A stretch of 64,000 nt of DNA from Lewinella sp. W8 (lineage in GTDB: Bacteria; Bacteroidota; Bacteroidia; Chitinophagales; Saprospiraceae): NCBI RefSeq assembly GCF_004375085.3, contig NZ_SNAQ03000013.1, positions 1-64,000 of the forward strand, given 5' to 3'. Positions within the stretch are counted from its first letter, which is position 1; each line of letters starts with the position of its first letter. Below the pieces are notes generated by a model. That model was not told the origin of the DNA. It saw nothing but the letters and a program-made list of their open reading frames with translations, and ran no database searches. The position numbers were made by a program, and so were the translations under genes. Shown piece by piece: positions 1 through 64,000 of this stretch.

Positions 1-734
1 TGGTTACCTTCCCCGAGGTGTACAACGTGAACAACCTGCAGGGCAACGTGACGGATGCTGACTTCGTGGGCGTTGAGCTGGGTAACGTGGTGCGCGCCGG
101 CGGCCGCGCTGCACTTGAGCTGAACGTAGAGCAAGCCGAACTGGCCGCGGGCCAGACGCACACGGTAAAAATCAGCAACGGAAACCTAGCGGGCTTCCAG
201 GGTACCCTGGAGCTGGCCGCGGGACTGGAGCTGGTCAACGTAGCCTACGAAGGCGAAGGAGCGATGAACCTGAACCGTGCCGGTGAGGGAATGATCGCGA
301 TGGCCTTCAACGGTCCCACGCAGATCAGCCTGGAGGTACGGGCCACCGAAGACCTGCGTTTAAGTGAGGTGCTCCGGATGACGGATGCGATCACCTATCG
401 GGAGGGAACGGCCGCCAACGGCGGCGCGGGAAGTCTGAGCCTGCAGTTTGGAGGAGCACTGGAAGTATCCGCCCAGAACCGACTGCTGCAGAACACGCCC
501 AATCCGGTAACGGAGACGACGGTCGTACGCTTTGAGTTGGCCCAGGCGGGTCCGGCGACGCTGACGCTGCGGGACGCAGCCGGTCGGATCGTGCTGGTTC
601 GCGAACTGGATGCGGTAGCGGGAGCCAATCAGCTGGAGCTGTCGCGGAGTGATCTGGGCGGCAGTGGTGTACTAACCTACACCCTGACGGCCGGCGACTT
701 TACGGCGAGCAAGAAGATGGTGGTAGTGCGCTAG
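1..734 (+). CDS. C-terminal part of a secreted dockerin/T9SS-sorted protein (5' truncated)
   Basis: The reading frame is open from base 3, so the gene begins before the window; the GTG at base 18 is not a believable start. The first visible residues (PEVYNVNNLQGN, then DFVGVELGNV) match the end of the dockerin-like segment of the peroxidase at 29307-32141, which reads NNINQGFVAVKIGDV. Next comes a beta-rich, cohesin-like stretch, then a typical type IX secretion C-terminal domain starting at LLQNTPNPVTETTVVRF and ending KKMVVVR. Such proteins cross the outer membrane through the T9SS and stay cell-attached or are released. The function of the missing N-terminal part cannot be told. A strong terminator follows at 769-806. 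Confidence 0.85.
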   Translation, partial: VTFPEVYNVNNLQGNVTDADFVGVELGNVVRAGGRAALELNVEQAELAAGQTHTVKISNGNLAGFQGTLELAAGLELVNVAYEGEGAMNLNRAGEGMIAMAFNGPTQISLEVRATEDLRLSEVLRMTDAITYREGTAANGGAGSLSLQFGGALEVSAQNRLLQNTPNPVTETTVVRFELAQAGPATLTLRDAAGRIVLVRELDAVAGANQLELSRSDLGGSGVLTYTLTAGDFTASKKMVVVR

Positions 735-768
735 GGCGAACCGACCACTATCCGAAACGGATAGACGA

Positions 769-806
769 ACGGCCCCATCGGAGTGATCCGGTGGGGCCGT
801 TTTTTT
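769..806 (+). terminator. Rho-independent terminator after the T9SS protein
   Basis: The 9-bp arms ACGGCCCCA (769-777) and TGGGGCCGT (792-800) enclose a 14-nt loop and are followed by a run of seven T. It lies 35 bp after the stop codon. Confidence 0.9.
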
Positions 807-831
807 GTGGTTGGAGGGGAGGCAAGCTTAA

Positions 832-851
832 CGTATAGATACGTCTATACG
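832..851. promoter_or_regulatory. Perfect 8-bp inverted repeat, operator candidate
   Basis: CGTATAGA (832-839) and TCTATACG (844-851) are perfect inverted copies around the 4-nt spacer TACG. No T-run follows, so it does not look like a terminator. The ACGTCTATA string also occurs in the inverted repeat at 38336-38353 upstream of an OmpH gene. Function unknown. Confidence 0.4.
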
Positions 852-897
852 CCGGAGAGTCACCCCGCATCACAACCACTTTCAACGGCGGGATTTT

Positions 898-1273
898 GGG
901 CTTCCGCGTAGATATGTAGAAGTACGACAAAGGCAGGAAAACCGGAACAAATTACGCCAACCCATTCTCCAATCCTACTTTACCAAAGCTGGTTTGTGGG
1001 ACTGACTTTCGGGCTTCCGCGTAGATATGTAGAAGTACGACAAAAGCAGGGAAACCGGAACGAAATACGCCAACCCCATCCTCCAATCCTACTTTACCAA
1101 AGCTGGTTTGTGGGACTGACTTTCGGGCTTCCGCGTAGATATGTAGAAGTACGACAAAAGCAGGGAAACCGGAACAAGGTGCACCAATCTCAGTCCCTGG
1201 ATTCCACGATACAACAGCCGTTTTTGGGGCCGGAATTTCGGGCTCCCGCGTAGATATGTAGAAGTACGACAAA
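898..1273. repeat. Four tandem copies of a 34-bp element, spaced about 114 bp
   Basis: A 34-bp block (GGGCTTCCGCGTAGATATGT, then AGAAGTACGACAAA) occurs at 898-931, 1011-1044, 1125-1158 and 1240-1273 (the last has one change). The sequence between copies 2 and 3 is nearly the same as that between copies 1 and 2; the fourth interval is divergent. The core, read on the minus strand as GTCGTACTTCTACATAT, comes back in two plus-strand copies at 56535-56605. The rest of the gap 735-1637 holds no convincing gene; open frames through the repeats are by-products of their sequence. Confidence 0.85.
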
Positions 1274-1356
1274 GTTCACCATCATGGTCTTCCGCCAAAG
1301 GAAGAAATGAGCAGGGTACTACCCCCATCATCTTGGCTCCATCACTTCACTACACG

Positions 1357-1376
1357 GCACCTGCGCTTGCGCCCCC
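1357..1376 (+). repeat. Copy of dispersed GCACCTGCG element
   Basis: The 20-mer GCACCTGCGCTTGCGCCCCC occurs here and, exactly, on the opposite strand at 3725-3744. It belongs to the dispersed family described in the findings. Confidence 0.8.
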
Positions 1377-1637
1377 TTATTCAGCCAGAACCCCGAATAA
1401 CTCCTTAAGCTACGTACGGACGAGTGCGGCGCACCTGAAGGGCAAAAGAAGGACCCGTTTTTGGACATCCGACGGATGTTGTGGTCGTTTAACTACTTTC
1501 TCAGGTAACGATCAGCGATTAGGAATACCTTTAGGGTGAGGAAATGAGGTTGACAAATCCGCTACGTCTTCCAGAGACCATGCTTGTGGTCGGGGCCCGC
1601 GCTACGGTGACCGCATTTATCGCTACCTTACTCAGTA

Positions 1638-2774
1638 ATGCAGTCACTCTTCAGTTACATCGGGGAACATCGACGGGAAATCGGCCTACTGGCGGTCCTG
1701 TACCTGGCGTTTGCCATCTTCTACATGGTAAGCCTCAAGCACTCTCTGCCCGCCGAATACAATGCAGACTATAGCTGGGGCATCATCTACCTTGACTACC
1801 CCCTGAAGGCACTCTTTACCTTACCCATTTGGTACCTGACTTTCCGGGTATTTGACCACTGGAGCTTACGGGCAAAAATTCTGCTTAACATTGCTCTGAT
1901 GCCCGTCTGGGTGAAGGGATGGCAACAAACCTACTACTGGATTTACGAGAACGTCCTGGATCGATGGCACCTGGAAGGATCGGGACAATGGTGGGATATC
2001 TACATCCCCGGCCTATTCTATGCCGTGCAATTTGGGGTCTTTCATGCCTGGCACTACTATCAGAATTTCCGCACGACGGAACTCGCCCGGGCGGAAAGCG
2101 AGCGACTGGCCCTGCAGAGTGAACTCTCGGCGCTGAAGGCCCAGCTGAATCCGCACTTTTTGTACAATGCCTTCAATACAATCAGTGCCAGCGTAGGGCC
2201 GGGGCAGGAGCAGACCCGCCAGATGATTGCCCAGCTGAGTGACCTCTTCCGCTACCAACTGGCGGCCAATCGTTCCTCCCGCGTGACGCTGGCCGAAGAG
2301 TTTGACTTCGTGGCGGACTACCTGCGCCTGGAGCACGCCCGCTTCGGGGATCGATTAACCTTCCGGATCGCCCCCACTGCCGATGACCCCTTATGCCGGG
2401 CCTCCATCCCTCCATTGCTGTTGCAACCCCTGGTGGAAAATGCCGTCCGCCACGGAATCTCCCCGAAAGTAGAGGGAGGAGAAGTAGTGGTGGAAGCCAA
2501 AAAAGTCAACGACCACTTGAGGCTTATGGTCTCCGATAACGGCGTTGGCTTTCCCCCCGAAGAACGTAACAAACCGCGGGAAGGCTACGGATTACGGAAT
2601 ACGCGCCGGCGTTTGCGGTTGCTGTTCGATCAGGAGTTGATCATTGAGCAGCCCGCGGACGGAGGGACGCGTTGTATATTTTATATGCCCCTGGAATATG
2701 CTCAAGAAAGTACTGCTGATCGACGACGAAGCTCCCGCCCGGAACCTGTTACGGGAGTATCTGGGCGCTCATGA
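1638..2774 (+). CDS. LytS/YehU-type sensor histidine kinase
   Basis: Membrane sensor kinase of the His_kinase (PF06580) type. The N-terminal 145 residues hold several hydrophobic helices (about 15-33, 46-70, 82-95 and 120-140). A short coiled stretch (145-168) follows, then the phosphoacceptor motif LNPHFLYNAFNTI with His at residue 173. The ATP-binding part carries PLVENAVRHGI and DNGVGF, then GYGLRNTRRRL. The 378-residue length is normal. Its last 77 bases overlap the next gene in another frame; family members usually end near FYMPLEYA, so the last 25 residues are probably only a consequence of the overlap. The partner is the LytTR regulator downstream. The signal sensed is unknown. Confidence 0.93.
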   Translation: MQSLFSYIGEHRREIGLLAVLYLAFAIFYMVSLKHSLPAEYNADYSWGIIYLDYPLKALFTLPIWYLTFRVFDHWSLRAKILLNIALMPVWVKGWQQTYYWIYENVLDRWHLEGSGQWWDIYIPGLFYAVQFGVFHAWHYYQNFRTTELARAESERLALQSELSALKAQLNPHFLYNAFNTISASVGPGQEQTRQMIAQLSDLFRYQLAANRSSRVTLAEEFDFVADYLRLEHARFGDRLTFRIAPTADDPLCRASIPPLLLQPLVENAVRHGISPKVEGGEVVVEAKKVNDHLRLMVSDNGVGFPPEERNKPREGYGLRNTRRRLRLLFDQELIIEQPADGGTRCIFYMPLEYAQESTADRRRSSRPEPVTGVSGRS

Positions 2775-3438
2775 AGACCTGATCATCGTGGGCGAAGCCC
2801 ACAATGGCGTGGATGCCCTTCGGCTCATTGCCGAGCACGAACCCGACATCATTTTCCTAGACGTACAGATGCCGGGGCTCACCGGCCTGGAAGTCCTCAC
2901 CCGTTTGGAAGTGCTTCCGCTGGTGGTGTTCAGTACGGCCTACGACCGCTACGCCCTGGAAGCCTTCGAGCTGCACGCCGTGGATTATCTGCTCAAGCCT
3001 TACACCCAGGAGCGGTTCGGGCAAGCGGTAGCACGACTGCGGGAACGTATGAGTTCCGCCCAGCCCGGGGTGGCAAAACTGACCCAACACCTGCACGATC
3101 AGGCTGCCGCCAATTACCCGGACCGGATCATGGTCAGCCGGGGAAATAAATACGTGGCGCTCCCCATCAAGGATATCCTCTGCATCCGGGCCGACGGCGA
3201 CTACTCTTCCATCCTGACCGCAGAAAGAACCTTCCTGACGCAGTACGGACTCGGAGAAACGGAACGCAGGTTGAATCCCGACCTCTTCCTCCGTATTCAT
3301 CGCTCTACGATCATCAACCGGCAGGCCATCCGGGAAATTTACCGCGAAGGACATGGCTTTGACGTCATCCTCACCAACGGAGAAATCGTCCGGGCCAGCC
3401 GGAGTTACGCCGATACGATCAAGGAGTTGTTGTTTTAG
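2698..3438 (+). CDS. LytTR-family response regulator
   Basis: Cytoplasmic two-component regulator of 246 residues. The receiver domain occupies residues 1-120, with the acidic pair DD at 9-10, the phosphoacceptor Asp55 in FLDVQMPG, and the Lys of YLLKPY. A LytTR DNA-binding domain fills about 140-246 (IMVSRGNKYVALPIKDI, then FLRIHRSTIINRQAI). The start was placed at the ATG at 2698 because an upstream in-frame start at 2644 would add 18 residues ahead of the receiver fold. It overlaps the kinase gene by 77 bp, suggesting translational coupling. Target genes cannot be read from the sequence. Confidence 0.93.
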   Translation: MLKKVLLIDDEAPARNLLREYLGAHEDLIIVGEAHNGVDALRLIAEHEPDIIFLDVQMPGLTGLEVLTRLEVLPLVVFSTAYDRYALEAFELHAVDYLLKPYTQERFGQAVARLRERMSSAQPGVAKLTQHLHDQAAANYPDRIMVSRGNKYVALPIKDILCIRADGDYSSILTAERTFLTQYGLGETERRLNPDLFLRIHRSTIINRQAIREIYREGHGFDVILTNGEIVRASRSYADTIKELLF

Positions 3439-3457
3439 GAAAATGTACCGGAAAAGG

Positions 3458-3690
3458 CTTGCTCTGCAAGCCGGTCGTTCAGGCTGGGAAGAAGGCTAAG
3501 GCTGAGGAGAAGGCACTGGATCAGATTCGCTCCGCAAGCTGGTCGTTCAGGCTGAGAAGAAGGCTGAGGCTGAGGAGAAGACCCTGGATCAGATTCGCCC
3601 CGCAAGCCGGTTGTTCAGGCTGAGAAGGAGGCTAAGGCTGAGGAGGAGACTCTGGATCAGGCTTGCTCCGCAAGCCGGTCGTTCAGGACA
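3458..3690. repeat. 68-bp tandem repeat, three units and a partial fourth
   Basis: The repeat has a strict 68-bp period, set by GCAAG at 3466, 3534, 3602 and 3670. Each unit contains GTTCAGGCTGAGAAG, then AAGGCTGAGG and CTGGATCAG. The first and last copies carry the hairpin GGCTTGC/GCAAGCC with a 3-nt loop. A related stretch rich in AAGGCTGAGGCTGA lies after rnr at about 36460-36490. The rest of the gap 3439-3872 holds a dispersed GCACCTGCG copy and the comM promoter. Confidence 0.85.
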
Positions 3691-3724
3691 AGGAAAAAAG
3701 CTAAGGCTGACGGGGACTGACGAC

Positions 3725-3744
3725 GGGGGCGCAAGCGCAGGTGC
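3725..3744 (-). repeat. Copy of dispersed GCACCTGCG element (minus strand)
   Basis: Exact reverse complement of 1357-1376 (20 of 20). It lies about 85 bp upstream of the comM promoter boxes. Confidence 0.8.
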
Positions 3745-3807
3745 AGGAGAGATCGGTGCAGCAGGGTATTCGGGTAGTTTGGTGGATTGTACGACGCGGC
3801 AATCTTT

Positions 3808-3839
3808 TTTGTTTTATTTGTGCAATAAAACTATTTTTG
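3808..3839 (+). promoter_or_regulatory. Bacteroidota-type promoter for comM
   Basis: TTTG (3808-3811), a 20-nt spacer, then TATTTTTG (3832-3839) match the Bacteroidota -33/-7 consensus TTTG-N19-21-TAnnTTTG. The start codon of comM lies 33 nt further on. Confidence 0.7.
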
Positions 3840-3872
3840 TTTTGATAAGGCTTACTGCAACCGAGCAGTAAT

Positions 3873-5435
3873 ATGTTAGTAAAGACTTTTGCCAGCGCCG
3901 TCGAGGGCGTTGATGCCCGCTCCATCACCGTTGAAGTGAACGCGGGAGGCTTCGTAGCCGAAGGGAAGCCCTGGTACAATGTAGTGGGGTTGCCGGACAG
4001 CGCCATCCGGGAGGGATCCTACCGCGTGGAGGCGGCCGTCCAGAACAGTGGTTTTATGAACCGGAGGATGAAGATTGTGATCAATCTGGCCCCCGCGGAC
4101 GTTCGCAAGGAAGGGGCCGCTTATGATCTGCCTATCGCCCTGGGCTACCTCAACGCTACCCAACAAATCGTGGTGCCGGACCTTCAGGATTACATGGTCA
4201 TGGGAGAGCTGTCGTTGAGCGGAGAATTGCGTCCGATTAAGGGCGCGCTCCCCATAGCCATCCAGGCGAGGGCGCAGCGATACAAGGGCTTTATCGTGCC
4301 CGAGGAGAATGCCCGCGAAGCGGCCATCGTGAGTGACCTACCGGTCTACGGGGTGACGAGCCTACGCCAGGCCATCGATTTCCTGACCGGCGACATCAAG
4401 CTGGAGCCCACCCAGGTAAATACCCGGGAGGAATTCTTTCAGCAACGCGCCAGCTACGAGCTGGACTTCAGTGACGTCCGGGGGCAGGAAAACATCAAGC
4501 GGGCCATGACCATCGCTGCGGCGGGCGGGCACAACGTCATCCTGATTGGTCCTCCCGGAGCGGGAAAGACGATGCTGGCCCGTAGGTTACCCACCATCCT
4601 GCCTCCCCTGGACCTCCGGGAGGCCCTGGAAACGACCAAGATTCATTCCGTTGCGGGGATTTTACCGGAATCGGCGGCCCTGATCACTAACCGTCCCTTT
4701 CGGGCACCCCACCACACCATCAGCGACGTGGCACTGGTGGGCGGAGGGAGTTACCCTTCGCCCGGCGAAATCAGTCTGAGCCATAATGGGGTCCTCTTTC
4801 TGGACGAGCTACCGGAATTCAAGCGGACGGCCCTGGAGGTGATGCGTCAACCGATGGAAGAGCGGCGCATCGTCATCAGTCGGGCAAAGGTGACGGTGGA
4901 TTTTCCGGCGAGCTTCATGTTGGTGGCCAGTATGAACCCCTGTCCGTGTGGATACTTCAATCACCCGGAAAGGGAGTGTACCTGTCCGCCGGGTGCCGTA
5001 AAACGCTACCTGAGCAAGATCAGTGGCCCCTTACTGGATCGCATCGACCTGCAGGTGGAAGTGACGCCGGTTCCCCTGGAAAAGCTGACCGGTACGCCGC
5101 CGGAGACCGAAACCAGTGCGGTGATCGCTCAGCGGGTGGTAAAGGCCCGCGATATTCAGGCCGGCCGTTATGCGGAACAAAACGGCATCTACTGCAATGC
5201 GCAAATGCCCAGTCGGATGGTGAGAAAGTGGTGCGTCGTGGATGCGGCTGGGCAACAGCTGCTGAAGACGGCCATGGAAAAGCTGCAATTAAGTGCCCGG
5301 GCCTATGACCGCATCCTGAAGGTCTCCCGTACCATTGCCGATTTGGACGGGGACGAGAACATCCTTCCCCAGCACATCGCCGAGGCCATTAATTTCCGCA
5401 ACCTGGATCGGGAGAGTTGGGGAGAGCAGCGATGA
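3873..5435 (+). CDS. comM: YifB/ComM family magnesium-chelatase-like AAA+ ATPase
   Basis: Predicted AAA+ protein of 520 residues. In naturally competent Gram-negatives ComM is a hexameric helicase that promotes branch migration during integration of foreign DNA. The N-terminal part (1-170) is the Lon-protease-like ChlI fold seen in this family. Walker A is GPPGAGKT at 226-233, and the Walker B region reads GVLFLDELPEF. The family's Cys-rich loop NPCPCGYFNHPERECTC is intact, and the C-terminal Mg_chelatase_C region ends NFRNLDRE. Length is normal. It is preceded by its own promoter and is not in an evident operon; being widely conserved, it does not by itself prove competence. Confidence 0.95.
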   Translation: MLVKTFASAVEGVDARSITVEVNAGGFVAEGKPWYNVVGLPDSAIREGSYRVEAAVQNSGFMNRRMKIVINLAPADVRKEGAAYDLPIALGYLNATQQIVVPDLQDYMVMGELSLSGELRPIKGALPIAIQARAQRYKGFIVPEENAREAAIVSDLPVYGVTSLRQAIDFLTGDIKLEPTQVNTREEFFQQRASYELDFSDVRGQENIKRAMTIAAAGGHNVILIGPPGAGKTMLARRLPTILPPLDLREALETTKIHSVAGILPESAALITNRPFRAPHHTISDVALVGGGSYPSPGEISLSHNGVLFLDELPEFKRTALEVMRQPMEERRIVISRAKVTVDFPASFMLVASMNPCPCGYFNHPERECTCPPGAVKRYLSKISGPLLDRIDLQVEVTPVPLEKLTGTPPETETSAVIAQRVVKARDIQAGRYAEQNGIYCNAQMPSRMVRKWCVVDAAGQQLLKTAMEKLQLSARAYDRILKVSRTIADLDGDENILPQHIAEAINFRNLDRESWGEQR

Positions 5436-5673
5436 CGCTTATGGCCCATTGCTGCCTGATGGGAACGATCGAGTGCAGAGACGCCGGAGGCCATGCTAAG
5501 GTTACGGGTATGTCGGATCCGGGCGGTGGGCGAAGATATTTTCCCGGACGTTAATCTGCCTGGCCGGAGAGGGTTAGGCCGGACCGGCTACGTCAAACGA
5601 GTAACTAACCGTTACCTACCTTAGTGTAGCCCCCGACCTTACGGTACCTTCCGCCTTCAAACGAAGACTAACG

Positions 5674-7425
5674 ATGAGAAACCTAACTGCCACCATTTGT
5701 GTTGCTCTTTTGTTGTTTGCCTGTGCCCCCTCTGACGGGGATCCACCCCCTTTTTCGGGTGAGGTGAGCGAACAGATTCAGCTGCACCAAATCGGATATT
5801 ATCCCGGTGCACCGGTGCGCTTTAGTGTGAGTCTTTACGATGCCGTACGGGATTCCCTGGCACCTGCGCCTGCGCCAGAAGAACCGGTCTACTTCCTCAC
5901 TACGATTTCGGGAGATAGTATCGTCGCCCGGGGAGAATTGGGGACCGAAGAGGACTGGACGGAAAATGCCGGAGCGAGGGTTCGGTACACGGAGCTGTCC
6001 AGCCCCGGCCGGGGGGAATACCGGATTTATGTTCCCGGAATTGGCTATTCGTATCCCTTCTCGGTCGCGGATGATCTGCACCAGGAAGCCTTTCGCGGAG
6101 CAGTAAAGAGCTTCTACTACCAGCGGGCGAGCCAGGAGCTGAGGGAAGTACACGCAGGAAAGTGGCATCGCCCGGCGGGACACCCCGATCTGGGCGCGCG
6201 CTTTCACCCCTCCAGTGGGCGCACTACGGGGCGGCTGGACAGTCCCGGTGGGTGGTACGATGCCGGAGACTACAACAAGTACGTCGTGAATGGCGCCTTC
6301 CCCCTGGGTCAGATGCTGGCGCTCTGGGAAGACGTGGGCGACCCCGCCGCAGACGCTACGCTGAACATCCCCGAAAGCGGCAACGGCAAGAGTGACTTCC
6401 TTGATGAGATGAAGGTTGAGATGGACTGGCTCCTCACCATGCAGGACGAAGACGGCGGACTGTTCCACAAGTTCACCACCAAGAATTTTGAGGGTATGGT
6501 AATGCCCCACGAGGCGACCAGTGACCGCTACGTGGTGGGAAAAAGTACCCACGCAACCTTGGACTTTGCGGGCGCTGCCGCCCAGGCGGCCCGCGTCTTC
6601 CGGGAATACGATGCCGGTTACGCGGAGCAATGTTTGGCCGCTGCCCGTCGTGCCTGGGCGTGGGCGAAGGCGAACCCGGCGGTCTCCTTCGTCAACCCGA
6701 AGGACGTTTCCACCGGACAGTACGGTGACGTGGATACTTACGACGAATGGGTTTTTGCCGCCGCGGAACTGTTTTGCACGACGGGAGAGCAGGAGTTTCT
6801 GAACGCGCTGCAAGCTAATCCACCCAAGGTCAGGTACAATGCCGGGGAAAGCTGGACGGCCTACATGGGGATGATGGGGGTCTACAGCCTGTTACGGCAC
6901 GAAGACCGGGTACCCCTCGAATTCCGGGAAGCACTCCTGGCGGAGGTGATCGGGGTAGCGGATAGCCTGGTGGAGCAGGTTGCCGCAAACGCCTACCGCC
7001 AACCCATTAATACCTTTGAATGGGGCAGTAATTCGGACGTACTCAATGCGGCGATGGTGATGGCCACCGCGCACAATTACGCGCCGAAGCCGGATTACCT
7101 GGAAGCCATCCGGGCGTCGGTCGACTACATTTTCGGCCATAACCCCCTTGGGGTAAGCTTTCTGACGGGCTTTGGGGAGAAGACGCCCATGTTCATTCAC
7201 CACCGGCAGAGTGCAGCAGACGGTATCCCGGAACCCGTGCCGGGTTTACTATCCGGCGGACCGAACCCCAAACAACAGGACCGGCAATACACTACCTATC
7301 CCACCATGGCCCGTCCGATGCAAAGTTGGGCCGATCAGGAACCGAGTTATGCCTCCAATGAAATTTGTTTGAACTGGAATGCGCCGCTGGTCTACGTACT
7401 GGGCTGGTTGGAAGCCAATCAGTAG
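5674..7425 (+). CDS. Glycoside hydrolase family 9 (cellulase-type) lipoprotein
   Basis: Likely endoglucanase or related beta-glucanase, 583 residues. The signal ends in a lipobox (LLFAC, Cys17), so the enzyme is probably membrane-anchored. An N-terminal immunoglobulin-like domain (about 32-132) of the CelD_N type is followed by the catalytic (alpha/alpha)6 domain. The catalytic-base region GGWYDAGDYNKYV includes Asp196 and Asp199. The C-terminal signature SYASNEICLNWNAPLVYVLG includes Glu563, the probable catalytic acid, and FGHNPLGVSFLTGFG precedes it. No dockerin or T9SS domain is present. The linker LAPAPAPEEP (residues 62-71) is encoded across a copy of the dispersed GCACCTGCG word. Exact substrate uncertain. 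Confidence 0.93.
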   Translation: MRNLTATICVALLLFACAPSDGDPPPFSGEVSEQIQLHQIGYYPGAPVRFSVSLYDAVRDSLAPAPAPEEPVYFLTTISGDSIVARGELGTEEDWTENAGARVRYTELSSPGRGEYRIYVPGIGYSYPFSVADDLHQEAFRGAVKSFYYQRASQELREVHAGKWHRPAGHPDLGARFHPSSGRTTGRLDSPGGWYDAGDYNKYVVNGAFPLGQMLALWEDVGDPAADATLNIPESGNGKSDFLDEMKVEMDWLLTMQDEDGGLFHKFTTKNFEGMVMPHEATSDRYVVGKSTHATLDFAGAAAQAARVFREYDAGYAEQCLAAARRAWAWAKANPAVSFVNPKDVSTGQYGDVDTYDEWVFAAAELFCTTGEQEFLNALQANPPKVRYNAGESWTAYMGMMGVYSLLRHEDRVPLEFREALLAEVIGVADSLVEQVAANAYRQPINTFEWGSNSDVLNAAMVMATAHNYAPKPDYLEAIRASVDYIFGHNPLGVSFLTGFGEKTPMFIHHRQSAADGIPEPVPGLLSGGPNPKQQDRQYTTYPTMARPMQSWADQEPSYASNEICLNWNAPLVYVLGWLEANQ

Positions 7426-7432
7426 GCCCAGC

Positions 7433-8647
7433 TTACGCTTCTTTTAGTTGGGTACTGACCTCCACCGTCTCGTGGAGGGTACGGTGAACCGGACAGCGAT
7501 CGGCAATCTCCAGTAGTCGGGTGACCTGAGCCTCCTCCAGGGGCCCCTTCATGACGATAAAGCGCTCGAACAGATCGATTTTTGCCGGCCTTTCTTCCGC
7601 GGCTTCCATGTCCTGGACGTAGTCTTTACGGTGGTCAATGTGTACTTCCACCTCCTCCAGCGGCCACTTCTTTCTACGGGCGTACATCTGCATGGTCATG
7701 GCGGTGCAGGCACCCAGACCCGCGCTGAGTAATTCGTAGGGGCTGGGGCCAAAGTCATTCCCGCCGATGCTCTCGGGTTCGTCGGCGGTCAGGTGGTGTT
7801 GCCGCACCATCACTTCGGTGGTGAAACCCGAACTACCCAGACGCACCGCAACCGCCTGTTGACTTCTCAACGGGTCGTTCTTGGCCACTTTAATGTAGCG
7901 GGATGACCAGCCGGCAATCACCTGCCCGGCGTAATGGGCGTCCTCACCGTCGGTGAGTAAATGGTCCGCACCGTCCAGAGAAACAAAGCTTTTGGGGTGA
8001 TGGGCCGCATGATAGAGTTTGGCCGCCTCATCAATGCTTACCGTCCGGTCCTGGGGGGAATGCATAATCAGGATGGCGGCGTCGAGGTCTTTAATGTGCT
8101 CTTCGACGCGATGTTGCTCGAGGTCATCAAGAAATTGCTTGGCAATTTTAAAGGGCCTTCCTCCAATATCTACGGTGGCCGCGCCGGCGGACTCAATTTC
8201 CTCAATGCTTTCGGCAAAATGGGCGGAGACGTGGTCCGGGGCGAAGGGAGCACCGATGGTGGCTACCGCCTTTACGGAAGGGAGTTGACCGGCGGCACAA
8301 AGTACGGCGGCTCCACCCAGGCTATGGCCCACCAGCAGGGAGGGGGGCTGATGGTTTTCGGTAAGCCATTCGGCGGCCGCAATCAAATCGGAAATGTTGG
8401 TGGTGAAGTTGGTATCCACAAAATCTCCGCCACTGTTGCCTAATCCGGTAAAGTCAAAACGCAACACGGCGTACCCCTGCATATTCAACTCGCGGCTGAT
8501 GTTGCGGACGGCGGCGAGACTGCTCGAACACGTAAAGCAATGGGCGAAGAGCGCGAAAGAATGGGGCAACTGGTTTACGGGAACCTCCAGGCGGGCGGAT
8601 AACTGATGGCCTCGTCCGTTGGCAAAGGTGATTTTAGTGCTTTTCAA
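7433..8647 (-). CDS. Fusion of alpha/beta hydrolase and OsmC-like peroxiredoxin
   Basis: A 404-residue two-domain protein. Residues 1-255 form an alpha/beta hydrolase with the nucleophile elbow GHSLGG (Ser109) and a probable catalytic His in LDGADHLL. Residues about 270-400 form an OsmC/Ohr domain with both reactive cysteines in context: GLGACTAMTM and DRCPVHRTLHE. OsmC proteins reduce organic hydroperoxides. The fusion is a known bifunctional architecture; the hydrolase substrate is unknown. The start is a TTG at 8645-8647, chosen because KSTKITFANG matches the family start and no ATG is near. It converges on the GH9 gene (7 bp apart) and is divergent from the small gene at 8760. Confidence 0.9.
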   Translation of the reverse strand: MKSTKITFANGRGHQLSARLEVPVNQLPHSFALFAHCFTCSSSLAAVRNISRELNMQGYAVLRFDFTGLGNSGGDFVDTNFTTNISDLIAAAEWLTENHQPPSLLVGHSLGGAAVLCAAGQLPSVKAVATIGAPFAPDHVSAHFAESIEEIESAGAATVDIGGRPFKIAKQFLDDLEQHRVEEHIKDLDAAILIMHSPQDRTVSIDEAAKLYHAAHHPKSFVSLDGADHLLTDGEDAHYAGQVIAGWSSRYIKVAKNDPLRSQQAVAVRLGSSGFTTEVMVRQHHLTADEPESIGGNDFGPSPYELLSAGLGACTAMTMQMYARRKKWPLEEVEVHIDHRKDYVQDMEAAEERPAKIDLFERFIVMKGPLEEAQVTRLLEIADRCPVHRTLHETVEVSTQLKEA

Positions 8648-8700
8648 GGAGTAATAAATTTTAAAAATATTGATGACCGGGTGAAATTGGACTTATTTTT

Positions 8701-8743
8701 AAAACAAAAAGTTTGTTTTGTTTTAAAAACGACCGTAGCTTTG
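8701..8743 (+). promoter_or_regulatory. Promoter and overlapping inverted repeat for the small membrane protein
   Basis: TTTG (8712-8715), 20 nt, TAGCTTTG (8736-8743) is a close Bacteroidota promoter match. An 8-bp inverted repeat, AAAACAAA (8701-8708) and TTTGTTTT (8712-8719), covers the -33 box, so a repressor or activator could bind there. The divergent hydrolase-OsmC gene starts 54 bp to the left, so both genes may be controlled from here. Confidence 0.65.
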
Positions 8744-8759
8744 TAAAAACTCACGAAGC

Positions 8760-9014
8760 ATGTCTGCACCTAAGACCGATCCGAAATTAGGGGAAAAGCC
8801 CCGTAATGACCTTCCCGGACAGGAGGAGCGAGATCGCCTGCGCGACATCATCGTAGTAATCGTTACCTACCCACTGACCCCCACGAAGCGAGCGGATCAG
8901 CTGGCGCGGAGAAAGCCCTGGTTAGAGTTTATCTCACTACTGCTGAAGGTAGCCCTCGCCGCCTATGCCCTGTACCAGGCCGCGATGAGTGGCGGAGCGG
9001 GTGCCTCCTACTGA
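8760..9014 (+). CDS. Small one-helix membrane protein, function unknown
   Basis: 84 residues, not recognised. The N-terminal half is charged and hydrophilic (KTDPKLGEKPRNDLPGQEERD). A moderately hydrophobic segment IIVVIVTYPL follows at about 29-38. A clear membrane helix (FISLLLKVALAAYALYQAAM, about 55-74) is followed by a Gly/Ala tail. A good promoter lies immediately upstream, giving a leader of only about ten nucleotides, which supports a real gene. It converges on the flavoprotein at 9023, 8 bp away. Confidence 0.7.
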   Translation: MSAPKTDPKLGEKPRNDLPGQEERDRLRDIIVVIVTYPLTPTKRADQLARRKPWLEFISLLLKVALAAYALYQAAMSGGAGASY

Positions 9015-9022
9015 TCGATGCC

Positions 9023-10696
9023 TTAGGTTTCGGCCAGGTACTGGTGGACGAATTTGATGGCCATGGCGCCTTCTCCCACGGCCGAAGCTACCCGGTTCAT
9101 GGCTCCGGAGCGAACATCACCGGCCGCGAAAACACCCGGTTGACAGGTCTCCAGCAGATAGGGGCTCCGGTCGAGGGGCCAGTTGCGGCGGTTGTTGTTC
9201 TCACCGAAGACCTCCCGCCCGGTAATCACAAAACCCCGGTTGTCCACGGCGATCTGTCCGCGCTCAATCCACTCCGTCCGCGGACGGGCACCGATGAAGA
9301 TGAACACCGCATCGGCGGGTGTTTCGTAGGTGCTGTCTTCTTCCAGGTTTCTGATGACGAGCCGTTTGACGCGATCTTCCTCGCCGCAAACCTTCTCAAT
9401 TTGCCGGAACCCCTGAACTTCGATGTTGTCGATGCCGTCAATTTGGTCAATCAGGTAAGAAGACATACTGGAGGTCAGGTCGGGCTTCCGGATAAGGATG
9501 TTGACCTGCTTGGCAAATTTGGAGAGGTAGACGGCCCCCTGACCGGCAGAATTTCCGCCACCCACTACGAAGATGGTGCGATCTTCGCAGGCTTTGGCTT
9601 CCGTCATGGCGGCTCCGTAATAGACACCCGCCCCGCTGAATTGATCGGCGCCTTCGGCGGGAAGTTTCCGGTACTGGACCCCGGTGGTAAGGATTACGGC
9701 CCGGGTTTTTACTTCGGACCCGTCGTCCAACGTCAGAATTTTATAGTTGTGTTCCATGCGAATATCCTGGACTTCCCGCGGAGAGACCAGTTCCACCCCA
9801 AACCGGAGGGTTTGGGCCATGGCCCGGCGGGTAAGCTCCGAGCCGGATAACCCACTCGGAAAACCGAGGTAATTCTCGATCCGGCTGCTGGTGCCCGCCT
9901 GCCCGCCCGGTGCCCGCCTTTCGATCAGCAGGGTTTTCAGCCCCTCCGAACCTCCGTATACGGCGGCGGCCATTCCGGCCGGTCCGCCGCCCACAATGAC
10001 TACGTCATACAAATCCTCACTCACCGAAGCGCTCATGCCGAGCCGTTCGGCGAGGTCGGCCAGTTTGGGGTCAACCATACTCGACCCGTCCTCAAAGATG
10101 ACCAGGGGAAGCTCCCGGTTGCCGCACTGGTGCAGACCGAGGATTTCCTGACCGGCCTCACTCTGGGCCTCCACCCACTGGTAGGGCTTGAGGTTGGCGG
10201 CCAACCAGTCCTTGATGTTGTGGGACTTCGGGCTGTACTGGTACCCCACCACGCGGATGCCCTGAAAGCCGGGGCGATAGCTCAGCTTCCAGTCTTCCAG
10301 GAGCTCGTCGAGTACGGAGTAAAGCTTTTCTTCGGGTGGATCCCAGGGCTTGAGCAGGTAGTAGTCGAGCTGCACGTCATTGATGGCCTTAATGGCTGCC
10401 TGGGTATCGGAATAGGCCGTAAGTAGCGCCCGTTTGGCCAGCGGAAAAAACGCTTTGGCCTGCTCAAGAAAATTCACCCCAAGCATCTCCGGCATCCGCT
10501 GATCTGAAAGGAAAAGGGCCACCGTTTCCCCCTTCTTTTTCAGCTCCTTCACGGCATCGAGGGCTTCCTCTGCGCTAGTGGTGCTGATGACCCGGTACTG
10601 ATCTTTATACTGATTCCTCAGGTCCCGCTTGAGGGAACGAAGAACCTGGGGATCGTCATCAACGGAAAGAATTATGGGCTTTCGGGGAGTAGACAT
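9023..10696 (-). CDS. Response regulator fused to thioredoxin-reductase-like FAD oxidoreductase
   Basis: A 557-residue three-part protein. Residues 7-125 are a receiver domain: DDD at 13-15, phosphoacceptor Asp65 in LSDQRMPE, Thr93 and Lys116. Residues about 146-222 look like a glutaredoxin/thioredoxin fold whose usual CxxC position reads YSPKSH, so it has no redox dithiol. Residues 229-557 are a thioredoxin-reductase-like flavoprotein with FAD motif VGGGPAG (235-241) and NADPH motif VGGGNSAGQGA. The CxxC of true thioredoxin reductases is absent; the region reads YYGAAMTEAKAC. Database annotations call such proteins fused response regulator/thioredoxin-disulfide reductase. It follows the histidine kinase by 30 bp on the same strand and is presumably its phosphorylation partner. 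The redox substrate is unknown. Confidence 0.93.
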   Translation of the reverse strand: MSTPRKPIILSVDDDPQVLRSLKRDLRNQYKDQYRVISTTSAEEALDAVKELKKKGETVALFLSDQRMPEMLGVNFLEQAKAFFPLAKRALLTAYSDTQAAIKAINDVQLDYYLLKPWDPPEEKLYSVLDELLEDWKLSYRPGFQGIRVVGYQYSPKSHNIKDWLAANLKPYQWVEAQSEAGQEILGLHQCGNRELPLVIFEDGSSMVDPKLADLAERLGMSASVSEDLYDVVIVGGGPAGMAAAVYGGSEGLKTLLIERRAPGGQAGTSSRIENYLGFPSGLSGSELTRRAMAQTLRFGVELVSPREVQDIRMEHNYKILTLDDGSEVKTRAVILTTGVQYRKLPAEGADQFSGAGVYYGAAMTEAKACEDRTIFVVGGGNSAGQGAVYLSKFAKQVNILIRKPDLTSSMSSYLIDQIDGIDNIEVQGFRQIEKVCGEEDRVKRLVIRNLEEDSTYETPADAVFIFIGARPRTEWIERGQIAVDNRGFVITGREVFGENNNRRNWPLDRSPYLLETCQPGVFAAGDVRSGAMNRVASAVGEGAMAIKFVHQYLAET

Positions 10697-10726
10697 GTTG
10701 CGTGATTAGCGGATGGATAAAGGGTA

Positions 10727-12136
10727 TTAGAGAGGGAAACAGACGCGAAAACAGGTTTTCCCGGGTTCGCTTTCGAGTCCAATGGTGCCACCGTGCCGAT
10801 TCAGGACTCTCCGGACAATGTCGAGCCCCATACCGGTCCCCTCCCCAATTCCCTTGGTCGTGAAAAAGGGATCAAAGACTTTACGCTGAATGTCTTCCGG
10901 TATGCCACTGCCGTTATCCTCAATTTCTACACAGAGGTTATCGCGTTGCTGGTAAGTACGCAGGATAATCTTCCCTCCCTTGTCGGGCAGCGCGTCAATG
11001 GCGTTGGCAATGAGGTTGGTCCAGACCTGATTCAGCTCACCCTCCAGCGCCTTGATGTGGGGCAGGTCCTTGTCGACTTCTTTTTCGAGGGTGATATTTT
11101 TCTTCTTGAACTTGAATTTAAGCATGGTCAGGGTGGACTTTAAGCCGGTATGCACGTCCACGAACTCCATGCTCGGATCACTATCCATGTGACTGTAAGT
11201 CTTGATGGAGGAGACCAGCTCAGAAATGCGTCCACTGGCCGTCTGGATTTCCGCCACCAACCGTTCCGTAGTCAGGTTCGTCTCGATCCACCGGAGGACG
11301 GGAGCCACCGCCGCTTCGGGAAGAACGGCCGCAATGTCATCGAGATGCTCCGGGGTGAAGGAAAAATCCACCAGGGTGTCGACAATGTCGTCTCCCCGCT
11401 CAATCCCACGGTCATCGAACCAGTCGAGCAGGTCGTCATTCATCTCCTCTCTTTGCATCAGACTTAAATCCTCCGGGTCCGGAGCCTCGGCGATGCGGTT
11501 GAAGAGAATCTTGTTGACCGCATCCACGTCATCCGGGTCTACGCGCATCGTGATCACCTCCTTGAAGCGTTCCGGGGTCTGCTGCAGGTGTCGGTGGAGT
11601 TCCTGACTGGAACGCACCATCGCCGAGGCGGGATTGTTCAGCTCGTGGGCCAGGCCCGCACTCATTTTACCCAGGGCCATCAGCTTCTCGTCCATCAGCT
11701 GGATTTGCTGGAAATCCCGGACCCGATTCGTCATCACACTCACCAGGACCTGGGTGAGTTTGTAGCTGGTGTTGACCATCTCCACGAAGCAATCCCGGTG
11801 CAATTCGAGCACGTAATTATCCTCCAGGGCCAGCCCGGCCGCACCGGCGTGCGTCATGCGACTAAACGGAAGAATACCGAACACAAAGGGGCCTTCCCAT
11901 ACGCCCAATTCCCTTTTTCGGCCGTCCTTTTCTCTCCGGATCAGGTAGGACCCCCGCAGCATCACCTGCATGTGGTTCACTTCGTCACCGTGTTGAAAAA
12001 CGTAACTGTCCTTAGGGTACCGAACGTAGCGGGATTTATCGAGCATCCACCGGAGAGCATCATCCTCGACGGGCTGGAACAGCTCCATTTCCCGTAGTTG
12101 GGTAAACAGGTCCGGTGTTTTTTCAAGGAGCTCCAT
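10727..12136 (-). CDS. Cyclic-nucleotide-binding-domain histidine kinase
   Basis: A soluble sensor kinase of 469 residues from the ATG at 12136 (an in-frame ATG at 12163 would add nine). Residues about 10-130 are a cNMP-binding/Crp-type beta-barrel (VFQHGDEVNHMQVMLRGSYL). The H-box GKMSAGLAHELNNPAS contains His164. A long insertion of about 100 residues separates it from a second helical hairpin. The ATPase domain has VWTNLIANAIDAL, EDNGSGIP, DPFFTTKG and GTGMGLDIV. No transmembrane segment is present, so it senses a cytoplasmic signal. It is the first gene of an operon with the receiver-flavoprotein 30 bp downstream. Whether the domain binds a nucleotide is not certain. Confidence 0.92.
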   Translation of the reverse strand: MELLEKTPDLFTQLREMELFQPVEDDALRWMLDKSRYVRYPKDSYVFQHGDEVNHMQVMLRGSYLIRREKDGRKRELGVWEGPFVFGILPFSRMTHAGAAGLALEDNYVLELHRDCFVEMVNTSYKLTQVLVSVMTNRVRDFQQIQLMDEKLMALGKMSAGLAHELNNPASAMVRSSQELHRHLQQTPERFKEVITMRVDPDDVDAVNKILFNRIAEAPDPEDLSLMQREEMNDDLLDWFDDRGIERGDDIVDTLVDFSFTPEHLDDIAAVLPEAAVAPVLRWIETNLTTERLVAEIQTASGRISELVSSIKTYSHMDSDPSMEFVDVHTGLKSTLTMLKFKFKKKNITLEKEVDKDLPHIKALEGELNQVWTNLIANAIDALPDKGGKIILRTYQQRDNLCVEIEDNGSGIPEDIQRKVFDPFFTTKGIGEGTGMGLDIVRRVLNRHGGTIGLESEPGKTCFRVCFPL

Positions 12137-12189
12137 GCATAGTGGGTTGTGACAAAGGAACACCCCAGGGGGCGTCCGGTTGTGTGGAT

Positions 12190-12239
12190 ATGTGGGGCAC
12201 CGTCGTAATCAGACAGTGTGTATTTTGTTTGCCCCACAT
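12190..12239. promoter_or_regulatory. 10-bp inverted repeat between divergent genes
   Basis: ATGTGGGGCA (12190-12199) and TGCCCCACAT (12230-12239) are perfect inverted arms 30 nt apart, in the gap between the kinase operon (minus) and the membrane protein at 12336 (plus). A regulator binding a split palindrome could control both. It is followed by no T-run. Confidence 0.45.
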
Positions 12240-12311
12240 TTTCGACCCCGAGCCCGATTGGCCAAAAGACTGGACGGGGTAAAGCCCGGGAGAAAATCAA
12301 GGATTTCCACG

Positions 12312-12319
12312 TAGCTTTG
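12312..12319 (+). promoter_or_regulatory. TAnnTTTG promoter box for the membrane protein
   Basis: TAGCTTTG lies 16 nt before the ATG at 12336. No clear TTTG sits at -33, so this is a partial match. Confidence 0.45.
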
Positions 12320-12335
12320 CGGCACAAATGAGTGC

Positions 12336-12815
12336 ATGATGACCGTAGGAAAGCAGAAATTGTCTCAAATCAGTCTGGAGGTTACCTGGTGGGCGTTTAC
12401 GTTGGTACTGGCGGCCCTGGTGCTGGCTCCCATCTACGTCAACGTACCGGATTTCCCCTTTTTCTTCCCCAACTTCGTGTACGTGGTGGCGGCCATTACG
12501 CTGACTCGCTATCTCTTCTTCCTGCACATCAGCTGGTTGCGGGATAAACTCATCCTCCAGGGAGCCATTAGCATTGCGGTCATTCCCCTCATCTTCTTCA
12601 TGGTCCAGTACTTCAACTACTTCATCACTTTTTTCGACGAGAACGGACCGGACATCCTCGTGAAAAACCTTCCGGAAGAAATCGGGGGCATCATGGACAC
12701 CTACATGCACGCAGAATACCGATTCTTCGGGGTTTGGGCGGTCATTGCGGCCGTGATTACGCCCTTCCGTTTGTTGATCAATGTGTGGAAGCGATACCGG
12801 GTGGGGGTGAGGTAG
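12336..12815 (+). CDS. Four-helix integral membrane protein, function unknown
   Basis: 159 residues, not recognised. Four hydrophobic segments are visible: about 15-35, 44-63, 72-93 and 131-151. The loop between helices three and four (95-128) is acidic and hydrophilic. A TAGCTTTG box lies 16 nt upstream and a TTG/ATG choice is not needed, since ATGATG opens the frame. It is divergent from the cNMP-domain kinase operon and shares the region of the 10-bp inverted repeat, so it could be linked to that system by regulation; this is inference only. Confidence 0.75.
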   Translation: MMTVGKQKLSQISLEVTWWAFTLVLAALVLAPIYVNVPDFPFFFPNFVYVVAAITLTRYLFFLHISWLRDKLILQGAISIAVIPLIFFMVQYFNYFITFFDENGPDILVKNLPEEIGGIMDTYMHAEYRFFGVWAVIAAVITPFRLLINVWKRYRVGVR

Positions 12816-12935
12816 AATAGTGGGTAGTACTGTAGTGGGTAGTGGAGGAGTTTGGGCCCGGAGGGCGGGTGCCATGAATCTCGTGGCGCTGCGCGCAGCC
12901 AAGCCTTCGGGTAAGGGAACCGTCCTTCAATCAAT

Positions 12936-12943
12936 TATCTTTG
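12936..12943 (+). promoter_or_regulatory. TAnnTTTG box four bases before the trmD ATG
   Basis: TATCTTTG ends 4 nt before the start codon at 12948, so the transcript would be leaderless or nearly so. The same spacing is seen at argH, the deiodinase-like gene and the DinB gene at 40403. Confidence 0.55.
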
Positions 12944-12947
12944 CGAA

Positions 12948-13631
12948 ATGCACATCGACATTATTTCCGTCATTCCGGAATTGTTAGAATCTCCCCTGTC
13001 ACATTCCATCATGCAGCGGGCTCAGGATAAGGGACTGCTTTCGGTAGCGGTTCATGACCTGAGAACCTACGGTCTGGGCAAACACCGCAGCGTGGATGAT
13101 TACCAATTTGGGGGTGGTGCCGGGATGGTTATGCGCTGTGAACCACTGGCCGCGGCCATTGACGACCTGCAAGCCAGGGGCGAATACGACGAGATCATTT
13201 ACCTGACGCCCGACGGGCAGACCTACGATCAGCGCCGGGCCAACCGGCTCAGCCTAGGTACGCGGCTGCTGCTGATTTGCGGCCATTACAAGGGCATCGA
13301 CCAGCGCATCCGGGATGCCTACGTTACCCTGGAGCTGAGTATCGGCGATTACGTACTGTCGGGAGGAGAGCTGGCCGCAGCGGTGATTGTCGATTCCATC
13401 GGTCGCCTCATCCCCGGGGTCATCAACGATGAAACGAGCGCCCTTACGGACAGCTTCCAGGATGACTTGCTGGCTCCGCCCGTGTATACCCGGCCGGCGG
13501 AGTGGCGGGGCAGAAAGGTACCCGAGATTTTGCTGGGTGGTAATTTCCCGGCCATCGAAAGCTGGCGGGAAGAGCAGGCACTGAATCGAACGAGGGAAAG
13601 ACGGCCCGATTTGCTACCTCCAGGGGAATAA
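12948..13631 (+). CDS. trmD: tRNA (guanine-N1)-methyltransferase TrmD
   Basis: Methylates G37 of tRNAs with SAM, preventing frameshifting. The 227-residue length and motifs are normal: GGGAGMVMRCEP at about 57-68, LLICGHYKGIDQRI, and the trefoil-knot signature IGDYVLSGGELAA. The C-terminal region carries PPVYTRPAEWRGRKVPEILL. It stands alone, without the rpsP-rimM-rplS neighbours usual elsewhere. A TATCTTTG box ends 4 nt before the ATG, so no room exists for a ribosome-binding site if that box is used. Confidence 0.97.
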   Translation: MHIDIISVIPELLESPLSHSIMQRAQDKGLLSVAVHDLRTYGLGKHRSVDDYQFGGGAGMVMRCEPLAAAIDDLQARGEYDEIIYLTPDGQTYDQRRANRLSLGTRLLLICGHYKGIDQRIRDAYVTLELSIGDYVLSGGELAAAVIVDSIGRLIPGVINDETSALTDSFQDDLLAPPVYTRPAEWRGRKVPEILLGGNFPAIESWREEQALNRTRERRPDLLPPGE

Positions 13632-13698
13632 ACCTACCAAAATTAGCGGGAAACCGTCGCTTTATCGAATTAGCAGCGGGAGGCTGAGTCACCCCGCT

Positions 13699-13706
13699 TA
13701 GCTTTG
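13699..13706 (+). promoter_or_regulatory. TAnnTTTG promoter box for manC
   Basis: TAGCTTTG lies 62 nt before the chosen ATG at 13769. No convincing -33 element. Confidence 0.4.
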
Positions 13707-13768
13707 TAACGTAAGCGGATTAATGTTCGGGGAATTACCCTTTGACTCACTCGGAAAACTTTGCAAAA

Positions 13769-14851
13769 ATGAATAATCATACGTACGTAGCCATCATGGC
13801 GGGAGGTGTTGGTTCCCGATTTTGGCCCGCCAGCCGGGAGGCCCGCCCAAAGCAGTTTCTGGACATCATGGGAGACGGCCGTAGCCTGCTCCGGATGACC
13901 TTTGACCGGTTTTTGAACGTGACCACGGCCGATAAGATTTTTGTGGTTACGAACGGAAAATACCGGGAGCAGGTAAAGGAACACTTACCCGAGGTCACCG
14001 ATAATCAGATCCTGTGCGAACCCAGCCGCAACAATACGGCTCCCTGCGTCGCCTATACGGCCTTCAAGCTCTATCAACTCGATCCAGAGGCCAACTTTGT
14101 GATCGCCCCCAGCGACGCCCTGATCATCAACGAGGGCTTGTTTGCCAACAACATCAATAAGGCGCTCACCTTTACCGCCGAGAATGATGCCCTACTGACG
14201 TTGGGTATTTCTCCCGACCGGCCACATACGGGCTACGGGTACATCCAGTTTGAGGGAGCGGAGGAAAACAGCGGGGTATATCCCGTAAAGCGATTTACCG
14301 AAAAGCCGGACATGGCCACCGCCACGAGTTTTTTGGCCAGCGGAAATTACCTCTGGAATGCGGGCATCTTTATCTGGCGGGCGGCCACCATCCTGGATGC
14401 CTACGAAAAGTACGCTCCGGAAATTTTTGCCCTCCTCCAGCAGGGCCTGGCGTGCTACAATACCGCAGACGAGCAGGCCTTCATCGATGAATTTTACCCC
14501 CAGACCCCCAAGATCTCGGTGGACTATGCCATCATGGAAAACGCCGACAACATTTACACCATCCCCGCTCAGTTTGGGTGGTCGGACCTGGGGGCCTGGG
14601 GAGCGCTCTATCAGGAAAGTGGAAAAGACGAAAACGGCAACGTGGTTTCCGGGAATCAGGTCCTCATGGAAGACGTACATAACTCCCTGATTCGCGGACC
14701 AAAGGACAAACTGATGGTCATTGGCGGAGTAGACGATCTTCTCATCATTGACGAAGGAGACGTACTGCTCATTTACCCCAAGAATCGGGAACAGGAGATT
14801 AAGAAACTGCGATCACGGGTGGAAGGGGCCCACGGAGACCAGTTCGTCTGA
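13769..14851 (+). CDS. manC: Mannose-1-phosphate guanylyltransferase
   Basis: Makes GDP-mannose from mannose 1-phosphate and GTP for surface polysaccharides and glycosylation. The protein has 360 residues with the nucleotidyltransferase signature AGGVGSRFWPASREARPKQF near the N-terminus, then CEPSRNNTAPC, FVIAPSDALI, and KPDMATATSFLASGNYLWN. It is the single-domain type without the phosphomannose-isomerase half. The ATG at 13769 was preferred to a TTG at 13742, since NNHTYVAIMAGG is the expected start of the fold. No sugar-pathway genes are adjacent. Confidence 0.93.
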   Translation: MNNHTYVAIMAGGVGSRFWPASREARPKQFLDIMGDGRSLLRMTFDRFLNVTTADKIFVVTNGKYREQVKEHLPEVTDNQILCEPSRNNTAPCVAYTAFKLYQLDPEANFVIAPSDALIINEGLFANNINKALTFTAENDALLTLGISPDRPHTGYGYIQFEGAEENSGVYPVKRFTEKPDMATATSFLASGNYLWNAGIFIWRAATILDAYEKYAPEIFALLQQGLACYNTADEQAFIDEFYPQTPKISVDYAIMENADNIYTIPAQFGWSDLGAWGALYQESGKDENGNVVSGNQVLMEDVHNSLIRGPKDKLMVIGGVDDLLIIDEGDVLLIYPKNREQEIKKLRSRVEGAHGDQFV

Positions 14852-14911
14852 TCTGCGCGTAGTAATCCGAGCGTGCCACGTCCCCGCGGGACTTAGCTTG
14901 ACTTTACCAGC

Positions 14912-16483
14912 CTAATCGTTGTTGATTTCCTCGACTTGCCGCATGCGCTCGAACTTGGCCCGGAGGACTTCCTCTACGGAAACGTCGTTGATCTTGGACT
15001 CCAGCCAGCTGGGGATATCCAGGAAGGTAAAGGGGCGTCGCTCGAAGGGGTTTTCGGCCACCTTGTCCAACTTGGCTTTCAACTTGATGAACTCATCCCG
15101 GAGTTGGTCTTCCCGCACCCGGGGTAAGCGCCGCAGGAATCGGAAAATCAACTGCTGGGTCTCCTGCAGGTGCTCCACCTTGGCCAAAAAGCGGTACACC
15201 GATTTAACCTGATACTCTACGAGTTGAACGTTGCCCATTTCGAAGTGACAAATGAGGCTGAGGATCCGGGAGTAGGCCTGAATGTCGGACCGGTAATTCG
15301 GGCTCCGCTGGTTAATGATCAGGTTGAGGTAGTCAATGGCCGTATCGTTATCTCCACTACCGAAGTACAGGCAGGCAATCCGGTAGTAAAAGATCATGAT
15401 GCGGTGGTCGTCCCAGTTGTACCGGTTGTCGTCAATGACTTCCATGATCTGGGGGACGAGCCCGAGGCCCTGGGTGAAGGTCCCCTCCATATAGTGTTTA
15501 CGAATCTGATGGTCGAACTGGTAGAGATGATACAGCCCCTGAACGTTTACGTTATTGGTCAGGTCGTACTGATGGGGGAAAAGCTCCAGGTGTTGTAGCT
15601 CATCCACGAACTTATCGTACTGCCACATATTGAAGAGGATGGCCAGTTGGTTGTGAATACCCTTCAGGTAAAGAGGGGCATTGGCCTCAATCATCTTCTC
15701 ATTTTCCCGGAAAAGATCCACCCATCGCTGGGTGTAGCGATAGCAGAGCGGGAACTCGTGGCACATCAGGTGCATCCAGGTATAGGCCTGGCAGTAGGAA
15801 ATTTTTCCCCAGAAATCCAGATCGTCGAACTGGGCCTCCGGAAGCTGTCCGCGGAAAAAGGTTTTCACCATGTGGAGGTCCTGCTCGTTGCTGACCAGGC
15901 CGATCTTGAGGTAAAGGCCGTAGAGCCGGAGGGCCAGGTTCGAAAAAGCATTGCTGGTGGTAATCTTCTTGGTCAGGGCCGTACACTCCTGACTGAGTTC
16001 TTCGGCCCGCCCCTCGATGCTGCGGGTGATGTATTGACCCTCGATAAGTTTTTCGAACTGAGCGATTTCCAGTACTACGGTATTGGCTTCCACCTGGGAG
16101 GCACGCTTCTTTACTTTGTCCAGTACGTCCAGCGCCTGGCGATAAAGCCCCTTGTTGTAAAGAATACGGGCGTAATCAAGATTTTCCCGCAGCAGGATTT
16201 CTTCATCCTTGTTGCGATTCAGCAACCGGAGGCTCGTCAGCAGTTGCTTGTACAGGTGGGCTTTCAGATTGGAGAGTTGGCTCTTTTTGATGCCATCAAT
16301 CCTCTTAAGGATGTAATCCTCATCGTATTCGCCGGTCCTTTCCAGGATGTCGAACAACTGGAGGAAAAGGATGTCGGCGTTAGCCTGCTGATTGCGCTTG
16401 ACAAAAAGACGAAAATGGCGTTTCTCCGCCCGGTTGAGGGAGGCGACAAGCTTTAGGAGGTCGTCCGTCTTTTGTTTTGGCAT
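14912..16483 (-). CDS. Conserved helical (TPR-like) protein, function unknown
   Basis: 523 residues, no signal peptide or membrane segment. The start (KTDDLLKLVASLNRAEKRHFRLFV) and the overall repetition of amphipathic helices, such as ARILYNKGLYRQALDVLDKV and RIACLYFGSGDNDTAIDYLN, suggest a superhelical TPR-like scaffold. Proteins of this kind, beginning with an AEKR.F..F box, appear common in Bacteroidota, but I know of no assigned function. It is transcribed alone, convergent with manC and divergent from leuA. Confidence 0.8.
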   Translation of the reverse strand: MPKQKTDDLLKLVASLNRAEKRHFRLFVKRNQQANADILFLQLFDILERTGEYDEDYILKRIDGIKKSQLSNLKAHLYKQLLTSLRLLNRNKDEEILLRENLDYARILYNKGLYRQALDVLDKVKKRASQVEANTVVLEIAQFEKLIEGQYITRSIEGRAEELSQECTALTKKITTSNAFSNLALRLYGLYLKIGLVSNEQDLHMVKTFFRGQLPEAQFDDLDFWGKISYCQAYTWMHLMCHEFPLCYRYTQRWVDLFRENEKMIEANAPLYLKGIHNQLAILFNMWQYDKFVDELQHLELFPHQYDLTNNVNVQGLYHLYQFDHQIRKHYMEGTFTQGLGLVPQIMEVIDDNRYNWDDHRIMIFYYRIACLYFGSGDNDTAIDYLNLIINQRSPNYRSDIQAYSRILSLICHFEMGNVQLVEYQVKSVYRFLAKVEHLQETQQLIFRFLRRLPRVREDQLRDEFIKLKAKLDKVAENPFERRPFTFLDIPSWLESKINDVSVEEVLRAKFERMRQVEEINND

Positions 16484-16661
16484 TGTATAATGTCTTGATG
16501 CAGTTAATTGAAAATCAGTAGTTTATGGTGGTTATGGGCCTCGCGTGCTATCGCAAACCTACGGTTTATAAAGTTAGGGAAACTTCGCCCGTTGGAATGC
16601 GAAGGGGTAATTTTATAGTCCTGACCAATTAGGCAAGTCAGTTGCCATAAAGATAGAAATA

Positions 16662-16680
16662 CCCGTCTAAACGGGCTTTT
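16662..16680 (+). promoter_or_regulatory. Small hairpin just before leuA
   Basis: CCCGT (16662-16666), loop CTAA, ACGGG (16671-16675), then CTTTT. It ends 4 nt before the leuA ATG. A 5-bp stem is weak; it might act as an attenuator-like or translation-blocking structure. The rest of the 201-bp gap (16484-16684) shows no leader peptide rich in Leu. Confidence 0.3.
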
Positions 16681-16684
16681 GAGT

Positions 16685-17839
16685 ATGGATACGAACCGAA
16701 TTCAGATTTTCGATACTACACTGCGGGATGGAGAACAAGTGCCCGGCTGTAAGCTGGATACTGACCAGAAGCTGGTCATCGCCCGTCAGTTAGAACTATT
16801 AGGAGTGGACGTCATTGAGGCGGGATTCCCGATCTCCAGTCCCGGTGACTTCAAGTCGGTAATGGCCATCACCCGGGCGGTGTCCGAACCGGTTGTGTGT
16901 GCCCTTAGTCGGGCAGTTAAAAAAGATATCGAGCGGGCGGGTGAAGCGCTGCAGTACGCCAAACGCCCCCGGATTCACACGGGCATCGGCACGAGCGAGA
17001 GCCATATCCGGTACAAGTTGCGCACTACGCCGGAAGACATCATCGAGCGCGCAAAGGGCGCGGTGAGACTGGCCAAGTCCTTCGTGGAGGACGTCGAGTT
17101 TTATGCCGAAGATGCCGGCCGTACGGATAACGAGTTTTTGGCCCGGGTAATCCAGGCGGCCGTGGACGCCGGTGCGACGGTACTCAATATCCCCGATACC
17201 ACGGGCTACTGCCTGCCCGACGAGTATGGGGCCAAGATTGCCTACCTGCGGGATAATGTGCGAGGCATCGAGAAGTGTACGCTCAGTACCCACTGTCACA
17301 ACGATTTGGGTCTTGCTACGGCCAACTCGATCGCCGGCGTACGCAATGGTGCCCGTCAGATTGAGTGTACGATAAACGGCATTGGCGAACGGGCCGGAAA
17401 CACTTCCCTGGAGGAAGTGGTCATGATCATGCGCCAGCACGCACACCTGGGACTGGACACCAACATCAACAGCAAGTTACTGCTGGAGACCAGCCACCTG
17501 GTCAGTGAAAGCATGGGCATGGTCGTACAGCCCAATAAAGCAATCGTTGGCGATAACGCTTTTGCGCACTCCAGCGGAATTCATCAAGACGGTGTCATCA
17601 AGCGCCGGGATACGTACGAGATCATCGACCCGGCGGAAGTTGGGGTAGATGAGTCCCGTATCGTACTGACGGCGCGGAGTGGTCGGGCAGCATTGGCCTA
17701 CCGCTTCAAAAACCTGGGGCATAACGTCACTAAGGTTCAGCTGGACGATCTGTACCAGGAATTTCTGCGGGTAGCGGATCAGAAAAAAGAAGTGGAAGAC
17801 AAGGACCTGGAGACGCTGATCTCCGCCATGGTTGCCTAA
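16685..17839 (+). CDS. leuA: 2-isopropylmalate synthase, short form
   Basis: First committed step of leucine synthesis: condenses acetyl-CoA with 2-oxoisovalerate. The 384-residue protein has the family signatures [40 protein letters not shown] and [12 protein letters not shown]. It ends after the linker subdomain and lacks the roughly 120-residue C-terminal LeuA regulatory domain that binds leucine in longer enzymes, so feedback through that domain is not expected. Homocitrate or citramalate synthase are the main alternatives, but the leuCDB genes nearby favour LeuA. The ATG at 16685 was chosen over a TTG at 16679. leuC is 1.26 kb downstream. Confidence 0.92.
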
Positions 17840-17859
17840 GGAAATTCATCCACAAGCAC

Positions 17860-17912
17860 AACCTGCCTCCCGGCCAGCGGCGTACGCCCCCGGCCGGGAG
17901 GCAGGTTTTTTT
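17860..17912. terminator. Strong bidirectional terminator between leuA and the nuclease gene
   Basis: The 16-bp arms AACCTGCCTCCCGGCC (17860-17875) and GGCCGGGAGGCAGGTT (17892-17907) are perfectly complementary, with T-run 17906-17912 on the plus strand. It separates leuA from leuC transcription. The convergent nuclease gene stops inside the T-run side. Confidence 0.95.
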
Positions 17913-18765
17913 ATTTGTAGATCCCGTTTAGGAGCGCGGCGGCACGGTATCCGGCGGCCGCCAGTCGGTCTTCGACGACTGGTAGGAAGTCGTGCTGGTA
18001 ATTCCAGGAGAAATCCGGAAGGCCCGTTTCCCGGTCGGTGTAGTCGTAGAGGGTGTTGTAGATTCGTTCACGGAGGACGACACTCTCCGCAATCCACTCC
18101 TCCAAAGAATCATTGGCCCAGGCTTCCTGGCGGGAACGCGTGTGGATGGAAGCGAATTTGGCGAACTCCGTATAGCTGAGCCGTTCGTGCTCGATGATTT
18201 CCGTATCCCAAACGGAATGCAGGTTCTTACGCTCCCCAAAAAAGAGGACCGAAATTTTATTTCCTCCCGAGTCGCGGTTTTTACCCACGTGCATGGGCTG
18301 GTGCACGTCGCCGATGAAGTGGATGAGAAAAGCCAGTGCGGTGGCGTCGAGGGAGCCGGCGAGTGGCTGGACTTTTGATTTCTCCATGATATCCTTCATT
18401 CTTTGGCGGGCGATGGTTTTACCCTCCAGGATCTCCACCATCAGTTCGATGCCTTCCCGGACGTCGTTGATTTTCTCTTCGCCCCGGTTGCGGTCGGCGA
18501 CCATGGCCATGGTTTCATCGGGTTGGATGGTCATGTAGTGCCAGGGTTTGGCAAAATCCCAGCCCCTTTCTGATTTGATGTAATCCGGCCAGTTGGCAAC
18601 CTGCTCGAGGTAGTTGTCGCCAAGGGCTGCGTCGATGCGGGCACGGGCCGTTGGGGAGAGGTTGTCGTAGCATATTTTGGCCACAATCCGGTGGCCGTTG
18701 GCCCCCCAGGCCAGGAGGAAGGCGGGGAGCAGGGTCAGGGCAACAGCGAGGAGTCTTTTCAGCAT
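17911..18765 (-). CDS. Secreted S1/P1-type nuclease
   Basis: Zinc-dependent single-strand nuclease/3'-nucleotidase of 284 residues. A signal peptide would be cleaved before Trp20, which in this family is the N-terminal residue that binds zinc; it is followed by GANGHRIVA with His25. Further ligand motifs are visible: WPDYI, WHYMTI, FLIHFIGDVHQPMHVG, and NLHSVWDTEII. Length is normal. A minus-strand TATCTTTG box lies at 18787-18794, 21 nt upstream. It sits between leuA and leuC but on the opposite strand, so it has no evident part in leucine synthesis; nutrient scavenging is likely. Confidence 0.94.
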   Translation of the reverse strand: MLKRLLAVALTLLPAFLLAWGANGHRIVAKICYDNLSPTARARIDAALGDNYLEQVANWPDYIKSERGWDFAKPWHYMTIQPDETMAMVADRNRGEEKINDVREGIELMVEILEGKTIARQRMKDIMEKSKVQPLAGSLDATALAFLIHFIGDVHQPMHVGKNRDSGGNKISVLFFGERKNLHSVWDTEIIEHERLSYTEFAKFASIHTRSRQEAWANDSLEEWIAESVVLRERIYNTLYDYTDRETGLPDFSWNYQHDFLPVVEDRLAAAGYRAAALLNGIYK

Positions 18766-18805
18766 GTTTTATTGGTTGAGTTGGAACAAAGATATCAGGC
18801 AAAGG

Positions 18806-18949
18806 GGGCAAAAGGTACCCTGCTAGACAAATGTGTTTCTCCCTCTCCTAACCCCGTCCGACTGGCAGTCAGGCCGGGCGGGCTCTCCATTTCGCTTCGC
18901 TGGAGAGGCACTGAAACAATCATTTGTCTAGCAGTGTAGGGCAAAAGGT
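18806..18949. mobile_element. MITE-like element with terminal inverted repeats and flanking direct repeats
   Basis: Perfect 14-bp inverted repeats CTGCTAGACAAATG (18820-18833) and CATTTGTCTAGCAG (18921-18934) bound a GC-rich core without coding capacity. An 11-bp direct repeat GGGCAAAAGGT flanks both ends (18806-18816 and 18939-18949) and looks like a target-site duplication, giving an element of about 122 bp (18817-18938). It lies in the gap upstream of leuC. No transposase of a matching family is in the window. Confidence 0.7.
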
Positions 18950-19033
18950 CCTGAGTTTTTTTTTGGCAGAAATCGCCATCTTCCTTTTCCGACGTCGTAG
19001 AACTCAAAAAACCTTGCTCCCGATATAGGCGCT

Positions 19034-19069
19034 GGCACCTGCGTCCGCGCCCGGTTTATGATAACTTTG
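19034..19069 (+). promoter_or_regulatory. leuC promoter box with upstream dispersed element
   Basis: TAACTTTG (19062-19069) lies 29 nt before the leuC ATG. A copy of GGCACCTGCG (19034-19043) sits just upstream, about where a -33 box would be. Confidence 0.45.
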
Positions 19070-19098
19070 CCCTAGCAACAATAATTCCTCTGAATTCC

Positions 19099-20508
19099 AT
19101 GGGAAAAACACTATTTGATAAAGTATGGGACGCTCACGTGGTTACCGAGGTAGCCGGTGGGAACCAGGTCCTTTACATCGATCGTCACCTGATTCACGAA
19201 GTCACCAGTCCTCAGGCCTTCAACGGCTTGCGCCGCCGGGGGTTGCCGCTGTTTCGACGGGACCGGATCGTGGCCACCGCCGACCATAACGTTCCGACCA
19301 AGGATCAGGACAAACCCATTGCGGAGCCCCTCAGTCGTAAGCAGGTGAGTATGCTGACGGAGAACTGCGAAGCCTTTGGCGTGGAGCTTTACGGACTGGG
19401 GCACCCCTACCAGGGCATCGTACACGTGATTGGCCCGGAGTTGGGCATCACGCGGCCGGGCATCACGATGGTGTGCGGAGACAGCCATACGAGCACCCAC
19501 GGAGCCTTCGGCGCCGTAGCCTTCGGCATCGGGACCAGCCAGGTGGAGCAGGTAATGGCCACGCAGTGCCTCCTGCTGACCAAGCCCAAGAAGATGCGGA
19601 TTTCCGTGGAGGGGACGCTGCAAGCCGGAGTGACGGCCAAGGACGTCATCCTCTACGTGATTTCCCGACTCGGGACCGGCGGCGGGACCGGCTACTTCGT
19701 GGAGTACGCGGGGTCAGCCATCCGCAGTCTGAGCATGGAAGGCCGCATGACGGTCTGTAATATGAGTATTGAAATGGGCGCCCGGGGCGGCCTCATTGCT
19801 CCGGATCAGACAACCTTTGACTACCTGGAAGGGCGGGAATTTAGCCCCAAAGGTGCCGACTGGGAGGCTGCGGTTGACTACTGGAAGAGCCTGCCCAGCG
19901 ACGAAGATGCCGTCTTTGACGTGGAGCACACCTTCCGGGCCGAAGACATCATGCCGATGGTGACCTACGGAACCAATCCGGGCATGGGCATGGGCGTCAC
20001 GGAAAGCATTCCGGAAGAAAATGCCATCCACAACGCGGCGAGCGTCCAAAAGGCGATGAAGTACATGGGGCTTACTGCGGGCAAGCCCCTGCAGGATATG
20101 CCGATCGACTACGTATTCATCGGTTCCTGCACCAACAGCCGGATTGAAGATTTACGGGCCGTCTCCCAGATGGTGGCGGGGCAAAAAGTAGCCGATAACG
20201 TCACGGCCATCGTCGTGCCGGGATCCCAGCAGGTAGCCCGACAGGCCATCGCCGAGGGCCTGGATAAAACCCTGATGGCGGCCGGCTTCGAATTCCGGGG
20301 TGCCGGGTGTTCGGCCTGCCTGGGCATGAACGAAGACAAGGTGCCCGCCGGAAAGTACTGCGTCTCTACGTCCAACCGGAACTTTGAAGGCCGGCAGGGG
20401 CCGGGAGCCCGCACCATTCTGGCCAGTCCCCTTACCGCCGCTGCGGCCGCGATCACCGGTAAGGTGACCGATGTGCGGGAGATGCTACAATTGAACATTG
20501 AACATTGA
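19099..20508 (+). CDS. leuC: 3-isopropylmalate dehydratase large subunit
   Basis: With LeuD isomerises 2- to 3-isopropylmalate using a [4Fe-4S] cluster. The 469-residue length is normal. Cluster cysteines are seen in FIGSCTNSR and [30 protein letters not shown] is the aconitase signature. The very C-terminus (LNIEH and stop) is encoded by the left arm of an inverted repeat that flanks the inserted four-helix-bundle gene, so the insertion seems to have replaced the original last codons. leuD follows only after that gene. Confidence 0.97.
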
Positions 20509-20962
20509 AAATTTAACATGTAGATCCATTGAGCATGGACGCTAATGAGTTAGAAAATCGGCTAATTGATTTCGGAGTACGCTGCACCTACTTGTGTCGT
20601 GCGCTACCGACGGATCGGTTTTTTGACGCAAAGCACGTAGCGAACCAATTAATTCGTGCCAGTACGCACGCTGGATTTCATTATCCTGAGGCAAGAGCTG
20701 CGGAATCAAAAAGAGATTTTATTCACAAAATAAAGGTCCTCTTAAAGGAACTACGCGAATCAAAATCGGAATTGATGTACATCCAGCGGATGGATTATTT
20801 TGAAGAGGATTCCAGAGTCACACCCCTGATTCAGGAAGCTTCAGAACTTGTAGCCATTTTCACGGCCACTGTCAAGAAGCTGGATCGAAAGGTGTGAGAT
20901 GCTTCTCCAAATGTTCAATGCTCAATGTTCCATCCTAAATTTTAAATTCTCAATGTTCAATT
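20489..20962. repeat. Inverted repeat bracketing the four-helix-bundle gene
   Basis: AATTGAACATTGA (20489-20501) and TCAATGTTCAATT (20950-20962) are a perfect 13-bp inverted pair. Around them are AT-rich strings of related words (AACATTGAA, TCAATGCTCAATG, ATCCTCAATCCT). The left arm overlaps the end of leuC. The element looks like an inserted cassette. Confidence 0.6.
20535..20897 (+). CDS. Four-helix-bundle protein (23S rRNA intervening-sequence family)
   Basis: 120 residues, all-helical, of the S23/IVP four-helix-bundle family: FDAKHVANQLIRASTHAGFHYPEARAAES followed by a Lys-rich helix KRDFIHKIKVLLKELRESKSE is typical. These proteins were first seen in intervening sequences of 23S rRNA genes, and in Bacteroidota they are scattered through chromosomes; their role is unknown. 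Here it interrupts the leuC-leuD pair. AT content and codon use (many AAA, GAA, ATT) differ from the GC-rich leu genes, suggesting transfer. The ATG at 20535 was chosen over a TTG at 20529. Confidence 0.88.
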   Translation: MDANELENRLIDFGVRCTYLCRALPTDRFFDAKHVANQLIRASTHAGFHYPEARAAESKRDFIHKIKVLLKELRESKSELMYIQRMDYFEEDSRVTPLIQEASELVAIFTATVKKLDRKV

Positions 20963-20999
20963 CTAAATTCTAAATCCTCGATCCTCAATCCTGATTCTT

Positions 21000-21602
21000 A
21001 TGACCCCATTTACCAAGTTGACCTCTTCCGCAGTTCCCCTGCCCGTTGAGGACGTTGATACCGACCAGATTATCCCCGCTCGCTTCCTTAAGGCGACTAC
21101 CCGGGAGGGATTTGGTGAGAACCTTTTCCGCGACTGGCGTTACGACAAGCACGACGAGCCCAAGGCGGATTTTGTCCTGAACAATCCTCTGTATCGGGGA
21201 AGCATTCTGGTGGCCGGAGCCAACTTCGGGTGTGGGTCCAGCCGGGAACACGCGGCTTGGGCCATTGAAGACTACGGGTTTCGGGTGGTAGTGTCCAGCT
21301 ATTTTGCGGACATCTTTCGGGGCAACGCCCTCAATAACGGCGTATTACCGCTGGTGGTAGCTCCCGAAGTACTCGACGAGACGTTCAGGACGATTGAAGC
21401 AAATCCCAAGGCCAATTTTACCGTTGATCTGGAGGCGCAGACCTTCAAGAATGAGCAAACCGGTACGGTAACCACCTTTGACATTGACGAGTACAAGAAA
21501 ACCTGTCTGATCAATGGATACGACGATATCGATTATTTGTTGAGCCAGCGGGAGGCCATCGAATCCTTTGAGCAAAAGCGGAAAGACTTTTCCCTGCTTT
21601 AA
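21000..21602 (+). CDS. leuD: 3-isopropylmalate dehydratase small subunit
   Basis: Swivel-domain partner of LeuC, 200 residues. It shows [14 protein letters not shown] near the N-terminus and the substrate-recognition segment [16 protein letters not shown], then [15 protein letters not shown]. It lies 491 bp from the leuC stop because of the inserted four-helix-bundle gene and is followed by leuB after 54 bp. Confidence 0.97.
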
Positions 21603-21656
21603 ACAATTCCCCTTTTTTTAGAAAGACATTAATATCCCACCCCGGACATACGATTT

Positions 21657-22712
21657 ATGAGTACTTACAAAATTGCGGTTCTCGACGGAGACGGTATCGG
21701 ACCCGAAGTCATCAAACAGGCGATCAAAGTGATGGACGCCATCGGGAAAAAGTTCTCCCACGAATTTGATTATCACTTTGCTCCGGTTGGTGCGGTCGCC
21801 ATCGATGAGACCGGCGACCCGCTCCCCGAAAAGACCCTTGAACTGTGCAGGGCTTCTGATGCCCTGCTCTTCGGTGCCATCGGTCACCCTCGCTTTGATA
21901 ATGACCCTACGGCAAAGGTCCGTCCGGAGCAGGGATTGCTTCGTCTACGCAAAGAACTCGGATTGTTCGCCAACCTGCGGCCCGTGGCCGGATACGAACA
22001 GCTTACCCACCTGAGTCCGCTGCGCCCGGAACGGATGAAGGGGGTTGACATGCTCATTGTCCGGGAATTGACCGGAGGGATTTATTTTGGAGAGAAGGGG
22101 CGTAAAGACGGGGGTAACACTGCCTACGACACCTGTTTGTATACCCGCCCGGAAATTGACCGGATCGTCCGCATGGGCTTTGAGGCGGCCGGTAACCGCC
22201 GGGGAAAACTGACCCTGGTGGACAAGGCGAACGTCATGGAAAGCAGCCGCCTGTGGCGGGAAGTCACCCGGGAACTGGCCGGGGAATACCCGGAGGTGGA
22301 GTTGAATTTCATGTTCGTGGATAATGCGGCCATGCAGCTTATCCTTAATCCCGCGCAGTTTGACGTGGTCGTCACCAGTAATATGTTTGGCGACATTCTT
22401 TCCGACGCATCCAGTGTCCTGGCCGGGTCGCTGGGCCTGCTGCCCTCCAGCAGTGTGGGGGCCAAGGTCGGTATGTTTGAACCCATCCACGGCTCCTGGC
22501 CCGAGGGGGCCGGGCAAAACCGGGCTAACCCCGTGGCCACCATCCTTTCCGCAGCCATGCTGCTGGACCACCTCGGCCTGGTGACCGAAGGGGACGCGAT
22601 TCGCGGGGCGGTAAACGCTACGCTCGAGTCAGGGTACGGTACGGAAGACCTGCACCCCAAACATCAGGTGGGTACGGACGAGATGGGGGACCGGATTGCC
22701 GCGGCCATATAA
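21657..22712 (+). CDS. leuB: 3-isopropylmalate dehydrogenase
   Basis: Oxidises and decarboxylates 3-isopropylmalate with NAD+. It has 351 residues with AVLDGDGIGPEV at the start, LLRLRKELGLFANLRPV, the substrate loop RELTGGIYFGEKG, the metal site VVTSNMFGDILSDASSVLAGSLG, and the NAD-binding FEPIHGSWPEGAGQNRANP region. It completes the leuCDB cluster and is the last gene of that set; an SRPBCC gene starts 84 bp later. Confidence 0.97.
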   Translation: MSTYKIAVLDGDGIGPEVIKQAIKVMDAIGKKFSHEFDYHFAPVGAVAIDETGDPLPEKTLELCRASDALLFGAIGHPRFDNDPTAKVRPEQGLLRLRKELGLFANLRPVAGYEQLTHLSPLRPERMKGVDMLIVRELTGGIYFGEKGRKDGGNTAYDTCLYTRPEIDRIVRMGFEAAGNRRGKLTLVDKANVMESSRLWREVTRELAGEYPEVELNFMFVDNAAMQLILNPAQFDVVVTSNMFGDILSDASSVLAGSLGLLPSSSVGAKVGMFEPIHGSWPEGAGQNRANPVATILSAAMLLDHLGLVTEGDAIRGAVNATLESGYGTEDLHPKHQVGTDEMGDRIAAAI

Positions 22713-22796
22713 ATCCCTGGTCTTTTTGATGGATGTCCGTCACTGGAAGTATTTTTATTGGGCCCGGGAAATTGCGGGCACCAAAAGGACTCGGAG

Positions 22797-23219
22797 ATGG
22801 AAAGAGAAGTCGTCACGGTACGGGTACACATCGGGGCCGCACCGGAAACGGTATGGGATTACTGGACTAATCCCAAACACATTGTCAACTGGAATTTTGC
22901 CGCCGATAGTTGGCAATGCCCCCGCGCTGAAAACGATGTTCGGCCAGGGGGACAGTTTTGCTGGAGAATGGAAGCGAAAGACGGAAGCATGGGCTTTGAT
23001 TACGCCGGAACCTACCGGATGGTACAGCCCTTTAGCCGGATATCTAAGTCCATCAATGACGGAAGGGCCGTGGTGATTACCTTACGGGAAGAAACGGCGG
23101 GCACTACCTTGCTGACGGAATCCTTTGAAGTGGAAGGAACGAACGAGGTGGAACCGCAACGGCAGGGGTGGCAGGCCATCCTGAATAACTTCAAGCAGTA
23201 TGTCGAAGCCAACCGTTGA
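22797..23219 (+). CDS. SRPBCC (AHSA1-like) domain protein
   Basis: 140 residues of the START/SRPBCC helix-grip fold, AHSA1-like (formerly DUF1211/Aha1-type): VRVHIGAAPETVWDYWTNPKHIVNWNF at the N-terminus, GGQFCWRMEAKDGSMGFDYAGTY in the middle, and a C-terminal helix RQGWQAILNNFKQYVEANR. Such proteins bind small hydrophobic ligands; no substrate can be assigned. The ATG at 22797, preceded by GGAG, was preferred to an upstream TTG. Its end overlaps the next gene by 20 bp, implying cotranslation. Confidence 0.88.
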   Translation: MEREVVTVRVHIGAAPETVWDYWTNPKHIVNWNFAADSWQCPRAENDVRPGGQFCWRMEAKDGSMGFDYAGTYRMVQPFSRISKSINDGRAVVITLREETAGTTLLTESFEVEGTNEVEPQRQGWQAILNNFKQYVEANR

Positions 23220-23841
23220 GGATTTTCTGAGCAAGGGATGTATGCGGTGCCCCTACGGTGATACGCCGGACTGTAAGGTGCATCAGTGGACTACCGCTAT
23301 CCGGTCACTTCGGACGATTATCCTGGAAAGCCCCCTGGAGGAAGAGATCAAATGGGGCGTTCCTTGCTACACCCACGAAGGAAAGAATATCGTGATGATC
23401 AGTGCCTTAAGGGATAATTGTGTCCTGTCCTTCCTGAAGGGGGCTCTCCTCAACGACCCCTACGGATTGCTGGAAAAGCCGGGGGCGAATTCCCGGGTAG
23501 CCCGGGTGATCAGGTTCCGGTCCGACGAAGCAGTTAGCGCCGCGGCTCCGGCGATCAGGGATTACCTGGCCCAGGCCATTCAGGTGGAACGGGAAGGAAG
23601 AAAAGTGCCTCCCAGTGGCACCCCCGAAAAGCAGCCGGAGGAGCTGGTCCGGATACTGGAGGAAGACCCTCCGTTGCGGATGGCGTTTGAGGCACTGACG
23701 CCCGGCCGGCAGCGGGGGTACATTATTTATTTCTCCGCTCCGAAGAAGTCGGAAACCAGGATATCCCGCATTGAACGGAGCAAAGAAAAAATCCTGGAAG
23801 GGATTGGATTGCACGACAAGTATTCGGGCAAGCGAAAGTAA
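23200..23841 (+). CDS. YdeI/DUF1801 family protein
   Basis: 213 residues. The N-terminal part (about 25-125) is a DUF1801-type domain: LRTIILESPLEEEIKWGVPCYTHEGKN and VLSFLKGALL. The C-terminal part (about 150-213) is the bacteriocin-protection YdeI/OmpD-associated motif: LVRILEEDPPLRMAFEALTPGRQRGYIIYFSAPKKSETRISRI. The function of the family is poorly known. A pair of Cys (GCMRCPYGDTPDC) near the start is unusual. Overlap with the SRPBCC gene by 20 bp marks a two-gene operon. Confidence 0.87.
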   Translation: MSKPTVEDFLSKGCMRCPYGDTPDCKVHQWTTAIRSLRTIILESPLEEEIKWGVPCYTHEGKNIVMISALRDNCVLSFLKGALLNDPYGLLEKPGANSRVARVIRFRSDEAVSAAAPAIRDYLAQAIQVEREGRKVPPSGTPEKQPEELVRILEEDPPLRMAFEALTPGRQRGYIIYFSAPKKSETRISRIERSKEKILEGIGLHDKYSGKRK

Positions 23842-23850
23842 GGTGGTGCT

Positions 23851-25302
23851 TTATCGTAAGTTTTCCTCTTCGGACTGGTCCGCCGGAGCGGGCATCAAGT
23901 CTAGCCGGTCATCAACGTAGTAAAAGGGAACTACCGTGGTCCGCTTGAGCTTTTCCCGTTCCTTGTCGTCATCTTCAGACGCTTCGTACTGGTTGAGGGT
24001 AAAGCTGTGGGTGCCCTCCGACAGATCCCGCAACGAAATGAAGGTGATCAGCTCCGTAAACAGCTCACCTTTTTTTGGCGGACGGACGAAACACTGATCA
24101 AGGGCTACTTCTTCATCATCCAGTTTCAGTTCGAGCGGGGCGAGGAGGCAGGGAATGATCTCCTCCTGAATCCTCGTTTTCATCGATTCCGGCACGCGTC
24201 CCAGACTATCCTGCCGCGCCCCAAGGCTGAAACCAATCACGAAAGATTCCAGACCACCGATGGTAAACGAATAGGAATTGATGGGGACAAGGTCGGGGCA
24301 ATGATCAACCACCAGGCTCTCCAGTCGGGGTTGGACTGGAATCCGAACCTCAACTACCGGGCCACTCAGCTGCCGGGATGGCAGGATGATAAAGGAGTTG
24401 CGATCGTCGGGGTGTTGCTCGTCGGCGTAGCTGTAAGAGAACATGATGTTTTGACGATCTTCATCGGAATACTCGCTCTGCCGGTGGTCAAAGAAAGTAT
24501 TGGGTTGTAAACGGAAACCAAAAATCATCAGGGTGATGATCAGGTAGGGAATCAGGAAGTAGACAATTTTTTTGCCCAGTGGGTGGCTGACGAGGTTATA
24601 GTAGAAGGGGCGGTACAATCGGGCCAGGGTAAGCCAGCCGAAAACCCGGTAAACGGGATAGTACAGGCGAGCGATATTCTCATTTTTTTTCGCCACTCCG
24701 GCCGAGAGGAAATCCAGCAAATAAGCCAGCATCAGCAATAAGAACACCATGATCATGATGAAGCCGGAAATAACGACGAGCGGACCATCCCCGAGGGAAA
24801 GTAACCCAATGAAAAGGAGCGAAATGATTACAATGGAAAGGTAGGTGCTCACCATAATGGCGATGAGCAAAAAGGTTACCGCGAAAATGACGCTGGCGAG
24901 TTTATCCAGATTACGGATGTAGTTATCAAAGCTTCCGTTCCTCCGTAAGATGAATTTTTTGAAGGTAGGCGCCAGGTCAAGGGTTTCATAATCCGTAGGT
25001 CCCATAACGGATCGCAAGCCAATGGCCCCGATCCATAAACAGCGAATGACCACGTGCACGAAAAAGTGCATCAGGGTTACGTAAAACGCAAAGTCAATGA
25101 GCAGGATGATGAAAACTTCCGCTCCGAATACATTGGGGTGACCCCGGAGAATATCCTTTAGCCGATCGGTGAAGGAATCGAATTCATCCACCCCGGACAA
25201 CATTCCCGCAAGCGCGAATCCCGTCACCAGAAGTTCCAGTTGCCAGCTGTCCCGTTGAAGGTTGTCCAGGTAGTTGCCGGAAGAATTGCTTTTTCTCAGC
25301 AT
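23851..25302 (-). CDS. Multi-spanning membrane protein, function unknown
   Basis: 483 residues, not recognised. About six hydrophobic segments lie in the first 265 residues: 22-38, 62-90, 134-156, 158-180, 181-198 and 245-263. A charged extramembrane region (about 270-475) follows, with an acidic tail ending SEEENLR. The first lines (NYLDNLQRDSWQLELLVTGFALAGML) resemble a family seen in other Bacteroidota but without known role. It stands between convergent and same-strand neighbours without obvious operon partners. Confidence 0.75.
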   Translation of the reverse strand: MLRKSNSSGNYLDNLQRDSWQLELLVTGFALAGMLSGVDEFDSFTDRLKDILRGHPNVFGAEVFIILLIDFAFYVTLMHFFVHVVIRCLWIGAIGLRSVMGPTDYETLDLAPTFKKFILRRNGSFDNYIRNLDKLASVIFAVTFLLIAIMVSTYLSIVIISLLFIGLLSLGDGPLVVISGFIMIMVFLLLMLAYLLDFLSAGVAKKNENIARLYYPVYRVFGWLTLARLYRPFYYNLVSHPLGKKIVYFLIPYLIITLMIFGFRLQPNTFFDHRQSEYSDEDRQNIMFSYSYADEQHPDDRNSFIILPSRQLSGPVVEVRIPVQPRLESLVVDHCPDLVPINSYSFTIGGLESFVIGFSLGARQDSLGRVPESMKTRIQEEIIPCLLAPLELKLDDEEVALDQCFVRPPKKGELFTELITFISLRDLSEGTHSFTLNQYEASEDDDKEREKLKRTTVVPFYYVDDRLDLMPAPADQSEEENLR

Positions 25303-25414
25303 AGTGCTCGCCTACGTACTGATGAGCCCCGCCAAGAGGCTACACCGGGTTTAGATGAATATTCTACCCTAATGTACTACACCAAAAACAAATCCCGGGC
25401 TTCCCGACAGACCA

Positions 25415-27046
25415 CTAGGGGCGGACCACAATTCTCGCCCGGGCAACGCCATCGTTAACGCTGAGCAGATAGGTGCCGTAGGACAAAGACGCGGGCAGCC
25501 GCAATGAAACGCCCTGGCCCTGAATAATTCGCCGGCCGAGCAAGTCGGTAAGCATCCAGTGGTCCGTCTCCAGGATGCCAGAAATCTGCAGTACCTGACC
25601 GGCCGTGCCGGGGTTCGGGTAGGCCCGCAACGGACGGTCATCCATCGCCCCGATAATCACGGTGCGCACCTCCGAGAGCGCTTCGGTACCGTCCAGGTCA
25701 CGTTGCCGCAGGCGGTAGTAATTGGTTCCGGTTACTGCGTCGGGATGCTGGAAGGCATAGTCGCCGGGCGCCACCGCGGGAACGTACCCAATGGAGGAAA
25801 AGTGTTCGCCGTTAGCGCTGTGTTCAATCTCCCAACCGGCATGCTGCTCTTCCGTGACCGTGGTCCATTCCAGCGTAGCTCCTTTCTCTCCGCCCCGGGC
25901 CGTCCAGCTCAAATACTCTACCGGCAGCGCATTGATGTCCGTTACCTTTAGTACCACCAGTCCCGTTTCCTGATCACTCCCCAGGATGTTACCGGAGGGC
26001 AGGTACGGGTAGGATCCCCAAACGCCGTCGGAGCCATAACTCGACTGGTTGGGGGTAGTATCGTAATAGGCGACCCGGTACGGATTCGTGGGGTCACTGA
26101 TGTTCCACACCTGCACCCCGTCATCGTAGTAACTCACCACCACCAGGTCGTTGCCCATCACGTAAGGATTGTGGGCAATGCTGTTGGTGGCCGCAGGGGC
26201 CAGCAGGGCCGACCGAAAAATGGACACCACCTCGATGTCAATTGGGTTGCTGACGTCCGCCACCTTTACGCCCCGGTTGAAGTTTTCGTCGCAGAAAACC
26301 AGGGTACGCCCGTCCGCAGAAAGCCAGCAACTGTGGTTGTATCCTGCCTCCTGGTAGTTGGTGAGGTTGCCCAGTTCTACGGGGTTGTTGGCGTCACTTA
26401 CGTCGTATACGTAGAGGCCATTATTGCCGTGGTTGCCGTAGAGGGTGTCGTTACGGACAAACCCGTCGTGCAAGTACCCTCCGTTTAAATTTACCCCGGT
26501 CACCAACGATGGATTAGCCGGGTCGGCGAGGCTGTACACCATAATGCCACTATTGCGGGATGCGGTTCCGCCACTTGAACCGAACACGTAGAGCATTGCC
26601 GGGCTGACCGCCTCGTCAATGTAGATGTTGTGGGCCCGGTGAAAATTGGTGTTGTCCTGGAAGATAATTGAAGCCGAAGCGGGGAGATTGGACAGGTCAA
26701 TAACCTGCAGGCCTTCCGTCCGCTGGTCAGCGACGCAGTATGCGTAGTGCTGGTGGGTCTTGATGTCGCGCCAGATGGTGCCGTCGTTAACGTCATTGTT
26801 GTAGCGACCAATTTCACTAATGGAGGCGGGGTTGGTGACGTCCAGAATGTGGACGTAATGCCGGGAGCCCATCAGGGCGTACTCGCGCCCTCCGTCTGCG
26901 TATCCCCATAAATCCGAGAACCGGACCAGGCTAACGGGCAGGGAAGCATCCGTCCACGTGCCCAGCAGTTCCATGTTGTCGGACTGTTGAGCGTGAGCGA
27001 AGGAAGAGAGGAGAAGGAAAAAGAGTAGTAGTAACTGGTCGCGCAT
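25415..27046 (-). CDS. Secreted choice-of-anchor B (LVIVD-repeat) protein with T9SS domain
   Basis: 543 residues. A signal peptide ends at AHAQ (about residue 20). Residues 25-370 are a beta-propeller-like series of repeats in which a field name is followed by DVTNPASISEIG, DLSNLPASASI, SLADPANPSLV, DVSDANNPVELG and NISDPTNPYRV: the LVIVD/choice-of-anchor B type. A fibronectin-like stretch (about 375-465) precedes a C-terminal T9SS sorting domain starting at LRAYPNPGTAGQVLQI. It is probably displayed on the surface; its substrate is unknown. A minus-strand TATCTTTG box lies at 27070-27077. Confidence 0.9.
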   Translation of the reverse strand: MRDQLLLLFFLLLSSFAHAQQSDNMELLGTWTDASLPVSLVRFSDLWGYADGGREYALMGSRHYVHILDVTNPASISEIGRYNNDVNDGTIWRDIKTHQHYAYCVADQRTEGLQVIDLSNLPASASIIFQDNTNFHRAHNIYIDEAVSPAMLYVFGSSGGTASRNSGIMVYSLADPANPSLVTGVNLNGGYLHDGFVRNDTLYGNHGNNGLYVYDVSDANNPVELGNLTNYQEAGYNHSCWLSADGRTLVFCDENFNRGVKVADVSNPIDIEVVSIFRSALLAPAATNSIAHNPYVMGNDLVVVSYYDDGVQVWNISDPTNPYRVAYYDTTPNQSSYGSDGVWGSYPYLPSGNILGSDQETGLVVLKVTDINALPVEYLSWTARGGEKGATLEWTTVTEEQHAGWEIEHSANGEHFSSIGYVPAVAPGDYAFQHPDAVTGTNYYRLRQRDLDGTEALSEVRTVIIGAMDDRPLRAYPNPGTAGQVLQISGILETDHWMLTDLLGRRIIQGQGVSLRLPASLSYGTYLLSVNDGVARARIVVRP

Positions 27047-27084
27047 AATTTCATGGAATCCCTTGGCGCCAAAGATAACTCAGC

Positions 27085-27606
27085 TTATTGACCAAGAATG
27101 ATTTCCAGATGACCAATGTGATGCCTTCCGTGCCAGTCGTAGTGGGCGGCCAGGGTATCGAGGCGATACGTCCACCCACTCCCCGGATGCAAGGCCGTTC
27201 TTTCCCACTGGGCGTCGGTGCAGGTTGCCAGCAGGGTCGCCCACCGGAGGTGAAGACCCCGCAAAATGTCGAGACTCACCCGCACCGGAACCACCTCCAC
27301 GTCGGTCAGTTCCGCCCAACGGGTTTCGTCGTAGGGCGTGAGGGTAGGGTGGTCCTCGGTCAGTACCCGTTTGTGTCGAACGTAGGCATTGGTGTGGCTG
27401 TCCACGAGATGGTGAATGACCTGCCGGGCCGTCCAGCCATCGGGGCGGTAAGTATTGTCCAGTAGTGCCCCTTCCTCCAGCGCGTTGACCAGCGGCGAGA
27501 GCTTGTCGGGCAGTCCGCCGATGGATTTAACGTATTCCACTCGCCGGGCGGCAGCTTCCTCGGGAGCGGGAAGCTCAAATTTTCCAATGGGGTATCGCAG
27601 GGACAT
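27085..27606 (-). CDS. YfiT/BstA-type DinB-fold metal-dependent hydrolase or transferase
   Basis: 173 residues with the YfiT signature. The N-terminus RYPIGKFELPAPEEAAARRVEYV is typical, followed by the metal-binding His pattern: IHHLVDSHTNAYVRHKRVL and a C-terminal YDWHGRHHIGHLEIILGQ. In Bacillus the homologue conjugates bacillithiol; Bacteroidota also make bacillithiol in some lineages, so thiol transfer is plausible but not shown. It sits 38 bp upstream of the choice-of-anchor gene on the same strand. Confidence 0.88.
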   Translation of the reverse strand: MSLRYPIGKFELPAPEEAAARRVEYVKSIGGLPDKLSPLVNALEEGALLDNTYRPDGWTARQVIHHLVDSHTNAYVRHKRVLTEDHPTLTPYDETRWAELTDVEVVPVRVSLDILRGLHLRWATLLATCTDAQWERTALHPGSGWTYRLDTLAAHYDWHGRHHIGHLEIILGQ

Positions 27607-27780
27607 GAGTAGATTTTGTCGATGAAGTAATGGCGGTCCGAAAATACCTACTTCCTTTCGAACTGCTCTTCGTTAAATGGAGGATAGTCGCCTTAAGACG
27701 CCTGGCGGGGAACTTGGAGTGCTTAACCTTCGCCAAGAAGGGATAAGCTGATCCAGGGAGAAATTCAATTTTTTGGCTAT

Positions 27781-27804
27781 CGCAGGTGCCATGCATCCGG
27801 GTAG
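27781..27804 (-). repeat. Copy of dispersed GCACCTGCG element with shared flank
   Basis: CGCAGGTGCC at 27781-27790 is followed by ATGCATCCGGGTAGGGCA. A similar string with a few changes (GCAGGTGCCGTGCAGTCGGG) occurs at about 43964-43990 before pnp. Confidence 0.6.
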
Positions 27805-27870
27805 GGCAAAGTTTATGGCAACCGCGATGAACCTCTCCCTGCGGTAAGCTATTCGGCAAGAAAAGTCTTT

Positions 27871-28392
27871 ATGCAATTGCGAATTTTCGGGCTCTGCGTT
27901 GGAATGTTGCTCCTGAGCGCCTGTGAGGGCCGCACTGAGGAACGACGTTCCTCCCGTGGGGAGCACTTCGTTCCGGACCCTAACTACCTGTACTTCAAAA
28001 ACACCCGCGCCCGGGATTACCGGACGGAGGAACTAGCCGACAAAACAATCCTCTGGAAGCTGGACGATCTTTTCGCTTCCGATGCCGTCCTGCAACCCGT
28101 CATTCAGGACGTGTGGCTGGAAGACCGGGCTTATTTGACCTGCCACCTGAGGGGCGAACCTTCCCAGGCGTTTCGGCTGGAGGCCGAACGGAGGGAGGAC
28201 GCCGACTGGGAGTTTGTTCCGGTGTCGGACCCCATGACGCTGGCCCAAATCCATGCCTTCCGTGAGATGCTCGGCGCCCAACACGCCCTGCGTGTGATTA
28301 CCCCCTCGGATACGCTGCGGGTCTTCTCCGCACCACCCGAGCGGGCCGCCGCCCGGGAAGTGATCGATGATTACCTGCGCTTGCTGGAATAA
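27871..28392 (+). CDS. Predicted lipoprotein, function unknown
   Basis: 173 residues. The signal peptide ends in a clear lipobox (LLLSAC, Cys18), so the protein is probably anchored in a membrane facing the periplasm. The remainder is soluble and mixed alpha/beta, with no motif I recognise; RTEERRSSRGEHFVPDPNYLYFKNTRARDYR shows a basic N-terminal stretch followed by a compact domain. It is followed after 32 bp by the TIGR02757 gene and may be cotranscribed. Confidence 0.78.
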   Translation: MQLRIFGLCVGMLLLSACEGRTEERRSSRGEHFVPDPNYLYFKNTRARDYRTEELADKTILWKLDDLFASDAVLQPVIQDVWLEDRAYLTCHLRGEPSQAFRLEAERREDADWEFVPVSDPMTLAQIHAFREMLGAQHALRVITPSDTLRVFSAPPERAAAREVIDDYLRLLE

Positions 28393-28424
28393 GGTAAGAT
28401 CATCAATATCTACCTTCGCCGACC

Positions 28425-29204
28425 ATGGACATTACCCAGTTACTTGATCAGTACCACGAGCGCTTCAATCAGCCGGATTTTATTCCCGACGATCCCATCG
28501 GACTGGTGCACGCCTTTGACGATCCGCGCGATCGGGAAATCGTCGGGTTTTGGGTGGCGACCCTGGCCTGGGGGCGTCGCGCCACCATCATCGATAAGGG
28601 CGCTCAGTTACTGGAACTGATGGAGGGAAGACCTCACCGCTTCGTGCTGGAGCATACTCCCGAAGACCGCGCCCGGTTCCGGGACTGGAAACACCGAACG
28701 TTTACGTACACGGATACCCTGTATTTCCTGGAATGGCTGCAGTGGTACTACCGGCAGCACGAAAGCCTGGAGGATGCTTTCGCCCGGCACCTGAGCCCGG
28801 AAGATGCCACCATTGAACCCGCTTTGCGGGGCTTTCACGAATTGTTTTTTTCGCTGCCTTCCGCGCCGGCCCGCACCCGCAAGCACGTGGCCACACCGGC
28901 CAGAAAATCCCGCTGTAAACGGCTCTGCATGTTCCTGCGGTGGATGGTCCGGCGAGATGATCGGGGGGTGGATTTTGGTGACTGGACGCGGATCCGACCC
29001 GATCAGTTGTGCATGCCGCTGGACGTACACGTTGAGCGCATAGCGCGCGAATTGGGACTCCTGACCAGAAAGCAGGCCGACTGGCGAGCCGTACTGGAAC
29101 TGACCGACGCGGTCAGAAAAATTGATGCCCGCGACCCGGTAAAGTATGATTTCGCGCTTTTCGGTATGGGGGTAGAGGGGATCAACCCGCACCAATTTCT
29201 GTAA
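28425..29204 (+). CDS. TIGR02757 family (DUF2400) protein
   Basis: 259 residues of a family widespread in Bacteroidota, probably related to the helix-hairpin-helix fold: PDDPIGLVHAFDDPRDREIVGFWVATLAWGRR at the start, FLRWMVRRDDRGVDFGDW, PLDVHVERIARELGLL and a C-terminal KYDFALFGMGVEG. The DxHxxR pattern resembles the base-excision glycosylase end of HhH-GPD proteins, but no activity is established. A TACCTTCG box ends 6 nt before the ATG. Confidence 0.92.
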   Translation: MDITQLLDQYHERFNQPDFIPDDPIGLVHAFDDPRDREIVGFWVATLAWGRRATIIDKGAQLLELMEGRPHRFVLEHTPEDRARFRDWKHRTFTYTDTLYFLEWLQWYYRQHESLEDAFARHLSPEDATIEPALRGFHELFFSLPSAPARTRKHVATPARKSRCKRLCMFLRWMVRRDDRGVDFGDWTRIRPDQLCMPLDVHVERIARELGLLTRKQADWRAVLELTDAVRKIDARDPVKYDFALFGMGVEGINPHQFL

Positions 29205-29306
29205 AATAATGGTCGAAAGTGATCTAAAGCACTTATTGCTGGCTGGACAATTTTTACCTTTAGGTCGTATTTTTATATCCCTACCGAACATAATCTCCCC
29301 CGGCGT

Positions 29307-32141
29307 ATGGCCAGACGACTACTATTTTCAAGTGCATTATTTCTTTCCACTGTATTCTGTTTCGCCCAAACGAATAATGTTGAGTTGTACCGAACCATTG
29401 ACGGCCGGTTCAACAACCGGATAAATCAACAGTGGGGGGCAACGCACACGCCCATCCTCCGCGTAACGGGCAATGGTTTTGCCGACGGCTACAGCGCTCC
29501 GGCGGGCCCCGAACGCCCCAACCCCAGGGTTATCTCCAACGCGATCTTCGCCCAGGACGGACTCCTGAACGATCCCGTAGGATTGAGTGACTTTACCTGG
29601 GTATTCGGTCAATTCATTGACCACGACATCACCCTGACGGAAATCCCCGGTGAACCCATCCCCATTCCCGTACCGATGGGGGACCCTAATTTCGATCCCT
29701 TCTTCACCGGTAACGTGATGATTCCCATGACCCGCAACGGGCAGCGGTTCGGTACCGGCCTGGGGCCGGGGAACCCCCGGGAATACGACAACGAAATCAC
29801 GGCATTCATCGATGGCTCTGCCGTTTATCACTCCGAAGAAAGTGCCGCTCAGTGGTTGCGTACCGGAGTAGACGGTAAGCTCAAGGTGAGTGCCGGAAAC
29901 CTGCTTCCCTACAATACCGTTGACGGTGAATTTGATAGTCCGGTAGATCCCAATGCTCCCCATATGGCCGATGGAGTAGGCGTAGCTACCCGCCTCTTCG
30001 TGGCCGGAGACGTCCGGGTGAACGAAAACCCCCTGCTGACAACTTTTCACACGCTGTTTGTCCGGGAGCACAACCGCCAGTGTGACCTGCTCAAGGCACA
30101 GCACCCCGACTGGAGCGATGATGAGCTCTACGAATACGCCCGCAAAATCGTGGGGGGGCTGATCCAGTCCATCGTATACGACGAATGGTTACCCGCCATG
30201 GGCGTGGAAGTGGCCCCGTACGATGGATACGATTCCCGGCTGCTGCCGCAGATCGCTAACGTTTTCTCCGCGGCGGCCTTCCGGGTGGGGCATACGCTAC
30301 TGAACTCAAATCTCCGGCGTTTGGACGCCAACGGACAGAGAATGCCTGACCTCGGGTTGCGGGAAGCCTTCTTCCGTCCTGACCAGATTCCGGCCACCGG
30401 TGGTCTGGAGCCCTTCCTGCGCGGGATGGCCGAACAGGTACAACAACGGATGGATAACCACGTGGTGGACGATGTTCGTAATTTCCTTTTCGGCCCTCCG
30501 GGGGCCGGGGGCCTGGACCTGGCGTCCATCAACATCATGCGCGGCCGCGAACGCGGCCTGCCCCTGTACAACTCCGTGCGTCTGGCCTATGGCCTTGGTC
30601 CCGTCTTTGAATTTTCCCAAATCAACCCCGATCCCGACGTATATGAGGCCCTGGCCGAAGTGTACAACGACGACATCAACCAGGTTGACCCCTGGGTGGG
30701 GATGTTGGCCGAACGGCCCATGGACGGTTCCATTTTTGGCCCCACCATCCGTACCATCATGAAGCGGCAGTTTGAGGACCTGCGGGACGGCGATCGCTTC
30801 TTCTACCTCAATGACCCCCTGCTGACGGAGGAGGAAAAGGAATGGATCACCAACACCTCTTTCCGGGACGTCGTGATGTACAATACGGAGATTAACCTCA
30901 TGCAGGATAACGTCTTTGAAGCCACCCCCTTCAGCGATATGTGTGGAGCGGGTACCGTAGCTACCGACGGAGTGATTAATCTGCACACCAGCAATGTTCC
31001 ACTGCCCGAAGTAACGGTTGACGCCATCGGGAACGACGGACTGGTGGTATCCACCAGCCTGACCTCCGACCTGGGTTTCTATGACTTTGAGGCCCTCCCG
31101 GCCTGTCAGATGACGAGCCTGACCGCAGCGCGGATGGATACCTGGGATAACGGCATCAACATCCTGGACATGGTCGCCATCCAGCGGCACGTCCTGGGGC
31201 TGACTCCCTTCACCAACCCCTACCAGTACCTTGCCGCCGACGCTAACGGAGATGCCTCCATTGACGTCTTTGACATCGTTGCCCTCTCCCGACTCATCCT
31301 GGGCCGGACCACCGAATTACAACCCGCCCCCGTACAACCCTGGCTGTTCATCCCGGCAGCCTACGAGTTTACGGACGCCGAAAATCCTTTCGCGGATGAC
31401 TACCCCACGGAAATCAGCTTTGCGGACGTAGATCCCAACAACATCAATCAGGGTTTCGTGGCCGTGAAGATTGGTGACGTTAACGCAGACGTTTCCGTTG
31501 GTTCCAGCAGCCTGCAGGCTCCGGGACTGGTGGTGGAAATTCCCGCAGAGGAGCTTACTCCGGGTCGGGTGGAAAAAGTACGGTTGAAGCTGCGGGGCAA
31601 CGACTTGAGTGGTTTCCAGTTTGCCCTCCGCGCTGACGGCGGACGCATTCTTTCCGCTACCGTAGCCGAAACAGGACGAGGCCAGCAGGTTGAACTGGAC
31701 GAAACGGGCAACCTTAAGGTGTTGGGCCTGCTGGAAACGGAGGACATTTTACCCCTGGAGCTGGAGGTTGAAGTATACCGCGAGGCTACGCTCGACGACG
31801 TCATCAGCATCAGTTCGGTACTGCCGGCGATGACGGCCAACGCAGGGTTACGGCCGGGAACGGTCCGTCTCGAACGCGGTGACGCTTCGCTGGCGAATAC
31901 CCGGGTCTACCCGAACCCATTTGACGCTAGCGTAAATCTGACCTTACCCACCGCGCTAACGACGGAAGCTACCGTGTACCTCTACGACGTGGCGGGACGC
32001 CGGGTACTGGAGCAGCCGGTGGCGGCCGGTGCGCAGCAGATTACGCTTAATGACCTGAACCTCCCGGCGGGTACCTACGCTTTGCGGTTAAATGACGCCC
32101 GGGGAGAAACCTTGTTTGCCACGGTGCTACAACGACGGTAA
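29307..32141 (+). CDS. Secreted animal-type haem peroxidase with dockerin and T9SS domains
   Basis: 944 residues. A signal peptide ends at CFAQ (about 21). The peroxidase domain (about 25-555) keeps the myeloperoxidase-family residues: GQFIDHDIT with Asp105 (haem ester) and distal His106, DVRVNENP with Arg237 and Glu240, and proximal His329 in AAFRVGHTLLNS. Two dockerin-like calcium repeats (about 615-670, including DANGDASIDVFDIVALSRLI) come next, then a cohesin-like beta region and a T9SS C-terminal domain starting at YPNPFDASVNL. Likely oxidises halides or phenolics outside the cell. The C-terminal modules resemble the truncated protein at 1-734. Confidence 0.93.
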   Translation: MARRLLFSSALFLSTVFCFAQTNNVELYRTIDGRFNNRINQQWGATHTPILRVTGNGFADGYSAPAGPERPNPRVISNAIFAQDGLLNDPVGLSDFTWVFGQFIDHDITLTEIPGEPIPIPVPMGDPNFDPFFTGNVMIPMTRNGQRFGTGLGPGNPREYDNEITAFIDGSAVYHSEESAAQWLRTGVDGKLKVSAGNLLPYNTVDGEFDSPVDPNAPHMADGVGVATRLFVAGDVRVNENPLLTTFHTLFVREHNRQCDLLKAQHPDWSDDELYEYARKIVGGLIQSIVYDEWLPAMGVEVAPYDGYDSRLLPQIANVFSAAAFRVGHTLLNSNLRRLDANGQRMPDLGLREAFFRPDQIPATGGLEPFLRGMAEQVQQRMDNHVVDDVRNFLFGPPGAGGLDLASINIMRGRERGLPLYNSVRLAYGLGPVFEFSQINPDPDVYEALAEVYNDDINQVDPWVGMLAERPMDGSIFGPTIRTIMKRQFEDLRDGDRFFYLNDPLLTEEEKEWITNTSFRDVVMYNTEINLMQDNVFEATPFSDMCGAGTVATDGVINLHTSNVPLPEVTVDAIGNDGLVVSTSLTSDLGFYDFEALPACQMTSLTAARMDTWDNGINILDMVAIQRHVLGLTPFTNPYQYLAADANGDASIDVFDIVALSRLILGRTTELQPAPVQPWLFIPAAYEFTDAENPFADDYPTEISFADVDPNNINQGFVAVKIGDVNADVSVGSSSLQAPGLVVEIPAEELTPGRVEKVRLKLRGNDLSGFQFALRADGGRILSATVAETGRGQQVELDETGNLKVLGLLETEDILPLELEVEVYREATLDDVISISSVLPAMTANAGLRPGTVRLERGDASLANTRVYPNPFDASVNLTLPTALTTEATVYLYDVAGRRVLEQPVAAGAQQITLNDLNLPAGTYALRLNDARGETLFATVLQRR

Positions 32142-32165
32142 GCGGGTTAAACGAAAACGGAAAAT

Positions 32166-32204
32166 CAGGGCGGCGGTACGGAAGTGCTGTCGCCCTGTTT
32201 TTTT
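32166..32204 (+). terminator. Terminator after the peroxidase gene
   Basis: CAGGGCG (32166-32172) and CGCCCTG (32191-32197) pair, with further imperfect pairing inside, followed by seven T. Confidence 0.88.
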
Positions 32205-32262
32205 GATCAACTCCGGTAATAGCATTGCCTAAGGAATGAAAATTCAACGAGGGACTCCTCCC

Positions 32263-32305
32263 AAAAAAAAAGAACCTCCTAACCCACATGCAGGGTCGGA
32301 GGCTC
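32263..32305 (-). terminator. Terminator downstream of the geranylgeranyl-reductase-like gene
   Basis: On the minus strand GAGCCTCC pairs with GGAGGTTC (one wobble) and ACCC with GGGT inside, followed by nine T (A-run 32263-32271 on plus). It lies about 110 bp beyond the stop of the gene at 32413, leaving an unexplained transcribed stretch. Confidence 0.85.
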
Positions 32306-32412
32306 ACTTTACACTCACTAGTATATATGAAACTTAATCAACTACATCTTTAACTACCCGAGTAAGGATTTTGTTACGCCTGCCACCAAATTTATTGTCA
32401 GCAGGAAGACCC

Positions 32413-33699
32413 TTAGGGTTGGTCCGTACCCGAAACGGTAACTGCGGGGGCTTTGCCGGTCTTGGCCCGGAAGAGTTTCCACCAGAAAGTCGGCCGTACG
32501 AGTTGCTTGCGCAATTCGAAATCGGTGTACATCCTACAGAGTACTTCAATGACCTTAGGGTTGGCCGCCACGATGCCCGTTAACAAATTTGTCAGCCAGG
32601 TCCACTGCATAATCTGCTGCAGCCGGTAGCTCAGCCGCAGCTCGGTGCGCAGTACCCGTTCGATGCGCACGTCGTAGGCCCGGAGGTAGGCGGCGTCGAA
32701 GCGATTTTCGGCCAGGCATTTTTCGGCCAGTTCCGCGGCGATAAACCCACTGTACACCCCGTTACCGATGCCTTCACCGGTGAGGGGGTCAATGAGGTGG
32801 CCGGCATCACCGATCAGCAGATAGTTATCTCCGGAAAGAATGCGCTCCTTGGAGCCCAGGGGCAGCCCATACCCAACCGTCGGGTCAATTTGCTCGGCCC
32901 CCGCGAAGCGCTCCCGGAAGGCGGGGGAGGCGACAATTTTATCCAGTTCCTTGCGCAAATTCACTTTGCGGCGTTTGACGATGTCGGATCGCATCCCGAG
33001 TCCGACGTTGGCTTCCCCGTTGGGGAGAGGGAAAATCCAGAAGTATCCGGGATTGTACTCCTTGAGAAAGTGAAGCTCGATAAAGTTATCCGGGTGGAAG
33101 CCCGTAACGCCCCGGTAGTAGGCCCGCACGGCCGCCGCGTAGTGGTCATGGTCGACTTCCTGCCGGGCTTCGTGCCGGCTGAATTTACTCTGGGCTCCGG
33201 TACCGTCAATCAGCAGCCGGCAACTCCAGCGGCGGCCGTCGCGGGCCGTTACCGTGTAGCCGGTGTCCGTTTTCTCAAATTGCGAGATCTCCGTGTTCAG
33301 CTGGAGGTCAATGTCGGGGCGGCGGCGACATTCCTCGAGGAGGAAGTTGTCGAAGTCCATGCGCTTACTGACGTAGCCGGGCGCCTGGTCGGGAATCCGC
33401 TCGTAGCCGATCTTGAAGGGTAATTCGATGAGCTTCCCCGAGGGGGGGAAGAAACGGATGCCCCAAACGTCCGTCGGGGAGTAATGGGCCCGAAACCGGT
33501 CCATGATGGCGGGGTCCAGCCGGTTGAGCAGGGTGGGGACCTTGCCGCTCAGGGCATCACCACAGACCTTATCGCGTGGGAAATCGGATTTGTCCAGCAG
33601 CGTACAGGGAATACCGAGGAAGGAAAGCCGCAGGGCCGTAGCCGCGCCGGCGGGACCGGCGCCCATGATCAGGAGGTTCGTGGGGGTGGGGGAGGACAT
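32413..33699 (-). CDS. Geranylgeranyl-reductase-family FAD oxidoreductase
   Basis: 428 residues. The FAD-binding motif MGAGPAGAATALRLSFLG opens the protein, followed by FPRDKVCGDALSG, the ribose-binding DGTGAQSKFSR, and the C-terminal FAD motif YLLIGDAGHLIDPLTGEGIGNG. The family includes reductases of prenyl chains and related hydrogenating or hydroxylating enzymes in lipid, quinone and carotenoid paths; substrate not determined. The ATG at 33699 was chosen over a TTG at 33708. It is divergent from rnr. Confidence 0.9.
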   Translation of the reverse strand: MSSPTPTNLLIMGAGPAGAATALRLSFLGIPCTLLDKSDFPRDKVCGDALSGKVPTLLNRLDPAIMDRFRAHYSPTDVWGIRFFPPSGKLIELPFKIGYERIPDQAPGYVSKRMDFDNFLLEECRRRPDIDLQLNTEISQFEKTDTGYTVTARDGRRWSCRLLIDGTGAQSKFSRHEARQEVDHDHYAAAVRAYYRGVTGFHPDNFIELHFLKEYNPGYFWIFPLPNGEANVGLGMRSDIVKRRKVNLRKELDKIVASPAFRERFAGAEQIDPTVGYGLPLGSKERILSGDNYLLIGDAGHLIDPLTGEGIGNGVYSGFIAAELAEKCLAENRFDAAYLRAYDVRIERVLRTELRLSYRLQQIMQWTWLTNLLTGIVAANPKVIEVLCRMYTDFELRKQLVRPTFWWKLFRAKTGKAPAVTVSGTDQP

Positions 33700-33893
33700 A
33701 GGGCGCAAGATAAGCGGGAAGGCTAATTATGGAAGAACCAGAAATGTAGCTAATGACCACCGAATGGCTGGATAACGGACCGGTTTTAACGCTTCTAAAC
33801 GACCATCCCGCAGCCTGAAGGGTACTGTGACTAAGGAAAGCAGCGGGAGCAACGAAGAGATACCAAAGGACCACTGCCGTACCTGCTGCTCTG

Positions 33894-33916
33894 GCACCTG
33901 CGGCCCCTCGCCCAAA
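33894..33916 (+). repeat. 23-bp copy of the dispersed GCACCTGCG element
   Basis: This 23-bp string (GCACCTGCGGCCCCTCGC and five more bases) is exactly repeated on the minus strand at 63841-63863. It lies in the 380-bp gap between the flavoprotein and rnr (33700-34079), in which I see no gene; TACCTTCG at about 33977 is a weak promoter candidate. Confidence 0.8.
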
Positions 33917-34079
33917 CCCCGCCAACGATAAAAAAGGACCTCCGCTAAAAAATGCCCACAGAACTTTTCCCGATTTACCTTCGTTCTCAGGTTGATACAA
34001 TAACCCAAATGAACAAAATCCGCAGACCATCTACCTGCGGCGGTGCCAACGGGGTGCCGAAACACACCCAAAGAAATAC

Positions 34080-36425
34080 ATGTCTAAGAATAAGATTAAG
34101 GGCAGCAAGCTCAAGGCCCGCGATTTAGAACGTGCGCTGGTCAAGGAATTTAAACTAAGCCCGCGCAAGCAATTCAACCCCAAGCAACTCATCCGGAAGC
34201 TGAAAATCAAAAACAGCAAAGACAGCGTCCAGGCCGCCCTGGATAAGCTGGCCTCCGCGGGCAAAATTCGCCCCACCGACAACTACAAATACCAACTCGC
34301 CAAGGATTACACCGAGAAGCACACCAGGACCTACCTGGAAGGACGCGTCGACATGACCCGCTCCGGTGCCGCCTACATCGTCGTCGACGGCGATCAGGAC
34401 GATATTTTCGTCCCCCCCACCCGCCTGCACAACGCCCAGGACGGCGACACCGTCCGCGTGCGGTACTGGACGCCCTCCGGCCGCCGCAAGCCGGAAGGTG
34501 AAGTGACCAAGGTGCTGGAACGCAGCGTCACCCACTTCGTCGGTACGCTGGTGGAGCACGCCAAGTACGCCGAGGTGGTCGTCGAGCAACCCGGCGGGCA
34601 CATGCTCTCCGTGGCCGTGCACCGGGCCGAATTGATGGAGGCCGAGAGTAAGGACAAGGTGGTGGTGGAAATCACCGACTGGGCCACGAACCGCTTCGGA
34701 CAGATCAGCGGAAAGATCACCGCCGTGCTCGGCGCGGAGGGGAGCAGCGAGATCGAGATGCAGACCATCCTGATCAACAATGGCTTCCAGATCACCTTCC
34801 CGAAGGCCGTGCTGGAGGAAAGCGAAGGCCTGCCGAGCAGCATCAGCCCCCAGGAAATTCACCGTCGCCGCGACATGCGGGAGGTGACCACCTTCACCAT
34901 CGACCCCCTGACGGCCAAAGACTTCGATGATGCCCTTTCCGTCGAGCACCTGGAAAACGGACAGATCGAGATCGGCGTCCACATCGCCGACGTCAGTCAC
35001 TACGTCCGTCCCGACAGCGCCCTGGACAAAGAAGCCCGCTCCCGCTCCACGAGTGTATACCTCGTGGACCGCGTGTGCCCGATGCTGCCCGAGCGCATCA
35101 GTAACGAACTCTGTTCGCTACGCCCCCACGAGGACAAGCTGACCTTCAGCGCCGTCTTCACCCTGGACGCCAAGACCTATCAGGTGCGCAAGCGCTGGTT
35201 TGGTCGAACGGTGACCCACTCCGACCGCCGCTTCACGTACGAGGAAGCCCAGGAAGTGTTGGACACCGGCAAAGGGGACTTTAAAGAAGAACTGGTCTTG
35301 CTGGATAAGATCGCCAAGAAGTACCGCGCGCGGCGCTTCAAGAACGGCGCGATTGACTTTGCCACCAACGAAGTCCGCTTCAAGCTGGACGAGGACGGTA
35401 CGCCCCTGAGCGTCTACATCAAGGAGCGCATCGACACCAATATGCTCATCGAGGAGTTCATGCTCATGGCCAACCGCGAGGTGGCCACCTACATGGTCAA
35501 GAAAGCTGAGCGGCTGAAAACCCTCATTCCTTTCGTATTCCGCGTGCACGACGATCCGGACATCGAGAAGGTCGAGGAGCTGGCGCGCTTTGCCGCCGCC
35601 CTGGGCTACGAGATGGACCTGAGTAGCCCGACGGCCATCGCCAAGAGCTACACCAAGCTGTTGTCCAAGGCCGGCGAGGACCCGATGGTGAAAATGCTGA
35701 GCCCCATCGCCATCCGCACGATGGCCAAGGCCATTTATACCACCGAAAACATCGGTCACTACGGCCTCGGCTTCGAAAATTACACCCACTTCACTTCGCC
35801 CATCCGCCGGTACGCGGACGTGCTGGTGCACCGCATCCTCTACGCTAACCTCGAAAAGGGCAGCCTCTACAAGGCCAACCCCATGAAGCTGGAGGAAACC
35901 TGCAAGCACATCAGTAATCAGGAGCGGAAGGCCGTGACGGCGGAGCGGGAAAGCATCAAGTACAAGCAGACCGAGTTCATGCTGGACAACATCGGCGAGG
36001 AATTCGATGGTGTCATCAACGGCCTGGCCGACTTCGGCGTCTTCGTGGAACTTTCCGAGAACTACGTCGAGGGCATGATCAGCTACGAGGACATGGACGA
36101 ATCCTACGACATCGGTGCCGGCAAGCTCTACATCACCGGTCGCCGCTCGGGCAAGAAGCTCAAAATGGGCGATTCGGTGCGGGTGCGCATCGAAGACGTG
36201 GACCTCGAGCGCCGTCGGATCGACCTGTCGCTGGTGGAGGTCCTGAAAGTCCACGGCAACCACGAGGATAAGGACGCTGATCGCAAGAGCCGTTCTTCCC
36301 GCAAGTCCAAATCGAACGGACGTTCCTCCGGGCGACGGAGCGCAGGTGCCCGCTCTTCCCGGACGGCCAAGAACTCAGGTTCTTCCCGCAGCCGGAAGAC
36401 GCGCACGCCGCGGAAGCGGAAGTAG
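34080..36425 (+). CDS. rnr: Ribonuclease R
   Basis: Hydrolytic 3'-5' exoribonuclease that degrades structured RNA, 781 residues. In order: a basic N-terminal winged-helix region (about 1-75), OB/CSD domains (about 85-240), the RNB catalytic domain with TIDPLTAKDFDDALSVE holding the metal-binding aspartates, and HFTSPIRRYADVLVHRIL. An S1 domain follows (about 640-710: GEEFDGVINGLADFGVFVEL), then a Lys/Arg/Ser-rich tail. Codons end mostly in C or G, as expected for a well-expressed gene. It is transcribed alone. Confidence 0.96.
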   Translation: MSKNKIKGSKLKARDLERALVKEFKLSPRKQFNPKQLIRKLKIKNSKDSVQAALDKLASAGKIRPTDNYKYQLAKDYTEKHTRTYLEGRVDMTRSGAAYIVVDGDQDDIFVPPTRLHNAQDGDTVRVRYWTPSGRRKPEGEVTKVLERSVTHFVGTLVEHAKYAEVVVEQPGGHMLSVAVHRAELMEAESKDKVVVEITDWATNRFGQISGKITAVLGAEGSSEIEMQTILINNGFQITFPKAVLEESEGLPSSISPQEIHRRRDMREVTTFTIDPLTAKDFDDALSVEHLENGQIEIGVHIADVSHYVRPDSALDKEARSRSTSVYLVDRVCPMLPERISNELCSLRPHEDKLTFSAVFTLDAKTYQVRKRWFGRTVTHSDRRFTYEEAQEVLDTGKGDFKEELVLLDKIAKKYRARRFKNGAIDFATNEVRFKLDEDGTPLSVYIKERIDTNMLIEEFMLMANREVATYMVKKAERLKTLIPFVFRVHDDPDIEKVEELARFAAALGYEMDLSSPTAIAKSYTKLLSKAGEDPMVKMLSPIAIRTMAKAIYTTENIGHYGLGFENYTHFTSPIRRYADVLVHRILYANLEKGSLYKANPMKLEETCKHISNQERKAVTAERESIKYKQTEFMLDNIGEEFDGVINGLADFGVFVELSENYVEGMISYEDMDESYDIGAGKLYITGRRSGKKLKMGDSVRVRIEDVDLERRRIDLSLVEVLKVHGNHEDKDADRKSRSSRKSKSNGRSSGRRSAGARSSRTAKNSGSSRSRKTRTPRKRK

Positions 36426-37458
36426 GGACGGACTAGGCTTGAGGATCAAGGATTTAGGTTTAAGGCTGAGGCTGAAGAGAAGGCTAAGGCCGTAGTGGAA
36501 ATATTGGAGCCGGCTTGCTCCCCGACCAATCATCGATGGGGCGGGGAGCAAGACTGGACCGATTCCCGGGGAATCGCAGCCATCACCTGGGGCGCTCCGC
36601 AGCGACAAGGCATGCCTTGTCGCTGCGGAAAATCAAGGTACTGCTGAATTTTGTTCCGGTAAACACTCCGCGTTCGGTAATGAATAGGATCAATGTTTAA
36701 GGCTGACTCCTTAAGTCGTTTACCAATATGCTCCCAAAGGTCGTCCGCCCAGGCGCGAGGAACGAGCAGACTGGCCGGCCGACCGGGGGTGAGCTGAAAC
36801 GTTACCGCATCGGTATCGATGAACTATGCTGATGGCACCTGGAAATATGGTCGACCGGCTTGCGGTAGGTAAGCACATTGATTTTTTCATAATGATAGCA
36901 TCGTGTTGCGAAGTTTTTTTACCGGTGAAGAAGCTCTAGATTTCGTAACATCGGGCGGTAGTTGGATCTCCTTCATGGGGTGAAAAATGAAAAGTCTATG
37001 TTGCAATCTAGAGCAAGCCTTTTCCGGAAAGATGTTCTGCTACGGGAATGGCTCGGCGTGGAACGCCTCGACCGGTTTTGGGTGCGTTCGCTTGGGACCT
37101 CGAAGCGTGCAACAAGCGCAGCGCGTTGCTCCTTTGAGGGGTCCCCGCCGGCTTTATTTTTTCCATGACGAAGGAGCTTTAGATGCCGTAACATTGGGCG
37201 GTAGTTGGAACTCCTTCATGGGCTGAAAAATGAAAAGTTTATGTTGCTACCTAGAGCAAGCCTGATCCGGCACCTATCCTGGGTACAAGAAGACTAAAGG
37301 ACTGTACCTCACTCCTGAATCCTGAAACCTGAAACCTCAATCTTACACCCTCCCTTCCGGGAAAAATTGACCATCAACCGGGCAGAATGGGTAAAGCGAT
37401 GGCCCCGAGGCGGGCCGAAATTTGTGTCATCAAATCATCCAATACAATTGATTACACA
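36426..37458. other. Non-coding repeat-rich gap
   Basis: About 1 kb without a convincing gene. It begins with AAGGCTGAGGCTGA-type words like those of the 68-bp repeat at 3458-3690 and a GGCTTGCTCC string, and contains the duplicated block described next. It ends with AATCCTGAAACCTGAAACCTC strings just before the cupredoxin-like gene. Open frames of 60-79 codons on both strands overlap repeats and have no recognisable product. Confidence 0.6.
36928..37263. repeat. Direct repeat of about 95 bp, two diverged copies
   Basis: Copy one spans about 36928-37020 and copy two about 37168-37263. Shared strings include GGGCGGTAGTTGGA, CTCCTTCATGGG, TGAAAAATGAAAAGT, TATGTTGC and CTAGAGCAAGCC. On the minus strand each copy could encode a short peptide starting MKE, then QLPP and VT, but the lengths differ (24 and 21 codons) and both are doubtful. 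Confidence 0.7.
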
Positions 37459-38118
37459 ATGAAGAATCTATTTTCCACCCTTTCCCTGATCGTTTTTGCT
37501 CTCCTGGCCTCCTTTGGGCTGCAGGCCCAAATGTCGGGCGATCATGCACCGACGGTGATCAGCTTAGACCAGGTGGAGGGGGCTTACACCACCACCCAGC
37601 TCAACCTGACGCCGGGCCAGTACATCTTTGAAGTGACGAACACCGAGGTGAATAAGGACCTGGGTTTCTACCTCCAGGACGCGAACGGGGAGGCGCTGCC
37701 CAACTCCGGGCTGAAAGAACTGGTCGGCAACGGCGAAACGAGTCGCACCGGAGTGGTGACCCTGACGGAAGGCAACTTTCAGTACAGCTGTCCCCTCAAT
37801 CCGACGCCCCACTACAGTATTTCCGTGGGAACTCCCCGGGTAATTTCCCTCACCCAGCGCGAGGGAGTCTACGAAACCACCGGCCTTAACCTGGCTCCCG
37901 GCTATTACGTTTTTGAAGTAACCAACACCAGCGTTGATAAGGATCTGGGCTTCTACCTGCAGGACGCTGATGGCGAGCAGGTCACGGCTTCCGGCCTGCA
38001 GGAACTCGTGGGTAATGGCGAGACGAGCCGTTCCGGAATCGTCTTCCTTTCCGCCGGTACCTACCAGTATAGCTGCCCCCTCAACCCGACGCCCCATTAC
38101 CGCCTGAAGGTTGAATAA
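37459..38118 (+). CDS. Secreted protein with two cupredoxin-like domains
   Basis: 219 residues. A signal peptide ends at LQAQ (about 29). Two nearly identical domains follow (about 36-125 and 129-219), each with VISL, FEVTNT, KDLGFYLQDA, LVGNGETSR and the closing motif YSCPLNPTPHY. The Cys and His in that motif are placed as in the C-terminal metal loop of cupredoxins, so copper binding is plausible; a Met ligand is not obvious. The first domain in-frame ATG at 37459 was chosen because it begins the signal peptide. A terminator follows at 38142-38174. Confidence 0.85.
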   Translation: MKNLFSTLSLIVFALLASFGLQAQMSGDHAPTVISLDQVEGAYTTTQLNLTPGQYIFEVTNTEVNKDLGFYLQDANGEALPNSGLKELVGNGETSRTGVVTLTEGNFQYSCPLNPTPHYSISVGTPRVISLTQREGVYETTGLNLAPGYYVFEVTNTSVDKDLGFYLQDADGEQVTASGLQELVGNGETSRSGIVFLSAGTYQYSCPLNPTPHYRLKVE

Positions 38119-38141
38119 AACCAATTGCGTTTACCACCACG

Positions 38142-38174
38142 ACCGGACTGCCCTCACGGGTAGTCCGGTTTTTT
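38142..38174 (+). terminator. Terminator after the cupredoxin-like gene
   Basis: ACCGGACT (38142-38149) and AGTCCGGT (38162-38169) form an 8-bp stem followed by TTTTTTA. Confidence 0.9.
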
Positions 38175-38335
38175 ATTTTCTGACGGATGGCCCCGGAAGT
38201 ACCGTTAATCTTACGTTAAACAAGGGGAGGGGGAGATGAGGTGTTTTGGGGTTTTAATGGCTGAATTACAGCAGGTTGTGGCCAAAATGTAAGTCTTAAA
38301 GTTTTCTTCCCCCGGTAACTTCAACCGCATCGAAA

Positions 38336-38353
38336 CGTCTATAGATGTAGACG
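38336..38353. promoter_or_regulatory. 6-bp inverted repeat upstream of the first OmpH gene
   Basis: CGTCTA (38336-38341) and TAGACG (38348-38353) with a 6-nt spacer; ACGTCTATA is shared with the inverted repeat at 832-851. It is 47 bp before the ATG at 38400 and could be an operator. Confidence 0.35.
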
Positions 38354-38399
38354 GTCCGCCGGGCCGCACTTACTTTTGGACCCTAAAAAGAAAAATGCC

Positions 38400-38918
38400 A
38401 TGCGCTTTCGTAATACAATTTTGCTGGCTCTAGTGGCCTTCCTTGGCTTCGGTGCCCAGCTTTCTGCCCAAAAGATCGCCTCCGTTGATATGGAGCGGAT
38501 TCTGAGTAGCATCACTGAGTACCAGGAAGCTCAGGAGCAGCTTGACCAGCTTACCGCCAAGTGGCAACAGGAGATCAATCAGGAATATGACGTGATCAAG
38601 GGCATGTACAACAAGTACCAGGCCGAGCAGGTCCTCCTCAGCGAGCAGCAGAAAACGCAGCGGGAGGAAGAGATCATCGCTAAGGAAAAAGCCGTACGGG
38701 AAATGCAGCGTCAGCGCTTCGGCCCCGAAGGCTCCCTCTTTCAGCGTCGCCAGGAACTGGTGAAACCCATCCAGGATGCCGTCTATGAAGCCATTGAGCA
38801 GTACGCCAGTACGCGTGGGTATGACTTCATCTTTGATCGTGCCGGTAGTGCCGGGATCATCTTCTCCAGCGACACCTACGATAAGACGGACGATATCCTC
38901 CGTGCCCTCAGAAACTAA
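38400..38918 (+). CDS. OmpH/Skp-family periplasmic chaperone (first copy)
   Basis: 172 residues with signal peptide ending LSAQ. The mature part begins KIASVDMERILSSITEYQEA and continues with a long charged coiled coil (about 45-125), then a beta-strand end FIFDRAGSAGIIFSS. Skp-like trimers hold unfolded outer-membrane proteins in the periplasm. The ATG at 38400 begins the signal peptide; an upstream TTG frame was rejected. A second OmpH gene follows after 110 bp. Confidence 0.92.
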   Translation: MRFRNTILLALVAFLGFGAQLSAQKIASVDMERILSSITEYQEAQEQLDQLTAKWQQEINQEYDVIKGMYNKYQAEQVLLSEQQKTQREEEIIAKEKAVREMQRQRFGPEGSLFQRRQELVKPIQDAVYEAIEQYASTRGYDFIFDRAGSAGIIFSSDTYDKTDDILRALRN

Positions 38919-38983
38919 ATCATCCCAATCGTCCTGGACAAAAGGACTTCACTTTAAGGTTATTACGGGTGCAAGGCGAGTTG

Positions 38984-38991
38984 TATCTTTG
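38984..38991 (+). promoter_or_regulatory. TAnnTTTG promoter box for the second OmpH gene and murI
   Basis: TATCTTTG, 37 nt before the ATG at 39029. No exact TTTG at -33. Confidence 0.5.
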
Positions 38992-39028
38992 CGCCCGCAA
39001 AAACGATAACTACTCACAAACAGATCAA

Positions 39029-39535
39029 ATGAAAAAGTTCGTTCAATTGGCCCTCATGGCCGTGCTCGTGTTTGCCGCTACGGCTACGGTATCCGCTCAG
39101 AAGTTCGGTTACGTGAACTCCACCGCCATTCTGGCCGATATGCCCGAAGTAAAGGCCGCCGACTCTAACCTCGAAGGACTGCAAACGCAGCTGCAGAAGA
39201 AAGGTCAGGATATGGTGAAAACCTTTCAGACCGACGTACAGAAGCTCCAGGCTGACGCCCAGGCCGGTACCATGAGTCCCAAGATGCAGGAAGAAGAAGC
39301 CGCCAAGCTGGAGAAGCGCCGTAACGAAATCCAGGCTTTCGAAGCCAAGATGGTACAGGACCTGCAGGAAAAGCGCGCAGAACTCTACGAGCCCATCCTG
39401 GAAAAGGTAAACAACGCCATCAAATCCGTTGCGGAAGAGAACGGCTACACCTTCATCTTTGACCAGCAGGTGCTCCTCTACGGACAGGAAAGCCAGGACG
39501 TAAGCGCCATGGTTCGCGCCAAACTCGGCATATAA
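39029..39535 (+). CDS. OmpH/Skp-family periplasmic chaperone (second copy)
   Basis: 168 residues. A signal peptide ends at VSAQ. KFGYVNSTAILADMPEVKAA begins the mature chain; the coiled-coil arms cover about 45-125 with many Lys, Glu and Gln, and the end FIFDQQVLLYG closes the body. It is about the same length as the copy upstream but clearly diverged. murI starts 7 bp after the stop, so the two are likely cotranscribed. Confidence 0.93.
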   Translation: MKKFVQLALMAVLVFAATATVSAQKFGYVNSTAILADMPEVKAADSNLEGLQTQLQKKGQDMVKTFQTDVQKLQADAQAGTMSPKMQEEEAAKLEKRRNEIQAFEAKMVQDLQEKRAELYEPILEKVNNAIKSVAEENGYTFIFDQQVLLYGQESQDVSAMVRAKLGI

Positions 39536-39542
39536 TTCGTCG

Positions 39543-40376
39543 GTGTCGCTTTTTGCACATCCCGGATCAATTGGAGTCTTCGACTCCGGCATTGGCGGCC
39601 TCTCGGTCGCCAATGCTGTTTCGGGGCTATTGCCCCGGGAATCGCTCCTTTACGTGGCGGACAACGCCCGGGCGCCCTACGGCGCCCGGAGCCGCGAGGA
39701 GATCGTTGCGTTCAGCGAGCAAATTACCCGCCATCTGCTGGCGGCAGGGGCCAAAATGATCGTGGTGGCCTGTAATACCGCGACCAGTCTGGCCATCGAT
39801 CACCTCCGGGAGACCTTTCCGGAAGTGCCCTTTGTGGGCCTGGAGCCCGCCGTGAAACCCGCCGCCAGCGGCCGGCGGATCGGGGTGCTGGCCACCCGGG
39901 CTACCCTCACCAGCCCGCGCTACCTGGCGCTACGGGAGCGCTACCTGGCGGATCGCCCCGTATGGGAAAACCCCTGCATCGGTCTGGTGCCCATCATCGA
40001 AGCTGAGGCTCCGGGATCCCCGGTGCTAAGCAAAAAATTACGTCAGATTTTGGACCCCATGCTGGCCGGGGGCATCGACACCCTGGTGCTGGGATGCACC
40101 CACTACCCGATGGTCCGGGAAGATATTCAGGCGGTTTGCGGGCCGGAGGTGGACATCATCGACCCGGCGCCCGCGGCGGCGCGGCAGGTCGCCCGATTAC
40201 TGGAGCGGCATGATCTGAGCAATGCCGCTCCGGAAGGCGCCGAAAATATCGGAGCGCCCCACTATGATTTCTACACCACGGGCACGGCCATGCCCCTGCT
40301 GCGGAGCCTGTCGGCACTCCCCGCGCTGCAGGCGCATCGTCGCCTGCTCCGGCCATTTTTCTCCCTGGAAGCATAA
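39543..40376 (+). CDS. murI: Glutamate racemase
   Basis: Makes D-glutamate for peptidoglycan. 277 residues with both catalytic cysteines in the usual places: GVFDSGIGGLSV at the start, VVACNTATSLAI (first Cys) and LGCTHYPMV (second Cys). The start is a GTG at 39543, 7 bp after the OmpH stop; no ATG precedes the conserved IGVFDSG motif closely enough. Confidence 0.95.
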   Translation: MSLFAHPGSIGVFDSGIGGLSVANAVSGLLPRESLLYVADNARAPYGARSREEIVAFSEQITRHLLAAGAKMIVVACNTATSLAIDHLRETFPEVPFVGLEPAVKPAASGRRIGVLATRATLTSPRYLALRERYLADRPVWENPCIGLVPIIEAEAPGSPVLSKKLRQILDPMLAGGIDTLVLGCTHYPMVREDIQAVCGPEVDIIDPAPAAARQVARLLERHDLSNAAPEGAENIGAPHYDFYTTGTAMPLLRSLSALPALQAHRRLLRPFFSLEA

Positions 40377-40390
40377 TCGACTTTGGGAAT

Positions 40391-40398
40391 TACCTTTA
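40391..40398 (+). promoter_or_regulatory. TAnnTTTA box four bases before the DinB-family ATG
   Basis: TACCTTTA differs from the consensus only in the last base and ends 4 nt before the ATG at 40403, the same spacing seen at trmD, argH and the deiodinase-like gene. Confidence 0.4.
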
Positions 40399-40402
40399 GG
40401 CC

Positions 40403-40870
40403 ATGAGCCAACAAATACCGGGCGCCCTAAGCCTCCTGCGCCCCACCCGAGAGAACATCCTCCGCATCTGCCGCAACCTGAGTGCCGAGCAGCTAAATAC
40501 CGTTCCCGAAGGGTTCAACAATAACCTCATCTGGAACGCCGGACACGTCATTGCCACCCAAGAATTACTCACCTACGGATTGTCAAGCATGAAAACGCCT
40601 TCCGGTCGTGAATTCATCGACCGTTACCGCAAGGGCACCCGCCCGGAAGGCCCCGTTCATCAGGCCGAGATTGACCACATCCTCCAACAACTCGAAGCGG
40701 GCGTCGACCAATTAGCGGTCGACCTGTCCGACCTAACGGCCGCCAACTTCCGGGAATACGAAACCAGCTACGGAGTCACCCTGCGTAACCTGAGCGATGC
40801 GATGACCTTCAACAATATGCACGAAGCGATGCACCTGGGCACGATGTTGGCGATGCGGAAGCTGGTGTAG
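40403..40870 (+). CDS. DinB-family protein
   Basis: 155 residues with the four-helix DinB/YfiT-like fold: LSLLRPTRENILRICRNLSAEQLN, then FNNNLIWNAGHVIATQELLTYG with a first His, and a C-terminal FNNMHEAMHLGTMLAMRKL with two His that complete the metal triad. Family members are metal-dependent thiol transferases or hydrolases; the substrate here is unknown. It is not in an operon. Confidence 0.88.
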   Translation: MSQQIPGALSLLRPTRENILRICRNLSAEQLNTVPEGFNNNLIWNAGHVIATQELLTYGLSSMKTPSGREFIDRYRKGTRPEGPVHQAEIDHILQQLEAGVDQLAVDLSDLTAANFREYETSYGVTLRNLSDAMTFNNMHEAMHLGTMLAMRKLV

Positions 40871-40974
40871 GGGGGGAGGTTTAAGGATTGAGACGCTAGG
40901 ATTCAGGTAGTGGAACAGCTAAACCTTGGTTATTCTGTGAGTTAATCAGTCAATAATCAAGCCCTTGGGTTTTT

Positions 40975-41006
40975 CGGTAGCGGCAGGTAATTACCTGCCG
41001 CTACCG
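40975..41006. repeat. 32-bp perfect palindrome
   Basis: CGGTAGCGGCAGGTAA (40975-40990) is followed at once by its exact reverse complement (40991-41006). The ends (GTAGCG and CGCTAC) match the ends of the REP elements at 51969-52250. No T-run follows. The rest of the gap 40871-41183 contains AAGGATTGAG and AGGATTCAGG words and no gene. Confidence 0.85.
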
Positions 41007-41183
41007 TTTGCCCTACTGAACAACCGCGATTCCGTAGGAATCGCTGATGAAACTTCACGGAACAGCCTACTGCCAAACCTTGAGGAAGCTTTGCCGGGGG
41101 CGGCTGCAGGGTACTACCCTTGACTCAATGCACCCCGCCATACCAAAAATGCTACCTTCCCTGTTCATTAAGTAATTGGTCTA

Positions 41184-43589
41184 GTGTCTCGATTTTTATT
41201 GTTCTGCTGTGCGTTAGGTTGGTGGGTGGCTTATCTTCCGGGACAGTCGACCTTGCTATCGGCGGAGGAACAAGAGACATTACGGGATTCCCTGTGGCAA
41301 ATTTCGCTTACTTTGGAAGCAGGAGACTCTTCGGTCATCAAGCCCCTGTTGATACTGCTCGATGATCAGCGACTGACCATCCAAAAACATTATTTCGGGC
41401 AGGACACGGTAATGGTGTCACAGCTGGCCGAAAAAGTGGTTTTTCGATCCACTTATCTGGAAGGTCTTACCTGGGGCGAGCCGATCAACGGTACTATGCT
41501 CCGGAATTACTGGCGAGATACCTCCCGTAGAATTGTCTTTTCTCCACTCTTGGGCCGGTTTACGGATGTTCCTCCCGGAACCAGGGCTGTACGGCATGAG
41601 CTCCAACCTGCGCCATTACCCAATGGCAAGGCAGAACAGCTTGCAGATTACCGGAGCAGAATTGCCCGTGCCGTTGCGCAAAAGGACTTCTACCTGCCAG
41701 TTGAGTTAATTCCTGAGATCGGTGAGCTCGGCACGTCGGAGGCTTTCGAATATCTAAAAGAATGCGCTGCGGGCCAACACTGGGGTAAGTCAGAAAGCCC
41801 GCGGCATAATCAGATTATGGGGGCTATCATTAAAGGTCTGGCTCACCATCAAAGTTTGGAAGCGGCCCAGTTGGTCTTGGAGCTTACCCGGCGGTTGGAA
41901 GGCTGGGGAAATAACGGCTTCATCGAGTCGATGAACTGGATCACCGGAATCCACCTGGAGGCAGGTCCCTGGGCCGATCAGGATAGCCTAGTGGAGGAAT
42001 ACCAGCGAATCCTGGACTCGCTACCATCCTTGCATGCACTGCAAACGCTGGGCCTTCAGCGGGCAGATCCCGTCCGCCCCGAAGATTTTTCTGATCGTGG
42101 TGCCTATTTGGAGCATTTAATTGTCCGGCCAGGCCAAAAAGACTTTGTGCTGTTTCATGCGCTGCGGGAATTGGAAGCCCTACACGACCCGAGAGTTTTG
42201 GTTCATCTGGCGGCGCTTCCGCTCCACGAAAATATTTTCTCTTCCCGTGGCTTAACTAGAGCCAGCAGGAGGCGGTTGGAAGGTCTGACGGGGGTCCGGT
42301 TATTGGTGGAAAATGATCAGGGAGAGTTGGTCGCTGATGCAAATCAGCGGGTGAAATTTCGTAATGCGTTACATTACTGGGTAAAACACTATGGTGAGTA
42401 CGCCTGGTCTGACACCATGGGCCGGTTTGTATATCAGGGCAATGATGTAATGCCCCTGGATACGGTGGCGGTAGGGATTGAACGCTTGTATCAAAAGGAC
42501 GCCGCCGCCGCCGTTCGGGCCGTGGAGAAACTCATCCAACTTCCCGTAGATACGCTACAAGAACGGCTCAAAGGCCGTCACTTTACGGCCCTACATGGAG
42601 CCAACAAAGCCCTTCCCTTTTCCCTGAAGACCAAACTTCCCGCCCTCGCCGAGGTACTCGCGATTTGCCGTGCCCTGGAGTACCCGACGCGGTTGTCGAA
42701 GCTCGCCGAAGATCAATTAGAACGGCTTGCCTCTGCCGCCAATGACGCGGATCGAAATAAGATATTGTCGACGCTGAATGTTCCAACCAAAGAAAGCGTT
42801 ACGGCTCTGGAAGTGTGGGGATACGTTCACGCCCGGCGCTATCCTGACGCAGTGGAGGCCCTCAATGATTGGTTGAATGATTGGTATGTAGAACAGTGGA
42901 AAACCAAGGCCATTAGCGGGGAAGATTTGCGGCTTTATTTATTGAAATCAGCCCTGCACCGACGGGGAAGTTTTCGGGGCATTTGGCAAAAATTTGAAAC
43001 GATAATTCAGGGAGCCGGCCCGGGTGCTTTGTACACCCTCAAGGTGCTGGGTGAAAAAGAAACCGATGAGCGGATAAGTAAAGAAATCACGGGGATTTTG
43101 GTGCGGGACCAAGTGCGACGTCAAGACCATTTCTCCGTAGCGGAATACCTGGATTTTGGTGCCCTGGGGGCACCAGTACCGGTGGAGCAAGTTGTCGTGG
43201 AGTTGACTCCTGGGGCGCTGAGGAGTCTTTTTGATCGTTTTGCCGGTAGCTCCAAAGCGGTGCGGTACCGCCTTATCCAGGTGGTCGATCACCACCGTGA
43301 TATCGCCATGGTACCCTATCTTTTGAATTTAGCTTCAGATACCACCATAGTAGAAAAAAGCTTCGTTTCATTCCGTACGGATGAGGGCCGATTCACCGAG
43401 CACTACTCCCTGCGTCAGGGAGATTATATGGTTTCTATTCTGGAAAAATTATATGGAATTTATTTCAAAGAAGGGATGGAGGAAGGGCCTCCTGAAGAAC
43501 TCGTGATCCGTAACGATGGATTGCAGCATCTACGGCTCCGAGATAAGTGGCGACAAGCGCAGCGATGGCGGGCGTGGTTGAGGGATTGA
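41184..43589 (+). CDS. Large secreted protein, function unknown
   Basis: 801 residues, not recognised. The start is a GTG at 41184; the N-terminus (SRFLLFCCALGWWVAYLPGQS) looks like a signal peptide with cleavage after about residue 21. The rest is soluble and mostly helical, with repeated blocks such as HALRELEALHDPRVLVHLAALPL and RLIQVVDHHRDIAMVPYLLNLA that suggest HEAT-like alpha solenoid repeats. No T9SS domain is present. Third positions are more AT-rich than in neighbouring genes. It stands alone, after a gap containing a 32-bp palindrome. Confidence 0.75.
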   Translation: MSRFLLFCCALGWWVAYLPGQSTLLSAEEQETLRDSLWQISLTLEAGDSSVIKPLLILLDDQRLTIQKHYFGQDTVMVSQLAEKVVFRSTYLEGLTWGEPINGTMLRNYWRDTSRRIVFSPLLGRFTDVPPGTRAVRHELQPAPLPNGKAEQLADYRSRIARAVAQKDFYLPVELIPEIGELGTSEAFEYLKECAAGQHWGKSESPRHNQIMGAIIKGLAHHQSLEAAQLVLELTRRLEGWGNNGFIESMNWITGIHLEAGPWADQDSLVEEYQRILDSLPSLHALQTLGLQRADPVRPEDFSDRGAYLEHLIVRPGQKDFVLFHALRELEALHDPRVLVHLAALPLHENIFSSRGLTRASRRRLEGLTGVRLLVENDQGELVADANQRVKFRNALHYWVKHYGEYAWSDTMGRFVYQGNDVMPLDTVAVGIERLYQKDAAAAVRAVEKLIQLPVDTLQERLKGRHFTALHGANKALPFSLKTKLPALAEVLAICRALEYPTRLSKLAEDQLERLASAANDADRNKILSTLNVPTKESVTALEVWGYVHARRYPDAVEALNDWLNDWYVEQWKTKAISGEDLRLYLLKSALHRRGSFRGIWQKFETIIQGAGPGALYTLKVLGEKETDERISKEITGILVRDQVRRQDHFSVAEYLDFGALGAPVPVEQVVVELTPGALRSLFDRFAGSSKAVRYRLIQVVDHHRDIAMVPYLLNLASDTTIVEKSFVSFRTDEGRFTEHYSLRQGDYMVSILEKLYGIYFKEGMEEGPPEELVIRNDGLQHLRLRDKWRQAQRWRAWLRD

Positions 43590-43719
43590 GAAACCATGAA
43601 ATTTGCTTTTCGCATCTCAAGGCGAAGGTGAGGAGCCGTTAACCTTGATCAGAATTGTCCCCCTTACCAAAAATAAATCTTCCTCCGCCCTAAATCCTCA
43701 ATCCTAACGCCTAAACCCT

Positions 43720-44054
43720 TATATTTGCGCCGATCAAAATGACGTAAGAACTTTGTTGCGAACGCGCAACGGCCGCCGGTCTAAAAGCGGACCACCGGCG
43801 GGATGACAACCAATCCCCGTGGATTTCTCCACATTTCTGGCCCCCGGTGGCCGGTTTTCTCCCTCGTTCAAGGCTGAATTTTGTAGCACTGCTCCGCACC
43901 TTTGGCGAAGCTGCTTCGTCCGTTCTGCGTCCCCCGCAGTGGAGAAGTAGTTAGGGCCGGAAGGCAGGTGCCGTGCAGTCGGGTAGGGCAGTGTTTTTTG
44001 CTGTCCGGCACGACCGCCCCCAAATTGATTACTAACCAAGTCACTACATTAATA
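43720..44054 (+). ncRNA. Long structured leader of pnp (possible cis-regulatory RNA)
   Basis: A TATATTTG box (43720-43727) lies 328 nt before the pnp ATG. The interval has several hairpin candidates: CCGCCGGT pairing with ACCGGCGG near 43771-43800, GTGGA/TCCAC, and GTGCCG (43969-43974) with CGGCAC (44006-44011). An in-frame upstream extension of pnp exists but does not resemble PNPase. A regulated leader would fit the autoregulation of pnp known in enterobacteria, but no homologous sequence is claimed. Upstream bases 43590-43719 hold only AATCCTCAATCCT-type words. Confidence 0.35.
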
Positions 44055-46328
44055 ATGGGTAATAAGACCCCAATGACGGTGAACTTCGAACTGCCAAACG
44101 GGCGCGAAGTGATCATCGAAACCGGTAAGCTGGCCACCCAGGCCGACGGCTCCGTCGTCGTACGCTGTGGTAAGACCATGCTTTTCTGTTCTGCCGTCTC
44201 CTCTACTTCCGTGCGGGAAGGACAATCCTTCTTCCCCCTCAGCGTAGACTACCAGGAGAAATTCGCGGCCGCCGGCCGCATCCCCGGCAACTTCTTCCGC
44301 CGGGAAGCCCGCCTGAACGACTACGAAATCCTCATCAGTCGTTTGGTCGACCGCGCCATCCGCCCCCTCTTCCCCAAGGGATACATGTTCGACACCCAGA
44401 TCATCATCAACCTGATCTCCCTCGATGAGGAGGTGATGCCCGATGCCCTGGCCGGCCTGGCCGCCAGCGCGGCCCTGATGGTATCCAACATCCCCTTCGC
44501 CGGCCCCATCTCCGAATGCCGGGTCGCCCGCATCGACGGTGAATACGTCGTTAACCCCGACCGGTCCAAGCTGGCCGACGCGGATCTTGACGTCATCGTT
44601 GCCGCCGACAAGGACAACATCATGATGGTGGAAGGAGAAGGTAAGGAAGTCGACGAAGCCGCCCTCTTGGGCGCCCTTAAGGCCGGTCACGAAGTCATCA
44701 AGACGATGTGCGAAGCCCAGATGAAACTACGCGAAATGGTGGGCGACAAGGCCATCACCCGCGAAGTGGAAATCGTCGAACTGGACGAAGACATCTACAA
44801 CATCGTTGCCGGTATCGCCAAAGATCCCATCCTGGAGGTGGCCCGTGGCGAGCTCAACAAGGCCGAACGTAAAGCCGCCTTCAAGAAAGTCAAGGAGGAT
44901 TACAAAGAAGCCATACTCGAAGCGAAGGGTGAAGAATGGGTCGAAGAAAATGGTGAGCAACTCAGCATGGCCTACGACAAGCTGCAGAAAACCACCATTC
45001 GGAACATGGTCCTCCAGGAAAAGAAACGCCTGGACGGTCGTGCCTTTGATCAGGTACGCCCCATCTGGACGGAAGTTGATTACCTGCCTGCCGCCCACGG
45101 CTCGGCCATCTTCAACCGCGGAGAAACCCAGTCACTGACCAGCCTTACCCTGGGTACGAAGACCGATCAGGCGATGGTTGACATTGCCTACGAAAACACC
45201 TACTCCGACTTCATCCTGCACTACAACTTCCCCGCCTACTCCGTGGGGGAGACCAAGCCGATGCGCGGCCCCGGCCGTCGTGAGGTTGGTCACGCCAACC
45301 TGGCCGCCCGCTCCATCAAGCAGGTACTGCCCGAAGAAATGACCCACACCATTCGCCTGGTATCCGACATTATGGAGTCCAACGGCTCCAGTTCCATGGC
45401 CACCGTTTGTGCCGGCTCCCTGGCACTGATGGACGGCGGTGTGCCCATCAAGCGTCCCGTTGCGGGTATCGCCATGGGGATGATCGCCGAAGGAGGCGAT
45501 ATCGCCATCCTTTCCGACATCCTCGGCGACGAGGACGCCCTCGGAGATATGGACTTCAAACTGACCGGAACCGACCAGGGAATCACGGCCTGCCAGATGG
45601 ACATCAAGATCGATGGCCTTCCCTACGAGCAACTCGAACAGGCCCTTGAACAGGCGCGGGTTGGTCGTCTGCACATCCTCGGAGAGATGAACAAGACCCT
45701 CGCCGAACCCCGCGAGGACCTCAAGCCGCACGCTCCCCGGATCGTGAAGCTGATCATCGACAAGAGCTTCATCGGTGCCGTTATCGGTCCCGGTGGTAAG
45801 ATCATTCAGGAGCTCCAGGAGCTTACCGGTACGAACATCAACATTGATGAGATCGACGGTAAGGGACACGTTGCCATCGCCTCCAGCGATAAGGCCAGCA
45901 TCGATGATGCCGTCGCCCGGATCAAGAAGATCACCTTCACCCCCGAGGTGGGTGGTGTCTACACTGGTGTCGTGAAAACCATCATGCCCTACGGTGTATT
46001 CGTTGGTTTCGAAGGCGGTAAGGACGGTCTCCTCCACGTGAGTGAGATGAGCCACAGCCGGATCGATAACGTCGAAGACGTGTTCAGCGAAGGTGACGAA
46101 GTAACCTTCAAGATCGTTGACATCGACGAGCGTACCGGTAAACTGCGCCTGAGCCGCAAGGCCATCATGCCCCGCGCCGACGGAACCATCCCCACGGATG
46201 AGGAACTGGAAGCCGAGCGTAAGGCCGCCAATGATCGCCCCCGCCGGGATCGTGGTGATCGTGGCGACCGCCGTCGCGGCGGCGACCGCCGCGGAGGCGG
46301 CCGTCGTGATCGTCGCGACCGCGATTAA
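44055..46328 (+). CDS. pnp: Polyribonucleotide nucleotidyltransferase (PNPase)
   Basis: Phosphorolytic 3'-5' exoribonuclease, 757 residues. It has two RNase PH domains (about 10-220 and 320-550), with FFRREARLNDYEILISRLVDRA in the first and GKTMLFCSAV near the start. A KH domain (FIGAVIGPGGKIIQELQ) and an S1 domain (GVYTGVVKTIMPYGVFVGFEGGKDGLLHVSEM) follow. The C-terminal tail is Arg/Gly/Asp rich, probably an RNA-binding extension. The ATG at 44055 was chosen because an upstream in-frame ATG at 43902 adds residues unrelated to the family. C-rich codon use suggests high expression. Confidence 0.96.
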   Translation: MGNKTPMTVNFELPNGREVIIETGKLATQADGSVVVRCGKTMLFCSAVSSTSVREGQSFFPLSVDYQEKFAAAGRIPGNFFRREARLNDYEILISRLVDRAIRPLFPKGYMFDTQIIINLISLDEEVMPDALAGLAASAALMVSNIPFAGPISECRVARIDGEYVVNPDRSKLADADLDVIVAADKDNIMMVEGEGKEVDEAALLGALKAGHEVIKTMCEAQMKLREMVGDKAITREVEIVELDEDIYNIVAGIAKDPILEVARGELNKAERKAAFKKVKEDYKEAILEAKGEEWVEENGEQLSMAYDKLQKTTIRNMVLQEKKRLDGRAFDQVRPIWTEVDYLPAAHGSAIFNRGETQSLTSLTLGTKTDQAMVDIAYENTYSDFILHYNFPAYSVGETKPMRGPGRREVGHANLAARSIKQVLPEEMTHTIRLVSDIMESNGSSSMATVCAGSLALMDGGVPIKRPVAGIAMGMIAEGGDIAILSDILGDEDALGDMDFKLTGTDQGITACQMDIKIDGLPYEQLEQALEQARVGRLHILGEMNKTLAEPREDLKPHAPRIVKLIIDKSFIGAVIGPGGKIIQELQELTGTNINIDEIDGKGHVAIASSDKASIDDAVARIKKITFTPEVGGVYTGVVKTIMPYGVFVGFEGGKDGLLHVSEMSHSRIDNVEDVFSEGDEVTFKIVDIDERTGKLRLSRKAIMPRADGTIPTDEELEAERKAANDRPRRDRGDRGDRRRGGDRRGGGRRDRRDRD

Positions 46329-46353
46329 TCCGAAGGAATGTAACCGATAAAAA

Positions 46354-46390
46354 GCGCCCCGTAGCCCTGCTGCGGGGCGTTTTTCTTTTG
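46354..46390 (+). terminator. Terminator after pnp
   Basis: GCGCCCCG (46354-46361) pairs with CGGGGCGT (46373-46380), with TAGC/GCTG extending the stem; TTTTTCTTTT follows. Confidence 0.9.
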
Positions 46391-46453
46391 GCAGAATTAA
46401 ACGTCCCGTGGGCGTAGTTTCCTGAAATGAGAGGATGGCCGAAAAACCCTGTA

Positions 46454-46502
46454 TTTACTTTTGAGTAAACTGTATAATTCAAGTGTTTACTAATTGATAA
46501 AC
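46454..46502 (+). promoter_or_regulatory. Inverted repeats upstream of the XRE-Fic gene
   Basis: AGTAAAC (46464-46470) and GTTTACT (46485-46491) form a 7-bp inverted repeat 14 nt apart. TTTACT/AGTAAA (46454-46469) overlaps the left arm, and GTTTA/TAAAC (46485-46502) the right. The start codon is at 46532. The HTH domain of the encoded protein may bind here. Confidence 0.55.
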
Positions 46503-46531
46503 TTTGTCGTCTCTCCTCTTGTTTCCCGATC

Positions 46532-47728
46532 ATGGAACCACCAGTACAAGCCGGCCAAAGTATCTCCAATGAATTTCTGAAGGATTTGAAAATTGATCTC
46601 CTGGAGGAGATTAAAGGGCAAATGAGGGAAGCGGATCTGAACCGTACTCAGCTGGCCAAGCAGCTGGGCGTCTCCAAGGGCTACGTATCTCAGTTACTGA
46701 ACGGCAAATCAAGTCAGAGCCTTGATCAGTTAGTTTCAATTGTCGTTACTCTGGGAAAGTATCCACAACTGTCTTTGGTGAGTTCTCCCGCCAGGGAATA
46801 TGCCCCCAGCAGCTCACAAGCTTCCTTGGTGGCAGATCAGGAGCAGAAATACGGGCTGCCGCCATTTCTTCCCGACAGTAATCTTCCACTCCTTCAAGAA
46901 TTACCGGTCGTCCGGGAGGTCGTAGCACTTAAGCAGCAAATTGACGATTTGCGACCCATTCCGGAACACCGGGCGAAACAGCTACTACAAAAATTTCGGT
47001 ACGCCTGGAATTTCACCTCCAATGCCATTGAAGGTAATCAGCTAACCTACGGTGAAACCCTGATGCTAATCCGCCAGGGGTTAACGGCTAAGGGTAAACC
47101 CCTCAAGGACCATCTGGACGTCGAGGGACACGAGAAAGCCGTTGATATGGTGCTGTCGATGATTAAGGAAGACCGCCCGCTGACTCAGCATACCGTGCGG
47201 CAATTACACCAGGTCTTGTTGGTGAAAAGTTATCAACAACGCTTCCTGAACGAGGATAATAAGTATGTATTTCGGACCATCAATATAGGGGTCTATAAGC
47301 GGCAACCTAATCACGTCGTGACGGCCGCTGGCAGTATTCACTATTACGCGGACCCCGCAGAAGTTCCCGCAAGAATGCGGGGGCTCCTGGATTGGTATGC
47401 TCGGGTTAAAGATGAAGGGAAACTGTCACCCTTGGTAATTGCGGCCATTCTGCACCACGAACTTGTGGCCATTCACCCCTTCGACGATGGTAACGGTAGA
47501 ATGGGGCGGATCCTCATGAATTATGCGCTGATGAGCACGGGTTATCCCCCAATCGTTATTCCCCTGAAGGAACGGGAAGCCTACTACCGGGCGCTGACGG
47601 TGGCCGATCAGGGAAATTTTCAACCCCTGCTTGATTACCTTGGAAAGCACCTCCTAATCAGCCTCCACGTACAGCGCTCAGCCGCCCGCGGAGAAAGAAT
47701 TTATCCCTATCAATGGGACGAATCATGA
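46532..47728 (+). CDS. Fic-domain protein with N-terminal XRE helix-turn-helix
   Basis: 398 residues. Residues 38-60 form a Cro/C1-type helix-turn-helix (TQLAKQLGVSKGYVSQLLNG). A Fic N-terminal helical region follows, carrying the inhibitory motif SNAIEGN (163-169), and the catalytic loop HPFDDGNGRMGR (315-326) matches HPFx(D/E)GNGRxxR. Fic enzymes transfer AMP from ATP to protein targets; the inhibitory helix keeps them off. The fusion suggests a self-regulating gene, and inverted repeats lie just upstream. No antitoxin gene is next to it, as expected when the inhibitory helix is in cis. Confidence 0.93.
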   Translation: MEPPVQAGQSISNEFLKDLKIDLLEEIKGQMREADLNRTQLAKQLGVSKGYVSQLLNGKSSQSLDQLVSIVVTLGKYPQLSLVSSPAREYAPSSSQASLVADQEQKYGLPPFLPDSNLPLLQELPVVREVVALKQQIDDLRPIPEHRAKQLLQKFRYAWNFTSNAIEGNQLTYGETLMLIRQGLTAKGKPLKDHLDVEGHEKAVDMVLSMIKEDRPLTQHTVRQLHQVLLVKSYQQRFLNEDNKYVFRTINIGVYKRQPNHVVTAAGSIHYYADPAEVPARMRGLLDWYARVKDEGKLSPLVIAAILHHELVAIHPFDDGNGRMGRILMNYALMSTGYPPIVIPLKEREAYYRALTVADQGNFQPLLDYLGKHLLISLHVQRSAARGERIYPYQWDES

Positions 47729-47759
47729 CGGGCTGCCTACCTTGGCGCAAAGCTCAATC

Positions 47760-48767
47760 ATGCCAAATAAAAAGCTCCTGCTCGCCAAGCGTCCCGTAGG
47801 GATGCCAGACCCCGACACCTGGAACCTCGTCAGCGAAGAAATACCCACTCCCGGGCCGGGAGAAATCGTTATCCAAAATCACTACGTTTCCCTGGACCCC
47901 GCCATGCGGGGCTGGATGAACGACAGCCGTTCCTACATCCCTCCCGTACAGCTTGGGGAAGTCATGCGGGCGGGGACCATCGGAGTGGTGGTGGCCGCCA
48001 ACGAGCACCCGAAGTATAAGGTCGGAGATGTCCTCACTGGCTGGGGTGGGGTACAGCAGTACTCCCTGACCAACGGAGATAATTACTACGCCGTCGACAC
48101 ATCGCTCGCCCCCATGCCCACCTACATCGGTACGCTGGGTATGCCGGGAATGACGGCCTATTTCGGGATCCTCGAGGTGGGCAAGATCAAAGAAGGTGAC
48201 GTCGTGCTGATCTCCGGCGCCGCCGGCGCCGTAGGTAGCGTGGCCGGGCAGATCGCTAAAGTCAAGGGATGTACCGTGATCGGCATCGCCGGTGGTCCCG
48301 AAAAATGCGCTTATCTCGTAGATGAACTGGGCTTTGACGGAGCCATCGACTACAAGAACGAAAACGTGTACGCCGGAATCAAGCAGCACTGCCCCAAGGG
48401 CATCGATGTCTACTTCGATAACGTTGGGGGAGACATCCTGGACGCGGCCCTGAGTCGCCTCCGCCTCCACGCCCGGGTGGTGATCTGCGGGGCAATATCC
48501 CAGTACAATAATACCTCGGCGGTCAAGGGACCCAGTAATTATCTATCCCTCCTCGTAAACCGGGCGACCATGCAGGGCATGGTGGTTATGGATTACGCCA
48601 AGGGCTACCGGGAGGCCGCCATGAATATGGGACAGTGGATGATGCAGGGCAAACTCAAAAGCCGCGAGGACGTCTACGAGGGGATCGAGAATTTTTACGA
48701 AACCTTCCAGCGCCTGTTCACCGGAGAGAAACGCGGGAAGCTAGTCCTGAAGGTCATCGAAGAGTAG
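47760..48767 (+). CDS. NADP-dependent medium-chain oxidoreductase (PTGR/CurA-like)
   Basis: 335 residues of the zinc-independent medium-chain dehydrogenase group that reduces 2-alkenals or prostaglandin-like enones with NADPH. KLLLAKRPVGMPDPDTWNLV opens the chain; the substrate domain contains SLDPAMRGWMNDSRSYIPPVQLGEVMRAG and the nucleotide site VVLISGAAGAVGSVAGQIAKV. Zn ligands are absent. The ATG at 47760 was chosen over a TTG at 47742. It may share a transcript with the MBL lipoprotein gene 5 bp downstream. Confidence 0.92.
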   Translation: MPNKKLLLAKRPVGMPDPDTWNLVSEEIPTPGPGEIVIQNHYVSLDPAMRGWMNDSRSYIPPVQLGEVMRAGTIGVVVAANEHPKYKVGDVLTGWGGVQQYSLTNGDNYYAVDTSLAPMPTYIGTLGMPGMTAYFGILEVGKIKEGDVVLISGAAGAVGSVAGQIAKVKGCTVIGIAGGPEKCAYLVDELGFDGAIDYKNENVYAGIKQHCPKGIDVYFDNVGGDILDAALSRLRLHARVVICGAISQYNNTSAVKGPSNYLSLLVNRATMQGMVVMDYAKGYREAAMNMGQWMMQGKLKSREDVYEGIENFYETFQRLFTGEKRGKLVLKVIEE

Positions 48768-48772
48768 GAAAG

Positions 48773-49759
48773 ATGACCATCCATCTCCTGCTGGTCGTGT
48801 TTGGATTTATCCTGCTGAATGCTTGTTCGGAGCAAGTAAATACCGATGCACTCCCACTCGGTCATCGGCAAGATACGTTGGCGCCCCCCCTGGCCACCAC
48901 CACTTCCCTGATCGTATTGGGAAACGTGCAGGATGCCGGGTCTCCCCATGCGGCCTGCCGGAAGGATTGCTGTGCCGATCTTTTTGCTCATCCCGACCCC
49001 ACCCGTCGGGTCGTTTCCCTGGGGGTGGCGGCACCGGCTGACGAGGCCAATTACCTTTTCGAGGCCAGCCCGGATTTATCCATCCAGATGAAGTGGTTAA
49101 AGCAGTTTACCGGAACCGACCACGAAACGCCCTCTGGCATCTTTCTCACCCACGCGCACATCGGGCACTACGCCGGCCTGATGTACCTGGGAAAGGAGGC
49201 CATGAACGCCGATAGCGTTCCCACCTACGTCATGCCCCGGATGGAACAATTCCTTACCCAAAATGGACCCTGGGGACAGCTGGTCTCCACCGGTAACGTT
49301 AAACTCTCGCCCCTCCGGGACGGCCGTGCCGTGACCCTGGACGGTCAGGTGGTCGTAACTCCCTTTCTGGTGCCCCATCGCGACGAGTACTCGGAAACGG
49401 TCGGTTACCGAATTTCGGGCCCCAGAAAGACGGCCATCTTTCTACCCGACATTGATAAATGGGAGAAATTCGCGACGGATATCAATCGCCTCATCGAATC
49501 CGTTGATTACGCTTTTCTGGACGCAACTTTCTTTGACGCGGCGGAACTCAATACCCGAGACATCAGCCAAATTCCCCATCCCTTCGTGGTGGAGAGCCTG
49601 GCGCGATTCGCGTCCCTGTCCGCCGAAGATCGAAATAAGGTCCACTTCATCCACTTCAACCACACCAATCGCCTGCTTGACCCGAGGGCTGAGGAAACCC
49701 GCAGAGTAGAAGCTGCCGGAATGCACGTAGCCCGGCTGTTTGACGTCTTTGAGCTGTAA
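48773..49759 (+). CDS. Metallo-beta-lactamase-fold lipoprotein (PqqB-like)
   Basis: 328 residues. The signal peptide ends in a lipobox (LLNAC, Cys18). The MBL fold is recognised by GNVQDAGSPHA, then HAHIGH at 127-132 in place of the usual HxHxDH, so the Asp ligand is replaced by Gly; further His occur in VPHRDEYSETVGYRI and HFIHFNHTN. The overall pattern resembles PqqB, but with Gly for Asp only one metal may bind. It starts 5 bp after the oxidoreductase gene and is convergent with argH. Confidence 0.85.
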   Translation: MTIHLLLVVFGFILLNACSEQVNTDALPLGHRQDTLAPPLATTTSLIVLGNVQDAGSPHAACRKDCCADLFAHPDPTRRVVSLGVAAPADEANYLFEASPDLSIQMKWLKQFTGTDHETPSGIFLTHAHIGHYAGLMYLGKEAMNADSVPTYVMPRMEQFLTQNGPWGQLVSTGNVKLSPLRDGRAVTLDGQVVVTPFLVPHRDEYSETVGYRISGPRKTAIFLPDIDKWEKFATDINRLIESVDYAFLDATFFDAAELNTRDISQIPHPFVVESLARFASLSAEDRNKVHFIHFNHTNRLLDPRAEETRRVEAAGMHVARLFDVFEL

Positions 49760-49761
49760 AC

Positions 49762-51105
49762 TTAGCCGTTTGCCAGTTGGGTGAGGGCCGCATCGGCCCG
49801 CGCGAAATTGAAGGTCTTGATTACCCCGGCGAGTTTCTCCCGAATCCGGTCGTTGCCGAGGTTACCGAGGCTCCCCAGGTGGGTGTGTTTCAGTTCGGTG
49901 GGGGGCACGAAGGTACCGGCCTCAATGTCTCGTCCCACCTTCGTATAGGCGTCCCGGAAGGGAACGCCTTGCAGCACCAGTTCATTAACGGCCTCCACCG
50001 AGTAGAGGTAGACGTAGCGTGGATCGGTGGGAAGTTTTTGGGCGTGAACGCGGGTGCGGGGTAGTGCATAGGATGCAATCGCCAATCCATCCTCGAGTTG
50101 ATCCAGGGCGGGGAAGATGGCTTCCTTCAGCAGCTGAAAATCCCGGTGGTAGCCACTCGGGAGGTTCGTCGTTAGTTGACTCATCTGGGCCGGCAGGGAC
50201 TGAAGGAGGTTACAGCGCCCCCGGAGTAATTCGAATACGTCGGGGTTCTTCTTGTGCGGCATGATGCTGGATCCCGTCGTCAGCTCCGGGGGTAACTGAA
50301 GGAAACCGAAATTCTGACTGCTGTACAGACATACGTCCATGGCCATCTTTCCGAGCGTTTGGGCGATCCCGGCGATGGCGTAGGCCAGGTGGAGTTCCGT
50401 TTTGCCGCGGCCCATCTGGGCCGCCACCACGTTCACTACCGGAGCGGAAAAGCCCAGTAGTTCGGTCGTGCGATCACGATCTAGTGGAAAGCTGGACCCG
50501 TAGCCCGCCGCGGACCCCAGCGGATTTTGGTCCACGATGTCGTACACTCCCCGCCATAGCTTCAGGTCGTCCACGAAGGCTTCTGCGTAGGCCCCGAACC
50601 ACAGTCCGAAACTGCTCACCATGGCCACCTGCAGGTGAGTATAGCCCGGGATGAGCTTTTCGGCGTGGGTGTCGCTCAACTCCAGTAAAGAGTTGCTCAG
50701 GGCTTCCGTTTGCGCTACGATATTCTTGATCCGGTGCCGGAAATACAGTCGCAAATCCACGAGTACCTGATCGTTTCTACTCCGACCGCTGTGGATTTTT
50801 TTTCCGTCATCACCCAGGGCCCGGGTGAGCATGAGCTCTACCTGGCTGTGGACGTCCTCCACCCCCTCTTCGATGAGGAAGTCTCCCTTACTTGCGCGTT
50901 GATACAGCTCCCGCAGTTCCGCCTGGCACCTGCGGTGAGCGCCCTCGTCCAGCAAACCCACCTCGTGCAACATGCTGATGTGCGCCAAGGAGCCAAGAAT
51001 GTCGAAGGGAGCTAGTTCGAGGTCAAGCTCGCGGTCACGCCCCACGGTGAAATCCGCAATGCGTTGATCAAGGTCGTAGTCTTTTTCCCAAAGTTTTGTG
51101 GCCAT
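49762..51105 (-). CDS. argH: Argininosuccinate lyase
   Basis: Last step of arginine synthesis: argininosuccinate to arginine and fumarate. 447 residues with KLWEKDYDLDQRIADFTVGRD at the start, KIHSGRSRNDQVLVDLRL, the catalytic GYTHLQVAMVSSFG region, and the fumarase/lyase signature GSSIMPHKKNPD. No other arg genes are in the window. A TAGCTTTG box on the minus strand (51110-51117) ends 4 nt before the ATG. A GGCACCTGCG copy lies inside the gene at 50925-50934. Confidence 0.96.
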   Translation of the reverse strand: MATKLWEKDYDLDQRIADFTVGRDRELDLELAPFDILGSLAHISMLHEVGLLDEGAHRRCQAELRELYQRASKGDFLIEEGVEDVHSQVELMLTRALGDDGKKIHSGRSRNDQVLVDLRLYFRHRIKNIVAQTEALSNSLLELSDTHAEKLIPGYTHLQVAMVSSFGLWFGAYAEAFVDDLKLWRGVYDIVDQNPLGSAAGYGSSFPLDRDRTTELLGFSAPVVNVVAAQMGRGKTELHLAYAIAGIAQTLGKMAMDVCLYSSQNFGFLQLPPELTTGSSIMPHKKNPDVFELLRGRCNLLQSLPAQMSQLTTNLPSGYHRDFQLLKEAIFPALDQLEDGLAIASYALPRTRVHAQKLPTDPRYVYLYSVEAVNELVLQGVPFRDAYTKVGRDIEAGTFVPPTELKHTHLGSLGNLGNDRIREKLAGVIKTFNFARADAALTQLANG

Positions 51106-51109
51106 GGGG

Positions 51110-51117
51110 CAAAGCTA
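51110..51117 (-). promoter_or_regulatory. TAnnTTTG box four bases before the argH ATG
   Basis: On the minus strand TAGCTTTG ends 4 nt before the start codon at 51105, giving an essentially leaderless transcript if used. Confidence 0.5.
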
Positions 51118-51174
51118 CGGAAACCGGGGTTGAGGTGTACGATGCTGATCTGTAGTAATACAATTCCTTATGCA

Positions 51175-51230
51175 GTAGCGACGACTTCAGCCGTTGAGAT
51201 GAACCTTTCGCCGGATAAATCCGGCGCCAT
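51175..51230 (+). repeat. REP element upstream of the RAYT gene
   Basis: A 56-bp element (GTAGCGACGACTTCAGCCGT, then the 18-bp hairpin CGCCGGATAAATCCGGCG). It has lost its right terminal CTAC (reads CCAT) and has one mismatch in the first hairpin compared with the copies at 51969-52250. Confidence 0.9.
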
Positions 51231-51960
51231 TAATCAAACATTTGTTGGTGAAAGTGAAATATTTCAACTAAATTCAAAACAAAAATTGAATAAGTCATTT
51301 TACCGTAGCCGATTACCCCATCTTGTCCCAACCGGAGGAACCTTTTTTATCACTTGTCGACTAAAGGGAGCTATTCCGATGAATTTGATGAGGCAGCTAC
51401 GAAATGCAAAAAGGACGGAGCAGGAGCGAATAGGAAATTCAAAAAGAACAAAAGCAGAACAGCAGCGACTAATCAAGCATCAAGAAATAAAGTTTTTCCA
51501 AAGAATGGATGCGGTGATGGATTGTGCATCTGGAGATGGTTGCGTTTTAGGAGACCCAACTGTAGCAGGGATTTTATTTAAGTACCTGTTGAACCTAGAT
51601 GGGAATGGGTTTTCAATTGTTGCCTTCTGCATTATGCCAAACCATTTACACCTCTTGCTGAGCCTTGGGACTCAGTTGTATGATAAGTCAGGTAGACTAA
51701 AATCTACCGAATTAACGGAAAAGGAATACAAACCTTTGCACGAGATAATGAAAGGAATTAAGGGAGGTTCTGCGAGGCAGATAAACCTCTATCTTGGACG
51801 AACCGGGCCTCTTTGGCAAAAAGATAGCTATGATCGCCTCATCAGGGATGAGCGGTCATTGCAAAATTCGTTGGGATACATTCTGAATAATCCCGTTAAG
51901 GCAGGAATTGTAGAAAATTCTTCAGACTACGAATTCACCTATGTAGCACCCAATCGCTGA
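51199..51960 (+). CDS. REP-associated tyrosine transposase (RAYT, Y1/HUH family)
   Basis: IS200-like single-strand transposase domesticated with REP elements. The catalytic fold runs from FYRSRLPHLVPTGGTFFITCRL, through the HUH motif MPNHLHLLL, to the tyrosine in WQKDSYDRLIRDE and the end YILNNPVKAGIV. The ATG at 51199 gives 253 residues, but its first codons lie inside the upstream REP, so a TTG at 51286 (224 residues, just before NKSFYRSRL) may be the real start. It is flanked by one REP upstream and three downstream. AT-rich codons differ from those of neighbouring genes. Confidence 0.92.
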   Translation: MNLSPDKSGAINQTFVGESEIFQLNSKQKLNKSFYRSRLPHLVPTGGTFFITCRLKGAIPMNLMRQLRNAKRTEQERIGNSKRTKAEQQRLIKHQEIKFFQRMDAVMDCASGDGCVLGDPTVAGILFKYLLNLDGNGFSIVAFCIMPNHLHLLLSLGTQLYDKSGRLKSTELTEKEYKPLHEIMKGIKGGSARQINLYLGRTGPLWQKDSYDRLIRDERSLQNSLGYILNNPVKAGIVENSSDYEFTYVAPNR

Positions 51961-51968
51961 CTAACTCT

Positions 51969-52250
51969 GTAGCGACGGCTTCAGCCGTTGAGGTCTGCCT
52001 TTCGCCGGATAAATCCGGCGCTACTGAGAATGGTTAAATTTAGCCAAAAGTGAGAAGTTGATAAGAACGCTTAAAGATGCGGTAGCGACGGCTTCAGCCG
52101 TTGATGTGAACCTTTCGCCGGATAAATCCGGCGCTACTGAGGATGGTTAAGTTTAGCCAAAAGTGAGAAGTTGATAAGAACGCTTAAAGATGCAGTAGCG
52201 ACGGCTTCAGCCGTTGATGTGAACCTTTGGATGGATAAATCCGGCGCTAC
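51969..52250 (+). repeat. Array of three REP elements
   Basis: Elements at 51969-52024, 52082-52137 and 52195-52250 are each 56 bp long. They start GTAGCG and end CGCTAC, and contain the hairpins ACGGCTTCAGCCGT and CGCCGGATAAATCCGGCG. The 57-bp spacers between them are nearly identical (113-bp period). The third copy has lost the left arm of the second hairpin. All point the same way as the upstream copy. Confidence 0.93.
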
Positions 52251-52261
52251 CGGAACGGGTA

Positions 52262-52936
52262 TTACTCATACCAAACGCTAATCTCCTCCAGTCCTTTCCG
52301 GCTAATTTTGGGGACCTGCGCGTCCTCTGCCGGATACCCTACGGGTAGCAGCAAAAAGGGGCGCTCGTTGTCGGGCCGATCCAGTACTTTTTGCAGGAAG
52401 TTCATGGGGCTGGGAGTATGGGTGACCGTAACCAGGCCCGCGTTGTGGATGGCCGAAATGAGGTTGCCGCTGGCCAGTCCCACCGATTCATTTACGTAGT
52501 AATTTTTTTCCTTCTCCCCGGCCGCATTGCGGTCGTAGGCCTTCTTGAATACCACAATGAGGTAGGGCGCGGTGGTCAGGAAGGGTTTGTGCCAGTCCGT
52601 ACCAAACTTTTCGAGGTCCTTTAACCACTCATCGGACATCCGGCCGTGGTAGTTTTCGTATTCCTCTTTCTCCGCCGCTTCCCGAATCTTCGCCTTGACT
52701 TCGGGGTTGGACACCACGCAAAATGTCCAGGGCTGTTTGTTGGCTCCACTGGGGGCCGTGGAGGCCGTTTTGAGGATCAACTCAATCAGCTCCCGGGCGA
52801 CGGGACGATCGCTGAATTCCCGAACGGTGCGCCGCCGGTCCAGCAATTGGTAAAATTCCCGGGCGCGTTCCAGCGCGGTGGAGGAATCCAGTGGAGTGTG
52901 TTGCAGCGGAATGAAGCCATGCGTTGTTTCAGCCAT
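52262..52936 (-). CDS. Iodotyrosine-deiodinase-like nitroreductase-family flavoprotein
   Basis: 224 residues. It belongs to the FMN nitroreductase superfamily: RRRTVREFSDRPV and APSGANKQPWTF bind FMN. The pattern EEYENY, then RMSDEW, GTDWHKPFL, APYLIVVFK and LLPVGYP follows the iodotyrosine deiodinase group. Glu92, Tyr96 and Lys117 keep the spacing (4 and 21 residues) of the mammalian enzyme residues that hold the zwitterion of halotyrosine. The ATG at 52936 was chosen over the longer open frame because GFIPLQHTPLD starts near the family N-terminus. A minus-strand TACTTTTG box ends 4 nt upstream. Confidence 0.88.
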   Translation of the reverse strand: MAETTHGFIPLQHTPLDSSTALERAREFYQLLDRRRTVREFSDRPVARELIELILKTASTAPSGANKQPWTFCVVSNPEVKAKIREAAEKEEYENYHGRMSDEWLKDLEKFGTDWHKPFLTTAPYLIVVFKKAYDRNAAGEKEKNYYVNESVGLASGNLISAIHNAGLVTVTHTPSPMNFLQKVLDRPDNERPFLLLPVGYPAEDAQVPKISRKGLEEISVWYE

Positions 52937-52940
52937 GGCA

Positions 52941-52948
52941 CAAAAGTA
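52941..52948 (-). promoter_or_regulatory. TAnnTTTG box four bases before the deiodinase-like ATG
   Basis: On the minus strand TACTTTTG ends 4 nt before the start codon at 52936. Confidence 0.5.
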
Positions 52949-53007
52949 AAGGATTCCGGTGGGCGATCCGTATCGGGGAGGCTTTTGGTCGCAGGGCGTC
53001 ACAAATA

Positions 53008-53043
53008 AAAGGGGCCGGATGATGGTATTCATCCGGCCCCTTT
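53008..53043 (-). terminator. Terminator between ftsH and the deiodinase-like gene
   Basis: Perfect 15-bp arms (AAAGGGGCCGGATGA, 53008-53022; TCATCCGGCCCCTTT, 53029-53043) with a 6-nt loop. It is oriented to end ftsH transcription from the right. Confidence 0.9.
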
Positions 53044-53062
53044 CCTTATCGTGGTGAGTTCC

Positions 53063-55072
53063 CTACGCCTGCGGCGGTACGGAACCGTTAGTGTTATTGG
53101 TTTCGCCGTCGTGTGCGTTGTCTACGACACCGGCCCAGTCGGTGGTCTCTTCGTGAATCTGCTCGTGGGGACGTGGGCCGATGAGGTCCTCCAGGTCTTT
53201 CCGACTGAGCACCTCTTTTTCCAGCAGCTGCTTGGCCAACAGTTCCACTTGCTCCCGTTTCTCGGTAAGTAGCTTCTGGGCCCGTTGGTACTGGCTCTCC
53301 AACAATTCCCGTACCCGGTTGTCGATGAGGGTAGAAGTCTCGTCGGAGTAGGGGCGCTGGTAGGAATCACGGCTCATGCCATAAAAGCTTACCTGACCCA
53401 CCTTCTCGTCCATACCGTAAACGGTGATCATATCGTAGGCCTGCTTGGTGACCTTGTCGAGGTCATTCTGGGCACCCGTGCTGATCTTTCCGAAGAACAC
53501 CTGTTCGGCGGCACGACCACCGAAGGTCATGCACATCATGTCGAGCATCTGCTCCGTCCGGGTGATGTACTGCTCCTTGGGGAGGTACTGGGCGTAGCCC
53601 AGGGCCGCCACCCCGCGGGGAACGATGGTCACCTTTACCAGTGGACTGGCGTGCTCCAAATACCAGCCACAGATGGCGTGGCCCGCTTCGTGGTAGGCGA
53701 TAATTTCCTTCTCATCGGGATTGATGAGCTTGTTTTTCTTCTCCAGACCACCGATTACCTTGTCCAGGGCGTAGTTGAAGTCATCCAGGGTAACGCTGTC
53801 TTGATTACGACGGGCGGCAATCAGGGCGGCTTCGTTACAGATGTTGGCGATTTCAGCTCCGGCGAATCCCGGGGTCATTTCGGCCAGCGTGAAGGCGTCA
53901 ACGGAATCGTTGTCCGTTTTGATGTTTTTGAGGTGGACCTTGAAGATGGCTTCCCGGCCCTTGAGGTCCGGGCGGTCGATACCGATCTGCCGGTCGAAGC
54001 GACCGGGGCGCAGCAGGGCGCTGTCCAGTACGTCAGGACGGTTGGTGGCGGCCATGAGGATTACCCCCTTGTCCGTGCTGAAGCCATCCATCTCCACCAG
54101 CAGTTGGTTGAGGGTGTTCTCCCGCTCGTCATTACCACCCTGCATGTTGCCGCGGCCGCGGGCGCGGCCGATGGCGTCGATCTCGTCGATAAAGATGATA
54201 CAGGGAGCTTTTTCCCGGGCCTGCTTAAACAGATCCCTTACCCGGCTGGCACCAACCCCGACGAACATTTCTACGAAGTCGGAACCGGACATGGTAAAGA
54301 AGGGAACGCCCGCTTCACCGGCCACGGCCTTGGCGAGGAGGGTTTTACCCGTTCCCGGAGGGCCCACCAGTAGGACACCCTTGGGTATCTTACCCCCCAG
54401 GGCAGTGTATTTCTTGGGGTTCTTGAGGAAGTCCACAACTTCCATCACTTCTTCCTTGGCTTCGTCAAGGCCGGCCACGTCGGCGAAGGTGATGTTCACC
54501 TTACTGTTTTGATCAAAGAGGGTCGCCTTTGATTTACCGATGTTGAAAATCTGCCCGCCGGGGCCTCCGGCCCCGCCGCTCAGTCGGCGCATCAGGACGA
54601 TCCAGATGATGGCAATAACCGCCAGGGGCAGGAGCCACTGCAGCGCATCGCCGAGGTAATTCGGACGGGCCACCGAGTTTACTGGGGTGCGGTCCCGGAA
54701 GGGAATCTCCAGGGTTTCCTGGGCTTCCGTCATCCAGCTGGTGAACACGGCAGCGTCACCAACGGGAAGGTAGTAGTCATAGCGGGAACCACTAAGACCA
54801 CCACCGCTGGCGTCCTTGTACCGCTCTTCTTCCTTCATCTCCGACTTCAGGTACACCTCGGCGGTGGTATTATTTACCAGGTCGATCCGCTCAACGGCCC
54901 CGTCTTCCATCATCTGGAACAGCCGCTGCTTATCGATCTTACTGTCCGATCCGGTGCCCAGGTTGGAAACCACGAGGGCAAGGAGAACGAGGGACATGAT
55001 GGCGTAGAGCCAGTAACTCTGGAACTTCGGGCCGCCACCCTCAGGTTTATTATCTTGCTTATTCGTGCTCAT
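53063..55072 (-). CDS. ftsH: ATP-dependent zinc metalloprotease FtsH
   Basis: Membrane-bound AAA protease for quality control of membrane proteins and some regulators, 669 residues. Two membrane helices (about 19-37 and 144-161) enclose a periplasmic domain. Then come Walker A GPPGTGKT (237-244), Walker [13 protein letters not shown] and the SRH region [21 protein letters not shown]. The peptidase has the zinc motif HEAGH in [12 protein letters not shown]. The C-terminal 40 residues are Asn/Thr/Glu rich. rsfS lies 66 bp upstream on the same strand, so the two probably form an operon. Confidence 0.97.
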
Positions 55073-55138
55073 ATTAAATGGCTAACGCACGGCACGCCAA
55101 TTCGTTGGCTAACCGCTCTTTTTTTGACGCTGCCCTAA

Positions 55139-55531
55139 TTAAAGGGTTTCGTATTCTGTGATGACAGCATCACTCCAAAGGTCTTCTAGTTCGTAGAACG
55201 TCCGTGTTTCGGGGTAGAAAACGTGCACTACGACATCGAAGTAATCCAGACAAATCCAGTTGGCGTGTCGGCCACCGGAAGCTGTTTTTGGCAGATCCCC
55301 CAATTCGTTTTTCATTCGCTTCTGAACGTTACCAGCTATGGCAGCTACCTGAGTGGTGGAATCACCTTCACAGATAAAGAAAAACTCCGCGGGACGATCA
55401 TCAAGTTGGCGAAGATCCAACCGGACGATCTGTTTACCTTTGATGTCACGGATACTGTCTAAAATGAGGTCCAACCGCTCTTCTAAACCGGAGTCTATTG
55501 GTGCCGTGGACGTTTTTACGCTTGTATTCAA
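55139..55531 (-). CDS. rsfS: Ribosome silencing factor
   Basis: 130 residues of the RsfS/Iojap family, which binds ribosomal protein uL14 and blocks subunit joining in starvation. Motifs: LDLILDSIRDIKGKQIVRLDLR, AEFFFICEGDSTTQVAAIAGNV, GRHANWICLDYFDVVVHVF and YYELEDLW-like ending (FYELEDLWSDA). The start is a TTG at 55529-55531 because no ATG is available near the conserved part. It precedes ftsH, a frequent pairing in Bacteroidota. Confidence 0.94.
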   Translation of the reverse strand: MNTSVKTSTAPIDSGLEERLDLILDSIRDIKGKQIVRLDLRQLDDRPAEFFFICEGDSTTQVAAIAGNVQKRMKNELGDLPKTASGGRHANWICLDYFDVVVHVFYPETRTFYELEDLWSDAVITEYETL

Positions 55532-55610
55532 ATTGATGGTTTAGCGTTTAAAGATAGCAAAAACCGTTCCTCACCGAAACGATCAATTCAAGGTTTTAGG
55601 TTCGAATTAG

Positions 55611-56429
55611 GTGGGAATATCGACAAATCTTGAAAATCCGTCGACTTTGTCCACTAATAACACTACACTTTTTCCGAAAGTTGCCCGCCACTACGGAGCC
55701 GTGGACAGTACCAACCTACGGGCCATTCGGGCCATCGGGGAGGAGGAACCACCCCGGCACGGTGACGTATTCCTGGCCGACGAACAAAGCGCGGGCCGCG
55801 GACAGGGAAGCAACGCCTGGTTTGCCAGCCCGGGTGAAAATCTGTCATTTAGCCTGATCGCATATCCTGACCATTTGTCGGTTGATCAGATTTTTGCGCT
55901 GACGCAGGTGCCGGCACTGGCCATTGCGGCCGTGGTCCGGGAGCTGTTACCTCCCACTTTATCACCCAGCGTACGCCTGAAATGGCCGAACGACATTTAC
56001 GTCGGTGACCAGAAGATTGCGGGCATTCTCGTGCAGAACGGCCTGCGGGGCCGGACCATCGCCTGGACGGTCATCGGCGTCGGACTCAACGTCAACGAGG
56101 CTGATTTCCCCGCGGAGTTGACCACCACGGCGACCTCCCTGCGATTACTGACGGGGACGCCTTTCGACAAAAGCGCCGTACTGAACAAGGTTTTTACGCA
56201 GCTCGGGGCGTGGTACACCCTCACGGCGCCGTCGGGGATGCCCGAACTTCAACGCGCCTACCACGTCCAGCTTTACCGACTCGACCAGCCGGGCCGCTAC
56301 CAGCGCACCCAGGACGGAAGCACTTTCTTTGCCGTCCTGCGTGGGGTGGCGGCCGATGGCCGCCTCCGACTGGAACTGGCCTCGGGAGCCGAAGAACACT
56401 TTGCCCTGCGGGAGGTGCGGTTTATCTGA
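55611..56429 (+). CDS. birA: Biotin--[acetyl-CoA-carboxylase] ligase
   Basis: Attaches biotin to carboxylase carrier proteins. 272 residues without an N-terminal DNA-binding domain, so it is the catalytic-only type. HYGAVDSTNLRAI, the adenylate-binding loop EQSAGRGQGSNAWFASPGENL, LKWPNDIYVGDQKIAGIL and GVGLNVNEADFP are present, and a short C-terminal SH3-like domain follows. The start is a GTG at 55611. It is divergent from rsfS. Confidence 0.94.
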   Translation: MGISTNLENPSTLSTNNTTLFPKVARHYGAVDSTNLRAIRAIGEEEPPRHGDVFLADEQSAGRGQGSNAWFASPGENLSFSLIAYPDHLSVDQIFALTQVPALAIAAVVRELLPPTLSPSVRLKWPNDIYVGDQKIAGILVQNGLRGRTIAWTVIGVGLNVNEADFPAELTTTATSLRLLTGTPFDKSAVLNKVFTQLGAWYTLTAPSGMPELQRAYHVQLYRLDQPGRYQRTQDGSTFFAVLRGVAADGRLRLELASGAEEHFALREVRFI

Positions 56430-56534
56430 GTACCTGGCCATCCGGCATCTTTCTGGCACCTGCGCTTGACGCCAAAATTATAATGAAGGATTTAGTGATC
56501 CTGGTCTGATCCGGCATCTCTCACCGGCAGGTAT

Positions 56535-56605
56535 GTCGTACTTCTACATATTTACGACAGCAGCCAGCGATGGGCAACTATGTCGTACTTCTACGTATTT
56601 ACGAC
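56535..56605 (+). repeat. Two copies of the GTCGTACTTCTACATAT element
   Basis: 24-bp elements at 56535-56558 and 56582-56605, each with GTCGTA and TACGAC as inverted ends 12 nt apart. The core matches, in reverse, the four copies at 898-1273. Confidence 0.85.
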
Positions 56606-56649
56606 AACTCCCGTACCGCCAGCCACCAAAAGCTGACATCCAGCAACCA

Positions 56650-56822
56650 GCAACCAGCCATCGAGAACTAAATCTCCACATGCACGCTCAGAGGTCCTGC
56701 GGCCCCGATAGCTATCGGGACGAAGAGCAGATGAAGTCTTTTTCCTGCATAACCAGTAACCAGCATCAAGCAACCAGCCATCGAGAACTAAATCTCCACA
56801 TGCACGCTCAAAGGTCCTGCGG
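56650..56822 (+). repeat. Direct repeat of 53 bp, two copies 120 bp apart
   Basis: 56650-56702 and 56770-56822 are identical except for one base (about 56692 versus 56812). Shared strings: GCAACCAGCCATCGAGAACT and CTCCACATGCACGCTCA. A 16-bp palindrome separates them. Confidence 0.85.
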
Positions 56823-56878
56823 ACACTTCGAGGAGCAGATGGAGTCTTAACCAGTAACCAGCCACCAGCACCCAGCCC

Positions 56879-59653
56879 CTACTCCTTCGTCTCGTAGCCC
56901 TGCTCAATGCCCCGTTGGACGGGGTTGACGCCCTCTTCCATCCAGCGGGGGACGGGGGCGCCCATCAGGTAGTGGTCGAAGAACTGACTCATCCGGCGTT
57001 GGAAATCCTGGCGGTTGGCGGGCTTCAGGGGCCAGTGCGGCTCCCCGCGGTAGTTGAGCATCCAGGCGGGTTTGCCCAACCGGCGTAGGGCACTGAACCA
57101 CTCAATGCCCTGATACCAGGGGACGGCCCCATCCTTATCGTTGTGCATGATCAGAATGGGGGTGTTGATCTTGTCGGTGAAGAATAAGGGGGAATTTTCC
57201 AGGTACCGAATGGGGTATTCCCAGGGTGTGCCGCCAATGCGGCTCTGGGTCCGCTCGTACTGAAACTGACGGCTAATACCGGAACCCCAGCGAATCCCTC
57301 CGTAGGCAGAGAACATGTTCACTACGGGAGCACCGGACTCAATGGCCGCAAACATATCCGTCTTGGTGGCGATGTGGGCACCCTGGTACCCGCCCCAGCT
57401 GTGTCCCTGCAGGCCGATCCGTTCGCGGTCAATGAAACCTTGCTGGAGCAGGCTCGTGACGCCGGTCATGACGCAATCGTAGGCACTCTCACCGGGATAA
57501 CCCACCCGGTAAATCACGTCCGGATTGAAGATGACGTACCCTCGGCTGACGTAGTAGCTGTAGTTGATCGTAGAGCGGTGAGGGTAGGGAGCCCGGTGCC
57601 CGTAAACACCCTCGCTACTGCGCTCGTAAAAATTAACCAGCAGGGGGTACTGCTTTTGGGGGTCAAAGTTGTCGGGTTTGACCAGGATCCCCCGCAGGGT
57701 CCGCCCCTGGGCGTCCACCCATTCGTAAATCTCGCTGGTGCCCCACTTGAACTCCGCTTGCTGGGGGTTGGCCGCGGTAACGGTGTTCCCGCTCCGGGCG
57801 AGGTCGGTAGTGAACCGCAAATCGGGGAATTCGCGAAAATCTTCCCGGGAGTAGACGTAAGCCTCGGCTGAACGGGCCTTCATGAAGTTCCGGTAGCGGT
57901 GCGGACTGCTGGCCAGTGGCGTCACCTTGCGGGTTTTTACGTCATACCAGGCGTAACCTCCGTGGTAGTTGTTCTCGTCGAAGGTAGATAGCAACATCCG
58001 GCCTTCCGGCAGAAAGTCATTTTCGGGGTCGAGGTCCACGTAGCGGTAACGCGTGTTCGCCTCCCGCCCCCGGGTGAGGCGCAGCGGTTGTTCGTTACCC
58101 GTAGGATCCAGGCGCCAAAGGTCGTAGCGATCGTAGATGATCAGCGCCCGATCGCCGGCGGTCCACCCGGCCGCACCCGCGGGGCGCGGCGGCATGGGGC
58201 GATCATTGCGGTCGTCGTAGAACGTCCCGAAGGCGTTGGTCGTAAGCGTTCGCACTTCCTGGCGGGCCGGGTCATACAGTCGGTAGCTCGTATCGACCTG
58301 GTTGTACCAGACCAGGTACTTTCCACCCGTAGACCAGCGGGGGGTGCCCGGCTCACCCCGGGCAAAGGTGACGGCGGTGCCCGCTTCCAGATTCACTACG
58401 GTGAGGTCCTTGTCGGCGGGACCACCCTCCCAGGTGGTCTTTTTGAGGTAGGGCACTTCGTTGTACAGGAGCACGTAAGGGGAGCTCGCTTCTTCCGGGA
58501 GGCGGTACTCCGGCTTACGGTCGTCGGCCAGTTGTACGAAATCATTGCTCCCGATCCGGTAGACGGCCAGGTAGGTCCGGGACTCCTCGGCGCGCTTGCG
58601 CAGATTCTGCTGGGGGTACATCCGCTCGTCTTCGCTGGTCCAGACTTCCACGTCGGCGATTTCCTCGTCGAGTAGGGTCGTGTCCCTTTCGGCACGACGC
58701 GGGGCGGTGCCGAAGAACAGGTAGGCCTTGTCTTCACTGAAGAAGGGCGTCTGATCGTCGCTGATCCGTTGCTCCTCCTGCAGCCAGGTGCTGGCTCCCC
58801 GGGAAATAATCCTGGCGGTATCCATCTTACTGGCGTCGAAATAGTGCAGGTGGAAGGGTGGTTGCGGAGCCTTGTCCTCCTTTTCTCCGCTCAGGAAGGC
58901 CACTTGCTGTCCGTCGTGGCTTAACTGCATACCCCGGTACTTGGCCGGACCGCGGCTGATGGTCTTCCACTCCAGGCTTTTGGTGTCGAGGCGTAACACT
59001 CCGTCGGTCCAGTTGCCGTCGTTGGCGGCCTGGTGGGCCAGCATGATGCCGGCGTCCCTGGCCCACTGGTAACTCGTCACCCCTTCGAGGTAAAAACTAT
59101 CCGGCTGAGAAAAATTGCGGATTAACAGCCGGTGGCTGGATTTGTCGAGTCCCCGCTGAATGCTGTCGGGGAGTGCAGAATCCGTCGTGTAGGCGTAGTA
59201 GCCGGACCAGCGATCGCCAATGGCGTAGTCGTAGACCGTGGGGGTGATGTCGGGCTGTTCGCTGCCCAGAGCCCACACGAGCAGGCTGTCCATCTTGGGC
59301 AGCTTCTTGGCGGCTTGCTTCTTTTCGGTGAGCTTGATGGATTTCGCCTCGTCCCAGGATGGTTTGAGAATTCCGATCAGGTACTTACCATTGTAGTCGA
59401 TTTTGGCGTCGTGTAGTCGCTCAAAGCGGCGCTCGTCGCCCGTCCGGAGGTTTTTGACTACCGCTACGGGATCTCCCACGTCCGGTGAAAGCGTGTAGAG
59501 TAGGTAGTTGCCGTCGGCACTTATTTGTTCGTCGCTCATTTGGTTCCAGTCCACGAGGTCCTGAATTTCCAGGGCTTTTTGGGCGTTCAGTTGGGGGAGA
59601 AAACCCAGGATCAATACCAGGGTCAGGGAAAGGGGGAAGTTGCGGAGGTTCAT
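56879..59653 (-). CDS. Secreted S9-family (prolyl oligopeptidase-type) peptidase
   Basis: 924 residues. A signal peptide ends at LNAQ (about 25). A large N-terminal beta-propeller region (about 30-620) is followed by the alpha/beta-hydrolase domain. The catalytic triad is visible: Ser in LQGHSWGGYQGAH (near 752), Asp in MHNDKDGAVPW (near 840) and His in RGEPHWPL (near 875). Such enzymes cut peptides, often after proline or acting as dipeptidyl peptidases. No T9SS domain is present, so it is probably periplasmic or in the outer membrane. The second of two Met codons was chosen. Confidence 0.92.
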   Translation of the reverse strand: MNLRNFPLSLTLVLILGFLPQLNAQKALEIQDLVDWNQMSDEQISADGNYLLYTLSPDVGDPVAVVKNLRTGDERRFERLHDAKIDYNGKYLIGILKPSWDEAKSIKLTEKKQAAKKLPKMDSLLVWALGSEQPDITPTVYDYAIGDRWSGYYAYTTDSALPDSIQRGLDKSSHRLLIRNFSQPDSFYLEGVTSYQWARDAGIMLAHQAANDGNWTDGVLRLDTKSLEWKTISRGPAKYRGMQLSHDGQQVAFLSGEKEDKAPQPPFHLHYFDASKMDTARIISRGASTWLQEEQRISDDQTPFFSEDKAYLFFGTAPRRAERDTTLLDEEIADVEVWTSEDERMYPQQNLRKRAEESRTYLAVYRIGSNDFVQLADDRKPEYRLPEEASSPYVLLYNEVPYLKKTTWEGGPADKDLTVVNLEAGTAVTFARGEPGTPRWSTGGKYLVWYNQVDTSYRLYDPARQEVRTLTTNAFGTFYDDRNDRPMPPRPAGAAGWTAGDRALIIYDRYDLWRLDPTGNEQPLRLTRGREANTRYRYVDLDPENDFLPEGRMLLSTFDENNYHGGYAWYDVKTRKVTPLASSPHRYRNFMKARSAEAYVYSREDFREFPDLRFTTDLARSGNTVTAANPQQAEFKWGTSEIYEWVDAQGRTLRGILVKPDNFDPQKQYPLLVNFYERSSEGVYGHRAPYPHRSTINYSYYVSRGYVIFNPDVIYRVGYPGESAYDCVMTGVTSLLQQGFIDRERIGLQGHSWGGYQGAHIATKTDMFAAIESGAPVVNMFSAYGGIRWGSGISRQFQYERTQSRIGGTPWEYPIRYLENSPLFFTDKINTPILIMHNDKDGAVPWYQGIEWFSALRRLGKPAWMLNYRGEPHWPLKPANRQDFQRRMSQFFDHYLMGAPVPRWMEEGVNPVQRGIEQGYETKE

Positions 59654-59706
59654 CAACGTAAATTTGGTCTCGGAAGCACAAGATACTTTACCGCAGATTC
59701 ATCGAA

Positions 59707-61080
59707 ATGACACCAGCATCAGACAGCAGCCTTTTTATTGGTATTGACGTGGGGACCACCTCCGTGAAGGTGGGCGTTTTTGACCGGGAAGGAAACTGCC
59801 CGCTACTGGAGGAAGAAGGGTATCCGCTGGAGCATCCGGTTCCCGGAGCGGCGGAGCAAGATCCGACGTTGGTGTTGGCGGCCACCAAACGCTGTTTATC
59901 GACCGTGATGACGACCCTTGATGATCCTCCGGCCGGGGTGGGGCTTAGTTGTCCGATGCACAGTGTAATCATATTGGATAGCAAGTATCAACCCCTCAGC
60001 CCGGTAATCACCTGGGCCGACGTTCGGGCGTCGGCGGTGATGGAGGAGCTGGCCGAAGCGGAGCGTCAATCTTTATGGGAGCATACCGGTACCCCCGTCC
60101 ACCCGATGTCGCCCATGGTGAAGCTGCGGTGGCTGCTCCGGGAGAATACCTACGCTGGCGCACATTTTCTGAGCGACCTGAAATCTTTCCTGGTGCATCA
60201 CCTTACGGGCGGTGAGTTTTTGCTGGATCAGCAGCTGGCCTCCGCCACGGGGCTCTATGATGCGCGGGCCGGAGACTGGCATCCGGCCGCCCTGAAGGTG
60301 GCGGGGCTTTTGGAAGGCCGCGAAACCCTCCGGATGACGCTTCCCGAAGTACGTCCGGCCACTACCCGCTTGTCCTGGAACAAGCACCTTGGGGAATCAC
60401 TGGGCCTGACGGGCGTTCCCCTTTTCCTGGGAGGGTCGGACGGCTGTCTGGCCAACCTGGGGAGCGGATTGCTGGATCCCCGGTCCGTTGCCATTACCGT
60501 CGGCACCAGCGGTGCCGTGCGCGCGACCCACCGGGAAGCCCGGATCGACCCTTCCCTGGGGCTGTTCAATTATCAGTTGCTGGACGACTATTTCGTCATC
60601 GGCGGCGCGACGAATAACGGGGGGAAGGTGCTCGAATACTGGCAGCAACTCCTGATGCACCACTTTGCCGACGTGGGGGAGTTCATCGGGGCGGCCCTTT
60701 CCGTCCCGCGGAAGAAGAGTCCGGCCTTCCGGCCCTATCTGTACGGAGAGCGGGCGCCGCTCTGGGACGCTACGGCCACCGCCGCTTTGGAGGGTCTCCG
60801 GGGGTTCCACGACCACCGGCACCTCGCCCGGGCGGTCCTGGAGGGCGTAACGGATAACCTTGTCGCCATTTTGCGCAAACTGGAGGCCGCCATCGGAAAG
60901 GTGGATACCCTGCACGCCAGCGGAGGCTTCACCCGTTCTCCTCCCTGGTTGGACCTGCTCGCCGAGCGGTCGGGTAGGCAAGTCGTGGAAGCCGACACGG
61001 CCCAGGCCAGCGCCTACGGCGCGGCGCTCATTGCGAGGATGGGCGTGGAAGGGATCGGAATCGAAAACCTTCACGCCTGA
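59707..61080 (+). CDS. FGGY-family gluconokinase
   Basis: Phosphorylates gluconate or a related sugar acid or polyol with ATP, 457 residues. The FGGY N-terminal domain has FIGIDVGTTSVKVGVFD and VGLSCPMHSVIILD; the second contains SVAITVGTSGAVRAT, GGATNNGGKVLEYW and the C-terminal signature LHASGGFTRSPPWLDLLA. The substrate is inferred from best-known relatives, xylulokinase being the alternative. It is divergent from the S9 peptidase gene and has no other pentose-phosphate gene nearby. Confidence 0.85.
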   Translation: MTPASDSSLFIGIDVGTTSVKVGVFDREGNCPLLEEEGYPLEHPVPGAAEQDPTLVLAATKRCLSTVMTTLDDPPAGVGLSCPMHSVIILDSKYQPLSPVITWADVRASAVMEELAEAERQSLWEHTGTPVHPMSPMVKLRWLLRENTYAGAHFLSDLKSFLVHHLTGGEFLLDQQLASATGLYDARAGDWHPAALKVAGLLEGRETLRMTLPEVRPATTRLSWNKHLGESLGLTGVPLFLGGSDGCLANLGSGLLDPRSVAITVGTSGAVRATHREARIDPSLGLFNYQLLDDYFVIGGATNNGGKVLEYWQQLLMHHFADVGEFIGAALSVPRKKSPAFRPYLYGERAPLWDATATAALEGLRGFHDHRHLARAVLEGVTDNLVAILRKLEAAIGKVDTLHASGGFTRSPPWLDLLAERSGRQVVEADTAQASAYGAALIARMGVEGIGIENLHA

Positions 61081-61594
61081 TTCCTTTATTTCCGAAACGG
61101 AATAACAGCATCAACTACCATACTACCCACTACCTTACTACCTGCTACCTCCTCCACAACCTCCACCGTTCGGACCAGAAACTGCTTGGCTATCGCCTTC
61201 CCAGTTTACCGTTCCGACCAGGGTAACTGCTCGCCGGCACTACCCGCTACCACACTACCCACTACCCTTGCACCTGCTACCTTACTACCCCCTATCCCCT
61301 TCCCCTCCACAACCTCCACTGTTCGGACCAGAAACTGCTTGGCTAACGCCTTCCCAGTTTACCGTTCCGACCAGGGTAGCTGCTCGCCTGCACTAACCGC
61401 TACCATACTACCTGCTACCTTACTACCCCCTATCCCCTTCCCCTCCACAACCTCCACTGTTCGGACCAGAAACTGCTTGGCTAACGCCTTCCCAGTTTAC
61501 CGTTCCGACCAGGGTAGCTGCTCGCCTGCACTAACCGCTACCATACTACCCGCTACCATACTACCCACTACCCTTGCACCTGCGCTCCGTCGCC
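61081..61594. repeat. Tandem repeat array, units of 153 and 138 bp
   Basis: Three units start at 61151, 61304 and 61442 with CCTCCACAACCTCCAC. Each includes GTTCGGACCAGAAACTGCTT, then CCTTCCCAGTTTACCGTTCC and GACCAGGGTA. Units two and three are almost identical. The units are joined by CTACCATACTACC strings. A copy of GCACCTGCG ends the array at 61576-61584. The open frame through it is judged non-coding. Confidence 0.85.
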
Positions 61595-62524
61595 CTAATC
61601 CAACCACACGCCCCCCAGCAAAAACATCAGGCCGGGCAGCAGCAGCAAGCCATTCACCCACACGGCGTACCAGTCTTCGCTGCGCTGCGGACTGGTGAGC
61701 CAGGCCACGGGAAGCGTGAGCAGGTAGGGCAGCGAGCGGGCCGCAAATATTATTCCCTCCGCTTCGGGATTTTCCGGTGAGGTAACGGTTAGGGTATCCA
61801 GCTGTCCGAAGACGCAGAGCACCATCAGTGCGTAAATGATCCCTTTTGCCAGGGCGGAATGTTGATTAGCCAGGGTATGAACCGACTGCGAAGCGTCCAA
61901 CTTCACGTCGCGAAAATCAAAGAGGATCGCCACCGACAGGGTGAAAAAAAAGCGGACGGCAATTTCCTGATAGACGTAGAACGAACTACTGATGCTAGTC
62001 GGCTGCCCCCTAAAGGTGATCCATAACTCCATGATCGAGTATTGATCCAGGCTCTGGGCCACCATCGGAAAAATCGCCGTCATCAGGGTCCAGCTCATGG
62101 CCACCCATACCACTTTCAGGTAGGAATAATCGCGGAGCCGTTTGCCCCCCGGCCAGATCGGGATGAGGTAGAAAAAGGTAAAGGGTACGGCCAGGATCAG
62201 GGTGAGCCAGCTGACGGGCGGAAACCAGCAGCAGCAAAGCCCCGCACCGAGCAAACTCAACCAGCCAATGGCGGCACTTACCTTCGGGTGGCGATGGACG
62301 ATCCCGTAGCGCCGGAATCGATTGGCCCGCTCCGCCCGCCGGTAGCTCAGCAGTCGGTGCATGGTGTACACCCCCAGCGTAGCCAGAAAAAGAAAGAGCG
62401 GAACCAGCCACCAGGGTAGGGAAGTGGTGGAGAACATTCCCTGGGACACCCAACCCAGCGACGCCGCGCCCAGGGCAATCCACAGATGACCGTAGAATAC
62501 CCATTCATAAAATCTCCGCAGCAT
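61595..62524 (-). CDS. UbiA-like multi-spanning membrane protein
   Basis: 309 residues with about eight hydrophobic helices. The pattern TLGVYTMHRLLSYRRAERANRFRR after the second helix and VAILFDFRDVKLDASQSVHTLAN in the second half occupies the places of the two Asp-rich motifs of UbiA prenyltransferases, but the first lacks the usual NDxxD, so activity is uncertain. The ATG at 62524 (LRRFYEWVFYGH) was preferred to ones 6 and 24 bases upstream. It follows the M42 peptidase gene on the same strand. Confidence 0.75.
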   Translation of the reverse strand: MLRRFYEWVFYGHLWIALGAASLGWVSQGMFSTTSLPWWLVPLFLFLATLGVYTMHRLLSYRRAERANRFRRYGIVHRHPKVSAAIGWLSLLGAGLCCCWFPPVSWLTLILAVPFTFFYLIPIWPGGKRLRDYSYLKVVWVAMSWTLMTAIFPMVAQSLDQYSIMELWITFRGQPTSISSSFYVYQEIAVRFFFTLSVAILFDFRDVKLDASQSVHTLANQHSALAKGIIYALMVLCVFGQLDTLTVTSPENPEAEGIIFAARSLPYLLTLPVAWLTSPQRSEDWYAVWVNGLLLLPGLMFLLGGVWLD

Positions 62525-62569
62525 GGCCATGGTCACGGTCTTGGGCAAACACTCCGCCGGACCAGCGGA

Positions 62570-63655
62570 CTACACCTTGAAGTAGCGGAAGTCCATACCA
62601 TCCTCGATGGCCAGCAGGGTTTCGTAAATGAGTTTGATAACCCCCTCGACGTCGTCTTTGTGCGCCATCTCCACCGTAGTGTGCATGTAGCGCAGCGGCA
62701 GACTGATGAGGGCGGAGGGGACGCCGCCGTTGGAGTAGGCAAAGGCGTCCGTATCGGTGCCCGTAGCCCGGCTGCTGGCCTCCCGCTGGATGTCAATTTC
62801 CTTCTCGGCGGCCGTATCGATGATGAGTTGCAGCAACTTATTGTGCACGGCCGGAGCGTAGGTCACGGTAGGACCGGCGCCCGACTTCACGTCGCCCACC
62901 TTTTTCTTGTTCAGCATCGGAGTGCCGGTATCGTGGGTAACGTCAGTGACGATGGCCACCTGCGGTTTAATTCGGTCGGCGATCATCTCCGCGCCCCGCA
63001 GACCGACTTCTTCCTGCACGGAATTGACGATGTACAGCGAGTAGGGGAGTTCCACCTTGTTTTCCCGCAGCAGGCGGGCAACTTCGGCGATGCAGAATCC
63101 TCCCATCCGGTTGTCCAGCGCCCGTCCGCAGTAGTAGCGGTCGTTCATGACCTCCAGCTCGTCCGGATACGTAATCACGGAGCCCACGTGGATACCCATT
63201 TCCAGCACCTCGTCCTTGCTTTCCGCCCCGACGTCAATGAAAATGTTGTGGATTTGGGGTTGCAGCTTGGCTTCGTCGCCCCGGCGCGTGTGAATGGCCG
63301 GCCAGCCGAAGACGCCGCGGACTACCCCCTTGTCACCGTGGATGTTAACCCGTTTGGACGGAGCGATCTGGTGGTCGCTGCCGCCGTTTCTGATCACGTA
63401 GATGTAACCGTTATCGGCGATGTAGTGGACAAACCAGCTGATCTCGTCGGCGTGACCTTCGATGACCACGCGGTAGTCTTTTCCGGGATTGATGACGCCG
63501 TAGGCGGTTCCGTAATTGTCCAGCTCCACTTCGTCCACGTAGGGGCGCAGGTACTCCAACCACAGTTGCTGCCCGGGGGACTCAAAGCCCGTCGGAGAAG
63601 CATTGTTGAGGTATCGGTGGAGGAATTCTTCAGAGTGCTTGGTCAAAATAGCCAT
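62570..63655 (-). CDS. M42-family metallo-aminopeptidase or glutamyl aminopeptidase-like
   Basis: 361 residues. Zinc ligands appear in order: IEGHADEISW (His), RALDNRMGG (Asp), NSVQEEVGLRGA (Glu pair), TDVTHDTGT (Asp) and RYMHTTVEMAH (His). The domain inserted in the middle (GVVRGVFGWPAIHT) is the PDZ-like part of M42 enzymes, which form tetrahedral dodecamers that trim peptides. It is also similar to endoglucanase M of older annotations. It is cytoplasmic, with no signal peptide. Confidence 0.93.
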   Translation of the reverse strand: MAILTKHSEEFLHRYLNNASPTGFESPGQQLWLEYLRPYVDEVELDNYGTAYGVINPGKDYRVVIEGHADEISWFVHYIADNGYIYVIRNGGSDHQIAPSKRVNIHGDKGVVRGVFGWPAIHTRRGDEAKLQPQIHNIFIDVGAESKDEVLEMGIHVGSVITYPDELEVMNDRYYCGRALDNRMGGFCIAEVARLLRENKVELPYSLYIVNSVQEEVGLRGAEMIADRIKPQVAIVTDVTHDTGTPMLNKKKVGDVKSGAGPTVTYAPAVHNKLLQLIIDTAAEKEIDIQREASSRATGTDTDAFAYSNGGVPSALISLPLRYMHTTVEMAHKDDVEGVIKLIYETLLAIEDGMDFRYFKV

Positions 63656-63840
63656 GAATGAAATTGTTCCCTGTACGAATAAGGGGGGATAACTTTGGGG
63701 AATGTTTGGGTAGCCGAGAGGATAATTAATTGAGCCGCGGAGAGTTCATTCCGGGGGCGCCATTAACCATCGCACGGCCCCGATGGCCTAGGTGATGGAG
63801 AATTTACTTGCCGCTGCCTCTTGCCTTTTCCAAATCAGCA

Positions 63841-63863
63841 TTTGGGCGAGGGGCCGCAGGTGC
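63841..63863 (-). repeat. 23-bp copy of the dispersed GCACCTGCG element
   Basis: Exact reverse complement of 33894-33916. It lies in the gap 63656-63892, which otherwise shows only a TAACTTTG box at 63690-63697 with no gene after it. Confidence 0.8.
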
Positions 63864-63892
63864 AAGCATAATTCGGGGAGCAAGGTACGGAT

Positions 63893-64000
63893 TTACCGGT
63901 TTTCAAAGGCCTCGCTCCAGGCGCGGGGGTCTTTTCGCCATTCCTGGAGGGTGGAAGCGGCTGCGCTGGAGATGTAGTCCTGTGCTACGGCTTCCTCCAA
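63893..64000 (-). CDS. C-terminal end of an unidentified protein (5' end outside window)
   Basis: The last 108 bases read on the minus strand give 35 residues and a stop without interruption: EEAVAQDYISSAAA, then STLQEWRKDPRAWSEAF and ENR. The composition and GC-rich third positions look coding, but the fragment is too short to name. The gene would extend beyond base 64000. Confidence 0.45.
   Translation of the reverse strand: MEEAVAQDYISSAAASTLQEWRKDPRAWSEAFENR

Follow-up and report, generated by a model that had tools for sequence, protein, structure and literature searches.

The window analysed here is a stretch of 64,000 nt of Lewinella sp. W8 (contig NZ_SNAQ03000013.1, positions 1 to 64,000), and the subject of this report is a pair of genes on its minus strand, on which all features given below lie. 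The first is a histidine kinase gene of 469 aa (10727..12136, ATG start at 12136) and the second, which begins 30 bp after the kinase stop (gap 10697..10726), is a gene of 557 aa (9023..10696) whose product joins a receiver domain to glutaredoxin-like and thioredoxin-reductase-like modules. The ORF list and the sequence agree with a preliminary description of this DNA on the position and spacing of both ORFs.

The sensor domain of the kinase (residues 38-123, 11768..12025) has the Crp-type fold, its score against the Pfam model PF00027 (cNMP_binding) being 31.6 bits with a cut-off of 27.5. The phosphate-binding cassette of cyclic-nucleotide-binding domains contains a Glu and an Arg in the motif GE..L....RtA. 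A by-eye comparison found neither residue in the kinase domain, which has GILPFSRMTHAG where this motif is expected, and in the alignment G.LP.SR is common to the Bacteroidota kinases instead. The phospho-acceptor His164 (codon 11645..11647, motif AGLAHELNNP) is invariant in the 38 aligned Bacteroidota kinases, and PF02518 (HATPase_c) matches the ATP-binding domain at residues 367-469 (10730..11038) with 89.9 bits; thus both the H-box histidine and the HATPase domain that define a histidine kinase are present. PF00512 (HisKA) at residues 155-193 scores 23.3 bits and misses its 26.9-bit cut-off, which is expected because a helical insertion (residues 197-273, 11318..11548) occupies the dimerisation hairpin. 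In the structure model (mean pLDDT 83.3, pTM 0.50), a helix of residues 125-196 carrying His164 is followed by four shorter helices within 201-271 and then by a helix of residues 274-315, and the protein is modelled without a membrane segment. The insertion gave no convincing match in Pfam; its W and RI..LV positions are seen again in kinases from five phyla. Both the Crp-type sensor and the long insertion had been proposed in the preliminary description; the former is borne out by the Pfam score, and the latter by the modelled helices together with the recurring positions.

The regulator starts with a receiver domain (residues 9-122, 10331..10672; PF00072, 53.5 bits, cut-off 30.2). Among receiver-bearing sequences the phospho-acceptor Asp65 (codon 10502..10504) is kept in 126 of 126, and Thr93 and Lys116 are each kept in 125 of 126, so that, as judged from the alignments, the residues required for phosphotransfer are retained in both kinase and receiver. 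The middle domain (about residues 145-225, 10022..10264) is a degenerate glutaredoxin-like domain. This segment has no Pfam match in the window protein, and the corresponding segment matches PF00462 (Glutaredoxin) in a Nostoc relative (27.4 bits, cut-off 22.9) and has no match in a Streptomyces relative. The remainder is an FAD/NAD(P)H module (residues 230-543, 9068..10009) matched by PF07992 (Pyr_redox_2) with 125.6 bits, and Pfam, the motifs and the structure model concur that it has the FAD and NAD(P)H motifs and the fold of TrxB. The glutaredoxin site reads Ser155-Pro-Lys-Ser158 rather than CPYC, and the thioredoxin-reductase site reads Gly361-Ala-Ala-Met364 (9605..9616) rather than CxxC. 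CxxC is missing from both sites, and Cys from the first position of the glutaredoxin site, in all of 143 family sequences, a set gathered by similarity to the window protein, by which CxxC-bearing members could have been missed. The preliminary description had read this protein as a response regulator (Asp65) that carries a glutaredoxin-like domain and an FAD/NADPH module lacking both CxxC motifs, with signalling that ends in an enzyme and not in a DNA-binding domain. The domain reading stands, the output has a flavoprotein fold, and the Pfam scan of the regulator found no DNA-binding domain; the phosphorylation-controlled redox chemistry that the description also proposed is a prediction.

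The flavin module has its fold and its FAD and NAD(P)H motifs in common with low-molecular-weight thioredoxin reductase (TrxB) and AhpF, and differs from them in the missing CxxC of the NAD(P)H domain and in scores under the cut-offs of TIGR01292 (TrxB; 229.3 bits, cut-off 343.45) and TIGR03140 (AhpF; 162.8 bits, cut-off 502.9). Membership of the ordinary thioredoxin reductases is ruled out by the missing CxxC and the low score. A separate ordinary thioredoxin reductase with the motif CAVC is encoded in the same genome. Compared with Lactococcus TrxR, the modelled FAD/NAD(P)H domains gave a TM score of 0.85 with the flavin-reducing form and 0.63 with the flavin-oxidising form, and this domain orientation is weak evidence since residues 262-284 at the flavin site have a pLDDT under 50.

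The kinase/regulator pair is a conserved system. Of 80 related loci, 76 have a kinase close to the fused regulator, as have 37 of 40 loci of an evenly drawn Bacteroidota sample (exceptions L127, L135 and L143), the two sets having at least three loci in common (L127/L020, L138/L049 and L148/L010) and each including a locus that ends at a contig end (L137 and L058). The four and three loci that lack a nearby kinase count against the reading preferred below. All ten full-length plasmid matches from Cyanobacteria, Deinococcota, Actinomycetota and Betaproteobacteria also have a kinase near the regulator, there located downstream and not upstream. In a comparison of nine loci, among them paralogues from the same genome, receiver and kinase pointed to the same nearest locus in eight cases, ties counted. 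The conserved neighbourhood in related genomes, on which the preliminary description had made its claim of a pair depend, is therefore found, and conservation across phyla rules out chance or an annotation artefact. Covariation between receiver and kinase columns gave strong scores dominated by shared ancestry (e.g., Tyr30-Ser310 and Lys124-Ser310), which do not indicate a docking surface; because all domain distance matrices also correlate at 0.78-0.90, covariation speaks neither for nor against docking.

As the best explanation, to which we give a probability of roughly one half, the pair would form a two-component system of dedicated partners, with a thiol-less NAD(P)H flavoprotein under phosphorelay control, probably in redox or electrophile stress. 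A cytoplasmic kinase would sense a signal via a Crp-type domain without the usual cyclic-nucleotide residues, autophosphorylate at His164 and act as phosphodonor to receiver residue Asp65. The hairpin's distal end, where the helical insertion lies, is next to the site at which regulators dock on other kinases, and the insertion may help to hold the large regulator. Phosphorylation of the receiver would then alter the activity or the partner binding of the glutaredoxin/thioredoxin-reductase-like module. Since this module has no cysteine pair, the reduced flavin would have to pass its electrons to a non-thiol acceptor, either a small molecule or a partner protein, or else serve as a redox-dependent docking surface.

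Other genes accompany the family, and neither these partners (a UBP-type zinc finger and, in some lineages, a Kef-like antiporter) nor the Crp-fused flavoenzyme described below had figured in the preliminary description. The UBP-type zinc-finger gene is statistically linked to the family: finger and flavoenzyme are both present in 27 genomes, in six of which they do not adjoin, and four of 13 receiver-less plasmid matches, hand-picked from 134 records, carry a finger. A Kef-like cation/proton antiporter accompanies the family in four related Bacteroidota families, its ORF being found within the 10-kb stretch in 20 of the 40 sampled loci (all 16 of family f23, plus L139, L142, L144 and L145). 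Antiporter, zinc finger, kinase and regulator are consecutive on one strand in L110, antiporter and finger form a single protein in L142, L144, L145 and L159, and the C-terminal end of the L139 antiporter resembles mycoredoxin (TIGR02200, 40.7 bits, under the cut-off of 89.5). These arrangements argue for a reading in which the flavoprotein serves the antiporter as an accessory subunit that reads redox state, attached via the zinc finger, so that the phosphorylated regulator would open or close ion efflux in electrophile stress as KefF does for KefC. KefC reaches full activity only with KefF, a flavin-binding subunit resembling quinone oxidoreductases, according to the text available from PMC2920069, and the clustering of a Kef-like antiporter with a flavoprotein in some relatives resembles this system; the differences are another flavoprotein fold, the additional zinc finger and phosphorelay, and the absence of an antiporter near the window pair. 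We consider this reading unlikely, because the link is carried by the four related families, no antiporter match was found in the 80 loci L005-L084, the antiporters score under the curated cut-offs of the KefB, KefC and YbaL models, and in the genome of the window no UBP-type zinc finger was found and the only antiporter relative is on another contig. A wider scheme, a phosphorelay-gated redox-electric system running from the Crp-type kinase through the cysteine-less flavoprotein and the zinc finger to a Kef-like K+/H+ antiporter, with finger and antiporter lost or relocated in window-like lineages, is likewise doubtful.

Receiver-thioredoxin reductase fusions are already in print as a "Mycobacterium-like combination" (PMC5847659), as the preliminary description had said from annotation. 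Like the window protein, they have a receiver and a thioredoxin-reductase-like module without a DNA-binding domain. The available part of that paper gives the domain combination only; the kinase partner, the glutaredoxin-like middle domain, the CxxC loss and the zinc-finger partner are features added here, and a search of the open-access PMC literature turned up no account of the kinase-regulator pair, of the cysteine loss or of a link to zinc finger and antiporter. Further relatives are the Crp-domain thioredoxin reductases (NCBI "cyclic nucleotide-binding domain-containing thioredoxin-disulfide reductase"), which combine a glutaredoxin-like and flavin module with a Crp-type input as in the window system and are 41-44% identical to the window protein over residues 145-556. 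Their sensor is fused in cis, as in L094, L098 and L152, whereas that of the window system is on the kinase and would act via the receiver; the sensor is thus swapped as a module.

One such enzyme, ATII-TrxR (Crp domain 28-146, TrxB domain 234-522), is reported in the accessible text of PMC6544261 to reduce thioredoxin and DTNB using NADPH or NADH, its redox centres being, per the authors, Cys206-Cys223 and Cys376-Cys467 and not a CxxC. This disulfide chemistry in a Crp-fused relative counts against our preferred reading. It fits a real disulfide reductase that relies on cysteines at other positions, such as Cys370 and Cys518, or whose flavin gives electrons to thioredoxin directly, as do a cysteine pair in the glutaredoxin-like domain of a Cupriavidus metallidurans CH34 relative, with the same 17-residue spacing as Cys206-Cys223, and a trxA gene that adjoins the zinc finger and the Crp-fused enzyme in L094 and L104. 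Such a reductase is nevertheless quite improbable for the window protein: no cysteine is invariant in the family (Cys370 in 113 and Cys518 in 97 of the 143 sequences), the glutaredoxin-site cysteines are serines, and ATII-TrxR was compared by its published description in PMC6544261.

The loss of the catalytic thiols throughout the 143 sequences and the accompanying zinc finger, a likely adaptor, would also suit a flavin module acting as a second sensor, in which the redox state of NAD(P)H/FAD tunes the lifetime of receiver phosphorylation while a partner protein provides the actual output. This is improbable as well, since GxGxxG and G-x-x-NSA, the FAD and NAD(P)H motifs, are retained in all 143 as for a working enzyme, and the domain joined to a receiver is usually the output.

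If the preferred reading of a phosphorelay-controlled flavoprotein is true, members of at least five phyla would have a two-component system that ends in a flavoenzyme and not in transcription, and the same enzyme would take its input from a Crp-type domain in two ways, by direct fusion or through a kinase that carries the domain. Because the family is named thioredoxin reductases in databases while the defining cysteines are absent, this annotation is likely to mislead. The links to zinc finger and antiporter would provide a first testable context for bacterial UBP-type fingers.

The pair lies on the reverse strand of the window, with the histidine kinase gene (10727-12136, 469 aa) upstream and the regulator gene (9023-10696, 557 aa) 30 bp downstream, which is exactly the span and the tight operon of the preliminary description. 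The domains described there are also present: the kinase combines a Crp-type domain with the H-box AGLAHELNNP, which holds His164, and a HATPase domain, and the regulator consists of a receiver (residues 9-122), a glutaredoxin-like stretch (about 145-225) and an FAD/NAD(P)H module (230-543). The closest named relatives among the matches listed share 78-83% identity with the regulator and come mostly from Neolewinella or Lewinella. Downstream of the regulator, a protein that joins an alpha/beta hydrolase to an OsmC-like domain (PF12146 and PF02566) is encoded at 7433-8647 on the reverse strand, and its relatives are in the stretch of 9 loci. A small protein gene at about 8785-9013 on the forward strand is convergent with the regulator, and an 82-aa relative occurs in 11 Neolewinella-type loci.

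One genome per species was scanned, and 80 of the 101 confirmed regulator relatives were taken (L058 being a cut stretch). In 76 of these 80 loci a kinase relative precedes the regulator gene on its strand, and none was found within the stretch in L016, L020, L021 and L070. An evenly drawn set of 296 Bacteroidota genomes contained 45 with a regulator match (E <= 1e-60); 40 full-length genes besides that of the window were taken, most with about 10 kb of surroundings, and a kinase is present around 37 of them. It also accompanies all ten full-length receiver-bearing plasmid matches (two sets, 7 and 3). The pair, whose co-occurrence in other genomes had been proposed for a search, is firm, and we infer phosphotransfer from kinase to regulator. 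Gene order and spacing are variable: an extra gene separates the two in L144 and L145, and the kinase is downstream of the regulator in L133 and on the other strand in L146. In the plasmid loci it is downstream, directly so in nine of ten and 2.6 kb away with two other genes between in Nostoc edaphicum, and a second kinase is found upstream in three of the ten (Deinococcus aetherius, Caballeronia NK8 and Paraburkholderia PGU19). Since the two genes are paired in one order in some phyla and in the reverse order in others, the comparison argues for a pairing that reflects function rather than mere shared ancestry. Nine loci were compared from Hymenobacter genomes that carry two or three copies: the closest receiver and the closest kinase are at the same locus in eight, ties counted (L074 is the exception). 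Column covariation between receiver and kinase gave no docking signature.

The long insertion claimed for the kinase (about residues 197-273, between two hairpin helices) is indeed helical in the structure model; kinases from five phyla contain it too, the tryptophan and RI..LV positions being the same, and a Pfam search assigned it to no family. Because regulators dock near that end of the hairpin in other kinases, it is a plausible candidate for a docking element. The Crp-type domain of the window kinase lacks what we take to be the cyclic-nucleotide cassette residues; G.LP.SR is common to the Bacteroidota kinases instead, and other phyla differ. The sensor is exchangeable: the Nostoc edaphicum kinase starts with a receiver-like stretch (by eye) and that of L147 aligns only from residue 150 on.

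The family set comprised 143 distinct sequences, 126 with the receiver and 17 without. CxxC occurs in none of them at the glutaredoxin site (SPKS in the window protein) or the thioredoxin-reductase site (GAAM), and the reported absence of both motifs is firm; three have CxxC elsewhere, near residue 430, and the motifs for FAD and NAD(P)H are retained throughout. Since Cys370 is present in 113 and Cys518 in 97 of the 143, neither can be essential to all members. The structure model of the regulator (mean pLDDT 80.8, pTM 0.70) resembles thioredoxin reductases, with a TM of 0.85 to the FR-labelled and 0.63 to the FO-labelled form of Lactococcus lactis TrxR; these fits would suit an enzyme with no need to swing its NAD(P)H domain, although residues 262-284 are poorly modelled. 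A role as the genome's ordinary thioredoxin reductase is ruled out because a normal enzyme with CAVC is encoded separately. What speaks most strongly against a thiol-free mechanism is ATII-TrxR, a Crp-domain relative from a heterologous source that was reported to reduce DTNB and thioredoxin with NADPH/NADH; the redox centres named by its authors are not CxxC (PMC6544261). The preliminary reading of phosphorylation-controlled redox chemistry is partly supported, the chemistry and role of the flavoprotein being what we infer here.

The glutaredoxin-like plus flavin unit is common to three architectures, in which it is joined to the receiver, is fused to a Crp-type domain (L094, L098 and L152; PF00027 over cut-off) or stands alone (L149, L096 and L106). 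This natural experiment, a sensor in cis versus a sensor on the kinase with a receiver in trans, points to the flavin unit as the output. In L094, L102 and L104 the Crp-type or related flavoenzyme gene ends a chaperone cluster (clpB, trxA), which additionally holds dnaK and grpE in L094; a zinc finger is annotated at L094 and L104.

A small UBP-type zinc-finger ORF is a neighbour of the family at 9 of the 80 related loci, at six plasmid loci and one more (L191), at 19 of the 40 sampled full-length loci (in three inside an antiporter gene) and near two of five sampled flavoprotein genes without receiver. The finger is above cut-off in 30 of the 296 sampled genomes, and 27 of them belong to the 45 flavoprotein-bearing genomes (Fisher p 4e-23, relatedness uncorrected); by genus the link is 16/19 vs 13/120 (p 1e-10, likewise uncorrected). 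The two are together in 21 of the 27 shared genomes and apart in 6. In the three sampled genomes with the finger and no flavoprotein, it follows an antiporter ORF (L156), is fused to an antiporter ORF (L159) or is beside DsbA-like and antiporter-like ORFs (L161, by eye). It was not found in the window's genome. Also by eye, the finger ORF is followed by one resembling a Kup-type potassium transporter in L173 (genome G122) and adjoins an OsmC-like ORF in L164.

The Kef-like antiporter matches PF00999 and TrkA_N, and falls short of the KefB, KefC and YbaL model cut-offs. It is in the stretch at 20 of the 40 sampled loci (all 16 of one family, f23, and four others from three families) and absent from the stretches of all 80 related loci; the window's genome has a relative on another contig. 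At L139:7451-9784, its C-terminal end matches the mycoredoxin model TIGR02200 (40.7 bits, below cut-off). After the Tsukamurella cluster (L091:9149-11276), genes are annotated as S-(hydroxymethyl)mycothiol dehydrogenase and MBL-fold hydrolase, a context that points to electrophile (formaldehyde) stress. Full-text searches of open-access papers in PMC gave no description of the kinase-regulator pairing or the finger/antiporter link. KefF has been described as an ancillary subunit of KefC that binds flavin (PMC2920069). A phosphorelay-gated flavoprotein might act on the Kef-like antiporter through the zinc finger; this is the boldest reading, and we give it about one chance in five.
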